Source of the DNA: a virus
Length of the DNA stretch: 56,082 nucleotides
Reading direction: 5' to 3' (one strand)
Virus record (IMG/VR): IMGVR_UViG_3300030419_000877
Location: 1 to 56,082 of that record
Both the position numbers and the translations under genes were made by a program. Numbering within the stretch: the stretch's first letter is position 1; each line of letters opens with the position of its first letter. Below, one piece after another: positions 1 through 56,082 of this stretch. A model generated the notes under the pieces. The model worked only from the letters and a program-made list of their open reading frames with translations, did not search any database and was not told the origin of the DNA.

Positions 1-63
1 ACAGTCGCTAAACTAAAAGCTGCTTGGGACACAAGCACATTGGGTACATCCCCATACGCATGA
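1..63 (+). CDS. 3' end of an unidentified rightward gene
   Basis: Only the last 20 codons are present, entering in frame 1 and ending in TGA at 61-63 (C-terminus ...TSTLGTSPYA). The residues are too few for a family call. It lies just upstream of fibre genes, so a fibre or tail role is likely by position only. It does not fuse in frame with the truncated gene at the right edge. Confidence 0.5.
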   Translation, partial: TVAKLKAAWDTSTLGTSPYA

Positions 64-74
64 GGTAAATAAAT

Positions 75-599
75 ATGGCATTAACACAGGTTACAGGACG
101 AGGATTAGGTACTCAAACAACTTTAGCAGGTAACAATACCCTAGTATTGGATACTGATGGTATTATGACTAGACCTCTTCAACCTGCATTCTTAGTGCAA
201 CCTGCAAGTAGTTCTATGGACAATTTAGCTATTAACACAAGTCATACAATAGCCTATGGAACAGAAATATTTGACCAAAACGGAGATTTTTCATCTAATA
301 CTTTTACTGCTCCTGTTACTGGACGATACCAATTAAATGTCAATCTGTATATTTCACAAATAGACCATGATGTTACCTATTATCAACCACAAGTTAATAC
401 ATCAAATAGGACGTATTACTTTATAATAGGTACAAGTGGATATGATGCAGACGTAAATTATATGACTATAGGTTTTCATGTTCTTGCAGACATGGATGCA
501 AATGATACAGTAACAGTATCTTTTCCTACTCAAAATTCAGGAGCCGCACAAGTAGATTTAGGTACAGACTCTTACTTTTCTGGCTATCTAGTAGCCTAA
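75..599 (+). CDS. C1q/TNF-like virion protein (probable fibre tip)
   Basis: This 174-residue protein has a C-terminal jelly-roll signature of the C1q type: a segment FTAPVTGRYQLNVNLYIS near residues 76-94, followed by alternating hydrophobic strands and a final SGYLVA strand. Phages and bacteria use such trimeric domains at fibre ends to bind receptors. It has a GAGGT ribosome site before the ATG and sits in a run of fibre genes. The fold call rests on pattern only; the receptor is unknown. Confidence 0.6.
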   Translation: MALTQVTGRGLGTQTTLAGNNTLVLDTDGIMTRPLQPAFLVQPASSSMDNLAINTSHTIAYGTEIFDQNGDFSSNTFTAPVTGRYQLNVNLYISQIDHDVTYYQPQVNTSNRTYYFIIGTSGYDADVNYMTIGFHVLADMDANDTVTVSFPTQNSGAAQVDLGTDSYFSGYLVA

Positions 600-638
600 T
601 ATGCCAATGCGAAATAACATATCTTAAAGGAGATTAAA

Positions 639-905
639 ATGGCAAAACTTACACTAACAGTAGAAGTAGATGATACTCAACAGACTATTCTAAAGAATGA
701 TTTGTTGGACATTAACACATGGGTTCAAGAAGCAATGACAGGTAAAATTAATAACTGTTGGAAAAGGATGCAATCTGAGTGGACAACTAAGCTAATGAAC
801 GACAGTTCTTTTACTGACCCAATCCCATCTAATCAAGCTGACTTTGTAAAGTTGGTAGTAGCAAGAAGTGATTACAAAAATCGTGCAGACAGAGAGAAAA
901 AGTAA
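639..905 (+). CDS. Small conserved fibre-cluster protein, unknown function
   Basis: An 88-residue charged protein without signal or membrane segment, with a clear AAAGGAG site ahead of the ATG. It begins with a short beta-like stretch (KLTLTVEVDD) followed by predicted helices, and has a WVQEAM...WKRMQSEW pattern. It is directly followed by the next fibre gene with no gap. Position suggests a chaperone or small structural role, but I do not recognise the family. Confidence 0.6.
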   Translation: MAKLTLTVEVDDTQQTILKNDLLDINTWVQEAMTGKINNCWKRMQSEWTTKLMNDSSFTDPIPSNQADFVKLVVARSDYKNRADREKK

Positions 906-1370
906 ATGCCCTATATAGGAAAAGCACCCAACCAAGGAATACGAAGCAGGTTCGTGTACCAAGCGACAGCAGGACAGACAACCTTTAGTGGTTCTGACTC
1001 TAACGCACTTACGCTGACATACGCAGACGGTGAGTACGTAGACGTATATCAGAATGGTATTCTACTTAAACCTGCCACAGACTACACAGCTACATCAGGT
1101 ACAACAGTCGTTTTGACTACAGGTGCTTCAGCTAATGACGTTGTAGAGATATTAGCTTACGACACATTCAGCATAGCCAACAGCTACACCAAAACAGAAG
1201 CAGACGACAGATACCCTTTTTTAGGGAACAACTCAATTATAAGAACAAATGGTCAGACAGTCAGCACTGACATAGAAATCAGCAGTACAACTAACGGATT
1301 GTCAGCAGGTCCTGTGACCATCGGAAGTAGCTCAACCGTTACAGTTAGTGGATATTGGACAATACTATGA
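906..1370 (+). CDS. Tail fibre protein, paralog of the gene at 55142
   Basis: 154 residues. The N-terminal part has the YADGEYVDVYQNGILLKP pattern, a beta-rich module often found in phage fibre proteins. The C-terminus (RTNGQTVSTD...GPVTIGSSSTVTVSG) matches in order and spacing the C-terminus of the protein at 55142-55591 (RTNAQTLETS...GPLTIASGITLTVASG). The start directly abuts the previous stop codon, and the stop overlaps the next ATG. The matching partner on the far side of the window supports a duplicated fibre cassette. Confidence 0.65.
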   Translation: MPYIGKAPNQGIRSRFVYQATAGQTTFSGSDSNALTLTYADGEYVDVYQNGILLKPATDYTATSGTTVVLTTGASANDVVEILAYDTFSIANSYTKTEADDRYPFLGNNSIIRTNGQTVSTDIEISSTTNGLSAGPVTIGSSSTVTVSGYWTIL

Positions 1371-1756
1371 CATCAAAATTACAAGTAGACTCATTAGAAG
1401 GTAGAACAACAAAGGGTAGTATAGTTGTTATGGGGGAGTCTAATGGAAAGACTACCAATTTACAGCAGGGATTGGCTAAGTATTGGGGAGCAGGAGTTGC
1501 GGCAGGAACTTCTATAGAGGACTCTTTTAATATAGGCAGTTTGACAGATACTCAAGCAGGGGTTCAAAGATGGAACTATACTAATCCTATGAATAGCGAA
1601 GAATATTCAGCGTTTAACTCTTCCACAGCAGGAGGAGCTAATGCAGACACAATATGGAATGAAAAAACAACAACTTATCAAGATATAAATTTCCATGACG
1701 ATAGTTCGTATGCTGATAATAGGTCAAATGTAGGTGGATTTGGAGATTTAGCATAA
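1367..1756 (+). CDS. Fibre-cluster protein of the TTNLQQGLAK family
   Basis: The ATG at 1367 is preferred over an upstream TTG at 1355 because it forms an ATGA overlap with the previous stop. The 129-residue product starts MTSKLQVDSLEG and carries GESNGKTTNLQQGLAK, a motif shared with the proteins at 1756, 2238 and 55588; the truncated gene at 56016 shares their N-terminal style. A variable C-terminal half follows the motif and ends with GDLA. This looks like a conserved attachment part joined to an exchangeable tip; that role is inferred. Confidence 0.6.
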   Translation: MTSKLQVDSLEGRTTKGSIVVMGESNGKTTNLQQGLAKYWGAGVAAGTSIEDSFNIGSLTDTQAGVQRWNYTNPMNSEEYSAFNSSTAGGANADTIWNEKTTTYQDINFHDDSSYADNRSNVGGFGDLA

Positions 1757-2238
1757 TGGCAAGTAAAATAGAAGTAGATGAAATATTCAACGCAGGTGGA
1801 GACAATGACACAGGCATTGACCTTGCGACTAATGACCAGATATTGCTGAAGGTAGCCAATGCTACTCGCCTAACCATGAACGCTACAGGACAGACCACTA
1901 TCGTTGGAGAGGGTGGTACAACTACTACTAATATGCAACAAGGATTGGCTAAAGGATTTATATGTGTAGACGTATCAGCAGGAGCAGCTTTTTCTTCTGA
2001 CGATAGTTTTAATATAGGTTCAGTAACTGATAATGGCACAGGCAATTTTGGATTAGCATTTACAAATAATATGGCAACTATTAGATACAACTGCCCCGGA
2101 GGATGTTATACAGCTACTGGTCATACAGTTGGAGTAACAGCAGAAGCTACAACAGGAACTCAGATGCGACCATCAGACAACGGTGGTAGTGGCAGTGATG
2201 TAGATTCATACATGGCATTTATAGGGACTATGGCATAA
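1756..2238 (+). CDS. Fibre-cluster protein of the TTNLQQGLAK family
   Basis: 160 residues. After an N-terminal beta module (DQILLKVANATRLTMNATGQ, typical of phage fibre repeats) comes GEGGTTTTNMQQGLAK and then a variable C-terminal half. Start and stop overlap neighbouring genes by single bases (TAATG junctions), so the run is translationally coupled. It is the longest member of the family because of the extra N-terminal module, which the 55588 protein also carries in shorter form. Confidence 0.6.
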   Translation: MASKIEVDEIFNAGGDNDTGIDLATNDQILLKVANATRLTMNATGQTTIVGEGGTTTTNMQQGLAKGFICVDVSAGAAFSSDDSFNIGSVTDNGTGNFGLAFTNNMATIRYNCPGGCYTATGHTVGVTAEATTGTQMRPSDNGGSGSDVDSYMAFIGTMA

Positions 2239-2642
2239 TGGCATCAACACTTAAACTTAATACACTAACAGGAGCAAGTACAGCAGGATCAATCTCTGTG
2301 ACAGGCGAAGGGAATAGCACCACGACTAATCTGCAACAAGGGTTGGCTAAACAGTGGGCATTTTATAATCAAACAACACCTGCTGTTGGGGATAGTTTTA
2401 ACACGACATCAATTACCGATGCTTCTACAGGTCTTCAAACAATAAATTTTACTAATAGTATGAATAGTACAAATTTTGCTACATCTGGTGTTTCTGTAGA
2501 TATAGGGTCAGCAAACTTAGCCACAAGTGGGCGTGTGACTTTTGCTACAGGTAACTATCAATTAAACTCTCTTAACCTTGCAAACAATTCAAGAGTAGAC
2601 CCAGATGATGCATCATTTATAGCATTTGGAGATTTAGCATGA
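2238..2642 (+). CDS. Fibre-cluster protein of the TTNLQQGLAK family
   Basis: 134 residues with N-terminus MASTLKLNTLTGASTAGSI, the GEGNSTTTNLQQGLAK motif and a C-terminus ending GDLA. The truncated gene at the right edge (56016) has a near-identical N-terminus. The C-terminal half is close at DNA level to 55725-55800 (shared stretch around 2381-2400 and 55747-55766). Such a mosaic pattern fits recombination between fibre copies. Confidence 0.6.
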   Translation: MASTLKLNTLTGASTAGSISVTGEGNSTTTNLQQGLAKQWAFYNQTTPAVGDSFNTTSITDASTGLQTINFTNSMNSTNFATSGVSVDIGSANLATSGRVTFATGNYQLNSLNLANNSRVDPDDASFIAFGDLA

Positions 2643-3790
2643 GCAAAGCAGCAGAATTAGCAAACCTTATAGGCAACATCAACGCAGGTGGTGGTGGAGT
2701 AAACAGGAATGTCATCATCAATGGAAATATGAACGTGGCACAGAGACAGGTGTCAAGCACAGGATTGGGTGGTAGTGATGGGTACTTTACCTGTGACAGA
2801 TGGAGACACGTTTTTAATACATCAGGTAGGCTTACTTCAACACAAGATAGCTCTGCACCAAGTGGCTTTGCTAATAGTCTAAAATTTGCTTGTACTACTG
2901 CTGACACATCAATAGCCGCAGGTGAATATATGTTTCTTTCACAAAGAATAGAAGGTCAAAACGTACAAGCGTTTGCCAAAGGAACGTCAGACGCTAAACC
3001 TTTTGCTGTAAGTTTTTGGGTAAAAGGAAATGCAAGTGCTACTTATGTGTGTGAGTTATATGATTCAGATAATACAAGACAAATATCAAAAACATTCAAT
3101 GTAACAACAGATTGGACACGAATAGAATTAAGTTTTCCTGCTGATACTACAGGTGCATTGGATGATGATAATGCACGAAGTTTTGATTTAACAATATGGC
3201 TTCATGCAGGAACTACTTATACTTCTGGAACTCTTAATTCTTCTGCATGGGCATCTAACACAAATGCTAACAGAGCCGTAGGTATATCCTCATTTTTTGA
3301 CAGCACAGACAGAACTTTTTTTCTCACAGGCGTTCAGTTAGAAGTAGGGCAGAACCCAACAGAGTTTGAGCATGAGCCTTTTGCCGTTACTAGACATAAG
3401 TGCTTACGTTTTTATGAACACAACTACGAAGCAGGATATTACCCTGCTGATGGTGTAAATTATGCAAATACTGCTAGTCCCTTTTTGGGTAATTGTTATC
3501 ACGACAGTGGTGGAGGTGGTAAATATATATTAACCTATCATAAATTTGAAGTAGAAAAAAGAGCATCTCCAACTACGACAATGTATCGTGTAGCAGGTTT
3601 AGGTAATGGAAGCACTGCTAATAGATGGGATTGGTTTAATTACTCTGGAGGTTGGGACGAAACAGACGGTAACACAGAAGGTGGCGAAATTAGTTCTCAA
3701 CATCACGGAGCATTAGCAAGAGATACTGGAGCAGGGGTAGATGAAGCATTAAATATTGCAGGTGGTTGGGAAGCAGATGCAGAACTATAA
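2639..3790 (+). CDS. Tail fibre/receptor-binding protein with a CBM-like domain
   Basis: 383 residues. It opens with NRNVIINGNMNVAQRQ, a common opening of phage tail proteins, followed by a galactose-binding/CBM-like beta sandwich (about residues 55-235: SFWVKGNASATYVCELYDSD, FNVTTDWTRIELSF, FFLTGVQLEVG). The ending VGQNPTEFEHEPF is also typical of these proteins. The remaining 130 residues are Tyr/Gly-rich and likely form the tip. The start overlaps the previous gene by ATGA. The role in carbohydrate or cell-surface binding is inferred from the family. Confidence 0.7.
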   Translation: MSKAAELANLIGNINAGGGGVNRNVIINGNMNVAQRQVSSTGLGGSDGYFTCDRWRHVFNTSGRLTSTQDSSAPSGFANSLKFACTTADTSIAAGEYMFLSQRIEGQNVQAFAKGTSDAKPFAVSFWVKGNASATYVCELYDSDNTRQISKTFNVTTDWTRIELSFPADTTGALDDDNARSFDLTIWLHAGTTYTSGTLNSSAWASNTNANRAVGISSFFDSTDRTFFLTGVQLEVGQNPTEFEHEPFAVTRHKCLRFYEHNYEAGYYPADGVNYANTASPFLGNCYHDSGGGGKYILTYHKFEVEKRASPTTTMYRVAGLGNGSTANRWDWFNYSGGWDETDGNTEGGEISSQHHGALARDTGAGVDEALNIAGGWEADAEL

Positions 3791-3799
3791 AGGTACAAG

Positions 3800-3964
3800 A
3801 TGAATATATCAGAAGCACAATACACAACGTCAAAGAAAAATATAATCAGAATAGTAGAAGGCTCTAACACTAGATTTGTTCCTGTTGACCCTAGCAATAG
3901 ACACTACGCAGAAATACTCGCACAAGTAAAGGCAGGTACACTTACTATTAAAGACGCAGACTAA
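3800..3964 (+). CDS. Small conserved fibre-associated protein (54 aa)
   Basis: A 54-residue gene that ends in TAATG, sharing one base with the next start. The C-terminal pattern SNRHYAEILAQVKAGTLTIKDAD resembles short phage proteins that follow tail fibre genes, in which residues like N.HY.EI..WV..GN.I..AD recur. It has no membrane segment. It may be a fibre assembly partner; confidence in the role is low but the gene is well supported by coupling. Confidence 0.6.
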   Translation: MNISEAQYTTSKKNIIRIVEGSNTRFVPVDPSNRHYAEILAQVKAGTLTIKDAD

Positions 3965-4461
3965 TGTTTGACCCCATAACAATCTCAGCTAGTCTCAGCG
4001 TGGCTAGTGCGGCATTTTCCAATGTCAAGAGAATGTTCCAAGCAGGACGAGACTTGGAGAGTATGGCAGGGGACTTGTCACGGTGGATGGGAGCAGTCAG
4101 TGACATTGACAATGCTCACAAGTCAGCCAAGAACCCCACAATGTTTCGTAAGGTGTTTGGTGGGGGAACAGTAGAACAAGAAGCTATAGAAGCCTTTGCA
4201 GCAAAAAAGAAGTTACAGGAGCAAAGAGATGAACTAAAACAATTCCTAATGTTTACTCACGGAAGTAAATCATGGGACGAGTTGCTTCAAATGGAAGGGC
4301 AAATCCGTAAGAGAAGACAGAAGGAAGTGTACGATAAGCAACAATTTAGAGAAAAGGTCATAATGTATGTCGTACTTACAGTGGTTCTTGTTGTCGGTTT
4401 TGGTATTTTGGGTAGCTTTGTATACACACTTATGGGGTTTGACAGGGGTTGGTTCGGATAA
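3964..4461 (+). CDS. Membrane-anchored protein with one C-terminal TM segment
   Basis: 165 residues. A mostly helical, charged N-terminal part (FSNVKRMFQAGRDLESMAGD; KKKLQEQRDELKQFL) is followed by one strongly hydrophobic segment near residues 134-154 (VIMYVVLTVVLVVGFGILGS) and a short tail. This tail-anchored layout could serve in lysis or in the virion. The 3' 95 bases overlap the next gene in another frame, so the same DNA encodes two hydrophobic segments. Confidence 0.65.
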   Translation: MFDPITISASLSVASAAFSNVKRMFQAGRDLESMAGDLSRWMGAVSDIDNAHKSAKNPTMFRKVFGGGTVEQEAIEAFAAKKKLQEQRDELKQFLMFTHGSKSWDELLQMEGQIRKRRQKEVYDKQQFREKVIMYVVLTVVLVVGFGILGSFVYTLMGFDRGWFG

Positions 4462-4840
4462 CTGCGTAAGAAAAGAAGGTGGACAGTATACGTTTGAATA
4501 CTTATGTGCAGATAAATATGGTACAATACACTTAGCACAATCAGACAACATTAAGCAGTGCTTCACCTGTTTCCTAAAAAAGTTCAGTGATTGGACTTGG
4601 GAACAAGAGAAGCGACTAGGCATAAGAGAAGACCCCAAGTACATTACATGTCGTAGGTACAAGAGGAGAACAGCAAAGAACGGACAACAAGTCTGTTTAT
4701 ACAAAGGAGCAAACGATACATATACATTAGTGGTAGAAGGACAGTGCCCTGTAGAGTATCGTTGTAAGTATGATCCAGATGGTCAAGAACCCAATATAGA
4801 TAGTGTGTTAGATTCGCTTAACGATAGTTTTAAAAAGTAA
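4367..4840 (+). CDS. Exported Cys-containing protein overlapping the preceding TM gene
   Basis: 157 residues with an N-terminal hydrophobic stretch (LQWFLLSVLVFWVALYTHL, about residues 4-22) that looks like a signal or anchor. The mature part has scattered cysteines (about 33, 47, 65, 68, 89, 105, 119, 126), consistent with disulfides in the periplasm. There is no convincing lipobox. ATG 4367 is the only in-frame ATG. The 95-base overlap with the previous gene is spanin-like in layout, but no family match is recognised. Confidence 0.55.
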   Translation: MSYLQWFLLSVLVFWVALYTHLWGLTGVGSDNCVRKEGGQYTFEYLCADKYGTIHLAQSDNIKQCFTCFLKKFSDWTWEQEKRLGIREDPKYITCRRYKRRTAKNGQQVCLYKGANDTYTLVVEGQCPVEYRCKYDPDGQEPNIDSVLDSLNDSFKK

Positions 4841-4844
4841 CAGT

Positions 4845-5078
4845 ATGGAAATAGACCCAGTAATATTTTGGAATGTAATACTTACCCTTGTCATAGCTCC
4901 TGCTATATGGACATTTCGTAATGTAATGCTTGAAGTAAAACGAATAGACATACTACTCAATAGGACAAGAGAGGAATACGCATCAAGGTCTGAAGTAAAA
5001 GAAGAGATGCACGGAGTTATGGAAGCGTTACACAGACTAGAAGATAAACTAGACAGAGTATTGAGTAAGGATAAATAA
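4845..5078 (+). CDS. Small single-TM protein with a coiled coil
   Basis: 77 residues: one N-terminal membrane segment (PVIFWNVILTLVIAPAIWTF, residues 5-24) and a charged heptad-like C-terminus (VMEALHRLEDKLDRVL). The stop overlaps the next ATG by one base. The layout resembles inner-membrane spanins or small holin-like proteins. As the third membrane gene in a row, it supports a lysis or DNA-entry role for this group, without proof. Confidence 0.6.
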   Translation: MEIDPVIFWNVILTLVIAPAIWTFRNVMLEVKRIDILLNRTREEYASRSEVKEEMHGVMEALHRLEDKLDRVLSKDK

Positions 5079-7468
5079 TGGCGATACCAAAGCACTTAAC
5101 AGAAAAGAATATACAAAGATTTGCAGGATTTACACCTCAACAGGTGCAAAAGATGTTAGAGTCAAAAGGGATAAGTCCTAACAGTCCTGAAGCTGCTGAA
5201 TACATTGCATCTATGGCGAATAGGGCTGAAGAGATGCTTCAAGCTAGTATGGGGAAAGATAAGTGGCATCAAGGGCAAGGGTTTCAGATGGGCGGTCAAG
5301 TCGGTGGCTTTGACCCTCAGTCCCAGAAACTATTTGACGCTGCAGTTAAAAGAGTTTCTAGCAATCAGCCTCAAACACCTGAGGTACAGAGATACCTTGA
5401 CAACGTGATTGAAACTCGTGGCAGACCTACTATGGTATTCCCTCACACGGCTGACCCACTGCAAAACGCTATGCCTCAACAGGGGTATCAACAGGGAGGT
5501 TTAACTCCACCAACTACTTCACCTCCTCTCCCAACAGGCGATATTGGTATACCACCATTCGGCAACAGAAGAGATCCATTGCCAACACCACCTACCACTA
5601 TACAACCAATAGTAGCAGACGTTAAGTCTAAGCTAAATGAGGCACAAGCACAGCTATCAACAGAGCAAGGTAAAGTTTCAGCCCTACAGCAACAACTAGC
5701 ACAGACACCTATTGAAGACGAAGAGGCTAGAAACAAAATAATTAATCAGATTAACCAATCTGCACCTAAGATAACACAAGCAGAGGCAGCAGTTGCTAAC
5801 GCTTCTCAAGCATTTCAATCATCTGCCATACCTACCGCTGCAGAAGCGGTGGGTTCTACTGTTTCAGCACCTGCAGACATAATTACAAGACAACCTGTAG
5901 ATCAACTAACAGCAACTACAGGACAAACTATTGACCCAACAACAGGGCAATTAACAGGCACTGTGACAGCAGAGGGTACACAGGCACGAACAACTACTGC
6001 TGACGCTCCAACACCAATGGTCTCGACACAAGCAGGTGTAACAACTACCGCACAAGACGTACAAGCTTTCACTCCTCAAGAACGCTTTGGAACAATATCA
6101 CAAAACGCTGTTGTAAATGCACAGCAACAAGCTACAGAAGATCTTAACATTAGAGATGTTTTAGCTTCTCAGGGTACAGGACAACAAATAACATCTCCTG
6201 CTAAAAGAGCATTAAACCAAGGAGAACTTGTCTCAGGGGCAGCCAACGCAGAACAATCCGCACAATTCCTAGAAGGTATTGAGGCAGCCACAGGAGCACC
6301 GTCTTCTGCCGCCACAGTTCAAGGACAACTAACCAACCTTATGTCCCAGTTTGAGGGAGGAGAGCCTCCACCTTGGGCTGCAGGAGCTATGAGACAAGCT
6401 ACGGCAATCATGGCACAACGAGGGTTGGCGGCAAGTTCTATGGCAGGACAAGCTATTGTTCAAGCTGCGATGGAAAGTGCGTTACCAATAGCTTTACAGG
6501 ATGCTCAGACTGTAGCACGATTTGAAGAACAAAACCTTAGTAATAGACAACAACGTGCAATGCTTTCAGCCCAACAGAGAGCACAGTTTCTTGGCATGGA
6601 GTTTGACCAGACGTTTCAGGCACGAGTACAAAACGCATCTAAGATATCTGATATAGCCAACATGAACTTTTCTGCAGAACAGCAGATAGCTCTTGAGAAC
6701 GCACAACTTGCTCAGACAGTAGATTTAGCTAACCTAAGCAACCGCCAAGCCGTGACAATGGCTCAGGCTTCTGCCATAGCTCAAGCTGATATGGCTAATT
6801 TGAGTAATAGACAACAGGCAGCGGTTCAAAATGCACAGAACTTCTTACAGATGGACATGCGTAATCTTGACATATCACAACAGGCAGATATGTTTAAGAA
6901 CCAATCGGTAATACAAAGTCTCTTTACAGACGCTTCAGCACAAAATGCCGCATCACAGTTCAACGCAACAAGTGATAATCAGACCAATCAGTTCTTTGCT
7001 AACCTTAGAAATCAAGTACAGCAGTTTAACTCTGCTCAATCTAACGCTATGAACCAGTTTAATGCTAAGGAAGAGAACGCATTAGAGATCTTTCAAGAGC
7101 AAATAAACAATCAACGTGACCAGTTTAACGCTCAAAACCAACTTGTTATAGCACAGGCTAACGCACAGTGGCGACAGCAACTAGCTACAATAAACAACGC
7201 AGCCCTTAATGAAGCCAACAGGCAGAATGCACTACAGGCAAACAACCTTACACAAAAAGGTCTTGACGAATTGTGGCAAAAAGAGCGTGACCTAATGGCT
7301 TACGCATTTGCTTCTGCAGAAAGTGCAGCAGGTAGACGACAAGAACTTATAACATTAGATATGAAGGGGGAGATATCAGGGGATAACGCATTTGGTTCAG
7401 CTTTGGGTGGCTTTGCAAGTGCTGTGGTTGGTGGTATATTTAGTAACCCTGCATACTTTTTTGGATAG
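5078..7468 (+). CDS. Large Gln/Ala-rich virion protein, probable ejection-type
   Basis: 796 residues. N-terminal region with TPQQVQKML and a Gly/Pro-rich linker (about residues 130-175), then a helical coiled-coil stretch, then a long Gln/Asn/Ala-rich half with recurring LSNRQ units (near residues 486, 551, 575) and many FNA/QFN repeats. The C-terminus is glycine-rich and hydrophobic (LGGFASAVVGGIFSNPAYFFG region). Long helical proteins of this kind following the tail genes are usual for internal virion or ejection proteins of short-tailed phages. No enzymatic motif is seen. Confidence 0.6.
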   Translation: MAIPKHLTEKNIQRFAGFTPQQVQKMLESKGISPNSPEAAEYIASMANRAEEMLQASMGKDKWHQGQGFQMGGQVGGFDPQSQKLFDAAVKRVSSNQPQTPEVQRYLDNVIETRGRPTMVFPHTADPLQNAMPQQGYQQGGLTPPTTSPPLPTGDIGIPPFGNRRDPLPTPPTTIQPIVADVKSKLNEAQAQLSTEQGKVSALQQQLAQTPIEDEEARNKIINQINQSAPKITQAEAAVANASQAFQSSAIPTAAEAVGSTVSAPADIITRQPVDQLTATTGQTIDPTTGQLTGTVTAEGTQARTTTADAPTPMVSTQAGVTTTAQDVQAFTPQERFGTISQNAVVNAQQQATEDLNIRDVLASQGTGQQITSPAKRALNQGELVSGAANAEQSAQFLEGIEAATGAPSSAATVQGQLTNLMSQFEGGEPPPWAAGAMRQATAIMAQRGLAASSMAGQAIVQAAMESALPIALQDAQTVARFEEQNLSNRQQRAMLSAQQRAQFLGMEFDQTFQARVQNASKISDIANMNFSAEQQIALENAQLAQTVDLANLSNRQAVTMAQASAIAQADMANLSNRQQAAVQNAQNFLQMDMRNLDISQQADMFKNQSVIQSLFTDASAQNAASQFNATSDNQTNQFFANLRNQVQQFNSAQSNAMNQFNAKEENALEIFQEQINNQRDQFNAQNQLVIAQANAQWRQQLATINNAALNEANRQNALQANNLTQKGLDELWQKERDLMAYAFASAESAAGRRQELITLDMKGEISGDNAFGSALGGFASAVVGGIFSNPAYFFG

Positions 7469-7476
7469 GATAATAA

Positions 7477-8157
7477 ATGGTAAAATCTAATACTATGGAC
7501 GCATACAATAATGGTGGGGATGCCCTCGCTAATGCAGCAGTTAAATTTGGTAAAGAGGGCATGGCTATTAATACTCAAACAGGGGATGAGATTAGCTTCG
7601 CTGAATCTATTTCACCACCTAATAGAGGTGTGATGTCTCCACCATCTATTCCAAAAGCAAAAGGTACAGACAGTGAAGTGGTAAAAGAAAGAACACTTAA
7701 AAACATGTTTGGTGGTGTAGTAGAGTCGTTGGCTATGGAATTAAAAAGTAAAGTAAAAATAGATAGAAAGGATTTAGTTGAAGTCTACTTTGACGTTGGT
7801 ACTTCTGCTAGTGAGATATTAAAGAAAACAGGATTACCTGTTACATATTTTTACGCAGCAAACATGGGAAACACAGAAGTAGAAAATGGTGTGTTTTTAG
7901 TACCTAGAGAAACATACAGAGAGATGGCTGAAGAGGGATTGTTAGAGGAGCAACCTAAAAGATCCTCCTTTGGTGCTATTGGTTTAGATAAAGTTATAGA
8001 AGGTGATCCCTTACATATTAGAGGAGAACAATATGGAGTTCCAGAAGGTTTTTATTTAGATCACGGAGTTGAAGGAGCTGCACACCAACCAATATTAAGA
8101 GATGAAAAAACTGGAAAAAGTCATGGTTTATTTAAAAGGGAGAGTATAGGAGATTAA
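7477..8157 (+). CDS. Hypothetical virion-region protein
   Basis: 226 residues, soluble. Visible features are a central segment with KVKIDRKDLVEVYFDVGTSA, then YFYAANMGNTEVENGVFLVP, and a C-terminal GEQYGVPEGFYLDHGVEG pattern. It is placed between two large virion proteins with short gaps, so it is likely expressed late and may be a virion component. I do not recognise the family. Confidence 0.55.
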   Translation: MVKSNTMDAYNNGGDALANAAVKFGKEGMAINTQTGDEISFAESISPPNRGVMSPPSIPKAKGTDSEVVKERTLKNMFGGVVESLAMELKSKVKIDRKDLVEVYFDVGTSASEILKKTGLPVTYFYAANMGNTEVENGVFLVPRETYREMAEEGLLEEQPKRSSFGAIGLDKVIEGDPLHIRGEQYGVPEGFYLDHGVEGAAHQPILRDEKTGKSHGLFKRESIGD

Positions 8158-8159
8158 TT

Positions 8160-8720
8160 ATGGTAGAAGAAGTAACATTTGATGCTCCTATTCCGGGACA
8201 ATCACTCACAACAGAGCCAAAGGGCTATCCTTGGGAAAGACCTCCACAGATTGATGAACCAGAAGAAGCTATAAAGTTTTATATTAACAATATGTCCAAA
8301 CAAGAAGTTATGGACGATATATACACTGCATTAGACGAGGGGTTTCCTCTTGACTTGTTGGTTAAGTCCATACTTACAAATGGTGTTATGGAGGGTGTAC
8401 ACTCTATAGATTTAAGTTTGCTCATACATCCCCTGCTTGTTGAGTTTATTCACACTCAAGCAAAAGCAGCAGGAGTGAAAAAAATAGTGTTACGTGCAAA
8501 TAATCCAAGGGAAGAAATGGATAAGAAAGAAAAGCAGATGCTTGTGTCTCGTCTTCAGAGAGCTATTGATAAAGCGGAGAAAAAAGATGCAGGTACAGAT
8601 GTATTAGAAGAAACACAAACATTTTTAGAAGAAAACAGGGCAGAAGAACCTGTAGTTGAAGAAGAAGAGGCTGTGGTGGAGGAAAAGCCAATGGGTTTAA
8701 TGGCAAGGAGAGGTGAATAA
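8160..8720 (+). CDS. Conserved virion-region protein with an acidic tail
   Basis: 186 residues. The conserved-looking core is EEAIKFYINNMSKQEVMDDI through SLLIHPLLVEFIHTQAKAAG, all helical, followed by a highly acidic stretch (EEPVVEEEEAVVEEKP) and a GLMARRGE end. The GLMAR end and the placement recall a protein I have seen near ejection-type genes of marine phages; this is memory, not a search. Stop and next start share one base. Confidence 0.55.
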   Translation: MVEEVTFDAPIPGQSLTTEPKGYPWERPPQIDEPEEAIKFYINNMSKQEVMDDIYTALDEGFPLDLLVKSILTNGVMEGVHSIDLSLLIHPLLVEFIHTQAKAAGVKKIVLRANNPREEMDKKEKQMLVSRLQRAIDKAEKKDAGTDVLEETQTFLEENRAEEPVVEEEEAVVEEKPMGLMARRGE

Positions 8721-10192
8721 TGGCGTTTGCACAGAGTTTTGCTACCGCTTTTCTTAATGGCTTGACAGGTCAAATACAAGAGGCAAGAAAAGAAGGTAGA
8801 GAAGAAGTTAGCAGAAAGAAGCGTATTGCTGAACAAGCAGGATTGCCTCAATACTTAAAGAGACAAAAGAACTTCAACAGCTATATGGGTATAGCTAAGA
8901 CATTAATAGAAGACTACGGTGCAAACAGAGATTTAGTAAAAGTATTAGCTACTGACCCTGAAAAGTTACTTGGGGCAAATAAGTACATAGAAGACTTTAA
9001 AGCAAAATATGATGGAAGAAATCTTACACCTACTAGAATAAATGGTTTTCTAGGTTCTTTACGTTTAGCCACACCAGATGTAGATGCAGACGGTAAACCT
9101 CTGTCATTAAAAGAAGTAGTTGAAAGAACCGCAGGTCTTGCTGTGGCAAATACAGACATAGAGGCAGAAAAAGCAGATCCCGGAAAAATGGAAGATAACT
9201 TTCTATTCTCCCTATTTAACTTTAACTCAGAAGATAGAACAAAGCAGAAGCTTAGAGAACAAAAAGTTGGCGGTAAGTTTAACTACTATGACCTGTATAG
9301 AATGGGTCTTGAGGGCGATCCTACTTCTGATACCGTTCTTGGAGGTTTTGACTATTCGTTCTTACCTCAAGAGTTGAGCACTACTCAAATTAGAAGCATA
9401 GAAGACGCATTTGAAGACAATGTAAATGAATTAATGAGTGTAAGACTAGAAGAGCTAACCTCTATAAACATGGGAAAAATAACAGATAAGGATGAAAAGA
9501 AAAAAATTAACGATGAACGGTTACTACTTGAGAAACTTATAGATAATTATGGCACGGTTGCAAGTTTTACCAAACAAGCAAATGAACTGTATGGAGCAGG
9601 TTACTATAAAAATGTTATAATGACAGAAGGTAATGTAAAGGGGATACTAAGAAATGTAAGATCTTTAACACCTTCCATGAAAATAAACGTGGTAAAAGAA
9701 TTATTAGCAGATCCAAGAGCAGTAGAACAATTTGGTGAGGAAGAATTAGAAGGTATATTAGCTGAATTAGGAGGACAGCCTGAAAACACACTAGAAAAAC
9801 CCATAGGTAATAACACTCTTAAAAATGAAGAAAATAACAACAAAAATCTTGGCACTGAGATGAAAGAAGCTGATGGGGAAAAGAGTAAAGATGATAATTC
9901 ACCTAGCCAAAAAGTTATCAATGTGCCATCAGAAGATGCTTTAAAAGAACTGTTAGCCCCTGAACAAGGGATGAAAGAATTTATAGAAAATTTTACAGAA
10001 TTTCTTGAGATGTATACAGAAGATAAACTTCCTCAAAAATTACCCTCTGAGTATATGTTGCCAAAAGGTCAAGGTAATAGAAGAGTTAGAGAAAAATGGA
10101 GATTCGTACTTGGACAATATTACAATGATGATGGAACGAGGAAAGTTGTAGAACCAGTAACAAAAAAAAGTAGAAGAAGATCAAGAAGATGA
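8720..10192 (+). CDS. Probable internal virion protein
   Basis: 490 residues, almost entirely helical and charged, with a basic N-terminal helix (AFLNGLTGQIQEARKEGREE) and a basic C-terminal tail (KKSRRRSRR). A low-complexity Asn/Lys/Glu linker lies near residues 365-400. Its stop overlaps the next start by ATGA. Basic helical proteins in this position usually enter the cell with DNA; the role is inferred from position and composition. Confidence 0.55.
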   Translation: MAFAQSFATAFLNGLTGQIQEARKEGREEVSRKKRIAEQAGLPQYLKRQKNFNSYMGIAKTLIEDYGANRDLVKVLATDPEKLLGANKYIEDFKAKYDGRNLTPTRINGFLGSLRLATPDVDADGKPLSLKEVVERTAGLAVANTDIEAEKADPGKMEDNFLFSLFNFNSEDRTKQKLREQKVGGKFNYYDLYRMGLEGDPTSDTVLGGFDYSFLPQELSTTQIRSIEDAFEDNVNELMSVRLEELTSINMGKITDKDEKKKINDERLLLEKLIDNYGTVASFTKQANELYGAGYYKNVIMTEGNVKGILRNVRSLTPSMKINVVKELLADPRAVEQFGEEELEGILAELGGQPENTLEKPIGNNTLKNEENNNKNLGTEMKEADGEKSKDDNSPSQKVINVPSEDALKELLAPEQGMKEFIENFTEFLEMYTEDKLPQKLPSEYMLPKGQGNRRVREKWRFVLGQYYNDDGTRKVVEPVTKKSRRRSRR

Positions 10193-13100
10193 CAAATCGT
10201 TATTTAAAGCATTTAAGTGATGATGAAAAAGAACAATATACAGCACTTAAACAAGCAGAGGCAGTTAAGCCTCTAAAAGACGACCTACCAAAACTCACTC
10301 AAAATGACCTAAGAGAAAGTCCTGAAGCTCTTGAAACAATCAGAGCGTACATGGATGAACGCTTTGGTATAGATGAGATATCAAATTACACAGATGATGA
10401 GTTAGTGTCTGCTTATGTAAATAATATGCGTAGATTCCACGCAGGACAGTCTGTTGCCACTCTTGGTGAGGTATCTTGGCTACACAAAGCTGATCCAGAT
10501 AGTAAAACTGTGGCAGGGAATGCTTATGCTCTATTTGACCGCATGGAAAACATCTTTACTGGAAAGAGAAGCACCTTCTTGGAAAGACTAGATGGTGTAT
10601 ATGACTATGCCAGAGCAGCAGTTGTTGATCCTACTAACCTCATAGGGTTTGGTGCAGGACGTTTAGTGGCTACAGTGGGTACAAAATCCGCTGCAACACT
10701 TGCCAAGAAGTTAGCCATAGATGCCGCTCAAAAAGGTATAATGAAAAAAGCTAAAGGAAAAATAACAGCAAAAGAGGCACTTGATAAAGCCACTACAAAA
10801 GTTCTAAAAGAAAAGTCAGAGCGACAATTCTACAAAGAAGCTATGAAGACTTTTGCTGAGTCAGAATCAAAACGTAAAATAATTGGAAAAGAAGTTGGTG
10901 CGGCTCTTGGAACAGATATGGCACTTGCAATGGGTGTGGACTATGCTTATCAGCAAGGCATGATTACTGCAGACAGGCAAGAATCATACAGCACTTTTCA
11001 AACAGGATTAACAGCTATGGGAGGTTTAATTGCTCCTGCCTTTACTGTAGCAACTAAAGCTGTGAGGGGAAAGACTGCAAAAATAGGAAGATTAGAGGTA
11101 GAAGCACCTGAAGTAGGGTTTGGACAAAAGCTAAAGGAAGACCAAAAGAAAAACATTAAGAAACACCTAACAGGTGTAACAAAGGAATTAGATGATTTTT
11201 GGAGATTATATGCGAATGATGGTGTCCCAAGTCTTACCACAAAAGAAGCGGCTACTCTTGGTGAAGCACAATTAAAAGCAACAGGGTTTAAAACACTTAC
11301 ACCAGACGAAACATCCTTTTGGAAAATATTTGTGAAAGGTAGTGATGACTTAAATGTTAGAGGGTTAGCCCAAGCCTTATATGAAAGTGGGGCTAGATGG
11401 TATGGTCCTCGATTTGAAGGGGATAGCTTCACAAATTGGATGGGTGATGTTATAAGAAATATGCCTAAAGAAGAAATGGGTGAGTTTATAGCAAAGATAA
11501 AGTCTGTTACAAAAAATATACCAGAGTATGATAAGGCATTAAAAAAATATAGAGATGATGTCTTAGAGGTATCGGAAAACCACAGTCTTACAGATGAAGA
11601 AACTATGAATTTTTTCGCTAATATGTTTGTACAACACTATAGTGATGCAGGAAGACGCTCACAGGTGATGAGCTTTGCAGCACAAACACTATCTGCAAAT
11701 GAAAAAATTGCAACAACAACAAAAGCGTTATTAGAGGCAAACCTTGACCCCATATCTGACGCAACAAGAAAAACAATAGAAACGACTAATTATATTCAGA
11801 GATCTGTTATACGAAACTTGGTTACTAATCCCGGCACAACTGCTTTAAACATAATAGGTTGGTATGGGTATAGCTCTCTACAAAGTTTTACTGACCTCAC
11901 ACATTCTGCTCTTTATGGAGGTGGGGGATTTTTAAAGAAGCTAGTGGGTAATGAAGAAAGTTCTAAAGAGCTATTTAGAAAAGCTAAAGCTCTTAGAGGG
12001 TTGCAACTAAAAAAAGTTAGAAACACTTTAGATCCTGTAACCACACAAGAAGCTTTTTTAGATTATTTAGATGCTAGACCTGATGTTGCTAAAAAGATGA
12101 TGCAATATTTAGCAGGAGGTATTGAAACAGAGGATGTTTTAAAGAAAGCAGGTTTTGACCCTGCTCAAGACGTGTTTAAGGGTGGTTTAGAAAAATATAC
12201 AGATTTTTTTCAAACAATTTATGGCACGAAAGCACAGGATATCGTTACAAAGTCGATTGAGTTTATGTATAATATAGAGAAGGGTCTTCAACTCAAGTAT
12301 GGTATGACTTATAAAGAACTTGTAAACTCAGGCAAAATAGATGATATGTTGTCCACTAATGATTTTTTAAAAATAGAAAGTAAAGCTATAGACGACACAC
12401 TAAAATCTGTTTTTGGTAAAAAGTATGGAAAGCTAGACTTTAAAAACCCTGTGAGGTTAGTAGCTTATGGTATAGAAGAATTTAGAAAGATACCTGTCGT
12501 TGGTCTTTCCCTACCCTTTGGTCAATTTTTTAATAACACCGTAGCATTTATGGCAGATTATTCTGGTGTAAATGTTGCGTCTAGTGTTTGGAACAGAAAG
12601 GATTACTTTTCTACAAATAAGAAACTTAGAAAATTATTTTTAGATAGTGCAGAAGAAAAAGCGGAGAAAGCAAGGGCTAGTGCCATAAGAAAAGGGGAGA
12701 GAACAGACCCTGATTCCAACACAGGCAAATACATTAGTGAATTAACCTCAGAAGATAAAATTCAACAGTATATAAGTGAAAATAATACCATAAAGTATAC
12801 AGAGGGCGATCTAACTCAGTCGATGATAAAAATGGCTATTGGGTGGTCTTACGTTTGGATGAAATCTTTTCAAGAAGAGAAAAATATAGAGGAAGGACTT
12901 GCGTGGGATCAAGAAAGAGATGCAGATTTTATAGGAGGAAAGGGAGCAGCACTTACCACTAAACAGTATGACTACCCTGAATCGTTATTTAAGTATGGTG
13001 CTAGGATAATGGCACACAAACGAAGAGGAGAGGAAATTCCTACAGAAACAGGTAGGGTTTTTTGGGATGTTTTTGGTTTAGGACAGTTTGATAGAAGTCT

Positions 13101-13905
13101 TGGCACGTATGAGAGAGGCATAGGTAATATTATATTAGGTATAGTTACAGGTGAGCTAGACAGCTTCATAAGTGACTCTGCACCAACTATATGGGGAGAG
13201 GCATACTCAACAGTAGGTGCAGGTATGACAAGACCTCTTGATCCAATCAATCAAATGATAGCATTGTCTCAAGGAGAAAACTACGTAAATGTGGATAGAA
13301 GACAGGGTAATAAATACTTTAATAGAAGTATAAGATACGTAGACGCAATTTTTAATTCTATGTTGGACAAACCAGAAAAGGCAAGTGCTACCTCCGACAT
13401 ACGAAAAGGAGCAGGGACAACAAAAGTTCTAGGGTACAGAGAAGTGCCTAAGCAGAGTTATACAGAGAGGATGTTTAACGTAATAGGTAAACCGAATTGG
13501 AGAGTTGGATTCTTCGGTGATATACCAGAAGCGGATGCAAGGCTAAATCAAAGACTTTTTTATTACTTGGAGGATGCAGCAAAAACAGCATTCTTAAAAA
13601 AGGGTTTTAAAGATATGTCCACAGCACAGAAAGAAACATTTGTTAAAGACTTACTAATGAGAGCAAAAAGAAAAACAAAAGAGAGCCTTAAAAACTCTTT
13701 ATTGGTATCAGACAAATCACTTGAAAAAATGTATAGTCTTGATAAAAAATATAATGATAAAGTTTTACGAAAAGCTTTAAAAGATTTAGGTTATGATAAA
13801 GATTTAGATGATTTAAACTTTGAAGAATTAGAAATGTTAGACAGCTATATAAGCAGTAACACTCAGTATACTAAACGTAAATCTAAAAGTATTATGGAAT
13901 ACTAA
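10189..13905 (+). CDS. Very large internal virion/ejection-type protein
   Basis: 1238 residues, last gene of the rightward block. It has an amphipathic, weakly hydrophobic stretch near residues 540-585 (NLVTNPGTTALNIIGWYGYS) and another near 762-785 (VVGLSLPFGQFFNNTVAF), which might insert in membranes. Otherwise it is helical and lysine-rich. I see no transglycosylase or polymerase motif. By size, order and being last after a set of helical virion proteins it resembles gp16-like ejection proteins of T7-type phages; sequence similarity to gp16 is not claimed. Confidence 0.6.
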   Translation: MTNRYLKHLSDDEKEQYTALKQAEAVKPLKDDLPKLTQNDLRESPEALETIRAYMDERFGIDEISNYTDDELVSAYVNNMRRFHAGQSVATLGEVSWLHKADPDSKTVAGNAYALFDRMENIFTGKRSTFLERLDGVYDYARAAVVDPTNLIGFGAGRLVATVGTKSAATLAKKLAIDAAQKGIMKKAKGKITAKEALDKATTKVLKEKSERQFYKEAMKTFAESESKRKIIGKEVGAALGTDMALAMGVDYAYQQGMITADRQESYSTFQTGLTAMGGLIAPAFTVATKAVRGKTAKIGRLEVEAPEVGFGQKLKEDQKKNIKKHLTGVTKELDDFWRLYANDGVPSLTTKEAATLGEAQLKATGFKTLTPDETSFWKIFVKGSDDLNVRGLAQALYESGARWYGPRFEGDSFTNWMGDVIRNMPKEEMGEFIAKIKSVTKNIPEYDKALKKYRDDVLEVSENHSLTDEETMNFFANMFVQHYSDAGRRSQVMSFAAQTLSANEKIATTTKALLEANLDPISDATRKTIETTNYIQRSVIRNLVTNPGTTALNIIGWYGYSSLQSFTDLTHSALYGGGGFLKKLVGNEESSKELFRKAKALRGLQLKKVRNTLDPVTTQEAFLDYLDARPDVAKKMMQYLAGGIETEDVLKKAGFDPAQDVFKGGLEKYTDFFQTIYGTKAQDIVTKSIEFMYNIEKGLQLKYGMTYKELVNSGKIDDMLSTNDFLKIESKAIDDTLKSVFGKKYGKLDFKNPVRLVAYGIEEFRKIPVVGLSLPFGQFFNNTVAFMADYSGVNVASSVWNRKDYFSTNKKLRKLFLDSAEEKAEKARASAIRKGERTDPDSNTGKYISELTSEDKIQQYISENNTIKYTEGDLTQSMIKMAIGWSYVWMKSFQEEKNIEEGLAWDQERDADFIGGKGAALTTKQYDYPESLFKYGARIMAHKRRGEEIPTETGRVFWDVFGLGQFDRSLGTYERGIGNIILGIVTGELDSFISDSAPTIWGEAYSTVGAGMTRPLDPINQMIALSQGENYVNVDRRQGNKYFNRSIRYVDAIFNSMLDKPEKASATSDIRKGAGTTKVLGYREVPKQSYTERMFNVIGKPNWRVGFFGDIPEADARLNQRLFYYLEDAAKTAFLKKGFKDMSTAQKETFVKDLLMRAKRKTKESLKNSLLVSDKSLEKMYSLDKKYNDKVLRKALKDLGYDKDLDDLNFEELEMLDSYISSNTQYTKRKSKSIMEY

Positions 13906-13927
13906 AAAGAAAGGGGCTTTCGCCCCT
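13904..13927 (-). terminator. Rho-independent terminator for the leftward block
   Basis: On the minus strand the sequence reads a 6-bp stem AGGGGC/GCCCCT closed by a GAAA tetraloop and followed by TTTCTTTTT. The U-rich tract is only on the minus strand; rightward readers would meet a TTTC loop and no U tract. It lies in the 29-base gap between converging genes. Confidence 0.8.
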
Positions 13928-13934
13928 CTCAATG

Positions 13935-14171
13935 TTAATACCATTTGGTATATAACTTAAATGGATCTGATGTCCATGAAGATGAATAGCTTGTAACACC
14001 AAGAGCTTTTAGCTCATCACGTACAGCTTCATCGGCAGACTTACGTGCTTCCATAGCAGATTTAAGACCTGCCATTCTTTTTTCACGATAAGCTTTTTTC
14101 ATTTCTCCGAGTTGAGATTCCAACTCTTTGATTTCCTTTGCCATATCTTCAAGACTTATATCACTTTCCAT
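13935..14171 (-). CDS. Small coiled-coil protein, unknown function
   Basis: The start at 14171 is chosen because GGAGG lies 5 bases upstream; a longer reading from 14267 lacks such a site. The 78-residue product is helical and charged (KEIKELESQLGEMKKAY), ending in a Ser/Trp-rich tail. It overlaps the end of the previous gene by 11 bases and is the last gene of the leftward block. Confidence 0.6.
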   Translation of the reverse strand: MESDISLEDMAKEIKELESQLGEMKKAYREKRMAGLKSAMEARKSADEAVRDELKALGVTSYSSSWTSDPFKLYTKWY

Positions 14172-14412
14172 ATTGACCTCCGTTTTTTTGAAAGCTTTTT
14201 CTGCTTCTTTCCTCGCTGTGTTCATCCAACCTCTCCAAGTTTCGATAATATGCGACAGTGAAGCCACGTTCCCATTCTTTAAACGATTTACTGTTTGGGT
14301 AATATGGGTTGCCCATCAGCATCTTTGTGTTAGGAATTAGCTTTCCCTTTCTAAAGACCCTGAATCCCTGCCTAAAAGGTGTGTCTTTTACTTCTTTAAG
14401 TTGTTGTTTCAT
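14161..14412 (-). CDS. RMF/CrpP-like small protein
   Basis: 83 residues. The pattern FRQGFRVFRKGKLIPN ... GNPYY ... FKEWERGFTVA matches the layout of ribosome modulation factor and CrpP-type proteins (G...a..G....NPY......W..G). In bacteria RMF dimerises ribosomes; CrpP-type proteins are of debated function. Here the middle is longer than in RMF and the C-terminal tail is basic. The assignment rests on this short pattern only. Confidence 0.45.
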   Translation of the reverse strand: MKQQLKEVKDTPFRQGFRVFRKGKLIPNTKMLMGNPYYPNSKSFKEWERGFTVAYYRNLERLDEHSEERSRKSFQKNGGQYGK

Positions 14413-14632
14413 TATTAGTAAGTTTACCTATTTCAGAACATGCAATATAAAGAACTTCAGAACCTTTTTCTTTTTTCTGTATGTGTTCTTTTAATGTTTT
14501 ATTAATGTGTACATTATATTTATTTAAGTATGTTACACATTCTTCGGTTGTTTCAAACGTAACCGCTTTATATTGAACCACGTTGACCATACCATTTAAA
14601 AGGAGTGTTGCGTATATAATCACAGTTCCCAT
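14396..14632 (-). CDS. Small exported two-cysteine protein
   Basis: 78 residues with an N-terminal hydrophobic stretch (TVIIYATLLLNGMVNVV) and two cysteines (EECVTYL and YIACSEI) in the likely exported part. The same design, hydrophobic start then F.S/T..EC then a later Cys near the end, is seen in the protein at 37892. It lies between the reductase and the RMF-like gene, overlapping the latter by 17 bases. Confidence 0.5.
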   Translation of the reverse strand: MGTVIIYATLLLNGMVNVVQYKAVTFETTEECVTYLNKYNVHINKTLKEHIQKKEKGSEVLYIACSEIGKLTNNETTT

Positions 14633-14633
14633 T

Positions 14634-16520
14634 TTAAGCTCCTATATCTACTATTTCACAGCTATCGCCAGAACATGCAAAAGTCTGTGAAGATTTGGTT
14701 GTGTCTTCTTTCTCATAATTCATAAAGGATTTCCAATCTATCTTTCCGAATTTACCGCTAAACTCATTGTATACATCTTCTGTACACTCCTGATAGGGGG
14801 CTTGTTGGTAAGTATGATCGGAGTGTGGTAAGAAGGACACTCCTGACATTTCGTCAAAGTGTTCAAACACAAAAGCACCTACTTCCATCCACTCGTCATC
14901 CCTCACAGAAACGGTCACTGATGGCTTGTGCTCACACCAGTGCCTCTGGTATATGAGCCAAGTCTCTAGCTGTTCTATGGCTGTTAAATCGTCCCTCATA
15001 ACGGATTTCTTTGGGGATTTCATAGGAAAGCTAAAAACCGTCTGTGTATCAGGCTTCATAAAGTCTGGTTCGCTTGGCACTCCACTGTCAATCATAAACT
15101 TAGTAAGAGGATCTTTATTATCACCCCTGACAGTCCTAACATAATAAGAGCTATGACGAGGGTGGATACCAGAGCTTGAGTCAACAAGTTGTGATACTGT
15201 ACCGCTTGGTTTAACGCAGGTGATAGCGGTGCTTTGGGGGATACCAAAGATGTGTGACCACTCTTTGTTTGTTTCGACTGCGACTTCTCTGAGTGTTTCA
15301 AGGGTTCTTTCAAGTCCATGTTTTTGTCCACTGGTTAATGGGTTATCCATTATTCCTGTAAGGCTAACACCAAGTAGTCTTTCTTCTTCTGTGTTATTCT
15401 TCCACACCTTACGAAGATAAGGGAACTTTGTAAGAGTAGACTGTGCCGTACCAAGTATAGTCGCTAACATAACCTTTCTCTTCAAATCTTCAAACTTATC
15501 CTTCTCTCGTATCACGACCTCTGTAAGGTTACAGAATTGATAAGGTCTAAGTATAATTTCACTACAGGGATTAGTGCCAAACTCATGGTCAGGGTCTCTC
15601 CTGCCAAACTTACTTGCTTGTGCCTTAGCAGATATTCTATTAAATATGCCACGCTCTCCTGACTTAGATTCTACAAGAGATAACCACTCACGCAAGAAGG
15701 TTTCACCATCAGGCTTATCAGTGTAGCACACACTGTTGTTTGATAAAGCCATTTGTGGTGCAGTTTCCCACCATTGTCCTGACTTAGCGTGTCTCATACG
15801 TCCATCGGAGAGGTTAGACAAACTTATCATAGCAGAACGTCTGACCCCACCAGAGACTACGACCTCTCCTACCTTGCACATAAGGTTGTGGCAATCGTAG
15901 CTTGATAGTTTACGTCCTGCATTATGCTTAAATAATGACACAGTAAACTTAAAAAGGTCAACTAAAGGGGCAGGACCACTGGCTCGTCCACCAAATATCT
16001 TTAGCCTAGAACCTGCAGGTCTTACCTTAGAGACATCCCAAAGAGGCACTTCACCCATATATAAATGTCCTATAAGTCTACGCAATGCTTTTGCCCAACC
16101 TTCTTTACTATCATCAACTACTATCGTTGTATCACAAGGCTCAACTTTCTCAGGTATATCAGGTAGCTTACTAACGTACTGCCTCTCCACAGAGAAGCCA
16201 ACACCAGTACCACACAATAATATATACATGGCTTCATCAAAGGACTTTGGATCATCCACTGGTAGATAACTACAGTTATAACCTGCGGTGTTGTCTCTAT
16301 CTAACGCAGACCCTGCGGTCATAAGTGCTCTCATAGAGGGCATAACTTCCAAATTGTATATAGCATCATATATTTGTTTTTTAGGTAGATGCCCTTTGAC
16401 CTTCTCTGTAATATAATCTACATAACGAGACACAGTTTCTTCCCAATATTCTCGTCTTCCTGCCTCATCTATCCATCTTGCGTATCTTGAAACTGCTATA
16501 AAATTCTGATAATCATTCAT
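14634..16520 (-). CDS. nrdJ: Class II (B12-dependent) ribonucleoside-triphosphate reductase
   Basis: 628 residues. It reduces ribonucleotides to deoxyribonucleotides using adenosylcobalamin, feeding phage DNA synthesis in the cytoplasm. Key residues are visible: C83 in GYNCSYL, the NPCSE loop at 317-321 with the thiyl Cys C319, C330 in FCNL, and the VKPSGTVSQLVDSSSGIHPRH segment near 436-455. The C-terminal CSGDSC pair is the expected redox shuttle. The protein is shorter than the about 740-residue Lactobacillus monomeric enzyme. It is the last enzyme gene of the replication block. The start overlaps a small upstream gene. Confidence 0.9.
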   Translation of the reverse strand: MNDYQNFIAVSRYARWIDEAGRREYWEETVSRYVDYITEKVKGHLPKKQIYDAIYNLEVMPSMRALMTAGSALDRDNTAGYNCSYLPVDDPKSFDEAMYILLCGTGVGFSVERQYVSKLPDIPEKVEPCDTTIVVDDSKEGWAKALRRLIGHLYMGEVPLWDVSKVRPAGSRLKIFGGRASGPAPLVDLFKFTVSLFKHNAGRKLSSYDCHNLMCKVGEVVVSGGVRRSAMISLSNLSDGRMRHAKSGQWWETAPQMALSNNSVCYTDKPDGETFLREWLSLVESKSGERGIFNRISAKAQASKFGRRDPDHEFGTNPCSEIILRPYQFCNLTEVVIREKDKFEDLKRKVMLATILGTAQSTLTKFPYLRKVWKNNTEEERLLGVSLTGIMDNPLTSGQKHGLERTLETLREVAVETNKEWSHIFGIPQSTAITCVKPSGTVSQLVDSSSGIHPRHSSYYVRTVRGDNKDPLTKFMIDSGVPSEPDFMKPDTQTVFSFPMKSPKKSVMRDDLTAIEQLETWLIYQRHWCEHKPSVTVSVRDDEWMEVGAFVFEHFDEMSGVSFLPHSDHTYQQAPYQECTEDVYNEFSGKFGKIDWKSFMNYEKEDTTKSSQTFACSGDSCEIVDIGA

Positions 16521-16686
16521 GCTTCTTTATTTTCACTCCCTCTAGCTTTACACCATCAATATCGAAAAAATAGTCTGTCAAGATATCTTTTAGGGCTTGT
16601 TCGTCCCCCTCTTTACCATCATAGTTGACAGGTAATATATTCTCTTCTTCGTCTACTATTAGTATCATGTTTACTGTAAATTTCAT
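16513..16686 (-). CDS. Small hypothetical protein (57 aa)
   Basis: It begins MKFTVNMILIVDEEENILPV and is acidic. Both ends are coupled: ATGA with the upstream DUF3310-like gene and an 8-base overlap with the reductase. No family is recognised; the tight spacing is the main evidence for a real gene. Confidence 0.55.
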   Translation of the reverse strand: MKFTVNMILIVDEEENILPVNYDGKEGDEQALKDILTDYFFDIDGVKLEGVKIKKHE

Positions 16687-16898
16687 TTCTCTAACTCTTC
16701 AATTAGCCACTCTAAATACTGTTTACCTTTCTTTAAATCACCAGTAGGGTTTCCCTTATAATCAAATCTATGAATATATTTGTGAACATTCCCCTCACAG
16801 TAATATCTAAAGTTTTTACCTAGTTGTTGTCTGATGTAGTCTATACATTCCATACCACCTTTATTATAATGTGGAGGATTTTTTACTTCATCTTTCAT
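16683..16898 (-). CDS. DUF3310-family protein
   Basis: 71 residues. NPPHYNKGGMECIDYIRQQL, followed by YCEGNVHKYIHRFDYKGNP and DLKKGKQYLEWLI, is the full signature of DUF3310, a small protein widespread in phages and often placed near nucleotide or replication genes. Biochemical role is not established. It overlaps both neighbours, which fits the nucleotide-metabolism end of the leftward operon. Confidence 0.8.
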   Translation of the reverse strand: MKDEVKNPPHYNKGGMECIDYIRQQLGKNFRYYCEGNVHKYIHRFDYKGNPTGDLKKGKQYLEWLIEELEK

Positions 16899-17211
16899 CT
16901 TTTTTGCTCCAATCTATTCTAATAATGTTGTCTTTATTTTCTACGACTTCGAGCTTAGGAACTTTAGGTGTGTGTTTTTGTATAAAACCAGACATCATGT
17001 GTCTAAACTCAGAATCAATTTCCATTATTCTAATGACTTCCATCATAATTGTCAACATATCAATTACACCATCATGCGTCCCTTTGTCCCACTTATTATC
17101 ATCACTGTATAATAAACTAAACGTACTCTCGCCTGTGGCTCTACCAAGATCGTCTGTATCAACGGATATAACCAGAGCATAATCATCTTTTTTTATATAT
17201 TGTTCTTCCAT
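16888..17211 (-). CDS. Hypothetical replication-block protein
   Basis: 107 residues, acidic, soluble. A beta-rich start (DYALVISVDTDDLGRATG) precedes a helical, Met-rich middle (VIDMLTIMMEVIRIMEIDSEF). It lies between endonuclease I and DUF3310 and overlaps the latter by 11 bases. I do not recognise a family. Confidence 0.55.
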   Translation of the reverse strand: MEEQYIKKDDYALVISVDTDDLGRATGESTFSLLYSDDNKWDKGTHDGVIDMLTIMMEVIRIMEIDSEFRHMMSGFIQKHTPKVPKLEVVENKDNIIRIDWSKKDER

Positions 17212-17215
17212 GAGA

Positions 17216-17605
17216 CTATAGTTTTATCCTTTTTTTCCGTTCTGTCAACCATTGTTTTGGTATCTCTTGATGTGCGTATAAAAAGCCATGTTTTTTGCAC
17301 CAATCGGAGTACCGTGTTTTAGACCCTTTCCTTAAAAAGTTATTTGCATTTTGAAATAAAAACCGTATATCTAGGTCAGGGTATTGTTCTTTTATTAGTA
17401 AATGTTTTGTTCTGTCACTTGGTCTTAGCCATCCTTTCGCTTCAATAATAATACCATTGTTAAGAATAAAGTCAGGCTTATAGTATCTATACCGTAAGAC
17501 AGTGTATTTGATTTTGATTTCTTCATACCTAACCTTTTGTTTTACTGACCTAAGCCATTTTGCTACATCATGCTCGAACTTGCTCTTTAACTTCAGTTTT
17601 GCCAT
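17216..17605 (-). CDS. T7-type endonuclease I (Holliday junction resolvase)
   Basis: 129 residues from the ATG at 17605; an upstream TTG is less likely. The family signature is clear: E11 in KFEHDV, then YKPDF with D45, NGIIIEAKG with E55 and K57, then HLLIKEQYPDLDIRFLFQ and GSKTRYSDWCKKHGF. These match T7 gp3 in order. The enzyme cleaves branched DNA, resolving recombination junctions and degrading host DNA. It overlaps the upstream nuclease gene by 38 bases and its placement next to replication genes follows the T7 pattern. Confidence 0.9.
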   Translation of the reverse strand: MAKLKLKSKFEHDVAKWLRSVKQKVRYEEIKIKYTVLRYRYYKPDFILNNGIIIEAKGWLRPSDRTKHLLIKEQYPDLDIRFLFQNANNFLRKGSKTRYSDWCKKHGFLYAHQEIPKQWLTERKKRIKL

Positions 17606-18446
17606 CTGCAACCTTTACATAATTAATAAGAGGAGGGTTTGAAGACTTTGAAACTTTAGAAGGCAAGACTTGAAGATCCGTCCAACAAGCGTCCTTAAAA
17701 GAACATAAACTACACTCAATGCCTAACTTAGTGTTACCACTAGCCTTGCCGTAGTATGTCTCCTCTATGGGTTCATAACATCTCTCAAAAGGCTCATCAT
17801 CTTCTATGTAAGCAATAGTTTCATCTATCTTCTTTAATTCTTCATCCATGTCGAGATCGTCTGCATCAACATATTTGAAGTTTCCGTTGGCTTTATTAAC
17901 TGCCCACCAACCTCCTGCCTTTACTCCTCTAGCCTTAGCATATCCTGCGAGTTGTGCAACATAACCAAAACTATCTTTACTCTTTAATGTGTTGAAGTCC
18001 ACGAATTTGTTTTCGTAAGACCAAGGTGACGTAGACTTTACATCATCTACTTTATCGTTTAGAACTAAGTCATAACTCCCCTCTATATCTTTCTTTTTAG
18101 TTTTTAATACTACCTTTTTACTGTCCTCAAACTTTACTTTAGAGGCTCGTAGAAGTCCTTTAAATACCGCTTCTACAATATCCCCTAGTATCATATTGAT
18201 TAAGAAGTAAGGCGAATCAGATTGTCTTTTCTCAGGGTGGTTCTTTTCAAACCAAAGCTGACACTTCTTACGTCCCAAGTTAGACATACGAAGTTTAAAC
18301 TTACGCTTTTCCCCTGAGAACTGACGAGCTAGAGCACTCTCTACATCTTTGGCTATGTGGTGGAGGGTAGCCTTATTCATCTTGGCTTTACCAAGTGAAA
18401 CTTTCTGTAGAAACTCATGTATCGCCAGTTCTGCAGGATGGTTCAT
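17568..18446 (-). CDS. PD-(D/E)XK nuclease with a 4Fe-4S-type cysteine set
   Basis: 292 residues. The nuclease core is visible: GDIVEAVFKG (E92), GSYDLVLN (D126), VDDVKS (D135, K137) and the QLAGY helix (Q165). Cysteines at about 62, 245, 248 and 254 (C.LCSFKDAC) follow the one-plus-three arrangement of Cas4/AddB-type exonucleases that hold a 4Fe-4S cluster. It probably acts as a 5'-3' DNA exonuclease in replication or recombination, replacing T7 gp6. It is not a CRISPR component: no array or cas genes are present. Confidence 0.8.
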   Translation of the reverse strand: MNHPAELAIHEFLQKVSLGKAKMNKATLHHIAKDVESALARQFSGEKRKFKLRMSNLGRKKCQLWFEKNHPEKRQSDSPYFLINMILGDIVEAVFKGLLRASKVKFEDSKKVVLKTKKKDIEGSYDLVLNDKVDDVKSTSPWSYENKFVDFNTLKSKDSFGYVAQLAGYAKARGVKAGGWWAVNKANGNFKYVDADDLDMDEELKKIDETIAYIEDDEPFERCYEPIEETYYGKASGNTKLGIECSLCSFKDACWTDLQVLPSKVSKSSNPPLINYVKVADGKTEVKEQVRA

Positions 18447-19328
18447 CTATTCTTCCTCAATCTCTACGATAGAAGATACAATGTCCTCGTCTGCTTGAGA
18501 CAATTCCTCTGGTCTTCTATGCTCTTCCCATTTGGAAAGAGTGATTGAGTTCATAGATTCAACCCACTCAACAAAGCTATTCAGCGTTTCTTGGTCATCA
18601 GTGGTAATCTCTACTTCACCCCCTAGAGAGGCTTTGACAACTGCGTATGTCGCACCACTAGGAATACTCTTTAATTCACTAGACAACTTTAGATTATGCT
18701 GAATAGGAAGACGGTTCTTCCGTTGTATCATACCAAAAATATCTGCCATAGCTTTGAAGCTATCACGATTTTTGATACGCATAAAGAAAGGGAACTCTTT
18801 AACGTCAACAGACTTACCGTTCTCATCCTTCGCATCATCGAGTGTACACATTCCGAATATGATCTTGTACCTTTTGGTACTCCTCATAACGTCCTGTGTT
18901 TCTTGTGGCAAGGACGAAAAGTCCTTGACATAACCAGAAGGTCTACCGCAGTTGAAACCTCCGTAGTTATCCTTTAAATCCACTGTAAGAGACTTACCCA
19001 TTACAGATCGTAACATTCTGCCAGAACCACCGTCAGGTCTGGTGAAGTTATCATCCCACCGTTCCCACTGAAACCTTTGCATAAAAGGTCTAATGGTTAT
19101 TGTAGAACTGTAATATACAGTCTCGTCAGGGAAAGTAACAGAGTACGCACCTGCCTTAATTACGGCAACCTCCATATTTTCTCCATCAACCTTTTTAGTC
19201 CCCATGATGTTCTGGTGAACTTGCTTTATCTCTGCAAGAGCAGAGCGTGATGATGGAGGTGTATTGGACATTCCCATAATGTCTGCCAAGCTTTCCTTCG
19301 TACCCATAACTGCTAAATTGTTTTCCAT
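18447..19328 (-). CDS. Probable ssDNA-binding protein
   Basis: 293 residues from the ATG at 19328, which has AAGGAG 9 bases upstream. The central part is beta-rich (SVTFPDETVYYSSTITIRPF; KRYKIIFGMC; PFFMRIKNRDSFKAM), and the C-terminus is acidic (DEDIVSSIVEIEEE). An OB-like beta core with an acidic tail, located between polymerase and nucleases, is the usual setting of phage single-stranded DNA-binding proteins such as T7 gp2.5. Sequence similarity to gp2.5 is not evident, so the call is by layout. Confidence 0.5.
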   Translation of the reverse strand: MENNLAVMGTKESLADIMGMSNTPPSSRSALAEIKQVHQNIMGTKKVDGENMEVAVIKAGAYSVTFPDETVYYSSTITIRPFMQRFQWERWDDNFTRPDGGSGRMLRSVMGKSLTVDLKDNYGGFNCGRPSGYVKDFSSLPQETQDVMRSTKRYKIIFGMCTLDDAKDENGKSVDVKEFPFFMRIKNRDSFKAMADIFGMIQRKNRLPIQHNLKLSSELKSIPSGATYAVVKASLGGEVEITTDDQETLNSFVEWVESMNSITLSKWEEHRRPEELSQADEDIVSSIVEIEEE

Positions 19329-19364
19329 TGTTTGTTTCTCCTTAAAACGAATCATTGGATAATA

Positions 19365-21413
19365 CTACATAACGTCCTTGGTGTCAAGCCAATTATTTCC
19401 TATTTTTGCTTCAAGCACCATTGGAACATTAATTTTTACATCATAGTAGTTGTCTATAATGTCATTGAGGTCATCATTTACCTGCTTTATAAGGTTAATG
19501 ACCTCTGTTTCTTCTGCAGGATGTACGTCAATAACTACGGAGTCGTGTACCGTATTGACAAGACAAGATTGTAGACCCTCTAATCTCTTGTCTATTTCCA
19601 GAAGTACAATGGGAACAATGTCACCAGTTGCAAATCCCTGCACAGGATAATTCTTTATCATAGTAAAGTGTGTAGGTGAGCCACTCGCTCTCCTCTCCAC
19701 ATCTGGAAAGGCATACTGTCTGCCAGAAGGTACTGTAACAATACCCTCATTTAACGCTTGATCTCCCAAACGCTTATGCCAACCTGCAATGCCTTTATAT
19801 TTTTTCATAAAATGTTTATAATACTCTGCCTCAGCTTTTGTCCTACCAAACCCTGTAGCTCCATAGAGAGGTGCAAAGGTGTGTGCCTTAGCATCTTGTC
19901 TTGAAGTTGGTTGTCCTGCATTTGAAATAACCTTAGCAGTGTAGGAATGAACGTCAAATCCAGTGCTTACTTCTTCCATAGCAGTCTGGTCTTGCGACAA
20001 AAATGCTGCAACTCTAAACTCAAGCTGTGCAAAGTCTGCCTCCACTATCTTACCTCCGTCCCAACGAGACACAAACACCTTCTTCACTGGAAATGTACCG
20101 CCTCTTGGCATGTTCTGCATATTAGGGTTGCGTCCACTGAACCTACCAGTAGCGGTAACATGCTGAGTAAGGGACACATGTAATTTACCGTCCTCCTTTG
20201 TATATGCTCCTATACCCTCTACAAAAGAAGATAAATAACTTGACACGGCACTCTGACGCTTCAAGTCCGTTAGAAACACCTCTGCCTCAGTCATGTTTTT
20301 AGATTTAGCAATATTGATTAATATGTCAAGATTACCCTTGCTTGTTGAAAACCCATTGGCACTCACCCAATCCTTAGACAAAGGGAAGAACCCAAGACCT
20401 GCCATGAAGTTAGATTTGGTTAAAAGATACCCTCTGGTGTCGCAATCTGGACATCTGCTTGGCTTGGCAAAGGGTGTTCCGTCTTTCTTAATCTTATGTA
20501 CTCGCCCCTTGCCCTTACATGTGTGGCAAATACTTGCTTTAGTTTTTACCATTAAGTAACTGTTATCCCTGACAATTTTACGAAAGTCGTCTTTATCCTC
20601 TACATTATCGAAGGCAAGTATCCACTCTTTTTTGTTCTTGAGTATGCGAGAAAATATAACTTGACTCACTTGTTCTGGTGAATTGAGATTAATAGGAGTG
20701 TCCCCCATAAGCCTCTTAACTTGGCTCTGCAATCTGTCCTCTATTTCACTCAACTCTGTTTCAAAGTCTTGCTTCACTTCTTCTAATACGTCTTTATCTA
20801 TAGCAAACCCTCTCATATACATCTTCGCAAGAGATTTACACACCTTGTTTGAAACATCTAGCACCTTGTCAAGTGTTTTTCCCTCTGGTTTGTCATATTC
20901 TTCCATCAATTTCCAATATAAGTTTTTTGTAACGACTAAATCCTGACGTAAATACTCAGATAACTCGTCAAGAGGTATTTCATTTGTTTGAAAGCCTCGT
21001 CTAAAGTAATCTTTGAGTGTATCTGACTTCTTTATCTCTAGGTTGTACCTCTCAGCACAGTTTTCAAGGCTCACAGATCCCTTCTGACCACGCTGAAGTA
21101 TATAAGCACCCAACATTGTATCAAATATCTCTCCATCATACTTAAAACCACATGCCCAAAGCCACTGTAGGTCATACTGTAGGTTGTGACCAATGAGTAA
21201 TGTCGTATTGTCAAGAACTCTTTGCAATCTTTTGTCTGCATCATCATCTGTTATGACCCTTTCGTTGTGGTCAAACACAAATATAGAGTTTTCATCTTCT
21301 AAATAGTCCTGAACACCTACAAGTGTCAATGAATTGTTAGGCTCAAAGGGGTCAAGATGTAACTTTCCGTCCCTCTTAGTTGTTGTGTTCTCTACGTCTA
21401 ATATAATCTTCAT
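19365..21413 (-). CDS. Family A DNA polymerase with 3'-5' exonuclease and a zinc-finger-like insert
   Basis: 682 residues. Exonuclease site: D6/E8 in LDVEN, D81 in HNLQYD, Y154xxxD158. Polymerase motif A is EADFAQLEFR (D460), motif B R505-K509-F513-Y517-G518, motif C VHDS (H623, D624) with Ser in place of the usual Glu. F513 matches E. coli Pol I Phe762. Between the exonuclease and palm, residues 296-324 form CHTCKGKG...CPDC, a four-Cys DnaJ-like zinc-binding pattern absent from T7 polymerase. Its 3' neighbour is the SSB-like gene; the start overlaps the helicase stop by 4 bases. Confidence 0.93.
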   Translation of the reverse strand: MKIILDVENTTTKRDGKLHLDPFEPNNSLTLVGVQDYLEDENSIFVFDHNERVITDDDADKRLQRVLDNTTLLIGHNLQYDLQWLWACGFKYDGEIFDTMLGAYILQRGQKGSVSLENCAERYNLEIKKSDTLKDYFRRGFQTNEIPLDELSEYLRQDLVVTKNLYWKLMEEYDKPEGKTLDKVLDVSNKVCKSLAKMYMRGFAIDKDVLEEVKQDFETELSEIEDRLQSQVKRLMGDTPINLNSPEQVSQVIFSRILKNKKEWILAFDNVEDKDDFRKIVRDNSYLMVKTKASICHTCKGKGRVHKIKKDGTPFAKPSRCPDCDTRGYLLTKSNFMAGLGFFPLSKDWVSANGFSTSKGNLDILINIAKSKNMTEAEVFLTDLKRQSAVSSYLSSFVEGIGAYTKEDGKLHVSLTQHVTATGRFSGRNPNMQNMPRGGTFPVKKVFVSRWDGGKIVEADFAQLEFRVAAFLSQDQTAMEEVSTGFDVHSYTAKVISNAGQPTSRQDAKAHTFAPLYGATGFGRTKAEAEYYKHFMKKYKGIAGWHKRLGDQALNEGIVTVPSGRQYAFPDVERRASGSPTHFTMIKNYPVQGFATGDIVPIVLLEIDKRLEGLQSCLVNTVHDSVVIDVHPAEETEVINLIKQVNDDLNDIIDNYYDVKINVPMVLEAKIGNNWLDTKDVM

Positions 21414-22645
21414 GCGGTGTATCTACCTCTCTCTACATCTAACTCAACATGGATCTTTCCATGCCATCCGTTTATCTTATTCTTTGCTATGACAATGTGT
21501 CTTTGTGGGTCATTGTCCTCTTGCCCTTCCATCTGTGGATTCTTGCTTAGTAAAAGCATCAAATCCGCTTCTGCCGCCTTTCCTGTCTTACTCCCTTCTA
21601 ACATAGATTGGTCAACATTGATTTTACCTTCTGCCTCTGCAGATAGCTGAGACATCCATATTATAGCACAATCATACTCTTTTGCAATATTTCTTGCGTG
21701 AATTGCAGCCTCCTTGAGGTATAAGTCCATTCGCTCTCCAGTTCGAGTAGCAAACTTATCGCCCATATCCAGAACAACAACGTCAGGTCTTTCTACCTTT
21801 ATCATATTCTCAACCCAATCCATCTTCTTGCCAGTAACATCCTTTATCTTAACATTATGCCTTATCTTATTGTATCGCTCTACTGCCAGAGCATGATTTG
21901 CACTGCCACTACCTATCTCCGCAAGAGAAAGCTCTGCTCTGGTGCAAAGATAACGAGATGCGACCCTATAGTAAGGCTCTTCATTACACAGAACCCTACA
22001 CTTTGCTCCTTGATCGACAAAGCCACCTCTTGATGCAATAATACTTGCGTGAAAAGATGTCTTACCAGTATTGGGACGAGCACCCACTATGATAAGTTGA
22101 CCACCGCTTATGCCCTCTAACCGTCTAGCAAGTGAAGGTATATTAAACTTCCACTTAGACTTCTGGTTAGCTTGTTCTAATATACTTTCAAAACTTATGT
22201 CGTCCCACTCAATACTAAAGTTAGGAAGAAAATTATCTTGGTGGTCATTAATAATTCTTCTTAAAGGTTCTAGTGTAGCCTCTTCGCCATTTACATAATC
22301 AAACCCTATGTTAGCAATCTTTTCTCCTACATATTGTTGAAACAACTTGGACATTACATCCTTAGCTATCTCCTTGTCCATGACCTGCTCTCGCTCTAGT
22401 TTGGAGAACAGGTCTTTAAACACCTGCTTGGAGGCAGTTGTCAGTGTACTGTTGTGAGCAAAAAATAACCCCTCTAGCTCTCTAACAGTTAGACTGTCTT
22501 TATTGTAGTTCTGCATAGCAAAATCTACTGTTTTCTTTATTTTCCGAATGTCTTTACTAAAGAGTTCATCAGGGCATCTTGTCCCTTTATGATCTCCGTA
22601 GAACTCTTTGTCAAGTAGACTTCGTATTAGTGCTAGTTCAACCAT
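21410..22645 (-). CDS. Replicative DNA helicase (DnaB/T7 gp4 helicase type)
   Basis: 411 residues. A helical N-terminal part (1-150) is followed by a RecA-type ATPase: Walker A GARPNTGKTS (188-197), Walker B VVVLDMGD (289-296), and CAIIWMSQLS and GSKTGKAAEADLMLLL further on. It unwinds the fork ahead of the Pol A enzyme. The primase part of T7 gp4 is missing here and is encoded separately upstream (23179-23952), with a GIY-YIG gene between. Confidence 0.9.
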   Translation of the reverse strand: MVELALIRSLLDKEFYGDHKGTRCPDELFSKDIRKIKKTVDFAMQNYNKDSLTVRELEGLFFAHNSTLTTASKQVFKDLFSKLEREQVMDKEIAKDVMSKLFQQYVGEKIANIGFDYVNGEEATLEPLRRIINDHQDNFLPNFSIEWDDISFESILEQANQKSKWKFNIPSLARRLEGISGGQLIIVGARPNTGKTSFHASIIASRGGFVDQGAKCRVLCNEEPYYRVASRYLCTRAELSLAEIGSGSANHALAVERYNKIRHNVKIKDVTGKKMDWVENMIKVERPDVVVLDMGDKFATRTGERMDLYLKEAAIHARNIAKEYDCAIIWMSQLSAEAEGKINVDQSMLEGSKTGKAAEADLMLLLSKNPQMEGQEDNDPQRHIVIAKNKINGWHGKIHVELDVERGRYTA

Positions 22646-23192
22646 TTATTTTTATCCCACATAATTTCTTTTCCATTTCATCTCTAACTTTATTTATACT
22701 CTCAGTATAAAACCACTCATTATTTCTTTCAAGACAAATCTTCTCTGCTATCTTGTGTGCCATACTTTCCCCTTTATATCTGTTCTTTACAGAAATAGTA
22801 TAGAGTAAGGTATAATCCCTAAACGGACTTGAAGTTTGGTAGCCGTTCAACCTATTCTTTGATTCTACCGCCATACCTATTTTATACCAACTCTTCCAAG
22901 CAGGATTATGTATTATATAAACCTCCCCTACCTTACTCTTGCTAATCCTACTTAAACTATTAGGGAGGCTTGAGAGAACTCTTAACTGCTCCGCAAAGCT
23001 AGTATATCTTCCTGCTTGATGTAATGGATGGTTTTGTGGCACATATTTTCCATTCACATACATTCTATTTGGATTACTACTAATATTATTTTTAGTAGAA
23101 CAATTCTTACACTGTTTTCTATTGACAACTTTCCACGAATCTAGCCAGTTTTCATCTGTAAGTTGCTCACCACAAGTATTACATTTTGACAT
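22638..23192 (-). CDS. GIY-YIG nuclease-like protein with N-terminal zinc ribbon
   Basis: 184 residues. N-terminal Cys pairs (CNTC ... CKNC, residues 4-34) suggest a zinc ribbon. The C-terminal part VGEVYIIHNPAWKSWYKIGM ... RLNGYQTSSPFRDYTLLYTI ... ESMAHKIAEK ... NEWFY is the T5orf172-type GIY-YIG domain. Such free-standing nucleases are often homing endonucleases. It sits between primase and helicase, overlapping both by 8 and 14 bases, so it has adapted to the operon. Target sequence is unknown. Confidence 0.8.
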   Translation of the reverse strand: MSKCNTCGEQLTDENWLDSWKVVNRKQCKNCSTKNNISSNPNRMYVNGKYVPQNHPLHQAGRYTSFAEQLRVLSSLPNSLSRISKSKVGEVYIIHNPAWKSWYKIGMAVESKNRLNGYQTSSPFRDYTLLYTISVKNRYKGESMAHKIAEKICLERNNEWFYTESINKVRDEMEKKLCGIKING

Positions 23193-23952
23193 CTAACATC
23201 TCCCTCAATTTGGTAAAATCTTCTACATTCTTGTACTTTAGATCATCCATGAGCCGTAGAACCTTAACATCTTTTACATAATTTGTCAATTCTTTACTAT
23301 GTTGTAGCGTTTTTTGTAAGGCATCAGGGTCAAGAGCGACCACGACCCTATCAAAATCTGACAAAAGGTATGAATGTTCTGGTAATAGGGACGTTCCTAA
23401 AAGACCAAACCCTGTAACAGGGAAATAGTTAGCGACAGTTATGGCAGATATAACATCTTCCACTACTACAGCAGTCAGAACCTCACTTTGTTTTCTTGTA
23501 ATTGAATAATATGTTGCATTTTTACCATATTTATACCATTTTGGGTGGGTATCCTTGTCTAAAGCTCTCCCTATCGCATCAATCATCTTACCTTTTCTCA
23601 TAATGGGGAACACGACCCTATCGTTTTTAACATCATGGAACATTTTTATGTCAAAAAGACCCCATTTTAAAATAAAATCGTCACAATTATCCAAATCGCT
23701 AGAAAAATACTCTGGCAAGGCAAAGTCAACCTCCTTTTTAGGAATTGTATGCCCATTCATTTTGTGTTTTATGTCCTCAGCAGTTCTGCCAACCTTTTTT
23801 ACACCTCTTACAGTACAACTATTGCGAAAGCAGTTATAAAGTAGCACCCTATCCACCTTAGTGATAGTAAATTTTTTTACACCTTTGCAAACAGGACAAT
23901 CCATTGTCAAAGTTTCGCCATCTTTTATGTCTAAATTATTAAGAAATCTCAT
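23179..23952 (-). CDS. DNA primase (zinc ribbon plus TOPRIM)
   Basis: 257 residues from the ATG at 23952 (AGGAGG is 13 bases upstream); a start 30 bases earlier is possible. The zinc ribbon is C19-C22 and C41-C46 (CPVC ... CFRNSC). The TOPRIM core has VVVED (E near 165) and VVALDPD (D near 208 and 210). It makes RNA primers for the lagging strand. It overlaps the integrase end by 14 bases and the GIY-YIG gene by 14 bases. Confidence 0.88.
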   Translation of the reverse strand: MRFLNNLDIKDGETLTMDCPVCKGVKKFTITKVDRVLLYNCFRNSCTVRGVKKVGRTAEDIKHKMNGHTIPKKEVDFALPEYFSSDLDNCDDFILKWGLFDIKMFHDVKNDRVVFPIMRKGKMIDAIGRALDKDTHPKWYKYGKNATYYSITRKQSEVLTAVVVEDVISAITVANYFPVTGFGLLGTSLLPEHSYLLSDFDRVVVALDPDALQKTLQHSKELTNYVKDVKVLRLMDDLKYKNVEDFTKLREMLDVKM

Positions 23953-24862
23953 TTCGGTATGAATCCCTCCTTGCAAGTGCATTTTGTGATGATTTAAATG
24001 TGTGTTTGATGTATGGACGCATTGATTGAGGCGAATTGTGACCAGATACCGCCATAATCTGCGTAGTATCTACTCCTGCCTCCACCATTTCTGTGATAGC
24101 GGTTCTCCTCATGTCCATAGCGGTAAGTTCTTTGGGTAAACCTGCCTCTTTTTTCACTTCATTAACCAGAATAGACACTTCAAACTCATTATAAGGTCTA
24201 TAACTACCATTTATAGGTCTAACATTAGGCACAACGTACTCTTGAAAGCCAAAATCATCATGTTGTTCTAGTAACATAACTAAAAGATTTGAATTAATAG
24301 GTATATGAACCTCTGCTCTACGTTTTGATTGCACCAAGTTAAGTCTTTTTGTGTCAAAATCAATAGATTTCCACTCAAGTAACCTCATATCGCCTACTCT
24401 TTGAGCAAATTCGTATGCCATGTGGACAATTAACCCAACACTTCGCCATTTGTACTGACTATATGCGGTGTCAAGGAATAATTTTACCTGCTCCCTTGAC
24501 CACATTACCCTCCGCACCTCTTGTTTTGCCTTTTTTACTCGCCTCATAGGGTTACTTGCCAGAAGTTCAAGCTCCTCTGCCATGTTAAACACCACAGATA
24601 AGACAGTAGCGGTGTTGTTTGCCATACGTTTACCCTTTTGTAGCCAAGACTGATAAACAATCTTACAATCACTCACCGATACCTTTGCTATCCGTATGCT
24701 CTCAAACGCTTTAGAAACGCTAACAGGGGTCTGTAAGGCTCTATTGAGCACATACTCGTAGTCCTTCTGTGAACGAGGTCTGAGAGCCAAAAATTGAGGG
24801 CTATGAAGGTAATATGAAACCATATCACCTATTGTTTTTATTTGTTTTGCTTTAGAATACAT
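23939..24862 (-). CDS. int: Tyrosine recombinase/integrase
   Basis: 307 residues. An N-terminal SAM-like DNA-binding half (YVLNRALQTP ... MANNTATVLSVVFNMA) precedes the catalytic domain: Arg in QRVGDMRLLEW, Lys in QSKRRAEV, Arg in MDMRRTAITE, His in AVSGHNSPQSM, and Tyr in PYIKH. The usual His three residues before the second Arg is Met here. It would catalyse site-specific integration or dimer resolution. No attachment site is recognised. It is embedded in the replication operon, co-transcribed with primase. Confidence 0.88.
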   Translation of the reverse strand: MYSKAKQIKTIGDMVSYYLHSPQFLALRPRSQKDYEYVLNRALQTPVSVSKAFESIRIAKVSVSDCKIVYQSWLQKGKRMANNTATVLSVVFNMAEELELLASNPMRRVKKAKQEVRRVMWSREQVKLFLDTAYSQYKWRSVGLIVHMAYEFAQRVGDMRLLEWKSIDFDTKRLNLVQSKRRAEVHIPINSNLLVMLLEQHDDFGFQEYVVPNVRPINGSYRPYNEFEVSILVNEVKKEAGLPKELTAMDMRRTAITEMVEAGVDTTQIMAVSGHNSPQSMRPYIKHTFKSSQNALARRDSYRNEIS

Positions 24863-24920
24863 CTATAACCAACCATGCCATAAATAAAACGGCTAACGAA
24901 TCATAAAAGAATAATTTCAT
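24852..24920 (-). CDS. 22-residue hydrophobic micro-protein
   Basis: It starts MKLFFYDSLAVLFMAWLV and is a single predicted membrane helix. AAGGAA lies upstream of the ATG, and the stop overlaps the integrase start by 11 bases, suggesting coupling. It may be a leader for integrase rather than a functional protein. Confidence 0.45.
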   Translation of the reverse strand: MKLFFYDSLAVLFMAWLVIDVF

Positions 24921-24941
24921 AATATTTCCTTAAAGTAAAGT

Positions 24942-25178
24942 TTATTTTTTAGCTAAAGGTATTTTAACTTCGGATATACGTCCACTAGGTCTTTGTTTCC
25001 ATATTACAAACCGCTTACCCTGACCCTCAAAAGCAATAGCCAACTTATCTTTAGTTATATATTGGGGATTATACTCCCATACATAACCCTCTTTGTAATT
25101 CTGGTATGCCTTATTAATAAATTCTGCGTTGTGCTCTACAAAAAATAAAGCGGTAAATCCTAAAAACATTTCTGTCAT
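24942..25178 (-). CDS. Small hypothetical protein with hydrophobic start
   Basis: 78 residues beginning MTEMFLGFTALFFVEHNAEF; the first 14 are hydrophobic enough for an anchor or signal. The rest is basic (GQGKRFVIWKQRPSGR). It has a GGAGAT ribosome site. No family is recognised. It sits between the integrase and a hydrolase gene cluster. Confidence 0.55.
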   Translation of the reverse strand: MTEMFLGFTALFFVEHNAEFINKAYQNYKEGYVWEYNPQYITKDKLAIAFEGQGKRFVIWKQRPSGRISEVKIPLAKK

Positions 25179-25191
25179 TTTTATCTCCTAT

Positions 25192-25272
25192 TTAAAAAAA
25201 GTATTTTACTGTAACATCTAAAAAGTAGCATAGTGTTACCAATCCAATAAACCATAAAAACTCTTTACTCAT
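25192..25272 (-). CDS. 26-residue single-TM micro-protein
   Basis: It reads MSKEFLWFIGLVTLCYFLDV followed by a short tail; most of it forms one membrane helix. The start overlaps the stop of the SleB-type hydrolase by ATGA. Position next to a lysin could indicate a lysis helper, but nothing else supports this. Confidence 0.5.
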   Translation of the reverse strand: MSKEFLWFIGLVTLCYFLDVTVKYFF

Positions 25273-25697
25273 TTTTCCCACCGATAAAATATGTGGCGGT
25301 CAATCCTTGTGGTACGAGTCTTAGTCTTTCTCCACTCTGGTCTGACATATGTTGCGTGATAATGTGTCGCACCATCTGTAACATCAAGAACAATTCTACC
25401 GCTTAATACAATAGAGGCATATTCTAATGCTTTTGACCACGATTTGCTATTCATGTTTACATCATCTTTTGCACCATCACAATACCAAGAGAATTGGCAT
25501 TTGTGTAGAACAGGTTTGTTTGTACCCTTGTACGTCACCGCTTGTTTCACTACTTCACAAACTGTACTAGGAAATCGTGTGTCCTCTACTCTATTCATCA
25601 CAACTTGACCAACGGCTATTTGTCCTAACATAGATTGGTTATTAGCCTCGTGATAAATATTGACTGCCATACACATAAGTGCGGTTTCTAATATCAT
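25269..25697 (-). CDS. SleB-type cell wall hydrolase (endolysin-like)
   Basis: 142 residues that cover the whole Hydrolase_2/SleB domain: IYHEANNQ (likely catalytic E17), GQIAVGQVVMNRVEDTRFPS, CQFSWYCDG, and DVTDGATHYHATYVRPEW. The family cleaves peptidoglycan glycans, mostly as lytic transglycosylases or amidase-like enzymes. There is no signal peptide. It is in the early leftward block, apart from the M15 endolysin at 35006 that sits with the holin-like genes. Confidence 0.85.
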   Translation of the reverse strand: MILETALMCMAVNIYHEANNQSMLGQIAVGQVVMNRVEDTRFPSTVCEVVKQAVTYKGTNKPVLHKCQFSWYCDGAKDDVNMNSKSWSKALEYASIVLSGRIVLDVTDGATHYHATYVRPEWRKTKTRTTRIDRHIFYRWEK

Positions 25698-25816
25698 TCC
25701 TCTAACTCCTTTTTAATCTTTGTAGGAAGTGATTTGATTTTATCCAATTCAGAATCATCAACCATTTCATCAAAGTAGTCGTCTAGTATTGTTTCAATGT
25801 CCTCTAAGTCGCCCAT
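25694..25816 (-). CDS. 40-residue acidic micro-protein
   Basis: It reads MGDLEDIETILDDYFDEMVD and continues with a helical Lys/Glu end. It overlaps the hydrolase start by 4 bases and the upstream stop by one base (TGATG). The tight chain supports translation. No family is recognised. Confidence 0.5.
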   Translation of the reverse strand: MGDLEDIETILDDYFDEMVDDSELDKIKSLPTKIKKELEE

Positions 25817-25914
25817 CACGATATCCTCATAAAAAAACCAGAACACGCATTAAGTATAACTGTTCCAACTATAAGTATAGACATCATTACAAATAAACTT
25901 TGTCCCTCATTCAT
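25816..25914 (-). CDS. 32-residue membrane micro-protein
   Basis: It reads MNEGQSLFVMMSILIVGTVI then LNACSGFF and a short end. One membrane helix is followed by LNAC, a weak lipobox-like site (Asn at -2 is unusual). The stop overlaps the next start as TGATG. Its role is unknown. Confidence 0.5.
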   Translation of the reverse strand: MNEGQSLFVMMSILIVGTVILNACSGFFMRIS

Positions 25915-25918
25915 ATTA

Positions 25919-26170
25919 TTACTCCATTATAAAATCTGGTTCGTTTTCTTCATTGTATTTTTGCAAAGCCTCATTAAAATTTAAGGCATCAAAATGTGAT
26001 AACTCTACTACTTCGCCAGTATTCCATTTATCAGCTTCAACTTGAGCCAATGCCCTCGTGGGAAATGTCTTAACTGGACTATTTACTGTCCAAGAACCCT
26101 CACCCTCTTTGACGTACTCTAACCCATCAACCTCAAAGGGTTCAAATACTACTGCATAATATTTATTCAT
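25919..26170 (-). CDS. Small hypothetical protein (83 aa)
   Basis: It begins MNKYYAVVFEPFEVDGLEYV; acidic, soluble, with a central WTVNSPVKTFPTRALAQVEADKW that is likely alpha/beta. The pattern recalls short phage proteins with a TR..A...A..W motif, but no named family is claimed. The start overlaps the upstream stop by ATGA. Confidence 0.55.
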   Translation of the reverse strand: MNKYYAVVFEPFEVDGLEYVKEGEGSWTVNSPVKTFPTRALAQVEADKWNTGEVVELSHFDALNFNEALQKYNEENEPDFIME

Positions 26171-26259
26171 TCTTCTTCTCCCTCTTCTAGGTTACTCCAA
26201 TACTCTATCCAATCGCCTTGTTGGTCTTTGGTTAAATCATTCCATTCTTCTTCACTCAT
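26167..26259 (-). CDS. 30-residue acidic micro-protein
   Basis: It reads MSEEEWNDLTKDQQGDWIEY then WSNLEEGEEE. AAAGGAG precedes the start, and both ends overlap neighbours (8 bases and ATGA). It resembles no family I know; support is from coupling and the ribosome site. Confidence 0.5.
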   Translation of the reverse strand: MSEEEWNDLTKDQQGDWIEYWSNLEEGEEE

Positions 26260-26497
26260 TCTTTTTCTCCTTTGGTAAATTCTCTTTAAGACAATAATCA
26301 CTATACCACCCACCTTTGTGAGGTTGTTCAAACTCTAGTATGTTTGCTAGTCTAAACATAAGAGTTTCTATCTCACAAATGTGCTCATAGTAGATAGGTA
26401 TTTTCTCTGATGTGTTACAGTTAAACTCTCTCAATACGTTAACATATTTGAGTAGTTCTACTCTGTCTTTTGGTTCTATTGTTATTACTTTACGCAT
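26252..26497 (-). CDS. Small hypothetical protein (81 aa)
   Basis: Helical, with two to three cysteines and a central YEHICEIETLMFRLANILEF stretch. AGGAG lies upstream of the ATG. It overlaps the next gene by 8 bases at each end. Function unknown. Confidence 0.5.
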   Translation of the reverse strand: MRKVITIEPKDRVELLKYVNVLREFNCNTSEKIPIYYEHICEIETLMFRLANILEFEQPHKGGWYSDYCLKENLPKEKKNE

Positions 26498-26699
26498 TTC
26501 TTTTCTCCTCTGTATATTCCATATAATGAATGTTATTTAAACTAAAGTTTAATACGCAGGATATAAAACCCTCTATCCCCTCAGAGCCACGATAAAATTC
26601 GTCTTTCCAATCTTTAGTATACCCAAGTTTACTTAGGTAATCTTCATTATAGGTGTGTAATTTACCCTTTTCGTAATCTAATATTGCTAATTTTAGCAT
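26490..26699 (-). CDS. Small hypothetical protein (69 aa)
   Basis: It begins MLKLAILDYEKGKLHTYNED, with a beta-type start and a GIEGFISCVLNFSLNNIHYM core. The ATG follows the methyltransferase stop directly (TAGATG). No family is recognised, but a start of this kind is common among short phage accessory proteins. Confidence 0.5.
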   Translation of the reverse strand: MLKLAILDYEKGKLHTYNEDYLSKLGYTKDWKDEFYRGSEGIEGFISCVLNFSLNNIHYMEYTEEKRNA

Positions 26700-27881
26700 C
26701 TACTCTACTCCTTTTAAAATGTGAGATATAACATCAACTGTAAAACCATTTCCAAGCATCTTATATCTCTGTGAATTACTAATGGGTTTTACATCATACC
26801 ACCCATCACTAACATGGTCTTCGTAGGTGTGCTTATCTGGAAAGACACCTTGCTCTGTGTACCCATCTGGAACAGTTTGCAACCTCTCACATTCAAGAGG
26901 TGTTAAGGCTCTCCAGAAAAACTCCTCTGGATTTACATTCTCCCAATTACGCACCACTACGTTATCTTTCTGTACTGTAGACAAGGTATTAGTCTTGTCG
27001 TCTGTCCTCAACTCAATGCGAGGTTTTAGTTTTAAATCTGGATTATAGTCATCTCTCTTGCCAGTTTTGGGGTTAATCTTTCGATTAATGATACGACCAC
27101 ATTCAACTTTAGGCTCTCTGTGTCCACCTTGCATGGTTGTAAGTGATGGTGCTTTACCATATCTGCTATAAACTCTGCGAATGATATCATAGCCTTTGAT
27201 GTCAGCTTCACCTACTTGTCTACAACCAAACTTACCCTCGTCATCATATACTATCTGTCGTCTAGCTTTTTCGTAGTACATTTTCATGCTACCACCCTTG
27301 AAATAATTAGCATCTATGCAGTAAGACTTATCTCTGTCTGCTATAGCACCATCTTCAAGTATATCATTCATAATGATTCCCTTATCTGGCATTAAGTCAA
27401 AGTCAATGTTTGTCCAATACAATCGCTTACGAGATTGAGCAGACATTACTGAACTGTTTATCTCGTGGCATACTACGTCTGGGAATATGCTCTGAAACAT
27501 CTCAGTAAAATAATCTTTCCAAACCTTTGGCATAGATGCAACATTCTCAATAAGAATCTTATCTACGTCTAATCCTTTGAGAGCATCAAGTAATACTTTT
27601 GACATATCTCTTGGGTCTTGTTGAAACTTCTGCAACCCTGCAACTGAATAACTCTGGCAAGGAAATCCTGCAACCAAGAGGTCAATCTTCTTTCCCTTTA
27701 ACACTTCCCAATTTCGTGCATCACCATGTCGGATAATACTTGGATAGTTGTACCGACTAACTGCACTTGAATAAGGGTCAATCTCAAAGGCATGGTATTC
27801 TTCTGGTGTGATACCTAGCTTGTCTAGTGAAAGCATTGTACCAGAAAATCCATCAAAAAAACTTGCTACTGTTTTATACAT
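26700..27881 (-). CDS. DNA cytosine-5 methyltransferase
   Basis: 393 residues. AdoMet motif I is SFFDGFSGTMLSL; the catalytic motif IV is GFPCQSYSVAG (C75); motif VI ENV is at 112-114; motif VIII is QSRKRLYWTN near 149; motifs IX-X are RLQTVPDGYT and KMLGNGFTVDVI. The region 165-310 is the target-recognition part. It methylates cytosine at C5, probably to protect phage DNA from restriction. No matching restriction gene is nearby. It overlaps the small upstream gene by 8 bases. Confidence 0.92.
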   Translation of the reverse strand: MYKTVASFFDGFSGTMLSLDKLGITPEEYHAFEIDPYSSAVSRYNYPSIIRHGDARNWEVLKGKKIDLLVAGFPCQSYSVAGLQKFQQDPRDMSKVLLDALKGLDVDKILIENVASMPKVWKDYFTEMFQSIFPDVVCHEINSSVMSAQSRKRLYWTNIDFDLMPDKGIIMNDILEDGAIADRDKSYCIDANYFKGGSMKMYYEKARRQIVYDDEGKFGCRQVGEADIKGYDIIRRVYSRYGKAPSLTTMQGGHREPKVECGRIINRKINPKTGKRDDYNPDLKLKPRIELRTDDKTNTLSTVQKDNVVVRNWENVNPEEFFWRALTPLECERLQTVPDGYTEQGVFPDKHTYEDHVSDGWYDVKPISNSQRYKMLGNGFTVDVISHILKGVE

Positions 27882-28014
27882 CTTTTTTATCCTCTATTGA
27901 ATCCTCAATTATTTCTTTAATTTCTAAAAGTTTTTCTAAAGTAAATGCATCTCTTATAAAATATTTTACCTCATGCAATTTATTATCCAACATTATTTTA
28001 TAATCTTCATTCAT
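27874..28014 (-). CDS. 46-residue helical micro-protein
   Basis: It begins MNEDYKIMLDNKLHEVKYFI and is a charged helix-loop-helix. AAGGAGAG precedes the ATG, the start overlaps the upstream stop by ATGA-type sharing, and the stop reaches 8 bases into the methyltransferase. No family is recognised. Confidence 0.5.
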   Translation of the reverse strand: MNEDYKIMLDNKLHEVKYFIRDAFTLEKLLEIKEIIEDSIEDKKDV

Positions 28015-28202
28015 TTTTTTCTCTCCTTAAAACCTATTATAAATCTATCGTTGTCTTTATCTTCTGCATCTGGATAGAATATATGACAGAAATCCAAAAG
28101 TAAATCTTTATCTTCACCATCACTAAAAAACTTTCTAAAATCTATCTCTGTATTAAGGTTGTCTAACTTCATAATCTTCTCTATTAATTCTCTAGCTTTC
28201 AT
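28011..28202 (-). CDS. Small hypothetical protein (63 aa)
   Basis: It begins MKARELIEKIMKLDNLNTEI and is acidic. The start follows the GAGTTAAGAGA sequence that is repeated at several nearby gene starts (see the repeat entry). Function unknown; a similar MK..ELI..L...D.D opening occurs in many short phage proteins. Confidence 0.5.
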   Translation of the reverse strand: MKARELIEKIMKLDNLNTEIDFRKFFSDGEDKDLLLDFCHIFYPDAEDKDNDRFIIGFKERKK

Positions 28203-28206
28203 TCTC

Positions 28207-28395
28207 TTAACTCCTATTCAAATTGTTGTAAGTATTTAATAAAAAATATTCTAAGTCATCTACCAAATCCCCAAGAGTATCTTGGTTGTCTGTTCCCTCG
28301 TGAACTCTTTTAATGTCACGAAGTTTATGTGCTTTAATCGTTTCCTTAACATCATTCAAGTTAAAGATAGCATTGTTTATATCATCAAGTTTCAT
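28207..28395 (-). CDS. Small hypothetical protein (62 aa)
   Basis: It begins MKLDDINNAIFNLNDVKETI, all helical and charged. The start is preceded by GAGGAGTTAAGAG, a copy of the repeated start-associated sequence, and overlaps the upstream stop by 11 bases. Function unknown. Confidence 0.5.
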   Translation of the reverse strand: MKLDDINNAIFNLNDVKETIKAHKLRDIKRVHEGTDNQDTLGDLVDDLEYFLLNTYNNLNRS

Positions 28396-28549
28396 CTCTT
28401 AACTCCTCTACTTCTGAGAGTTTATAATATAGTTCACAATCCCAAGTTTCTGCATCTTCATCTTCAATGACTACAGACTTGTAATCCACCCAAATAATTT
28501 GACCATATATCTCTTGGTCAATTACTTTTATTCTGTCACCTATCTTCAT
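28385..28549 (-). CDS. Small hypothetical beta-rich protein (54 aa)
   Basis: It begins MKIGDRIKVIDQEIYGQIIW, which reads like a small SH3-like/KOW-type barrel (GDRI.V......G.I...D...V.IED). It carries the repeated GAGGAGTTAAGAG sequence ahead of the ATG and overlaps both neighbours. Function unknown. Confidence 0.5.
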   Translation of the reverse strand: MKIGDRIKVIDQEIYGQIIWVDYKSVVIEDEDAETWDCELYYKLSEVEELRDET

Positions 28550-28712
28550 CTCTTAACTCCTCTCTTACTTTATTGCTATCTAACAAATGATAATACAAAT
28601 TATCTACAATATCAGTAGGTATTACATTTTCGTTATTCATCTGAAGAATATCACTTATAGTTAATTTATGTACTTTTTCTGTGTGTTCAACACTTGCTAT
28701 TGTTTTACTCAT
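28536..28712 (-). CDS. Small hypothetical protein (58 aa)
   Basis: The ATG at 28712 is chosen for its GAGGAGGTA site 8 bases upstream; a start 27 bases earlier is less likely. The product begins MSKTIASVEHTEKVHKLTIS and is helical and acidic. It overlaps both neighbours. Function unknown. Confidence 0.5.
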   Translation of the reverse strand: MSKTIASVEHTEKVHKLTISDILQMNNENVIPTDIVDNLYYHLLDSNKVREELRDEDR

Positions 28713-28896
28713 TATCTTTACCTCCTCTTGATTTTTCATATTCTGCTCTCCACCTCTTTAGGTCAAGCTCTCGCCTTGCGTGTCTGCGATTCTGTTCTTT
28801 CTCCCTCTTGTCCTCTATAATCTGCGAACTCTTGCGAATAAACTCAGGGTTTCTAGGCTTTGGAGTCTTTACTTTTTTATAATATGTTTTAGGCAT
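28705..28896 (-). CDS. Small basic protein (63 aa)
   Basis: Start at the ATG 28896 (GAGGG upstream) rather than a TTG 6 bases earlier. Very basic and helical: KRWRAEYEKSRGGK and QNRRHARREL. It may bind nucleic acid. It overlaps both neighbours by about 8 bases. Confidence 0.5.
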   Translation of the reverse strand: MPKTYYKKVKTPKPRNPEFIRKSSQIIEDKREKEQNRRHARRELDLKRWRAEYEKSRGGKDNE

Positions 28897-29401
28897 AATC
28901 AACCCTCATTTCACTTAACCACTCTGGCATATATCTACCTTTGTTGTATCTAGCGAATCGCATTTTGTCTACATAATAAAACTTACGATAGGCATTTACT
29001 GGCATAAATTCATCTGTCTTTAAATCATCATGTCCACTGAAACACTGTGGGTGTTTTGTAATGCCTAACTCTGGTAGAAACTGACCACCTTTAGATAAAG
29101 CAATACTGTGTTTTCCTGCTCCATGCCATTTGTTATATCTGTGGTGGTATTCCCCTAGCATGGCACAATACAAACTATACGCATATTCATAATTACTTCT
29201 ACTGTGCATAGCCCATAGTGTACAAGGGTGCTTTTGATGAACTGGTTTATACAAATCATTCTCCTCTGCGTACTCTGGTGCGTGATGCCATAAAGCAGTA
29301 CATAGCATCTGCGATTCTTCCAATGGCATCTTTACAATATGTTGGTCACATAATGATTGTGCTATGCTTACAACATCATAATCTATAATAAATCTATTCA
29401 T
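28889..29401 (-). CDS. Conserved phage protein, unknown function (170 aa)
   Basis: Start at the ATG 29401, which follows GGGGATTAGTGAG; the reading could begin 15 bases earlier. Landmarks are SLCDQHIVKMPLEESQMLCT (residues about 16-35), KHPCTLWAMHSRSNYEYAYS and PVNAYRKFYYVDKM. I recall this layout from cyanophage and marine phage genomes as a widely conserved protein without assigned function. His, Cys and Tyr placement suggests an enzyme or metal site, which is not established. Confidence 0.6.
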   Translation of the reverse strand: MNRFIIDYDVVSIAQSLCDQHIVKMPLEESQMLCTALWHHAPEYAEENDLYKPVHQKHPCTLWAMHSRSNYEYAYSLYCAMLGEYHHRYNKWHGAGKHSIALSKGGQFLPELGITKHPQCFSGHDDLKTDEFMPVNAYRKFYYVDKMRFARYNKGRYMPEWLSEMRVDYA

Positions 29402-29405
29402 CTCA

Positions 29406-29615
29406 CTAATCCCCATGTTTTGCGAAGTACCATTGTCCTATTCCAAAACTTCTATCAAAGTACGAGTCCATTAATTTTAATACTTCATAGTTTACATCAT
29501 CATCAGTACACTCTTTCCCATCAATATCTTTGTGCATCATGGAGTCGTACAGTATATCGTGTAGCTTTCCATATAAAGACACCCATACATCTTTAGGTAA
29601 TTTTATTCGTTTCAT
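29406..29615 (-). CDS. Small hypothetical protein (69 aa)
   Basis: Start at the ATG 29615, preceded by GGGGAATAGTGAG. The product begins MKRIKLPKDVWVSLYGKLHD, helical and acidic. Its upstream junction is a near copy of that of the next gene, which suggests a duplicated start cassette. Function unknown. Confidence 0.5.
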   Translation of the reverse strand: MKRIKLPKDVWVSLYGKLHDILYDSMMHKDIDGKECTDDDVNYEVLKLMDSYFDRSFGIGQWYFAKHGD

Positions 29616-29983
29616 CTCACTATTCCCCATGTTATCTGCGATTTAATCGAATCAACTGTCGAATCACAGTCTACACTATCTCCATTCTCATCACAACCAA
29701 TAATTAAACCTCTGTTTACTAGCGGTATATTCTGGTGCATCTCATGGGCATTGTAGCGGTAGGTAAACCAATGCTTATCCTCATTTGGTGCATACAATCC
29801 CTCATCATCTACATAAATGCCATCATTACCCATTGGTATTCGCACAATGTCAAAGGCTCTTACTTTATGTGAATTGCCAAACGAATTGGTAAAACTTAGG
29901 TGCTCATAGATAGTCTTATAATCTCCATTGTAGTCTATCTGTGTTATCTGTTTTGCCTTTGGGTCTATAAGTATTGCTCTCAT
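29612..29983 (-). CDS. DUF3846-like protein
   Basis: 123 residues. MRAILIDPKAKQITQIDYNG at the start, IYVDDEGLYAPNEDKHWF in the middle and GLIIGCDENGDSVD near the end follow the pattern of DUF3846 proteins, which are common in phages and plasmids. No biochemical role is known. The ATG follows AAAGGAGAGGTAGC, a repeat of the junction at 30161. Confidence 0.6.
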   Translation of the reverse strand: MRAILIDPKAKQITQIDYNGDYKTIYEHLSFTNSFGNSHKVRAFDIVRIPMGNDGIYVDDEGLYAPNEDKHWFTYRYNAHEMHQNIPLVNRGLIIGCDENGDSVDCDSTVDSIKSQITWGIVR

Positions 29984-29984
29984 G

Positions 29985-30161
29985 CTACCTCTCCTTTACT
30001 AAAACTTTAGGGGAACATTCACTACAACAATCTGTGTGTACATAATTATCCCACGCAAAGTTATAATCGTCTGTCGTTATTTCATTAGGGTCAAAGTTTG
30101 TGTGGCATACACCACAAGTTATAACATCTTCTTCCCATATTTCACTAATTTTTACACTCAT
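29985..30161 (-). CDS. Small zinc-ribbon-like protein (58 aa)
   Basis: It starts MSVKISEIWEEDVITCGVCH and holds CGVC at 16-19 and CCSEC at 45-49, a plausible four-ligand zinc site. AAAGGGGAAGTAGC precedes the ATG, which overlaps the upstream stop by ATGA. Similar small zinc proteins in phage early regions often act on host transcription, but no target is known here. Confidence 0.55.
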   Translation of the reverse strand: MSVKISEIWEEDVITCGVCHTNFDPNEITTDDYNFAWDNYVHTDCCSECSPKVLVKER

Positions 30162-30538
30162 GCTACTTCCCCTTTACCAAAATATTTCTTTGCTACATCT
30201 GTAGTTATAATATATTCTCCCCCATTTTTCAAGTCTTGAATTAGATAAGGTTTACTTCTTGCCTTACGTCTAAAACCAGACAGACTAAAATCCTTGCCAT
30301 CTAGTTTGGCTATCTTGGTTAGGTCTAGGTTATCCATCTCAGCAAATATTTCTAAGTCTTTCTGCGTTTGAGATTTTGACCCTTTAATCTTTAGGTTTAG
30401 CTTAAAGGTTACTTCATCATCACTAAATGATGCGTTACCTACTGTTACGTCAAATTGTTCAAGTCTTTCGTTATCTTTAAGAATATTATCTAATGTTTCT
30501 CTTACTCTCTTTAGTATTTGTCTATCTAGTTTTTCCAC
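30158..30538 (-). CDS. Conserved early phage protein (126 aa)
   Basis: First gene after the leftward promoter at 30570-30599. A helical start (LDRQILKRVRETLDNILKD) leads to the NASFSDDEVTFKLNLKIKG strand pair, and the C-terminal SGFRRKARSKPYLIQDLKNG. The middle resembles a short early protein found in many phages (VGNASFS....FKL). Function unknown. Adjacent to the promoter it may be expressed strongly early. Confidence 0.55.
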   Translation of the reverse strand: MEKLDRQILKRVRETLDNILKDNERLEQFDVTVGNASFSDDEVTFKLNLKIKGSKSQTQKDLEIFAEMDNLDLTKIAKLDGKDFSLSGFRRKARSKPYLIQDLKNGGEYIITTDVAKKYFGKGEVA

Positions 30539-30569
30539 GATTTTACTCCTATTAAAATGTCTATAATTA

Positions 30570-30599
30570 GTTTTACCCTACTTTAAATGATTCGGTCAA
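30570..30599 (-). promoter_or_regulatory. Leftward sigma70-like promoter
   Basis: On the minus strand, TTGACC (30594-30599) is followed after 18 bases by TAAAAC (30570-30575). The -35 box fits the consensus in 5 of 6 bases, the -10 in 4. A TGATTCG half-site at 30588-30594 matches the arms of the inverted repeat at 30590s' counterpart, 32590-32613. It would drive the long operon that starts with 30158-30538. Confidence 0.5.
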
Positions 30600-30614
30600 G
30601 TTTTATTTCTCGAA

Positions 30615-30632
30615 CCCTACCCTACCCTATCC
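30615..30632 (-). other. G-rich tract with G-quadruplex potential
   Basis: The minus strand reads GGATAGGGTAGGGTAGGG: three GGG runs and one GG run with loops of 2-3 bases. It lies just upstream of the leftward promoter. It could fold into a two-tetrad quadruplex. Folding is predicted, not shown. Confidence 0.4.
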
Positions 30633-30661
30633 TATGATAGTAAATCTTTCATAATTTTTTC

Positions 30662-30702
30662 AAAAGAAAAAAGTGGCGAGTCTTGGTGGTTATCGACTCG
30701 CC
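30662..30702 (-). terminator. Rho-independent terminator, leftward
   Basis: An 8-bp perfect stem GGCGAGTC/GACTCGCC (30675-30682 and 30695-30702) with a 12-base loop is followed on the minus strand by ACTTTTTTCTTTT. It follows the stop of the gene ending at 30725, so it separates this first early unit from the next leftward promoter. Confidence 0.75.
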
Positions 30703-30724
30703 TAGTTAGGAGGAAACGACTCAA

Positions 30725-31432
30725 CTATCTTTTAATCTTTTCAACTATAATATTATTATCTTGTTTGTCTGAGTGTTTATAACATCTCAAACAATCTTTG
30801 CATTGTTGACCGCTACAATTTTGAATCTCTTTGAAATTTTCACCATTTACATTATTAAAAACTTTATCAAAATTTTTGGGAATCTTGGTTATAACTTTAT
30901 CGACTCTAGTATTAGAAAAAACAATAATAAGATTTTTTGGTTTATCTCTCTTATCAAAAAACTTTTTTATAATGTCACTGCGTTTTGTCCATAAAGCAAA
31001 ATTACAATGCGGATTATATTCCGCTATCCTACAGTAATTTTCTATCATGTTATATTTAGGAAATCTTTTAATAATGACTCCGTTGTCGTCAACAATTTCT
31101 GTTAATAATTCCCCATGATGATTAAACCTAAAAAAAGCTTGTAGAAAATAAAATTGCTTTATTTCGTTATCATCAAGAATCTTTTCCGCTAATATTTCGT
31201 TTTTATCTAATGATAGCGGTAAGTTTTTCATATAAGAATTTATTGATGAATGGGAGTAACAGACTCCGCATACGTCAACAATTTTTCCCGCCAATTCGTT
31301 TTTCTTTTTTCCCTCTAAAAATTTTTGATAACAGAATCCGTTTTTCTTGGTATTGTTTCCGATTGCATTAAAATCTTTTAACTTGCCACGCAACTTAGAA
31401 ACATGACCTAGTTGAGTATTATCTAAAGGCAT
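30725..31432 (-). CDS. Cys-rich Gp88-like phage protein
   Basis: 235 residues. Features include FCYQKF, DVCGVCYSH, FFRFNHHGELL, FALWTKRSDIIKKF, NLIIVFSNTRV and a C-terminal CSGQQCKDCLRC. The order, with early Cys, an H.GEL/GD element, a WT+R element and a final Cys cluster, resembles the Gp88/DUF7227 type of phage proteins. These are of unknown function; the Cys cluster may bind iron-sulfur or zinc. It belongs to the first leftward unit and is rich in GAGTC/GACTC sites. Confidence 0.5.
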   Translation of the reverse strand: MPLDNTQLGHVSKLRGKLKDFNAIGNNTKKNGFCYQKFLEGKKKNELAGKIVDVCGVCYSHSSINSYMKNLPLSLDKNEILAEKILDDNEIKQFYFLQAFFRFNHHGELLTEIVDDNGVIIKRFPKYNMIENYCRIAEYNPHCNFALWTKRSDIIKKFFDKRDKPKNLIIVFSNTRVDKVITKIPKNFDKVFNNVNGENFKEIQNCSGQQCKDCLRCYKHSDKQDNNIIVEKIKR

Positions 31433-31433
31433 T

Positions 31434-31643
31434 TTATATTCTCCTTAATGTAATTGTAATATAGATTAAACCTAAACCGCCTAAACCATAATGAAACAAT
31501 GCGGTATAAAAAAAGAATAAATCAATATTACTATTTCCGAAATCTGAAATAAAAGTTGAAGACATCATGTTAATATAAATGTTTCCTATTATAAACATCA
31601 TAAAACAAGCTAACATCTGAAATATTTTACCTAGTACAATCAT
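31434..31643 (-). CDS. Small membrane protein with two TM segments
   Basis: 69 residues from the ATG at 31643, which has GGAGG 9 bases upstream. Two hydrophobic stretches (about residues 5-25 and 45-66) flank a short polar loop. It could be a superinfection-exclusion protein, holin or anchor; nothing decides. It lies one base before the Gp88-like gene. Confidence 0.55.
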   Translation of the reverse strand: MIVLGKIFQMLACFMMFIIGNIYINMMSSTFISDFGNSNIDLFFFYTALFHYGLGGLGLIYITITLRRI

Positions 31644-31666
31644 TTTTGAATCCTCCAATTTTATAG

Positions 31667-31695
31667 GCGGAGTCTAGCATTAAACCAGACTCCGC
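31667..31695. repeat. 9-bp stem hairpin between early genes
   Basis: GCGGAGTCT (31667-31675) pairs perfectly with AGACTCCGC (31687-31695) around an 11-base loop. A U tract is absent, so it is either a weak terminator or a processing/regulatory hairpin. Both arms carry a CGGAGTC motif that recurs nearby. Confidence 0.6.
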
Positions 31696-31705
31696 TTGTT
31701 TAAAT

Positions 31706-32062
31706 TTATTGTTGAGTAATAACAGTTGTTATTCTCTTACCATTCGTCAACTTGCGTTGTTTCTGTACTAAATAATCATAAGTACGAGTCCCACCATTTC
31801 TGGAATAATTCGCATAGTAATTGACTCGGTTTCCAATTCTCACAACTAGAAAGCCCTCTTTGGATTTACCGCCACTTGTAAGATAAATTGCGTTATCTTG
31901 AGTCTTGTCATTAATGCGGACTCTGTATGGTTGCACGTTGTTTAACTCTAAAAGGTCAAAAACAAATTTTGCCATTTCTTGACTATCGCTAGTAAAATCA
32001 AACATTTTAATAGCGGTTTTGATTTGCTTGTTGTGGATTGCGTTTATATCTAAATTTTGCAT
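31706..32062 (-). CDS. Hypothetical early protein (118 aa)
   Basis: Start at the ATG 32062, with GGAGG 7 bases upstream; an earlier start at 32104 lacks a site. It begins MQNLDINAIHNKQIKTAIKM, then an alpha/beta core (PYRVRINDKT; AIYLTSGGKSKEGFLVVRIG) and a basic end (VQKQRKLTNGKRITTV). It may bind nucleic acid but no family is recognised. Confidence 0.55.
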   Translation of the reverse strand: MQNLDINAIHNKQIKTAIKMFDFTSDSQEMAKFVFDLLELNNVQPYRVRINDKTQDNAIYLTSGGKSKEGFLVVRIGNRVNYYANYSRNGGTRTYDYLVQKQRKLTNGKRITTVITQQ

Positions 32063-32111
32063 GTTTACCTCCAATGGTTTATATGCGGTTATTGTTAAAC
32101 TCAAATACTAA

Positions 32112-32567
32112 TTATTTACCAATTCGTCGATTAAAGTCATTAATAGCGGTTTCTAAGTCAAGGTCATAATGACCATTAGAAAATGATATTCCCTCCTCAT
32201 TCTCAGAAAAAAAGATAGTGAAATAAGCTTTATCTGAAAAAGTAGGATTATTAAATTTTCCTAGAATAAAACCGAGTCCGTTTTGTTCGAGTGGCGTTTT
32301 GCCTTTTTCGATAATTAAAGCGGTTTTTCCTCCAATTATAACAGTAGAAGAGTCAAGCGGAGTCACAGTCTGAATTTCAGAATCAATATCAACCATAGTG
32401 ACATTATGCTTTTCTACTAAATCAGATTTTAATTCAGGATTGTTATTGATATACCTTTGAATAGCTAACTTTCGTAATTCAAGATTTTCAATTAAATCCG
32501 AATTGAAATTTCCGTCAATCGTTGCGTGTGAAATTGCGTTGTTTATTTGTGTGTTATTTATAACCAT
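32112..32567 (-). CDS. Hypothetical early protein, first leftward gene (151 aa)
   Basis: It begins MVINNTQINNAISHATIDGN and has a beta-rich C-terminal half (GKTALIIEKGKTPLEQNGLG; KAYFTIFFSENEEGISF). It is the first gene leftward of the control region, so it should be the first expressed in that direction. AAGGAAACGTAAAAA lies upstream of the ATG. No helix-turn-helix is visible, and I do not recognise it as a repressor. Confidence 0.55.
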   Translation of the reverse strand: MVINNTQINNAISHATIDGNFNSDLIENLELRKLAIQRYINNNPELKSDLVEKHNVTMVDIDSEIQTVTPLDSSTVIIGGKTALIIEKGKTPLEQNGLGFILGKFNNPTFSDKAYFTIFFSENEEGISFSNGHYDLDLETAINDFNRRIGK

Positions 32568-32589
32568 TTTTTACGTTTCCTTGTTTTGA

Positions 32590-32613
32590 TGATTCGCCAA
32601 AATCAACGAATCA
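32590..32613. repeat. Inverted repeat TGATTCG, possible operator
   Basis: TGATTCG (32590-32596) and CGAATCA (32607-32613) are perfect 7-bp arms separated by 10 bases. It lies in the leader of the first leftward gene. A single TGATTCG also overlaps the next leftward promoter at 30588-30594, so a shared regulator is possible. Confidence 0.5.
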
Positions 32614-32632
32614 ATATTGAATTAATAAGATT

Positions 32633-32652
32633 ATGACTCAGAATGACTCAGA
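32633..32652. repeat. Tandem 10-bp direct repeat ATGACTCAGA
   Basis: Two perfect adjacent copies of ATGACTCAGA (32633-32642 and 32643-32652), upstream of the leftward gene at 32567. One helical turn apart, they could be a protein-binding pair. Each holds a GACTC (GANTC) site. Confidence 0.6.
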
Positions 32653-33017
32653 AATAAAGTTTTTTATAAATTATTTTTTATAGGACTAAACATCATTAAT
32701 TTTTTTAATAGGTATATTCGGAGTCGATAGTGTCCGCTTGTAGATATTTTTAGAGTCTGCAACGGAGTCGGGGTGATACCGCTTTTTATGGCCATATTTC
32801 AGACTCAACGAATAACTAAACAGTTTATAAACGTATATAAATCAATAATTTATACTTATATTCCTACCGCTTTTTAAAAATATTATTCCCAAAATACACA
32901 CGCTATTTTTTCACACCGCACCGCCTACCGCTGCCTACGCAACGTGATAGTGCGTGGGACACCCCCCCATCTATGGTATATATATATGTACAAATACACA
33001 GAAGTGGTTTTTTTGAC

Positions 33018-33046
33018 TTGACAGGAGGTGAAAAACATGGTATAAC
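33018..33046 (+). promoter_or_regulatory. Strong rightward sigma70-type promoter
   Basis: TTGACA (33018-33023), a 17-base spacer and TATAAC (33041-33046): a consensus -35 and a 5/6 -10. The -10 runs into TATAACTAA, as at the capsid promoter near 47052. It drives the rightward block starting with the gene at 33234. The spacer contains AGGAGGTGA, an odd feature noted separately. Confidence 0.75.
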
Positions 33047-33176
33047 TAAGTTAAGACTTCTTAGTTGAAACATAAAGTTATAACATATATAATATATACA
33101 TTAATATAGTTAAGACTATATGTTATAACTATCTATATTATATACATAAATATAGTTAAAACTATATGTTAAGACT
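33040..33176 (+). repeat. Array of GTTAWRACT-like motifs (iteron- or operator-like)
   Basis: GTTAWRACT-type motifs occur at 33050 (GTTAAGACT), 33077 (GTTATAAC), 33109 (GTTAAGACT), 33122 (GTTATAACT), 33155 (GTTAAAACT) and 33168 (GTTAAGACT), with a degenerate GTATAACT at 33040. The pair at 33109/33122 is repeated 46 bases on at 33155/33168, inside a 45-46 base tandem repeat (33077-33121 and 33122-33167). Inverted arms ATATAGT...ACTATAT also occur in each unit. Binding by an initiator or repressor is inferred. Confidence 0.7.
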
Positions 33177-33233
33177 CTCTCTTTATATATACTCATATTA
33201 ATTATTCCTTCCTACCTAAATTAACTATTGACA

Positions 33234-33515
33234 ATGCGTAAAAATAAAGTAAAACTATATTCATCTGATAATGTTATCGAAGAGTTCTACGAAGCTATCA
33301 GTGAAAACAACCCAAATAAGGCTCAAAGACTTCATATTCCTAAATCAGATGTCTTCTATATCCGTCAAGCCATCTATGAAAAAACTGGAAACCTTTACAC
33401 CCTAGACCACGTAGAACGTGCCTTGTTTTTGGAAGGATACCTAAATAGAGGGGAAGTCCTAGACCCTGATAGACCTAGAGGTTACTGCTCATATGACACC
33501 AGAGATGCTAGATAG
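33234..33515 (+). CDS. Small hypothetical protein, first rightward gene (93 aa)
   Basis: Start at the ATG 33234 rather than a TTG 6 bases upstream. It begins MRKNKVKLYSSDNVIEEFYE and includes KSDVFYIRQAIYEKTGNLYT ... DHVERALFLEGYL, a helical pattern common in small late-region proteins of marine phages. First gene behind the strong promoter, so likely well expressed. A regulator role is possible but not shown. Confidence 0.6.
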   Translation: MRKNKVKLYSSDNVIEEFYEAISENNPNKAQRLHIPKSDVFYIRQAIYEKTGNLYTLDHVERALFLEGYLNRGEVLDPDRPRGYCSYDTRDAR

Positions 33516-33732
33516 ATGGAAAATCCTGCCAAGACTAATGATGTTGACCATGACAGGCGTTTACATTCGCTGTATCGAATGGGCTTTGAGTCAGCCAGAC
33601 TTGAGTACGGCACAAGCAGGGCTAGTATCAGTGATAACTGGTGCTATGACTGGGAGTTTCGCCATATGGATGGGTGCAGAGAGCAAATCGGAACAGAGGT
33701 CATTACCACCGCAAACAAGGGAAGAACATTAA
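33493..33732 (+). CDS. Holin-like membrane protein (79 aa)
   Basis: Pattern MLDRWKILPRLMMLTMTGVY ... CIEWALSQPD ... AGLVSVITGAMTGSFAIWMG gives two membrane segments (about residues 12-31 and 41-61) and a charged tail. The same pattern is common in marine phage genomes next to endolysin genes, so a holin role is likely. It overlaps the previous gene by 23 bases. Confidence 0.65.
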   Translation: MTPEMLDRWKILPRLMMLTMTGVYIRCIEWALSQPDLSTAQAGLVSVITGAMTGSFAIWMGAESKSEQRSLPPQTREEH

Positions 33733-33821
33733 TGCTTACAAAAATATGGAAATACTTTAAGAGAATATGGTGTGCAGTTCTAAATAAGAAGTGCAGTGAC
33801 GACTGCGACTGTAACGTGTAA
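33732..33821 (+). CDS. 29-residue basic Cys-rich micro-protein
   Basis: It begins MLTKIWKYFKRIWCAVLNKK and ends CSDDCDCNV; four cysteines in 29 residues. Start and stop overlap neighbours by one base (TAATG on both sides). A longer reading from 33516 in the same frame is rejected because it runs inside the holin-like gene. Confidence 0.55.
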   Translation: MLTKIWKYFKRIWCAVLNKKCSDDCDCNV

Positions 33822-34123
33822 TGGCTGCAGACCCAAGAATAAAACGAGCAGGTGTTTCTGGTTTTAATAAGCCAAAGCGAACACCGGGACATCCCACAAA
33901 GTCTCACGTAGTTGTAGCCAAAAGCCAAGGCAAGATCAAAACCATACGGTTCGGACAACAGGGTAAAAAGGTGGGTACAGTAAGTGGAACAGCAGGAGCA
34001 CCTAAAGCAGGTGAGTCCAGACGAATGAAAATGAAGCGGAAGAGCTTTAAGGCTCGACACGCTAAGAATATAGCAAGAGGTCCAATGTCAGCGGCATATT
34101 GGGCTGATAAGGTAAAGTGGTAA
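33821..34123 (+). CDS. Conserved basic phage protein (100 aa)
   Basis: Landmarks are RIKRAGVSGFNKPKRTPGHP, KIKTIRFGQQGKK and the C-terminal KARHAKNIARGPMSAAYWAD. I recall this arrangement from many marine phages. Rich in Lys/Arg, it is likely to bind nucleic acid, but function is not known. TAATG junctions on both ends place it in the lysis cassette. Confidence 0.65.
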   Translation: MAADPRIKRAGVSGFNKPKRTPGHPTKSHVVVAKSQGKIKTIRFGQQGKKVGTVSGTAGAPKAGESRRMKMKRKSFKARHAKNIARGPMSAAYWADKVKW

Positions 34124-34485
34124 TGATTGGTACAATACTTAGTTCAGTAACGAGTTTAGCATCTTCCTACATTGATGGCAAAACAGCCATACAAAAAGCT
34201 GAAGCTACCATCAAGATGAAAGAAGCTACTGGTGAGATAGACTGGGACTTAGCTGCTATGAGGGCTTCACAAAGCTCATGGAAAGACGAGTGGTTGACGC
34301 TACTTTTCAGTATCCCACTCATCCTAGCATTTTGTGGAGATTGGGGAAGGGGTGTAGTAGCAGATGGCTTTGCAGCTCTTGCAGGTATGCCACAGTGGTA
34401 TCAGGTTGCGTTGGGAGCTATTGTATCTGCCTCCTTTGCGACAAGAGCCACAGCGAAGTTCTTTAACACAAGAAAGAAGAAATGA
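34123..34485 (+). CDS. GTA-type 3-TM holin-like protein
   Basis: Start at the ATG 34123, overlapping the previous stop by one base (TAATG); an earlier GTG is less likely. Of 120 residues, EIDWDLAAMRASQSSWKDEW followed by LLFSIPLILAF, GFAALAGMPQWYQVALGAIV and ASFATRATAKF match the GTA_holin_3TM family (PF11351). Such proteins help release particles in alphaproteobacterial gene transfer agents and phages. Two or three membrane spans are visible. Confidence 0.8.
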   Translation: MIGTILSSVTSLASSYIDGKTAIQKAEATIKMKEATGEIDWDLAAMRASQSSWKDEWLTLLFSIPLILAFCGDWGRGVVADGFAALAGMPQWYQVALGAIVSASFATRATAKFFNTRKKK

Positions 34486-34556
34486 ACAAACAAGCTTTAC
34501 TTACCCACTGCTTTATGTTCGTGTTTGGTTGCCTAGTGGTATATATAATATTATGA
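34482..34556 (+). CDS. 24-residue hydrophobic micro-protein
   Basis: It reads MNKQALLTHCFMFVFGCLVV then YIIL: one membrane helix with two Cys. ATGA overlap with the holin-like gene and a four-base overlap with the next ATG. Being coupled at both ends it may be translated, but might be only a coupling element. Confidence 0.45.
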   Translation: MNKQALLTHCFMFVFGCLVVYIIL

Positions 34557-34762
34557 GAATAATACTGGCTGTGTACATTAGTTACTTCTTTATGCTACTT
34601 ACGGTAGCCCTAGCAAGTGACCTTGAAGTTTTAGAGTACCTACTACCGTCAGAGCAACAGAATAGTATGTACATATATTTATTTTGGGTAGGAGTAGCAT
34701 TTATCTACCTATTTTTTACAAGGACAAAACGTGTCAACAATACAAGCAACACACTCGTATAA
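34553..34762 (+). CDS. Small membrane protein with two TM segments (69 aa)
   Basis: Hydrophobic stretches: LAVYISYFFMLLTVALAS (5-22) and YLFWVGVAFIYLFFT (about 43-57). A longer reading from 34364 in the same frame is rejected since it runs through the holin-like gene. Its ATG overlaps the previous stop. Probably part of the lysis cassette. Confidence 0.55.
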   Translation: MRIILAVYISYFFMLLTVALASDLEVLEYLLPSEQQNSMYIYLFWVGVAFIYLFFTRTKRVNNTSNTLV

Positions 34763-35003
34763 CAACACTAATTCGTATAATACGACCAATACGACAATAA
34801 ATAACTTGACAATCACACCTGATACGAGTTATAATACCCATAGGGTTGTAACACAAAAGTATCAACTCGATTTACAGCAAAGGTTTCAAGAAGCAATGAG
34901 AGCTTTGTTGTATATGTTATTAATGCAAACATTATTTAAGAATCAAATGTTTGATATGTTAGGTGCTGTCAAGTACCATAGATCAATAGATTGGAGAGCG
35001 TAA
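34731..35003 (+). CDS. Asn/Thr-rich hypothetical protein (90 aa)
   Basis: GTG start with AAGGA about 10 bases upstream. The N-terminal 40 residues are Asn/Thr/Tyr-rich low complexity (SYNNTNSYNTTNTTINNLTI); the rest is helical (QKYQLDLQQRFQEAMRALLY). It overlaps the previous gene by 32 bases. The N-terminus could be a fibre-like or disordered segment. No family is recognised. Confidence 0.5.
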   Translation: MSTIQATHSYNNTNSYNTTNTTINNLTITPDTSYNTHRVVTQKYQLDLQQRFQEAMRALLYMLLMQTLFKNQMFDMLGAVKYHRSIDWRA

Positions 35004-35005
35004 AC

Positions 35006-35473
35006 ATGGCATTTCATTTGTCTAAGAAGAGTTATAGAAAGTTAGAAGGGGTAAACCCCCAATTAGTAGAAACTGTAGAAAAAGCCATAAAGCTGTCTAA
35101 AGTGGACTTCGGAGTTATTTATGGGGTCAGAACTTTGGATGAGCAAAAGAAACTATATGAAGCAGGACGGTCACAAACGATGCGTAGCAAACACCTTTTA
35201 CAAGATGACGATACATCACATGCAGTGGACTTAATGGCATATGATGGTAAAAATCCATGTTGGGAATTAAATTTATATGATGATATTGCTGACGCAATGA
35301 AAGCTGCGGCTAAAGAGACTGGTGCAGTGATTCGTTGGGGAGCGGCATGGAATATAGATAATATAGCTGAATGGGATAGACCAATGGAAGATGCTATGAA
35401 TCACTATATAGACGTAAGACGTAATCAAGGCAGAAGACCGTTTATTGATGGTCCTCACTTTGAATTAAACTAA
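35006..35473 (+). CDS. M15-type peptidase endolysin (L-alanyl-D-glutamate/D-Ala-D-Ala type)
   Basis: 155 residues from the ATG at 35006 (GGAGAG upstream). VIYGVRTLDEQKKLYEAGRS, SKHLL (H63), SHAVDLMAY (D75) and GPHFEL (H151) form the zinc site of phage peptidases such as T5 endolysin. The H63-D75 spacing is 12, wider than the usual 6, because of an LLQDDDTS insert. It cleaves peptide cross-links in peptidoglycan. It lies with holin-like genes, so it is the likely lysis endolysin. Confidence 0.85.
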   Translation: MAFHLSKKSYRKLEGVNPQLVETVEKAIKLSKVDFGVIYGVRTLDEQKKLYEAGRSQTMRSKHLLQDDDTSHAVDLMAYDGKNPCWELNLYDDIADAMKAAAKETGAVIRWGAAWNIDNIAEWDRPMEDAMNHYIDVRRNQGRRPFIDGPHFELN

Positions 35474-35484
35474 GGGAGAAAATA

Positions 35485-35727
35485 ATGGCAGCACTAAAAG
35501 ATATGAGTAAGCCACAGCTTATTAAGTTTTTTGGAGATTTAGCTATATCTGAAAAATTTGATAAAATGACAAAACAAGAAATATTGTCACTTGTTAAGGA
35601 TGGCAAAAAAGGGTATGGTCTTTCTATTACAAAAGATGTAAGTAACTGGAATAAGGGTGGTTTAAACACGACTAAAAAATATGCGAACCCTGTAAAAGTA
35701 GTTAATAACTTAAAAGGCAAAAAGTAA
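35485..35727 (+). CDS. Small basic hypothetical protein (80 aa)
   Basis: It begins MAALKDMSKPQLIKFFGDLA and is Lys-rich; residues 5-45 look like a SAP/HeH-type helix-extension-helix (L...SK.QLIK.FGDL) that binds DNA in other proteins. It follows the endolysin gene with a short gap. No family is named with confidence. Confidence 0.5.
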   Translation: MAALKDMSKPQLIKFFGDLAISEKFDKMTKQEILSLVKDGKKGYGLSITKDVSNWNKGGLNTTKKYANPVKVVNNLKGKK

Positions 35728-35731
35728 CTAA

Positions 35732-35953
35732 GTGGCTAGAAACTACAAAAGAGAGTACGCATTAAGCGGTGCAAAGCCCAATGAGAAGAAGAATAGGGCT
35801 TCTCGCAACAAAGTTAGAAGAGCCATGCTAAAAACAGGGGCTGTTCGCAAGGGTGATGGCAAAGACATTGACCATATAGACAAAAACCCACGAAATAATA
35901 GCCGTTCTAACCTGCGAGTAGTAAGCAAAAGGGTAAACAGGGCAAAAAAATGA
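35732..35953 (+). CDS. Small HNH-like endonuclease
   Basis: 73 residues starting from GTG 35732. DIDHIDKNPRNNSRSNLRVVS holds the HNH-type core (DH...N...NN...SNL), preceded by a basic helical stretch (KKNRASRNKVRRAMLKTGAV). Phage HNH proteins near terminase genes help cleave packaged DNA in several tailed phages. It may be that or a mobile element. The end overlaps the next start by ATGA. Confidence 0.65.
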   Translation: MARNYKREYALSGAKPNEKKNRASRNKVRRAMLKTGAVRKGDGKDIDHIDKNPRNNSRSNLRVVSKRVNRAKK

Positions 35954-36063
35954 CCAAAAAGAAGAAAAAAGTGACCGCAGTACCCATTATGAGTTTAACA
36001 GTAGTAGCAGTACAGAAGAAAAAGCCAAATGGGAAAAAGAAGCGAGTTCCAAAGAAGGGATAG
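35950..36063 (+). CDS. 37-residue lysine-rich micro-protein
   Basis: It begins MTKKKKKVTAVPIMSLTVVA and ends with KKKPNGKKKRVPKKG. Almost half of its residues are basic. It overlaps the HNH-like gene by 4 bases and the methyltransferase by 35. It may be a DNA-associated peptide; support is the coupling only. Confidence 0.45.
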   Translation: MTKKKKKVTAVPIMSLTVVAVQKKKPNGKKKRVPKKG

Positions 36064-36574
36064 GGACTTCTACCCAACACCAGAAGAGGGAATATTACCA
36101 CTTCTACCCCACTTGGAAGAAAAATTTACGTTTATAGAGCCTTGTGCAGGTAATGGTCAACTTGTAATGTTCCTAATGAAGTACAAAGATGGTGATTGTT
36201 GGGTACAAAGTGACATAGAACCGCAAGATAGTAGTGTAGAAAAGAGAAATGTACTTGACATTTTTTCAAAACCAGAGTATTATATTACCAATCCACCTTG
36301 GGAGCGAAAATTACTACATAAGATTATAGAACACCTAAGTGATCTAGCTCCAACGTGGTTACTGTTTGATGCAGATTGGATACACACAAAGCAGAGTCAA
36401 CCTTATCAAAGTAGATTAAAGAAGATTGTAAGTGTTGGCAGACTAAAGTGGATACCTGATAGCAAAATGACAGGAAAAGACAACTGCAGTTGGTATCTGT
36501 TTGATAAGAACAACACGCAGGAAACAGTAATAATTGGTAATAAACGAGGTTTAATTGGCGTTTCTACAGAGTAA
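36029..36574 (+). CDS. DNA N6-adenine methyltransferase-like
   Basis: 181 residues. TFIEPCAGNGQLV (35-47) is the AdoMet-binding motif I and YITNPPW (85-91) the catalytic NPPW motif of N6-adenine (or N4-cytosine) methyltransferases. The DFYPTPEE segment at 13-20 matches phage Dam-like proteins. No large target-recognition domain is present. It may protect phage DNA together with the C5 enzyme at 26700. Confidence 0.8.
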   Translation: MGKRSEFQRRDRDFYPTPEEGILPLLPHLEEKFTFIEPCAGNGQLVMFLMKYKDGDCWVQSDIEPQDSSVEKRNVLDIFSKPEYYITNPPWERKLLHKIIEHLSDLAPTWLLFDADWIHTKQSQPYQSRLKKIVSVGRLKWIPDSKMTGKDNCSWYLFDKNNTQETVIIGNKRGLIGVSTE

Positions 36575-37235
36575 CATCCCATATTTTAAGGCATGGGTAA
36601 GACGAGAATATACGTGTAATTTTACAAAGTATCATGGTGAGTTTCTGCATTGTATGGTTATAGCAGTAACAAGTATGCCAAACAGATGTCTCAGCTTTCA
36701 AGTAATATTTACAGGATGTGAGACAGACGATATAGAAGAAAAAAATGTACACGGTGGAGCAATGTGGGCAAGAATGCCCATCACAGCATTGGTAGGCGAC
36801 ACACCTGTTGAGAAATGGGCGAAAGAAATGCCACCATACGTAGCACAGCCTTGGGACTGTATGTCTCACGAGCATTCGGTCTACGTTTTGAACAGAGCTA
36901 CTCCTGCTCCTTGGATAGCCAAGATAGATGGAGAGTTCTACCCTGCTAAGTACTACTTTACTGTAGACTATACAGACAGTGAAGTAGCTGACGACCCTGC
37001 TCAACACAAGCAAAGTCATGTGTTAGAGTTGATGGAAGCAGGAGATTATACAGGTAACATTGTTGCGTTGCCTAATAATAGAGTACGAGTAACACACCCT
37101 GCATGGTTTGAAACAGGGGAAGGAGCACCAGACTTTATGCCTAATCAAAGAGTGTTCCATTCAAAACTAGATACTGAATACGTATGGGACACCCAAAGAG
37201 TATTCGATAATTTATATGCTAAACAGGAGAAGTGA
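36555..37235 (+). CDS. Conserved marine-phage protein, unknown function (226 aa)
   Basis: The only good start is TTG 36555 with GAGGT upstream. IPYFKAWVRREYTCNFTKYHGE, LSFQVIFTG and GGAMWARMPITALVGD lie in the N-terminal half; PAKYYFTVDYTDSE, KQSHVLELMEAGDYTGNIVALPN and VRVTHPAWF follow. I have a recollection of this set upstream of terminase in marine phages, with no function assigned. It overlaps the methyltransferase by 20 bases. Confidence 0.6.
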   Translation: MAFLQSNIPYFKAWVRREYTCNFTKYHGEFLHCMVIAVTSMPNRCLSFQVIFTGCETDDIEEKNVHGGAMWARMPITALVGDTPVEKWAKEMPPYVAQPWDCMSHEHSVYVLNRATPAPWIAKIDGEFYPAKYYFTVDYTDSEVADDPAQHKQSHVLELMEAGDYTGNIVALPNNRVRVTHPAWFETGEGAPDFMPNQRVFHSKLDTEYVWDTQRVFDNLYAKQEK

Positions 37236-37237
37236 CT

Positions 37238-37471
37238 ATGGCGATGAAGAAGAAACCAATGATGAAGAAAAAAGGTATGGCTCGTGGTGGAGCAAAGATG
37301 CCTATGAAAAAAGACCCTAAGACAGGAAAAATGGTCCCTGCATTTGCTATGGACGGAAGAGGCAAAATGGCTAAGGGTGGCATGATGAAGAAGAAAAAAG
37401 GTTATGCCAAAGGAGGTATGAAGAAAAAAGGTTATGCTAAAGGTGGCATGATGAAAAAGAAGAAGAAGTAA
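37238..37471 (+). CDS. Lys/Gly/Met-rich repeat protein (77 aa)
   Basis: ATG 37238 with CAGGAGA upstream is preferred over a GTG 6 bases earlier. The sequence is low complexity, with units such as KKKGYAKGGM repeated at the end. It is extremely basic. Such proteins occur near terminase genes in marine phages and could bind DNA or be structural; function is unknown. It ends in a TAATG junction with the next gene. Confidence 0.6.
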   Translation: MAMKKKPMMKKKGMARGGAKMPMKKDPKTGKMVPAFAMDGRGKMAKGGMMKKKKGYAKGGMKKKGYAKGGMMKKKKK

Positions 37472-37644
37472 TGGCAAAGTCTACTGTAAATAAAGCAGGA
37501 AACTACACCAAACCCACCATGAGAAAGAACCTGTTTAGCCGAATTAAAGCAGGTTCTAAGGGTGGTAATCCCGGACAGTGGAGTGCTAGGAAAGCTCAGA
37601 TGTTAGCCAAGCAGTACAAAGCTAAAGGCGGTGGGTATAAATAA
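37471..37644 (+). CDS. Small conserved basic protein (57 aa)
   Basis: It begins MAKSTVNKAGNYTKPTMRKN and continues LFSRIKAGSKGGNPGQWSAR, then KAQMLAKQYKAKGGGYK. The GGxPGQWSARKAQ(L/M)LA.xY...GGGY signature is common to small phage proteins near terminase genes. The function is not known. Coupled to both neighbours by TAATG. Confidence 0.65.
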   Translation: MAKSTVNKAGNYTKPTMRKNLFSRIKAGSKGGNPGQWSARKAQMLAKQYKAKGGGYK

Positions 37645-37892
37645 TGGCACTTGCAAAGAGTCAAAGAAGCCTTAAATCATGGACAAAACAAAAATGGAGA
37701 ACCAAAAGTGGTAAGCCAAGTGGAAAGACAGGAGAACGCTATCTTCCATCGTCTGCAATCAAAGCCTTATCACCTCAAGAATACGCAGCCACAACGGCAG
37801 CTAAAAGAAAAGGCAAAGCCGCAGGAAAACAGTTTGTTAAGCAACCTAAAAGCATTGCTAAAAAAACAAGAGCACACAGAAAAGTAACCTGA
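37644..37892 (+). CDS. Small conserved basic protein (82 aa), DUF5872-like
   Basis: Landmarks: SLKSWTKQKWRTKSGKPSGK, RYLPSSAIKALSPQEYAATT, and KQFVKQPKSIAKKTRAHR. I associate this with DUF5872, found in phages and giant viruses, from memory. It is very basic and probably interacts with DNA. Starts with TAATG and ends with one base shared with the next ATG. Confidence 0.6.
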   Translation: MALAKSQRSLKSWTKQKWRTKSGKPSGKTGERYLPSSAIKALSPQEYAATTAAKRKGKAAGKQFVKQPKSIAKKTRAHRKVT

Positions 37893-38167
37893 TGTTAGAA
37901 ACTTGGTTCATAGTAGCTATTATGTTAGGAGTCCATTCGGATGGGACGCAAGATGTATACATATTTGAGAAACCGAAAAAACACGGTCACTTCCACAGTT
38001 CAATGGAGTGTCGAGACTTTGTACGAGACAATCCAATTCCTATTATAAAGGCACTAGCAAAACAATATGGACAAAGACCTATTCAAAGAGTTATGTGTGT
38101 ACCTGAAGAGAATGTTCTCAGATTTGTGGAAGAACAAGACATAAGTAACTTGGATGCCAGAATATAG
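37892..38167 (+). CDS. Small exported two-cysteine protein
   Basis: 91 residues. A hydrophobic start (LETWFIVAIMLGV) is followed by FHSSMECRDFVRDN and QRVMCVPEENV. This is the same layout as the protein at 14396 (hydrophobic N-terminus, EC, then late Cys), suggesting a shared fold with one disulfide. It may be secreted or sit in the envelope. Function unknown. Confidence 0.5.
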   Translation: MLETWFIVAIMLGVHSDGTQDVYIFEKPKKHGHFHSSMECRDFVRDNPIPIIKALAKQYGQRPIQRVMCVPEENVLRFVEEQDISNLDARI

Positions 38168-38342
38168 GCATGGTCCTTACAGTATCGCAGGGGCAAAGTT
38201 AGTGACTTGTGAAGTGTGTGGGCATCAACATAGAAGCACACATTGCGTGTTCTGCGAAAACTCTGGTGATAATGGAGAATGGGTAAACAAAATAATAGAC
38301 GATCAAGAGAAGAAAGAAAAAGATGGCAAAAGTTCTAAATGA
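38154..38342 (+). CDS. Small zinc-ribbon protein (62 aa)
   Basis: CEVC (19-22) and CVFC (31-34) with His between form a likely zinc site (VTCEVCGHQHRSTHCVFCEN). The rest is polar and basic. It overlaps the previous gene by 14 bases and the next by 20. It may bind DNA or RNA near packaging; function unknown. Confidence 0.6.
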   Translation: MPEYRHGPYSIAGAKLVTCEVCGHQHRSTHCVFCENSGDNGEWVNKIIDDQEKKEKDGKSSK

Positions 38343-38691
38343 AAAACAACAAAAGTTTATGGCTGTTCTGTTTGATGGAGCAGGAGGGGATGTTGTTACT
38401 GCAAAGAAGATGGCAGGATATGCAGATACCACAGCCACCAGTGACGTTATACGAGGACTAAAAGATGAAATAGCAGATGCAACAAAGGAGTATATGGCTC
38501 GTGTTGCTCCAAAAGCTGTCGTGGCAATGGGTGAAGCACTTGTTGATCCAACAGAGCTAGGCATAAGAGACAAGATGACTGCAGCAAGGGATCTTTTAGA
38601 CAGAGCAGGGTTTATGAAGACAGAGAAAATAAATGTAGAGTCTTCAGGTGGAGTATTTGTTCTTCCTGCTAAAGAAGGAAAAAATGAATAG
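38323..38691 (+). CDS. Terminase small subunit-like protein
   Basis: 122 residues. LNEKQQKFMAVLFDGAGGDV ... AKKMAGYADTTATSDVI ... LKDEIADATKEYMARVAPKA ... DKMTAARDLLDRAGFMKTEK is the pattern of small terminase subunits with an N-terminal DNA-binding helical part. It recognises phage DNA for packaging and loads the large subunit. Two genes upstream of the large subunit. Confidence 0.78.
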   Translation: MAKVLNEKQQKFMAVLFDGAGGDVVTAKKMAGYADTTATSDVIRGLKDEIADATKEYMARVAPKAVVAMGEALVDPTELGIRDKMTAARDLLDRAGFMKTEKINVESSGGVFVLPAKEGKNE

Positions 38692-39097
38692 CGAAGAATT
38701 AGGGTTTTGGGTTTTACCAAAGCCTGACATATTTGTAAAGAACTGGAAGAGAATACCAAGAGTAGCCAGAACAGTTCCTTTTGGTTATGAGGTTGATGAA
38801 GAAGATGACGATTTTCTAGTTCCTGTGGGTATACAACTAAACGCATTAGATAAGGCAAAGCAACATTTACGACAGTATAGTTACAGAGAAGTTGCAAATT
38901 GGCTGACAAAGGAAACTGGACGGTACATATCTCACACAGGACTAAGAAAAAGAATAGAAATTGACAAAAAACGTAAGAGAACAATTACAATTAAACGTAA
39001 GTTCGCCAAAAGGCTCGAAAAAGCGATTAATGAAATCAAGAAGCTCGAAGAAGAGTCCCTCGACTGTTTTACCGAAGGAAGAACCACAAGAGCTTGA
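38684..39097 (+). CDS. Conserved packaging-region protein with HTH-like part
   Basis: 137 residues from the ATG at 38684 (AAGGA upstream). The middle has IPRVARTVPFGYEVDEEDDD, then LDKAKQHLRQYSYREVANWL and TGRYISHTGLRKRI, which reads like a recombinase-type helix-turn-helix. The C-terminus is basic and coiled. It is found between the small and large terminase subunits and may aid DNA recognition. Overlaps the large subunit's start. Confidence 0.6.
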   Translation: MNSEELGFWVLPKPDIFVKNWKRIPRVARTVPFGYEVDEEDDDFLVPVGIQLNALDKAKQHLRQYSYREVANWLTKETGRYISHTGLRKRIEIDKKRKRTITIKRKFAKRLEKAINEIKKLEEESLDCFTEGRTTRA

Positions 39098-40529
39098 AAC
39101 ACCCATAGTTCTACCTGAGCCAGAAAAGGAGGTAGAACAAGACGTACTGTTTAAACCTAACACAGGACCACAAACAGATTTTTTAGCAGCGTCAGAACGA
39201 GAGGTGTTATATGGAGGAGCAGCAGGAGGCGGTAAGTCTTTTGCTATGTTAGCTGACCCCCTTCGTGGAATTAACAACCCAAACTTTAGCGGATTGTTAG
39301 TTCGACACACGACAGAAGAGTTAAGAGAACTTATACAAAAGTCTCAGGAATTATATCCAAAAGCAATTCCGGGGATAAAGTGGTCAGAAAGAAAGTCACA
39401 GTGGGTAAGTCCGAAAGGAGGCAGACTGTGGATGTCCTACCTAGACCGTGACCTAGACGTAATGCGGTATCAGGGTCAAGCGTTTAACTGGATAGGATTT
39501 GACGAACTTACGCAATGGTCAACACCTTTTGCTTGGGACTATATGCGTTCACGACTAAGAAGTACAGACCCATCACTAGGGTTGTATATGAGAGCAACGA
39601 CAAACCCCGGTGGAGCAGGGCATCAATGGGTAAAGAAAACATTTGTAGACCCATCACCTGCAAATACACCATTTTGGGCAACGGAGTTAGAATCTGGTAA
39701 TGTTATTACATTTCCAAAAGGTCATAGCAGAGAGGGTGAACCTTTATTCAGACGTAGGTTTATACCTGCTAATTTGTTTGACAACCCTTATCTAGCTGAC
39801 TCAGGAGATTATGAGGCAATGCTATTGTCTCTTCCTGACCATCAGAGAAGACAACTGCTAGATGGAGATTGGGATGTATCAGAAGGAGCAGCGTTTCCAG
39901 AGTTCAACAGGCAGATACATGTAGTAGAGCCTTTTAAGATACCTGCTAGTTGGACAAAGTTTAGAGCGTGTGACTATGGTTATGGAAGTTACTCTGCTGT
40001 AGTATGGTTAGCCATAACACCTGCGGAACAACTCGTAGTGTATAGAGAACTGCAGGTATCAAAAGTTTTAGCAGTAGACTTAGCAGACAGAATACTACAG
40101 CTAGAAGCGGATGATGGCAGAATAGAGTACGGAGTTTTGGACAGTTCGCTCTGGCACAAAAGAGGAGACACAGGACCTTCACTAGCAGAACAGATGATTG
40201 TTAGAGGTTGTAGATGGAGACCCTCAGATAGAAGTAAAGGAAGTAGAGTTGCAGGAAAAAATGAACTACACAGAAGGTTGCAGGTTGATGAGTTTACTGA
40301 AGAGCCTCGTCTTGTTATATTTAATAACTGCACAAACCTTATATCTCAACTTCCTAGTTTACCCTTGGACAAGAAAAACCTAGAGGATGTAGATACAAAC
40401 GCAATGGATCATATGTATGACGCACTGAGATATGGCATTATGACTAGACCTAGAAGTTCCATTTGGGACTATAACCCTGTGAATCAGCGAACAGGATTTC
40501 AGATCGCTGATCCTAACTTTGGATATTAA
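39030..40529 (+). CDS. terL: Terminase large subunit (packaging ATPase-nuclease)
   Basis: 499 residues from the ATG at 39030; an upstream TTG at 38961 is possible. Walker A GGAAGGGKS is at about 62-70; the Walker B FDE is near 157-159; MRATTNPGGAGHQW follows as coupling motif. The nuclease domain has ACDYGYG, VLDSSLW and DHMYDALRYG acid clusters. It drives DNA into the prohead and cuts it. It overlaps the upstream gene by 68 bases. Confidence 0.92.
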   Translation: MKSRSSKKSPSTVLPKEEPQELETPIVLPEPEKEVEQDVLFKPNTGPQTDFLAASEREVLYGGAAGGGKSFAMLADPLRGINNPNFSGLLVRHTTEELRELIQKSQELYPKAIPGIKWSERKSQWVSPKGGRLWMSYLDRDLDVMRYQGQAFNWIGFDELTQWSTPFAWDYMRSRLRSTDPSLGLYMRATTNPGGAGHQWVKKTFVDPSPANTPFWATELESGNVITFPKGHSREGEPLFRRRFIPANLFDNPYLADSGDYEAMLLSLPDHQRRQLLDGDWDVSEGAAFPEFNRQIHVVEPFKIPASWTKFRACDYGYGSYSAVVWLAITPAEQLVVYRELQVSKVLAVDLADRILQLEADDGRIEYGVLDSSLWHKRGDTGPSLAEQMIVRGCRWRPSDRSKGSRVAGKNELHRRLQVDEFTEEPRLVIFNNCTNLISQLPSLPLDKKNLEDVDTNAMDHMYDALRYGIMTRPRSSIWDYNPVNQRTGFQIADPNFGY

Positions 40530-40531
40530 AA

Positions 40532-42652
40532 ATGGCAGAAGAAAACGAAATAGCTTTTGATACAGATGGAGTAGCTGTTATAGAGGATGATGACCCATCT
40601 TTAAAGTCAGAAGGAGGTGTTGTAGCTTACGTTGATGAACGATTTAAAAGAGCAGAAGATGTAAGATTGCAAGACGAAAAACGATGGTTAAAAGCATACA
40701 GAAACTACAGAGGTTTATATGGTCCTGATGTACAATTCACAGAAGCAGAAAAATCAAGAGTATTTGTAAAAGTAACTAAAACCAAGACACTTGCGGCATA
40801 CGGACAGATAATAGATGTTCTTTTTGGTACAAACAAATTCCCACTTACTGTTAATCCTACAATGCTTCCAGACGGTATTTCTGAGTCTGTACATATAAAT
40901 ATTGATCCCAACGCTGATAAAGCACAAGAGGAACTACAAGGGGCTTTTGGAGATAACCCTTCAGAGCCTTATTTATTTGGTCCTAATGGAAAGCTTAATC
41001 CGGGAGACACAATAGCTGATTTGCAAAGTAGACTAGGAGGAGTAGAACAAAAGTTAGGTCCTGTCTCTGAAAAGATTATAGAAGGAGAAGGTAAAACTCA
41101 AACAACTGTTACTTTTCACCCTGCTATGGTTGCAGCAAAGAAGATGGAAAAAAAGATACATGACCAATTAGAAGAATCTGGTGCAAATAAACAGCTACGT
41201 AATGCTGCTTTTGAAATGTCACTATTTGGTACAGGTATTATGAAAGGACCTTTTGCTATTGACAAAGAGTATCCTAACTGGACAGAAGAGGGGGAGTATG
41301 ACCCTCTTGTTAAGACTGTTCCTTCAACAAGCCATGTATCTATCTGGAATTTCTACCCTGACCCTGATGCGTCAAACATGGATGAAGCTGAGTATGTTAT
41401 TGAAAGACATAAACTGTCAAGAACTCAACTTAGGGCATTAAAGAACCGTCCATACTTTAGATCAGATTGTATTGATATGTGTATCGAAATGGGTACGCAT
41501 TACACTGCGAAGTATTGGGAAGATAGTATGAAAGACTACAGCGTAGAAAATACGGCTGAAAGATTTGAAGTATTAGAGTTTTGGGGACATATAGATGCAG
41601 ATAAGCTAGAAGAAACTGGAATTGACGTTCCTGCTGAATTAGCTGACCTTGAACAACTAAACTGTAATATATGGGTTTGCCAAGGCAAAGTTCTTCGACT
41701 TGTACTTAACCCATTCAAACCTGTAAGAATACCTTACTACTCTGTACCATATGAGCATAACCCATACAGTTTCTTTGGAGTGGGTATTGCTGAGAATATG
41801 GACGACACTCAAACATTAATGAATGGCTTTATGAGGATGGCGATTGACAATGCTGCTCTTAGTGGCAATCTTGTGATAGAGGTAGATGAAACAAACCTTG
41901 TTCCCGGACAAGACCTAAGTGTTTATCCCGGAAAAATATTTAGAAGACAAGGCGGTGCTCCCGGTCAAGCTATTTTTGGCACAAAGTTTCCAAACGTAGC
42001 AGGGGAAAACATGCAACTCTTTGATAAAGCCAGAGTGTTAGCAGACGAAAGTACAGGCTTTCCTTCTTTCGCACATGGTCAGACAGGCATACAAGGTGTA
42101 GGACGTACTGCATCTGGTATATCTATGCTGATGTCTGCAGCAAACGGTTCTATCCGTAATGTTGTTAAGAATGTGGATGATTATTTACTTACCCCTTTAG
42201 GTAAATCTTTTTTTAGTTTTAATATGCAGTTTGACTATGACCAAGATATTAAGGGAGATCTTGAAGTCAAAGCTCAGGGTACAGAAAGTCTTATGGCTAA
42301 TGAAGTACGTAGTCAGAGACTTATGCAGTTTCTACAGGTTGCTTCTAACCCTGCTCTTGCACCTTTTGCTAAAATGGATTATATTATACGAGAGATTGCA
42401 AAGGCTATGGATCTTGACCCAAATAAGGTTACAAATAGTCTGCAAGATGCTGTGATACAGGCTGAGATATTTAAAAAGTTTCAAGCTGAACAACCACAGC
42501 AACCCCAAGCCCCACAACCCCCTGAAGAAGGACAAGTACCACCTGCACCTGCAGGAGCAAATGTTCAAGACACGTCAGGCGGTGGGGGATCACAAATAGG
42601 TGTTGGTACAGCACCACTACCAGATGAAGAAGGATTTACAGGTAATGTCTAA
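40532..42652 (+). CDS. Portal protein
   Basis: 706 residues. The N-terminal YRNYRGLYG... and TKTLAAYGQIIDVLFG segments, the central WNFYPDPDASNMDEAEYVIE and the YEHNPYSFFGVGIAENMDDT segment are typical of podovirus-type portal proteins. The Pro/Gln-rich C-terminus (residues about 655-690) is low complexity. It forms the dodecameric channel for DNA. It starts 2 bases after the terminase stop. Confidence 0.85.
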   Translation: MAEENEIAFDTDGVAVIEDDDPSLKSEGGVVAYVDERFKRAEDVRLQDEKRWLKAYRNYRGLYGPDVQFTEAEKSRVFVKVTKTKTLAAYGQIIDVLFGTNKFPLTVNPTMLPDGISESVHINIDPNADKAQEELQGAFGDNPSEPYLFGPNGKLNPGDTIADLQSRLGGVEQKLGPVSEKIIEGEGKTQTTVTFHPAMVAAKKMEKKIHDQLEESGANKQLRNAAFEMSLFGTGIMKGPFAIDKEYPNWTEEGEYDPLVKTVPSTSHVSIWNFYPDPDASNMDEAEYVIERHKLSRTQLRALKNRPYFRSDCIDMCIEMGTHYTAKYWEDSMKDYSVENTAERFEVLEFWGHIDADKLEETGIDVPAELADLEQLNCNIWVCQGKVLRLVLNPFKPVRIPYYSVPYEHNPYSFFGVGIAENMDDTQTLMNGFMRMAIDNAALSGNLVIEVDETNLVPGQDLSVYPGKIFRRQGGAPGQAIFGTKFPNVAGENMQLFDKARVLADESTGFPSFAHGQTGIQGVGRTASGISMLMSAANGSIRNVVKNVDDYLLTPLGKSFFSFNMQFDYDQDIKGDLEVKAQGTESLMANEVRSQRLMQFLQVASNPALAPFAKMDYIIREIAKAMDLDPNKVTNSLQDAVIQAEIFKKFQAEQPQQPQAPQPPEEGQVPPAPAGANVQDTSGGGGSQIGVGTAPLPDEEGFTGNV

Positions 42653-42839
42653 GATTAAAGAGTTAACGAATAATAAAGAACTATGGGATGCCTTTGTAGA
42701 TGAGTTACAAAGGTCTATTGTAAATTATCAGAGAACTATGGAGCAGACAGAAAAGCCATCTGACATATATAGATTGCAAGGAGCTATTTCTGCTATTCGT
42801 AAACTGATGCAACTAAGGGAAGTAATGAAAAATGGCTGA
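42645..42839 (+). CDS. Small conserved protein between portal and virion protein (64 aa)
   Basis: Start at the ATG 42645 (AAGGA upstream); a longer in-frame reading is inside the portal gene. It begins MSKIKELTNNKELWDAFVDE and is a helical hairpin with basic end. A small helical protein following the portal is common in marine phages, with unknown role. It overlaps both neighbours by 8 bases. Confidence 0.55.
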   Translation: MSKIKELTNNKELWDAFVDELQRSIVNYQRTMEQTEKPSDIYRLQGAISAIRKLMQLREVMKNG

Positions 42840-45800
42840 ACCAACGCAGGAACAAATGGAAATGGCTTTTATGCAAGATGATGCTGTACTTGCAGATGAC
42901 GGTATGAGTAAAGACCCAGTAAGCGGTAATGACATTCCGTCAGGAAGTATGGCAGAAGAAGTGCGAGATGATATTCCTGCACAATTAAGCGAAGGCGAAT
43001 ACGTTGTTCCTGCAGATGTTGTGCGTTATCACGGCATACAGAAGTTTGAGGATCTTAGAGATGAAGCTAAACTTGGCATGATGCGAATGGAGGCTGATGG
43101 ACGTATTGGTGGACAGCCTGTAGAGCAAGAAGAGTTTCCGTTTTCTGTCGAAGAATTAGAGGTCACAGATGCACATAGAGGCGGTATCATGGGTTTTCAA
43201 GAAGGTGGTGACACTGGTACTTACGAAGACACATTTGGAGGACCTTTTGTAGCTAACCAGAGGTATGGAACAGTTGGTGCAGGACCTGCACAATTAGGTT
43301 TTCAACTTCGTAACTTTACTAATCCCACCACAGGTAAAACAATAACTGTGCCATTTTTTAATGGTAAACCAATGCAGTACATACCACCAGAGTTTATGGC
43401 ATCTGATGTAGCAGGTACAGGTGGTGGCACATTTGATCCTGTAGCAGACGAAAGGTCAAGGCAGGAAGATGAAGCAGAAAGAGCCAGAATAAATGTAGAC
43501 AGAGGCATGAGTGATCGTGCTTATGACGCTGCAAGAAGTGCTATGTCTGATGTAGAAACACAACCAACATCTTTCAAAGATTTTACTGCAGAGGATTGGC
43601 AACGATACAATACACAAAGGAGAGGCACATTAGCATCTGTTACTCGTAAAATACCCATACTTGGCTACTTTCAAGGTTTAAATGAGAGGGCTGCTCGTGA
43701 CTTTGCATTAAAGGCACTTAATACAGGTACAAATCCAGAGACAGGAGAAACATTGTCATCTGCAGAAATAAACGCACTCAATAGCGTGGCGACTGCTCCC
43801 TTAAATAAATCTTTATTTGAATCACTACAAACTGTTATAGATAAACAACAACCAGACTTTTTAGAGTTAGAGCAAGACAGAACTATATCTGCAGATCCTA
43901 ATGTACCTGCGTCTGCAGTAGCAGAAGGTACAACAGCTACTACTACAGCAAATGTTAAAGAAGCAGGAGATGATTTTTTTGGGGAAAAACAAATAGGGGA
44001 GTTGGGTAGCAGACCAGAGGACTATCCTCCTTTAGTTGATTACAATACAGCATCTCTTTCAGATAAATCAAAAAAAATACTAGAAAGAGATCCTACTACA
44101 GATGTTGTATTAGCTAGTGCCACAACTAAAAATAGTTTTTCTATATCTAATTTAGGTGATATATTAAGTAATAATCTCAACCCTGCTAATTTGTTTGCAT
44201 CTCCAGTTGCTGCAGCAACAATACCTGAAAATGAAATTGTTAATAGTATAGTTGCTAATAATAATGTACTTCCTTTAGCATCAGGGGGTATTCATAGAGC
44301 AAATAATTATCAAAATAGAAATTATACTAACATATCAAATGATGAGTATGAAGCTTTATTAGCTATGGTTCATGCAGAAGCAGGAGGAGAGGGAGAAATA
44401 GGAATGGCACTTGTTGCTAATACTATAATGAATAGATATGACCTTATTAATAATCCTGATCTAAATATTACCAATATTAAAGGAGATGTTATTTCAGGAG
44501 ATGCTAACACCAAAGCAAAACAGTTTAACGCAAAAGGTGGTAGCATAACGGATATATTATTTGCAAAAAATCAATTTTCTCCTTATACAGATGGACGTTA
44601 TAATCAGTCAGTAGAAAAATTAAAAAATAATCCAGAATTAAAAGCAGAAGTAGACAAAGCTGTTAGACTAGCCTTTACACCAAGCGTCCTTAAAAAAAGA
44701 TTAGAGAGTGATACGGATTTAAGTGTGTGGGAAACTATAACAGCTATGGAAGCTGCCTTTTTTGCCAATGAAAAAACATCTACAAATCTTACGCAAGGTT
44801 TAAATAATAAAGTACCATACAAAAATCATACTTTTTCTTCTTCTGGTAGTGGTCTTATTTGGGACTATCTGGATCTTAAAAATTCTGCAGAACCTTCTGA
44901 TACACCTTTTGCTGCGTTAGAACAAACTAGAACCATAGGAGAACCCTTGCAAGTAGCAGATGATTTAACTGGTTTTGAACAATCAACCGAAGTTTTACCA
45001 GAATCAAGAAGACAGACTACTCAGCCTGATTTTGTTATGGACTATGGATATGGAACTGAAGGTGGTGTAACCCCTGATAGAAATCAGATTATTGAACAAA
45101 ACCTACAGGCAGCAAGAGACCCTGAATTTGCGGATGCTTTAAAAAATATAAATCTTGATACTATGACTACAAAACAAAAGTTTCAACCAACTCTTAGTGG
45201 TGTGTCAGGTTTACCCTCACAACCTGATTTTTACCCTAAGTTTGTTGCAGACTACGGATATGGAACTGAAGGCGGTAGTATAACAGGAAAATTAGCACCA
45301 CCACCTAAAAAGAAGTTTACGTTATTTGGTTCAAGAGGCTTCACTGAGTCTCTAGCAAAAACTTTAGAAACTCTTGGAATAAAAGAACCAGTAAGTCGTC
45401 CTTTAGACAAAAGCATAACTCAGCTTCCAGTTAATAAACCTAGTTTGCTTGACTTTAATAAAACACAACTATCTGATGTGCCTAAATTGTCACGTAAATC
45501 TTTAGCACAACAGACAAACGAGATGATGGCTAGAACTGCTCCAGATCAAATTGCTTTTGAGGATAAGCCAGTAGTACCTGCAGAACCCTCTTCCATAACT
45601 GCAGGTGGAAAAAAAGGAGTAATGCCAATAGTAGGTGGTCCTGATCTTTCACGTTTATACGGCAGGGGATTTAAGCCTGAAGATATAGGCACACAGCCAG
45701 TAATGGATGACCCTAGCAAATTTGTATTTGACTATGGTTATGGCACTGCAGGATCTCCTAAAGTAGAAACTAAAACAAAACCAAAACCTGCAGAAGAAAC

Positions 45801-46119
45801 AATTAGTCAGGATGAGTATAAAAAACGTGTAAAAGACGCTAGAACTGAAGAGTATGCTAAAGCTAGAAAAGATGCAGACGAAGCTCGTGACAGTGTATTA
45901 CGACAAGGAGGTAGTGTGCAAGAGGCATTTGATGCGGCACAAACTGCTTTCACTGGATTTACACCGTCAGGCGAGATGGTTGATCCTAACATATCTGATC
46001 CTTTTTCAGATGTACCTAGTTATGGGTTTAAAGAGGGTGGTTTAGCCTCAAAGCCTAAAAAAACTAAACCAAAAAAGCGTAACGTCAAGAAAGGTCTTGG
46101 CGGTAAAATGGCTACCTGA
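42832..46119 (+). CDS. Large virion protein with embedded SleB-like hydrolase domain
   Basis: 1095 residues. The N-terminus (EGEYVVPADVVRYHGIQKFE, DLRDEAKLGMMRMEADGRIG) is a module I recall from marine phage structural proteins. Near residues 510-590 lies a SleB-type domain: AMVHAEAGGEGEIGMALVAN, TIMNR and QFSPYTDG, with the usual catalytic Glu in HAEAGGEGE. DYGYGT(E/A)G recurs at about 737, 807 and 967. The rest is disordered. It likely degrades peptidoglycan during DNA entry. Between portal and scaffold. Confidence 0.75.
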   Translation: MAEPTQEQMEMAFMQDDAVLADDGMSKDPVSGNDIPSGSMAEEVRDDIPAQLSEGEYVVPADVVRYHGIQKFEDLRDEAKLGMMRMEADGRIGGQPVEQEEFPFSVEELEVTDAHRGGIMGFQEGGDTGTYEDTFGGPFVANQRYGTVGAGPAQLGFQLRNFTNPTTGKTITVPFFNGKPMQYIPPEFMASDVAGTGGGTFDPVADERSRQEDEAERARINVDRGMSDRAYDAARSAMSDVETQPTSFKDFTAEDWQRYNTQRRGTLASVTRKIPILGYFQGLNERAARDFALKALNTGTNPETGETLSSAEINALNSVATAPLNKSLFESLQTVIDKQQPDFLELEQDRTISADPNVPASAVAEGTTATTTANVKEAGDDFFGEKQIGELGSRPEDYPPLVDYNTASLSDKSKKILERDPTTDVVLASATTKNSFSISNLGDILSNNLNPANLFASPVAAATIPENEIVNSIVANNNVLPLASGGIHRANNYQNRNYTNISNDEYEALLAMVHAEAGGEGEIGMALVANTIMNRYDLINNPDLNITNIKGDVISGDANTKAKQFNAKGGSITDILFAKNQFSPYTDGRYNQSVEKLKNNPELKAEVDKAVRLAFTPSVLKKRLESDTDLSVWETITAMEAAFFANEKTSTNLTQGLNNKVPYKNHTFSSSGSGLIWDYLDLKNSAEPSDTPFAALEQTRTIGEPLQVADDLTGFEQSTEVLPESRRQTTQPDFVMDYGYGTEGGVTPDRNQIIEQNLQAARDPEFADALKNINLDTMTTKQKFQPTLSGVSGLPSQPDFYPKFVADYGYGTEGGSITGKLAPPPKKKFTLFGSRGFTESLAKTLETLGIKEPVSRPLDKSITQLPVNKPSLLDFNKTQLSDVPKLSRKSLAQQTNEMMARTAPDQIAFEDKPVVPAEPSSITAGGKKGVMPIVGGPDLSRLYGRGFKPEDIGTQPVMDDPSKFVFDYGYGTAGSPKVETKTKPKPAEETISQDEYKKRVKDARTEEYAKARKDADEARDSVLRQGGSVQEAFDAAQTAFTGFTPSGEMVDPNISDPFSDVPSYGFKEGGLASKPKKTKPKKRNVKKGLGGKMAT

Positions 46120-46152
46120 TGAAAATCAGCCCCAACAATAGGAGTAAATATT

Positions 46153-47043
46153 ATGCCAGAGTTAGAAAACGTAGAAAAAGTAAAGGTTGCAGGATTTGTT
46201 AGTCCTCGCAAAACTAAAAATCAAGAACGTATTGAAAAAGATGAAAAGGAACTTAAAGAGTTGCTTGATGCCGAAGGAGAAAAGAGTGAATCTTCTGAGG
46301 AAAACAAGGATGCTTCTAAGGGTTCAAAAGAAGAAGTACAGGATAAAGAACTTTCTAAGGAGGAGTTATCCTTTAAAAAGAGATACGGTGATTTGCGTAG
46401 ACATATGGCAGATAAAGATAAACAGAATGATTCGAGAATTAAAGCTCTCGAAGAACAGTTATCAAAAGCTACTAAAAATGAGTTAGTTCTTCCAAAAACG
46501 GAAGAAGAAATAGCTGAGTGGACTAAAAAGTATCCTGACGTTGCAGGTATAGTTGAAACTATCGCTGATAAAAAAGCAAGAGAACGCTCTAGTGATTTAG
46601 ATAAACGGATGCAGGATATTGAAAAAATGCGAGTGGAGGCAACAAAAGAAAAGGCAGAAGCGGAACTTATAAAACTTCACCCTGACTTTACTACTATTCG
46701 TGAGGATGATACTTTCCACGAATGGGCAGAAAAACAACCAAAATGGGTGCAGGATGCCTTATATGAAAATGTTGATGACGCACAGTCTGTTGCACGAGTA
46801 ATTGATTTATACAAAGTAGACAATAATATTATGGCTAAAAAGGGAGACAATAACAAAAGAGCTGCCTCTGCTGTAAATACTAAATCTAAAACAGAACCAA
46901 CTACGGATGACACGCAAGGTCATTGGAAAGAATCCCAAGTTGACAAGATGTCTGACAAGGAATATGAAAAACATTCTGAAGCAATAATGGAATCCATTAG
47001 AGCAGGAAAGTTTGTATATGATATTAGTGGAGCGGCACGATAA
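46153..47043 (+). CDS. Scaffolding protein
   Basis: 296 residues, highly charged and helical, without a stable core: acidic Ser/Glu/Lys stretch (residues 30-75), heptad-type coil (RIKALEEQLSKATKNE), and a KLHPDFTTIREDDTFHEWAE domain. Its position between portal/virion and capsid is where scaffolding proteins sit. It would shape the prohead and leave before packaging. Confidence 0.75.
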   Translation: MPELENVEKVKVAGFVSPRKTKNQERIEKDEKELKELLDAEGEKSESSEENKDASKGSKEEVQDKELSKEELSFKKRYGDLRRHMADKDKQNDSRIKALEEQLSKATKNELVLPKTEEEIAEWTKKYPDVAGIVETIADKKARERSSDLDKRMQDIEKMRVEATKEKAEAELIKLHPDFTTIREDDTFHEWAEKQPKWVQDALYENVDDAQSVARVIDLYKVDNNIMAKKGDNNKRAASAVNTKSKTEPTTDDTQGHWKESQVDKMSDKEYEKHSEAIMESIRAGKFVYDISGAAR

Positions 47044-47051
47044 AAAAAGTG

Positions 47052-47079
47052 TTGACAAGTCTACTTTTATCCATATAAC
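47052..47079 (+). promoter_or_regulatory. Sigma70-type promoter for the capsid gene
   Basis: TTGACA (47052-47057), a 16-base spacer and TATAAC (47074-47079). The -10 continues as TATAACTAA, the same extension as the promoter at 33018-33046. It sits just after the scaffold stop, so it can boost capsid expression independently of upstream read-through. Confidence 0.65.
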
Positions 47080-47085
47080 TAACAA

Positions 47086-47105
47086 CATACACGTATTAGT
47101 GTATG
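47086..47105. repeat. Inverted repeat downstream of the capsid promoter
   Basis: CATACAC (47086-47092) and GTGTATG (47099-47105) are perfect 7-bp arms with a 6-base loop GTATTA. Placed a few bases after the expected start of transcription, it could be an operator or a 5' hairpin that stabilises the RNA. Confidence 0.5.
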
Positions 47106-47269
47106 CTTTTAAAGCAAACTATACCCTAAAGCTTACCAAAGACGTATAAGCCTAGAGAATTAGTCGAGCATGGAAGATTAAATTCTTTACACCTTATAAA
47201 CGCTTTGCCCTTACTGAGTATGTTTAGCTTATAACTATAAGCCTAACCTATTTATAAGGAGGACTAATC

Positions 47270-48331
47270 ATGGCTTTTAAAACCGCTGCAGGTTACGGCA
47301 ATTTACCTAACGGTAATTTCTCGCCAGTAATCTATTCCAAGCAGGTTCAATTAGCCTTTCGGAAGAAGTCTGTCGTAGAGGAAATCACCAACTCTGACTA
47401 TTTTGGTGAAATCTCTTCTATGGGAGATACCGTCAGGATCATAAAAGAACCTGAAATCACAGTCAAGGAATATGCTCGTGGTGCTCAAATAACACCACAA
47501 GACCTTGATGACGAGGATTTCTCGCTTGTTGTCGACAAAGCAAACTACTTTGCATTTAAAGTTGACGACATTGAGGAAGCTCATTCACATGTCAATTTCG
47601 GTGAAATGGCATCTAACCGAGCTGCTTACAGACTTTCTGACCAATTTGACCAAGAAGTTCTTGGTTACTTATCAGGATGGAAGCAGTCTTCATTAAGTTC
47701 TGTTGCAAGTACAGCTAACGATACCGTTTCTGGTACTAAAGCTGTTTCTAGTGCAGGATCAGATGAATTGCTTGACTCTATGTTAGTAGACGCTGCCGAC
47801 TTCAATGGTGGTTCTGCTAATAACTCTATTGTTGTTAAGCCTCGTGCAGGTGGTGATTCACTAAACACGACAACTGCTAACGCTACTCCTTTAGCTGTTA
47901 TTGCAAGAATGTCAAGAAAGCTTGACCAACAGTACATTCCGTCTTCGGATCGTTGGTTAGTTGTTGACCCTGTTTTTGCAGAGCTAATGAAGGATGAAGA
48001 CTCAAGACTATTCCAATCAGATTGGGGTGGATCAGGGCTACAAAATGGCTTGATTCTCAACAATGTGCATGGGTTTAAAGTCTATATGTCTAACAACCTT
48101 CCTGCTAAAGGTAATGGTGCAACTGGAGCTACTGCTACAGGTTCTACACACTACGGTGTAATCTGTGCAGGTCATAGTTCTGCTGTCGCCACTGCAGAGC
48201 AGATTAACAAAACCGAAACATACCGTGACCCTGACAGCTTTGCTGACATCGTTAGAGGTATGCACCTATATGGACGAAAGATACTCAAGCCTGAGGCTTT
48301 ATCTCGTGCATATTATGTTTCTGGATATTAA
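47270..48331 (+). CDS. Major capsid protein
   Basis: 353 residues. KQVQLAFRKKSVVEEITNSD, GDTVRIIKEPEITVKEYARG, VDKANYFAFKVDDIEEAHSH and the WLVVDPVFAELMKDEDSRLF ending segments are typical of HK97-fold capsid proteins of marine short-tailed phages. It has a strong ribosome site (AAGGAGGAC) and its own promoter, as expected for the most abundant virion protein. It lies directly after the scaffold. Confidence 0.88.
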   Translation: MAFKTAAGYGNLPNGNFSPVIYSKQVQLAFRKKSVVEEITNSDYFGEISSMGDTVRIIKEPEITVKEYARGAQITPQDLDDEDFSLVVDKANYFAFKVDDIEEAHSHVNFGEMASNRAAYRLSDQFDQEVLGYLSGWKQSSLSSVASTANDTVSGTKAVSSAGSDELLDSMLVDAADFNGGSANNSIVVKPRAGGDSLNTTTANATPLAVIARMSRKLDQQYIPSSDRWLVVDPVFAELMKDEDSRLFQSDWGGSGLQNGLILNNVHGFKVYMSNNLPAKGNGATGATATGSTHYGVICAGHSSAVATAEQINKTETYRDPDSFADIVRGMHLYGRKILKPEALSRAYYVSGY

Positions 48332-48344
48332 GGGAGGATAACTA

Positions 48345-48875
48345 ATGGCAACTTATGATATGACATCATCCGACACCACTGGTGTCTCTTCCAACTCTAT
48401 TGCAGCTCTACCATCCCAAAGTGGTATGGGAGCAATGCGAATGGTTCAAGCTTACTTGGACATTGACGCACTTGTAGCAGAGGGATATTCTGGTGCAGAC
48501 GGTGACATCTTTCAACTACTTGAAATTCCTGCAGGAACACTTGTTCTTTTCGCAGGTGCTGAAGTGGAGAAAGCATTTACTTCCAGTTGTACTTTAGACA
48601 TGGACTTTGCCGCAGGTGATGACATCATTGATGGTGCTGACATCACTTCAACAGGGTTCTGTGCCGAAGGTTCTAACGGACAGTCAAATGACGTTACTAC
48701 AGGTGCAGCTTCAACATTCACTCAATTTGTATCTTCTACAGATACTATTGACTGTTTGATTGCAGGTGCTGCTCCTGCTACAGGAAGATTACGAGTTTAC
48801 GCTTGTGTAATCGACTGTAATGATGTTGGTGCATCAGGAAAAGCTGATACGGTTGACAGAGACCAATTAGCTTAA
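48345..48875 (+). CDS. Probable capsid-associated (decoration or head) protein
   Basis: 176 residues, beta-rich, acidic, with four to five cysteines. Pattern FQLLEIPAGTLVLFAGAEVE and TGRLRVYACVIDCNDV suggests a jelly-roll-like head decoration or structural protein. It follows the capsid gene closely with a GGGAGGATAA ribosome site, so it shares the capsid transcript. It is followed by a terminator. No named family is recognised. Confidence 0.6.
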   Translation: MATYDMTSSDTTGVSSNSIAALPSQSGMGAMRMVQAYLDIDALVAEGYSGADGDIFQLLEIPAGTLVLFAGAEVEKAFTSSCTLDMDFAAGDDIIDGADITSTGFCAEGSNGQSNDVTTGAASTFTQFVSSTDTIDCLIAGAAPATGRLRVYACVIDCNDVGASGKADTVDRDQLA

Positions 48876-48885
48876 ATTATAATCT

Positions 48886-48926
48886 AGGGGGCAAGTGTAA
48901 CAGGATTGACTTGCCCTCTATTTTAG
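48886..48926 (+). terminator. Rho-independent terminator after the capsid unit
   Basis: AGGGGGCAAGT (48886-48896) pairs with ACTTGCCCTCT (48909-48919) with one G-U, around a 12-base loop, followed by ATTTTAG. It follows the head protein and precedes the next virion gene, so the capsid transcript has an end point here while some read-through continues. Confidence 0.75.
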
Positions 48927-48944
48927 CATAAAGGAATTATTTAA

Positions 48945-49367
48945 ATGGCAGATACAGTCACAAGTCAAACAATAGTAGATACTCCTCAAAAACTTGTAAT
49001 GAAATTTACTAATACAAGTGATGGTACAGGAGAAAGTGCTGTTACGAAGGTAGATGTAAGTTCATTTACAGCAGGTGAGGGAGGTCCTCACTCTGACACG
49101 TCTGCCGCAACATGTACTGAAGTAAGAATAGACAAGATATGGGCAAGATGCAACGGAATGTCTGTAAGTGTCTTGTGGGATGCTTCATCAGATGTAGAAG
49201 CTATATACCTAGCAGACGGAGGTCCTGAACATTGGGACTTTAGTAGTTTTGGTGGTTTAGTAAATAACGCAGGAAGTGGTAAAACAGGAGATATACAGTT
49301 TACTACCGTAGGACACGCAAACACAGAAACATATTGGATTGTTTTAGAAATGACTAAGTTAGCTTAG
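48945..49367 (+). CDS. Virion structural protein
   Basis: 140 residues, beta-rich. Segments KLVMKFTNTSDGTGESAV, CTEVRIDKIWARCNGMSVSV and YWIVLEMTKLA are typical of small phage head or tail proteins. It lies between the capsid unit and the tail adaptor. I do not recognise a named family. Confidence 0.55.
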   Translation: MADTVTSQTIVDTPQKLVMKFTNTSDGTGESAVTKVDVSSFTAGEGGPHSDTSAATCTEVRIDKIWARCNGMSVSVLWDASSDVEAIYLADGGPEHWDFSSFGGLVNNAGSGKTGDIQFTTVGHANTETYWIVLEMTKLA

Positions 49368-49379
49368 TAAAGGGGAGCT

Positions 49380-50315
49380 ATGTCAGGGACATATTTAACA
49401 TTAACAAATAGCGTCTTGGCAAGATTAAATGAAGTACAATTAACGTCTTCAAACTTTTCTTCAGCAAGAGGAATACAAGTTCAAGCTCAAAATGCTGTTA
49501 ATGAAGCAATACGATACATTAATCAAAGAGAGTTTAACTACCCATTTAATCATGCAACAGCCACACAAACTCTGACTGCAGGAGTTGTTAGGTATAGTTT
49601 ACCCTCTAGCACAAAATCGGTTGACTACAATACAGCAAGATTAGTAAAAGACAGTGACTTAGGTACGAGTGGTGGACGATTAGGAAATATAAATTATAAT
49701 GATTACATTAATAACTACATTACTCAAGAAGATGAAATCAATTCTACTACTGCCGCAGAAGCTATTGATACGTCTGAAACGGAAATAGATTTAACAAGTG
49801 CTTCTGACTTTGATAGCACAGGCACAGTGTATATAGGAAGTGAGCAAATATCTTACACAGGTATAAGTTCAAACACTTTAACTGGATGTACACGAGGAGC
49901 AAGTTCTACTACGGCAGCATCCCACGATAGTGGTACAACAGTTACACAATTCACAGGTGGAGGAATACCTACTCATATAGTAAGAACAGCAGACAATAAT
50001 TACTTACTATACCCTTTCCCTACTAAAAAATACTCTATAAAGTTTGATTACTACACTTATCCAACAGATTTGTCGGCACATGACGATACAACTAGCGTAC
50101 CTGCACGATTTGACCCTGTTATAGTGGATGGTGCAACAGCGTTTGTATATCAATATAGAGGTGAAACAACACAGTATCAACTAAACTTTGAAAGGTTTGA
50201 ACAAGGCATAAAGAACATGCAAACCTTATTAGTAAATAAGTATGATTATCTTAGGTCTACATATATACCACGTTCTTCTACCGCTTTTTCAGATGTAACA
50301 TTAAGAGTAAACTAA
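49380..50315 (+). CDS. Tail tubular protein A-like adaptor
   Basis: 311 residues. The N-terminal helical part (LTLTNSVLARLNEVQLTSSN ... AQNAVNEAIRYINQREFNY) and the C-terminal RFEQGIKNMQTLLVNKYDYL match tail tubular A-type adaptors of short-tailed phages. A beta insert near residues 148-190 (GTVYIGSEQISYTGISSNTL ... GCTRG) is a module found in various phage tail proteins. It binds below the portal and closes the head. Confidence 0.75.
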   Translation: MSGTYLTLTNSVLARLNEVQLTSSNFSSARGIQVQAQNAVNEAIRYINQREFNYPFNHATATQTLTAGVVRYSLPSSTKSVDYNTARLVKDSDLGTSGGRLGNINYNDYINNYITQEDEINSTTAAEAIDTSETEIDLTSASDFDSTGTVYIGSEQISYTGISSNTLTGCTRGASSTTAASHDSGTTVTQFTGGGIPTHIVRTADNNYLLYPFPTKKYSIKFDYYTYPTDLSAHDDTTSVPARFDPVIVDGATAFVYQYRGETTQYQLNFERFEQGIKNMQTLLVNKYDYLRSTYIPRSSTAFSDVTLRVN

Positions 50316-51845
50316 ATGCCTGATTTATCGCAAACAGCCCCTGCGTCCTTTAACTGTGAGGGTGGACTTGTTTTAAACCGTTCTACCTTTATGATGCAAC
50401 CGGGAGAAGCATTAGAACTTGTAAACTTTGAACCTGACATTGAGGGTGGTTACAGAAGAATAAACGGTTTTAGTAAGTATGTAAGTGCCGTAGTACCATA
50501 TACAAGTTCTGCCAGTGAAAAAGTTTTAATGGTTGCAACATTTGGTGACTACGTTTTAGCGGCAAGAGGAACAAGTATATATAGTGCCACAGCAGGTGGT
50601 TCAAGTTGGACAAGTAGAGATAGTGGTAGAACGAGTGCAGGTAAATATAACTTTGAGCGTTTTAACTTTGATGGCACAGATAAGATAGTAGTTGTAGATG
50701 GAGCGAATTACCCAACTATATTTAACAGTTCTCTTAGTGCTACGGATGCAAGTACAAGCAGTGTTGAAGGCTCAAAGTATGTGGCAGCTTTTAAGAACCA
50801 CATGTTTTACGCAGGAAAGTCTACAACAAAACAAGAAGTAGTATTTAGTCAGCCCTTTGATGAAGACGCATTTAGTAGTGGTAGTGGTGCAGGAAGTATA
50901 AAGGTTGACGACACAGTAACAGGTCTTAAAGTTTTCCGTGATAATTTATTTATCTTTTGTGAAAACAGAATATTTAAGATGAGTGGGAGCACCTCAAGTG
51001 ACTTTGCAGTCACAGCCGTTACAAGAGACATTGGTTGTATTAACGGAGACACGATACAGGAATTTGCAGGTGACTTAATATTCTTAGGACCAGACGGATT
51101 GAGAACCGTTGCAGGTACAGCAAGAATTGGTGACGTTGAACTTGGTACTATTAGCTCTAACGTACAGTCTATATTTGACGAGAATTTATCAAGTGCATCA
51201 GAGTTTGAAAGTGTAGTAATACCAGACAGGACACAGTATAGAATATTCTTTACTAAAGATTCAGTTGCCAAAAACAGCACAAAAGGTGTAGCCTGTGTTT
51301 TAAAGGGACAAGCATTTGAGTTTTCAGAACTAAGAGGTATACGTCCTGCATGTACAGATGGATTTGTTAAATCAGGGGACGTTATAATACTACACGGTGA
51401 CTACTCTAATGGGTATGTATATAGGCAAGAATCAGGCAATGACTTTGACGGAACTGCAATAAACGGAAAGTATAGAAGCCCTGACATGACGTTTGGGGAT
51501 GCAGGTATCCGTAAACACATGCAACGAGTTATTATTAACTACGCACCTGAATCAACTATAGACGCAGACCTTTTTTTAAGGTACGACTATGAAGCAAAAG
51601 ATTCACCAAGACCTGCGGCATATGCACTAGACTCAAGCGATATCGCAGCTGTGTATGGAGTAACAACATATGGTGGTTCATCTAGTAGCTTTGGTACATA
51701 TGGTGGTGCATCACAGCCACTCGTAAGACAACCAGTAGAAGGTTCAGGGTTTGCAGTAGCACTAAGAGTAAATGATGGTGGGACGACAGCACCATATTCA
51801 TTAAAAGGATTTCAGTTGGAATATCAATTAGGAGCAAGAAGGTAA
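50316..51845 (+). CDS. Tail tube/nozzle-like virion protein
   Basis: 509 residues, beta-rich with repeat-type strands. NCEGGLVLNRSTFMMQPGEA, LELVNFEPDIEGGYRRINGF and DGLRTVAGTARIGDVELGTI resemble the large tail protein placed after the tubular A-type adaptor in marine short-tailed phages. It likely forms the lower tail. It abuts the fibre gene (start at 51846) and the adaptor without gaps. Confidence 0.65.
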   Translation: MPDLSQTAPASFNCEGGLVLNRSTFMMQPGEALELVNFEPDIEGGYRRINGFSKYVSAVVPYTSSASEKVLMVATFGDYVLAARGTSIYSATAGGSSWTSRDSGRTSAGKYNFERFNFDGTDKIVVVDGANYPTIFNSSLSATDASTSSVEGSKYVAAFKNHMFYAGKSTTKQEVVFSQPFDEDAFSSGSGAGSIKVDDTVTGLKVFRDNLFIFCENRIFKMSGSTSSDFAVTAVTRDIGCINGDTIQEFAGDLIFLGPDGLRTVAGTARIGDVELGTISSNVQSIFDENLSSASEFESVVIPDRTQYRIFFTKDSVAKNSTKGVACVLKGQAFEFSELRGIRPACTDGFVKSGDVIILHGDYSNGYVYRQESGNDFDGTAINGKYRSPDMTFGDAGIRKHMQRVIINYAPESTIDADLFLRYDYEAKDSPRPAAYALDSSDIAAVYGVTTYGGSSSSFGTYGGASQPLVRQPVEGSGFAVALRVNDGGTTAPYSLKGFQLEYQLGARR

Positions 51846-54326
51846 ATGGGAGCAACATACACAAGACAGTCTTCGTACTCTGACGGTGATACAATCACAG
51901 CGGCACATACTAATGACGAATTTAATCAGTTATTAGCCGCCTTTGCATCAAGTTCAGGACATACGCATGATGGTACAGCGGCTGAAGGTGGTCCTATTAC
52001 CAAATTACTTGGTACGTCTATAACAATAGGAGATGGTACTTCAGGCACAGACATTACAGTAACATATGACGGTGAATCAAATGACGGTGTAATGAAATGG
52101 ATGGAAGACGAAGACTACTTTGAGTTTTCTGATGATATACTTGTAGCGTCCACAGAAAAGCTACAGTTTCGTGACACAGCCCTATACCTTAACTCAAGCA
52201 CTGACGGACAGCTAGATATTGTAGCTGACACAGAAGTACAAATTGCCGCCACAACTATTGACATCAACGGTAATGTTGACATCTCAGGTACACTTACAAT
52301 AGGTTCTGCAGGTATCTCTGAAGCAGAACTAGAGGTACTAGATGGACTTACAGTTTCAACTACAGAAGTAAACATCCTAGACGGTGACACAACTGCCACA
52401 TCTACTACAGTCGCAGATGCAGACAGAGTAGTAATGAATGACAACGGTACTATGGTGCAAGTTGCTGTAACAGATTTGGCTGCCTACTTTGACGATGAAA
52501 TTACAGCCATGCCTAATCTTACTTCCGTAGGCACACTCACAACCCTCACAGTAGACAATGTAATAGTTAATGGCACGACTATAGGACACACAAGTGACAC
52601 AGACTTGATGACCTTGACCAGTGGAGTATTGACTGTTGCAGGAGAAGTAGACGCTACTACTCTTGATATTAGTGGAAATGCTGACATTGACGGTACAACT
52701 AACCTAGACGAAGTAGACATTGACGGTACAGTACAGATAGATGGAGCTACAACTTTTGGTGTAGATGACACTGGTGTAGACGTTAAATTCTTTGGTGCTA
52801 CTTCTGGTGCATATCTCTTATGGGATGAGAGTGCAGACAAACTATTAACTGCAGGTGGTGCAGTAGTAGATATAGTTAAAGATAAACTACTAATAGGTGG
52901 TACTGCAGTAACAACAACTGCTGCCGAACTAAACGTACTAGACGGAGTAACAGCAGGTACGGTAACGGCAAGTAAGGGTGTTGTTGTTGACTCTAACAAA
53001 GACTTAGGTACTCTTCGTAACCTAACGATTGATGGTACATTCTCAGACGGTAATTACACATTTGATACAAGTGGTAATGTAACTGGCTTGGGAACAGTTT
53101 CTTCTGGAAACATTACATCTTCAGGCACTGTTCAGGGTACAGTAATAACAGCTACAACAGGGTTTGCTCCTGACGCATCTGACGGTGCTTACTTAGGTAC
53201 GTCTTCTCTACAATTCAGTGACTTATATTTAGCAGACGGTGCAGTAGTAAATCTTGGAGATGACCAAGACGTAACTTTGACACATGTTGCTGATACAGGA
53301 ATACTTCTTAACAGCACTAATCAACTTCAGTTTGGAGACAGTGGAACATACATACATCAATCAGCAGACGGTGTACTTGACCTAGTTTCTGATACTGAAA
53401 TAGAAATTAATGCCACTACAATAGATATCAATGGTGCTGTAGACATCTCTGGTAATACTACTATAGGTGGTAACTTAACAGTAAATGGAACAACAACTAC
53501 AATAGATACAACTAATACTACTGTAAAAGATAGTTTATTAGAATTAAATAGTGGTGCGAGTTCTAACTCTAACGATGTTGGTATTATCATTGAAAGAGGG
53601 TCAACAGGTAATGACGCTCTCTTTATGTGGGATGAATCAGAAGATAAGTTTGCACTAGGTACTACAACAGACAACGCAAGTAGCACAGGCAACCTTAATA
53701 TGACAACAGGTACACTTGTTGCTAACATAGAAGGTAACTTAACAGGAACTGCATCAACAGCTACAGTAGCTACTACAGTAACTATAACAGATAATGAAAG
53801 TACAGACGAAGATAACGCTATTATATTTACAGCAGGTGGTGATGTAGATGGTGGAAACATTGGTTTAGAATCAGATGGTGATTTAACTTACAATCCTAGC
53901 ACAGGAAGGTTGACAGCGACACAATTATCTGGTACAATACAAACTGCAGCTCAAACAAACATTACATCACTTGGTACACTGTCAGCATTAACCGTTGACA
54001 ACGTAGCTATAGACAGTAACACTATAGGTCACACAAGTGATACGGACTTAATGACATTGACAAGTGGAGTTGTCACAGTCGCAGGTGAAGTCTCAATGAC
54101 AACACTTGACATTGGTGGCACAAATGTATCATCAACAGCCACAGAGTTAAATGTAATGGACGGAGATACCACAGCAACCTCAACAACACTAGCAAACGCA
54201 GATAGAATTGTTGTAAATGATGATGGTACAATGAAGCAGGTAGCTTTAACAGATGTTAAAACGTATCTGACAAGTGCAGGGTATGTAACTGACGATCCAA
54301 CAGCCCTTGCGATTGCCCTTGGATAG
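51846..54326 (+). CDS. Main tail fibre protein with internal duplications
   Basis: 826 residues. The N-terminal SYSDGDTITAAHTNDEFNQL and GHTHDGTAAEGG are a common attachment motif. The rest is a long beta-repeat shaft with LDG and TTATS units. Segments near 52161-52310 and 53327-53470 are duplicates (LQF...DTE.....TTIDIN), and near 52378-52650 and 53985-54260 (TIGHTSDTDLMTLTSGV). It ends DDPTALAIALG. It probably carries no tip domain itself; the small fibre genes downstream provide them. Confidence 0.75.
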   Translation: MGATYTRQSSYSDGDTITAAHTNDEFNQLLAAFASSSGHTHDGTAAEGGPITKLLGTSITIGDGTSGTDITVTYDGESNDGVMKWMEDEDYFEFSDDILVASTEKLQFRDTALYLNSSTDGQLDIVADTEVQIAATTIDINGNVDISGTLTIGSAGISEAELEVLDGLTVSTTEVNILDGDTTATSTTVADADRVVMNDNGTMVQVAVTDLAAYFDDEITAMPNLTSVGTLTTLTVDNVIVNGTTIGHTSDTDLMTLTSGVLTVAGEVDATTLDISGNADIDGTTNLDEVDIDGTVQIDGATTFGVDDTGVDVKFFGATSGAYLLWDESADKLLTAGGAVVDIVKDKLLIGGTAVTTTAAELNVLDGVTAGTVTASKGVVVDSNKDLGTLRNLTIDGTFSDGNYTFDTSGNVTGLGTVSSGNITSSGTVQGTVITATTGFAPDASDGAYLGTSSLQFSDLYLADGAVVNLGDDQDVTLTHVADTGILLNSTNQLQFGDSGTYIHQSADGVLDLVSDTEIEINATTIDINGAVDISGNTTIGGNLTVNGTTTTIDTTNTTVKDSLLELNSGASSNSNDVGIIIERGSTGNDALFMWDESEDKFALGTTTDNASSTGNLNMTTGTLVANIEGNLTGTASTATVATTVTITDNESTDEDNAIIFTAGGDVDGGNIGLESDGDLTYNPSTGRLTATQLSGTIQTAAQTNITSLGTLSALTVDNVAIDSNTIGHTSDTDLMTLTSGVVTVAGEVSMTTLDIGGTNVSSTATELNVMDGDTTATSTTLANADRIVVNDDGTMKQVALTDVKTYLTSAGYVTDDPTALAIALG

Positions 54327-54345
54327 TTAAAAAGGAGGACTAAAA

Positions 54346-54798
54346 ATGGCAGATGACGCAATAGCAACTATTCAGGCAACTATATTACCTGATGAAATTG
54401 CAAAAACTATATCAGCAACGACAACTGTAACACCTGCTGATGCTAACGATAAATGGTATTACAAATTAACAAGCGTATCCAATTCAAGCACAGACTTGAT
54501 TGCAGGATACTACACTGACTATACGGCAGTAGATGACGACACAGCACCAACGGCTGTAGCTACTGGCGATAAAGTAAAGTTTTTATATATTAAAAATGTA
54601 GACGGAAACAGCAGAAGTATTTATGTTTGCTTTGACGCAGGAACAGCATCATCAAGTTTAGGAGATGCCGTGACAATAGGACCAAACGAATCATTTATGG
54701 CAAGACTTCCTAATACTACTGTTGCTGATGTTCACGCTATATCTTCAGCTTCTACAGCAGAAGTTATTGTGGCTGCATTATTAGATGACGTAGCATAA
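54346..54798 (+). CDS. Virion structural protein (fibre-associated)
   Basis: 150 residues, beta-rich. The pattern DDAIATIQATILPDEIAKTI, KWYYKLTSVSNSSTDLIAGY and VKFLYIKNVDGNSRSIYVCF recurs in marine phage tail regions. It has a strong AAGGAGGACTAA ribosome site identical to that of the capsid gene, so it is probably abundant. Role in the virion is inferred. Confidence 0.6.
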   Translation: MADDAIATIQATILPDEIAKTISATTTVTPADANDKWYYKLTSVSNSSTDLIAGYYTDYTAVDDDTAPTAVATGDKVKFLYIKNVDGNSRSIYVCFDAGTASSSLGDAVTIGPNESFMARLPNTTVADVHAISSASTAEVIVAALLDDVA

Positions 54799-54810
54799 GG
54801 GGGAAAGTAG

Positions 54811-55140
54811 ATGGCTAACACCTTTAAAAATAAAGTGTATGACGGTTCAACTACATCTGCTGATGCACTCATGCAACTGTATACTACACCGTCAAGCACT
54901 ACTACTGTTGTTATAGGGCTGACGTTAGCCAACACTACGACCAGTCAGATAACAGCAGACATTAAGCTTAACTCTTCTTCTAATGTGTTCTTGGCAAAGA
55001 ATATTCCGATACCTTCTGGTTCATCATTTGAATATATGGCAGGTAATAAGATTATTATGGAAGCAGGACATACATTAAGTGTGTCTTCTAATACAGCTAA
55101 TAGTCTTGACACAGTGGCAAGTATAATGGAGATAACCTAA
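54811..55140 (+). CDS. Virion structural protein (fibre-associated)
   Basis: 109 residues with alternating beta strands (TTTVVIGLTLANTTTSQITA; SSFEYMAGNKIIMEAGHTLS). It is similar in layout to short phage proteins that sit beside tail fibres. It follows the previous gene with a GGGGGAAAG ribosome site. No enzymatic motif. Confidence 0.55.
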   Translation: MANTFKNKVYDGSTTSADALMQLYTTPSSTTTVVIGLTLANTTTSQITADIKLNSSSNVFLAKNIPIPSGSSFEYMAGNKIIMEAGHTLSVSSNTANSLDTVASIMEIT

Positions 55141-55141
55141 T

Positions 55142-55591
55142 ATGGCATATATTGGTAATCAGGTACAGTCAGGCTTTCACAATATACCCTCTGTACAGCG
55201 TTTTAACGGTGATGGAAGCACTACTGGCTTTACTCTTACAACAAGTGTAGGGAATGACCAAGACGTGCTTGTATCGGTAGATGGTGTGGTTCAGGACACA
55301 GAAGCCTACTCCATAACAGGAGGAACTACACTAACATTTTCTTCTGCACCGTCTAGTGGCACAAGTAATATCTTCGTAAATTATCTTGGCTTAGTAGACA
55401 CAAGTGTTGTACCTGCTGACGCTAACAAAGGACACTTCAAGAATAATGGTATGTTCAGAACTAATGCTCAGACATTAGAGACTAGCACTACGATTGAAGC
55501 TACTGAAAATGCCAACGTCACAGGTCCGTTGACCATAGCTAGTGGGATTACATTGACTGTCGCATCAGGAGGGAATTTAGCAATACTATGA
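55142..55591 (+). CDS. Tail fibre protein, paralog of the gene at 906
   Basis: 149 residues. N-terminal YIGNQVQSGFHNIPSVQRFN and FTLTTSVGNDQDVLVSVDGV form a fibre attachment module; the C-terminus (RTNAQTLETS ... GPLTIASGITLTV) matches that of 906-1370. Its stop overlaps the next start by ATGA. This begins the fibre-cassette series that is cut by the right edge. Confidence 0.65.
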   Translation: MAYIGNQVQSGFHNIPSVQRFNGDGSTTGFTLTTSVGNDQDVLVSVDGVVQDTEAYSITGGTTLTFSSAPSSGTSNIFVNYLGLVDTSVVPADANKGHFKNNGMFRTNAQTLETSTTIEATENANVTGPLTIASGITLTVASGGNLAIL

Positions 55592-56016
55592 GCAATCTTC
55601 TAGTACAAAATATAAAGCATACGAATAATACTACGAGTATGGCTATTGATACCTCTGGTCAGGTGACTATTCGTGGTGAGGGTAGTGCAACCACTACCAA
55701 CTTACAACAGGGGTTGGCTAAGTCATGGTCATTTTATAACCAACAAACACCTGCTGTTGGGGATAGTCTTAACACATCATCAATTACAGATTCAAGTGCA
55801 GGTACTTATTTGGTTAATTTTTCCAACAACCATGCAAGCACAAATTATGCTGCTTTTGGAATGTCTTTAGACATAGGGTCATACTACATGCACTCAAATG
55901 TAAGACCAACCTTTAGTACAAGTCAGTATAGAGTAGATACAATTAGAGCAAATTCTGTCACTACCACGCATGATGCAGATGATGCGTCAAATGCAACTTT
56001 GGGAGACTTAGCATAA
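55588..56016 (+). CDS. Fibre-cluster protein of the TTNLQQGLAK family
   Basis: 142 residues: N-terminal IDTSGQVTIRGEG module, TTTNLQQGLAK, then a C-terminal half close to that of 2238-2642 at DNA level and ending GDLA. The variable part shares AVGDS.NTSSITD with its paralog. It ends in a one-base overlap with the next, truncated copy. Confidence 0.6.
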   Translation: MSNLLVQNIKHTNNTTSMAIDTSGQVTIRGEGSATTTNLQQGLAKSWSFYNQQTPAVGDSLNTSSITDSSAGTYLVNFSNNHASTNYAAFGMSLDIGSYYMHSNVRPTFSTSQYRVDTIRANSVTTTHDADDASNATLGDLA

Positions 56017-56082
56017 TGGCAGAACTCAAAGTAAACACACTCACAGGCACATCAACAGCAGGGTCTATTGCCGTCACAGGAG
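56016..56082 (+). CDS. Fibre-cluster protein, truncated by the window edge
   Basis: Only 22 codons remain, reading MAELKVNTLTGTSTAGSIAV then TG. They match the start of the protein at 2238 (MASTLKLNTLTGASTAGSI...). Its continuation lies beyond the window. It is the sixth fibre-cassette gene counting both edges, and it shows that the sequence breaks inside this repetitive cluster. Confidence 0.6.
   Translation, partial: MAELKVNTLTGTSTAGSIAVTG

Follow-up and report, generated by a model that had tools for sequence, protein, structure and literature searches.

Phage identity and organization of the early leftward unit

The window analyzed here (the whole 56,082 bp stretch of IMG/VR record IMGVR_UViG_3300030419_000877) is the genome of an HMO-2011-type podovirus. 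Its terminase, portal and DNA polymerase are 73-76%, 69-73% and 59-62% identical, respectively, to those of HMO-2011 and the phages CRP-2, CRP-603 and CRP-207, and its DNA polymerase carries the DnaJ-like insert found in HMO-2011-type phages. The HMO-2011-type gene order is conserved, with a tyrosine integrase gene (23939-24862) ahead of the helicase and polymerase genes; an integrase upstream of the replication genes is a feature of subgroup I of these phages (PMC9038755). The hosts of the cultured relatives are marine alphaproteobacteria belonging to the Rhodobacteraceae, SAR116 and SAR11 (HMO-2011 is a Puniceispirillum phage and the CRP phages infect Roseobacter). When GTDB genomes were searched for the host of the window, the anchor gene used below had no match, and the terminase matched one Paracoccaceae record and MAG contigs that for the most part looked unrelated; neither a prophage nor a host contig was found. 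No GcrA match was obtained in this Paracoccaceae record, which may be incomplete.

Two gene arms diverge from the intergenic region at 32807-33227, which lies at the GC-skew minimum and contains a sigma-70-like rightward promoter and AT-rich 46-bp repeats. Specifically, two of these repeats, which share 87% of their sequence and contain inverted repeats of the TATAACATATA type, are arranged in tandem at 33085-33176, beside the skew minimum. A strongly conserved non-coding block at 32940-33060 (CTCCTGTCAAGTC...CCACTTCTGTGTATTTG...ATGGGGGGGTGTCCCACGCACTATCAC, including a G7 run) is kept in the related phage records L018-L020 and is a possible promoter or origin element. The first rightward gene (33228-33515, plus strand, 95 aa) is conserved and served as the anchor for syntenic comparison of relatives. 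No leftward sigma-70-like promoter was scored between 32432 and 33505, despite the eight GANTC sites of the leader described below.

The segment of interest is the start of the leftward arm, with the replication genes further on. The deposited records of the cultured relatives begin with the equivalent of this arm. The gene order points to the leftward unit as presumably the earliest to be expressed. Ahead of its first gene is a leader (32568-32806, minus strand). The genes that follow, all on the minus strand, encode a 151-aa protein that was not assigned to a family and has homologues only in L018-L020 (32112-32567), a small basic protein listed as 132 aa, or 118 aa if started from the ATG at 32062 (31706-32104), a probable small membrane protein of 74 aa (31434-31658) and a Gp88-like protein (30725-31432; PF17338, E-value: 4e-4, below the Pfam cut-off). 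A hairpin with perfect arms, GGCGGAGTCT...AGACTCCGCT, occupies the intergenic space at 31667-31695, and a second hairpin, GGCGAGTC...GACTCGCC, is found at 30675-30702.

A local array of GANTC sites

The initial annotation had counted 21 GAGTC/GACTC sites at 30675-32816, and a recount gave exactly this number; the total for GANTC in the same interval is 29. The full array extends over 30589-32806 and consists of 30 sites, namely a GATTC at 30589 and 29 sites at 30678-32802, or approximately 13 per kb where two to three would be expected. Under a first-order (dinucleotide) model of the 2.4-kb segment 30561-32960, 1.7 GAGTC/GACTC sites are expected against the 21 observed (p = 2.6e-16), which bears out the local enrichment. 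In the remaining 53.7 kb of the genome there are 31 such sites versus 80 expected, indicating that the phage avoids the word elsewhere. Following a scan of the genome, no other 2.4-kb window was found to have an equally enriched 5-mer, and a similar density does not recur elsewhere in the early block.

Seven copies of CGGAGTC had also been reported. Seven of the eight copies in the genome do lie inside 31076-32769, but the enriched word proper is GANTC, with CGGAGTC forming part of this broader excess. Both hairpins carry two sites each (CGGAGTC sites in the case of the intergenic hairpin; the other is located at the distal end of the array), and sites are also present in the tandem pair at 32635/32645, as had been described. 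These elements hold only six of the 21 GAGTC/GACTC sites, however, so repeats and hairpins were rejected as the cause of the excess. The densest run is in the leader, with eight GANTC in approximately 240 bp (32591, 32608, 32635, 32645, 32721, 32753, 32765 and 32802). The four leader sites at 32721-32802 are retained in L018, and those at 32765 and 32802 are also retained in L019 and L020. The L018 leader additionally contains a tandem repeat (unit AGTCGAAATAAATAGTCTTCATGC) approximately 550-700 bp left of position 7001 that is not present in the window. Within the genes, four sites each fall in those for the 151-aa and small basic proteins, one in that for the 74-aa protein and seven in the Gp88-like gene, while the divergent intergenic region is almost free of the word (one site, at 33173).

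A second word, GCGG(T)/AGCGG, is strongly enriched at 30560-32960 and 22800-26400, with 24 GCGG in the segment versus 4.5 expected. This excess is common to L018-L020 and runs through the leftward arm. A Chi-like or uptake-like role was rejected: GCGG counts are equal on both strands of the segment, so the word is not polar, and the enrichment is wider in the leftward block.

GANTC content of the early zone in related phages

The zone at 400-2800 bp of the leftward arm, located by using the homologue of the first rightward gene as the anchor, was compared among 30 phages from which near copies had been removed. In the window, this zone (measured left of 33228) has 30 GANTC versus 7.7 expected (3.9-fold). 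The 30 phages fall into three classes by ratio of observed to expected GANTC: ten at 0-0.18 (nine of them with zero sites), ten at 0.26-1.22 and ten at 3.68-4.68, although phages within a class share ancestry, so that these are not ten independent events each (the array label requires at least two to four changes on the tree). No phage falls between 1.22 and 3.68, and in the rightward arm of the same phages GANTC is at 0.25-1.15 of expectation throughout. The enriched ten are the clade of the window and two near clades. In the tree, the window groups with L018-L020 (support 100/98), and the sister group (joined at 94/91) is made up of zero-class phages and one low one. The close relatives thus share the enrichment, while more distant sisters show the opposite extreme. 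Along the arm of the array phages, there are approximately 12 sites per kb at 400-2800 bp and approximately 2 per kb by 4.2 kb. Few sites are found in the first 400 bp, and the array therefore begins beyond the divergent promoter region. The array class is so far known from metagenome contigs of one phage group only; no isolates belonging to it were found.

Phage-specific words of other kinds were also seen in early arms. The early zone of L037 (3 kb left of position 7001) has 13 copies of GACGGA/TCCGTC versus 0.9 expected, and L022 and L045 similarly have ACAGG/CCTGT and AGGCC, respectively.

Among cultured isolates, GANTC is missing from the initial 3.9-6.5 kb of the arm in CRP-207, CRP-603, CRP-2, CRP-345 and CRP-13, which have 1-2 per kb downstream, and CRP-1 has a single site in the first 5.3 kb. 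The longest GANTC-free run begins at the early end in these five phages and in the unrelated CRP-5. CRP-5 and SIO1, which belong to another family (Zobellviridae), likewise have GANTC-poor early ends. The majority of the examined roseophage isolates, which represent two families, lack GANTC in the early zone. The early ends of CRP-9, CRP-3, CRP-212 and HMO-2011 are not cleanly empty, and that of the SAR11 phage HTVC033P has a roughly average GANTC content. HTVC019P (L117) has almost no GANTC in its genome (six in 42 kb, four of them in one kb at 36-37 kb), in agreement with the genome-wide depletion described for some pelagiphages (PMC9516812).

Specificity of the word and evidence for selection

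Pooled over the array class, GANTC occurs at 3.9 times expectation, compared to 0.57 for GATC, 0.18 for GANNTC and 0.56-0.90 for one-base variants. The pooled zero set, which comprises 16 zones chosen for being near zero, has one GANTC versus approximately 127 expected, while one-base variants (0.70-1.12) and GATC (1.16) are close to expectation. Of all 16 palindromic XYNYX motifs, it is GANTC that deviates furthest from expectation in either class. Such exactness together with a free central base is the specificity of CcrM, which has been characterized as highly selective (PMC10359602). The association with CcrM sites proposed in the initial annotation is strongly supported on three grounds: the exactness of the word, its concentration in the first leftward unit and its special status in relatives with alphaproteobacterial hosts. 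In the pooled enriched phages, GAGTC/GACTC is at 8.2 times expectation and GAATC/GATTC at 2.1 times, a fourfold difference for which CcrM itself provides no explanation. Beyond the five bases there is only a mild preference for G at -1, and a longer GcrA-type consensus was rejected on this basis.

The possibility that the excess is a compositional accident, or reflects the codon habits of a horizontally acquired module as had been suggested earlier, is negligible: although the segment has a lower GC content than the genome (31% versus 38%), counts exceed both dinucleotide and synonymous-codon expectations, the sites are intergenic as well as genic, in all codon phases and on both strands, and homologues in sister phages lack them. 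Of the window sites, 14 lie outside long ORFs and 16 inside, and in nine array phages GANTC is denser between genes (14.4 per kb) than within them (9.7 per kb). The four window genes contain 16 sites, compared to 6.2 expected from synonymous shuffling, a count that was not reached in any of the 2000 shuffles, and the Gp88-like gene alone has its seven versus 1.1. Eight control genes further along the arm have 14 versus 22. Between homologous Gp88-type genes with 77% protein identity, the array phage L019 has seven sites and the zero phage L022 has none. Similarly, another Gp88-like gene has nine sites in L018 and none in L027 and L089.

The Gp88 gene itself was rejected as the carrier of the sites: of 37 dereplicated Gp88 loci, only the two belonging to the clade of the window (L137 and L138) are enriched and the other 35, from other phages, show no excess. 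An RNA-level element was rejected as well, since the word is near strand-balanced in the enriched phages and no Rfam family was matched.

In pairwise alignments of array zones that are 77-91% identical, GANTC is kept in 390 of 496 site comparisons (79%), compared to 34-71% for control motifs and 36-68% expected from identity alone (the pairwise comparisons overlap). Conservation of the central base of the sites is only slightly lower than that of the fixed bases, and gives no sign that this base drifts freely. In a strongly diverged Gp88 pair (56% DNA identity), one of eight individual sites is shared, and over long times site density seems more constant than position. Strong selection connected with the CcrM methylation mark seems to act on this early stretch, and selection on CcrM sites is our best reading of the array and zero pattern.

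Methylase and GcrA genes

The sole methylase encoded in the window is a C5-cytosine methylase (26700-27881). No N6-adenine methyltransferase (PF01555) was found in 18 phage records, including the window and other array phages, and no GcrA gene was found in the window or other array phages. A phage-encoded CcrM or GcrA system was therefore rejected, and any reader of the array would have to be a host protein or some unrecognised protein. In a separate record, L016 (G017:C1:25294-25461, minus strand), an 81-aa ORF with a GcrA domain (E-value: 3.8e-16) was identified on a 51.6-kb phage contig that also has a Gp88-like gene; GcrA homologues have been reported in ϕCbK-like phages (PMC3556154).

Proposed role of the array and alternative explanations

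GcrA binds methylated GANTC, occupying more DNA where the methylation is on both strands, and interacts with RNA polymerase (PMC3667746). As GcrA both reads the methylated word and associates with RNA polymerase, an array of this kind would make early transcription methylation-dependent. We put it at about an even chance that the array is readable through its methylation and ties early expression to the CcrM/GcrA state of the host. According to this model, the dense, selected array of CcrM sites, which spans the leader and the initial genes of the leftward unit, would make methylation state readable: freshly replicated or injected phage DNA would be un- or hemi-methylated, while phage DNA resident in a CcrM-expressing cell would become fully methylated. 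A reader, most likely host GcrA (a methyl-GANTC-dependent sigma-70 cofactor) or CcrM itself, might then alter early transcription across the unit, either activating or silencing it. In zero-class phages, the equivalent unit would have been made invisible to the CcrM/GcrA system. GANTC methylation is reported for Pelagibacter (PMC9516812), and MucR is able to shield GANTC from CcrM (PMC5172544). Against a GcrA reading, promoters are where GcrA is known to exert control, but the array extends over coding DNA and leaves out the divergent promoter region. A more specific version, which we regard as possible but tentative, is that the array acts as an epigenetic memory in which its approximately 30 sites would distinguish fresh from resident DNA and switch the unit via GcrA or a phage reader, with sister phages having erased their sites to escape.

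A more doubtful explanation is that the sites are operators for a phage DNA-binding protein, most simply the product of the gene at 31706-32104, which would coat the unit and autoregulate or silence it independently of methylation, comparable to the repressors that act on the numerous stoperators of mycobacteriophage L5. This gene sits inside the array and its product, a candidate array reader, has a basic tail. Of the 12 array phages that were examined, 11 have a member of its family, as against none of the 18 other phages; zero and intermediate phages all lack it, and both HMM and profile searches recovered it from array phages alone. The array phages have a common ancestry at this locus, however, which makes the association partly one of inheritance, and L047 has an array with no detectable homologue. 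A protein reader would suit the bias towards GAGTC rather than GATTC and the G favoured ahead of the site. Conversely, it is uncommon for a repressor to combine exactness with a free central base, the structural model of the protein is of low confidence (pLDDT 59) with no significant fold match, and phage operators leave unexplained why sister phages and roseophages have eliminated GANTC.

Restriction upon entry is an unlikely explanation. Here the early arm would enter first, and zero-class phages would avoid GANTC in it so that anti-restriction genes precede the sites, with the array serving as bait or consisting of protected sites in restriction-free hosts. It is consistent with the absence of sites from zero-class phages being limited to the early end (1-2 sites per kb are found in later DNA), and with the partitioning of pelagiphages by genome-wide GANTC depletion (PMC9516812). 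A restriction enzyme would also cut the later sites, however, and SAR11 genomes are reported to have no known restriction systems (PMC9516812). Furthermore, avoidance provides no cause for a fourfold excess: the zone of the window is enriched 3.9-fold, and it is the sister phages that are depleted in it.

Slightly less probable still is that the array forms part of a replication origin fired by CcrM methylation, in the manner of the GATC clusters at enterobacterial oriC. The AT-rich segment lies beside the GC-skew minimum and the AT-rich repeats at 33085-33176, but gene direction confounds the skew minimum, GANTC is nearly missing from the stretch that most resembles an origin (32807-33227), and the array extends for 2.4 kb through coding genes.

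Comparison with known systems

The open-access literature that was searched did not yield any description of a phage with a local GANTC array. The use of host orphan methyltransferase sites to read methylation is known from Dam-site clusters at oriC (with SeqA) and at the phage P1 pac site. These involve a different enzyme and word, and the clusters, located at an origin or a site of packaging, measure tens to hundreds of bp, whereas the array described here covers 2.4 kb of early genes. The stoperators of mycobacteriophage L5 are asymmetric 13-bp repressor sites that are distributed genome-wide in one orientation, some of them in genes. The array resembles them in comprising many short sites, some intragenic, but its word is a 5-bp palindrome that is confined to one zone and found on both strands.

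The array bears on the reasons for the differing GANTC contents of phages of alphaproteobacteria, and on whether such phages are subject to the CcrM/GcrA cell-cycle circuit or escape it. Close relatives within an abundant marine group hold both extremes in the same 2.4 kb, with homologous genes at seven versus zero sites. The array also points to a candidate reader protein (31706-32104), and zero-class isolates such as CRP-603 and CRP-345 exist. The GcrA/CcrM promoters of Caulobacter (PMC3667746) are similar in having GANTC in a transcription control region and methylation that GcrA can read; they have one or few sites near the -10/-35 elements, in contrast to approximately 30 sites through the genes of a phage unit. 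The GANTC depletion of pelagiphages (Seong et al. 2022, PMC9516812), as presented in portions of that report in which local enrichment is not mentioned, also concerns clade-wise GANTC differences in marine alphaproteobacterial phages and involves the same motif and presumed host enzyme. That depletion, as described there, is genome-wide and splits the pelagiphages, whereas in the phages compared here a single early zone is packed with or emptied of GANTC in close relatives, with normal depletion elsewhere.
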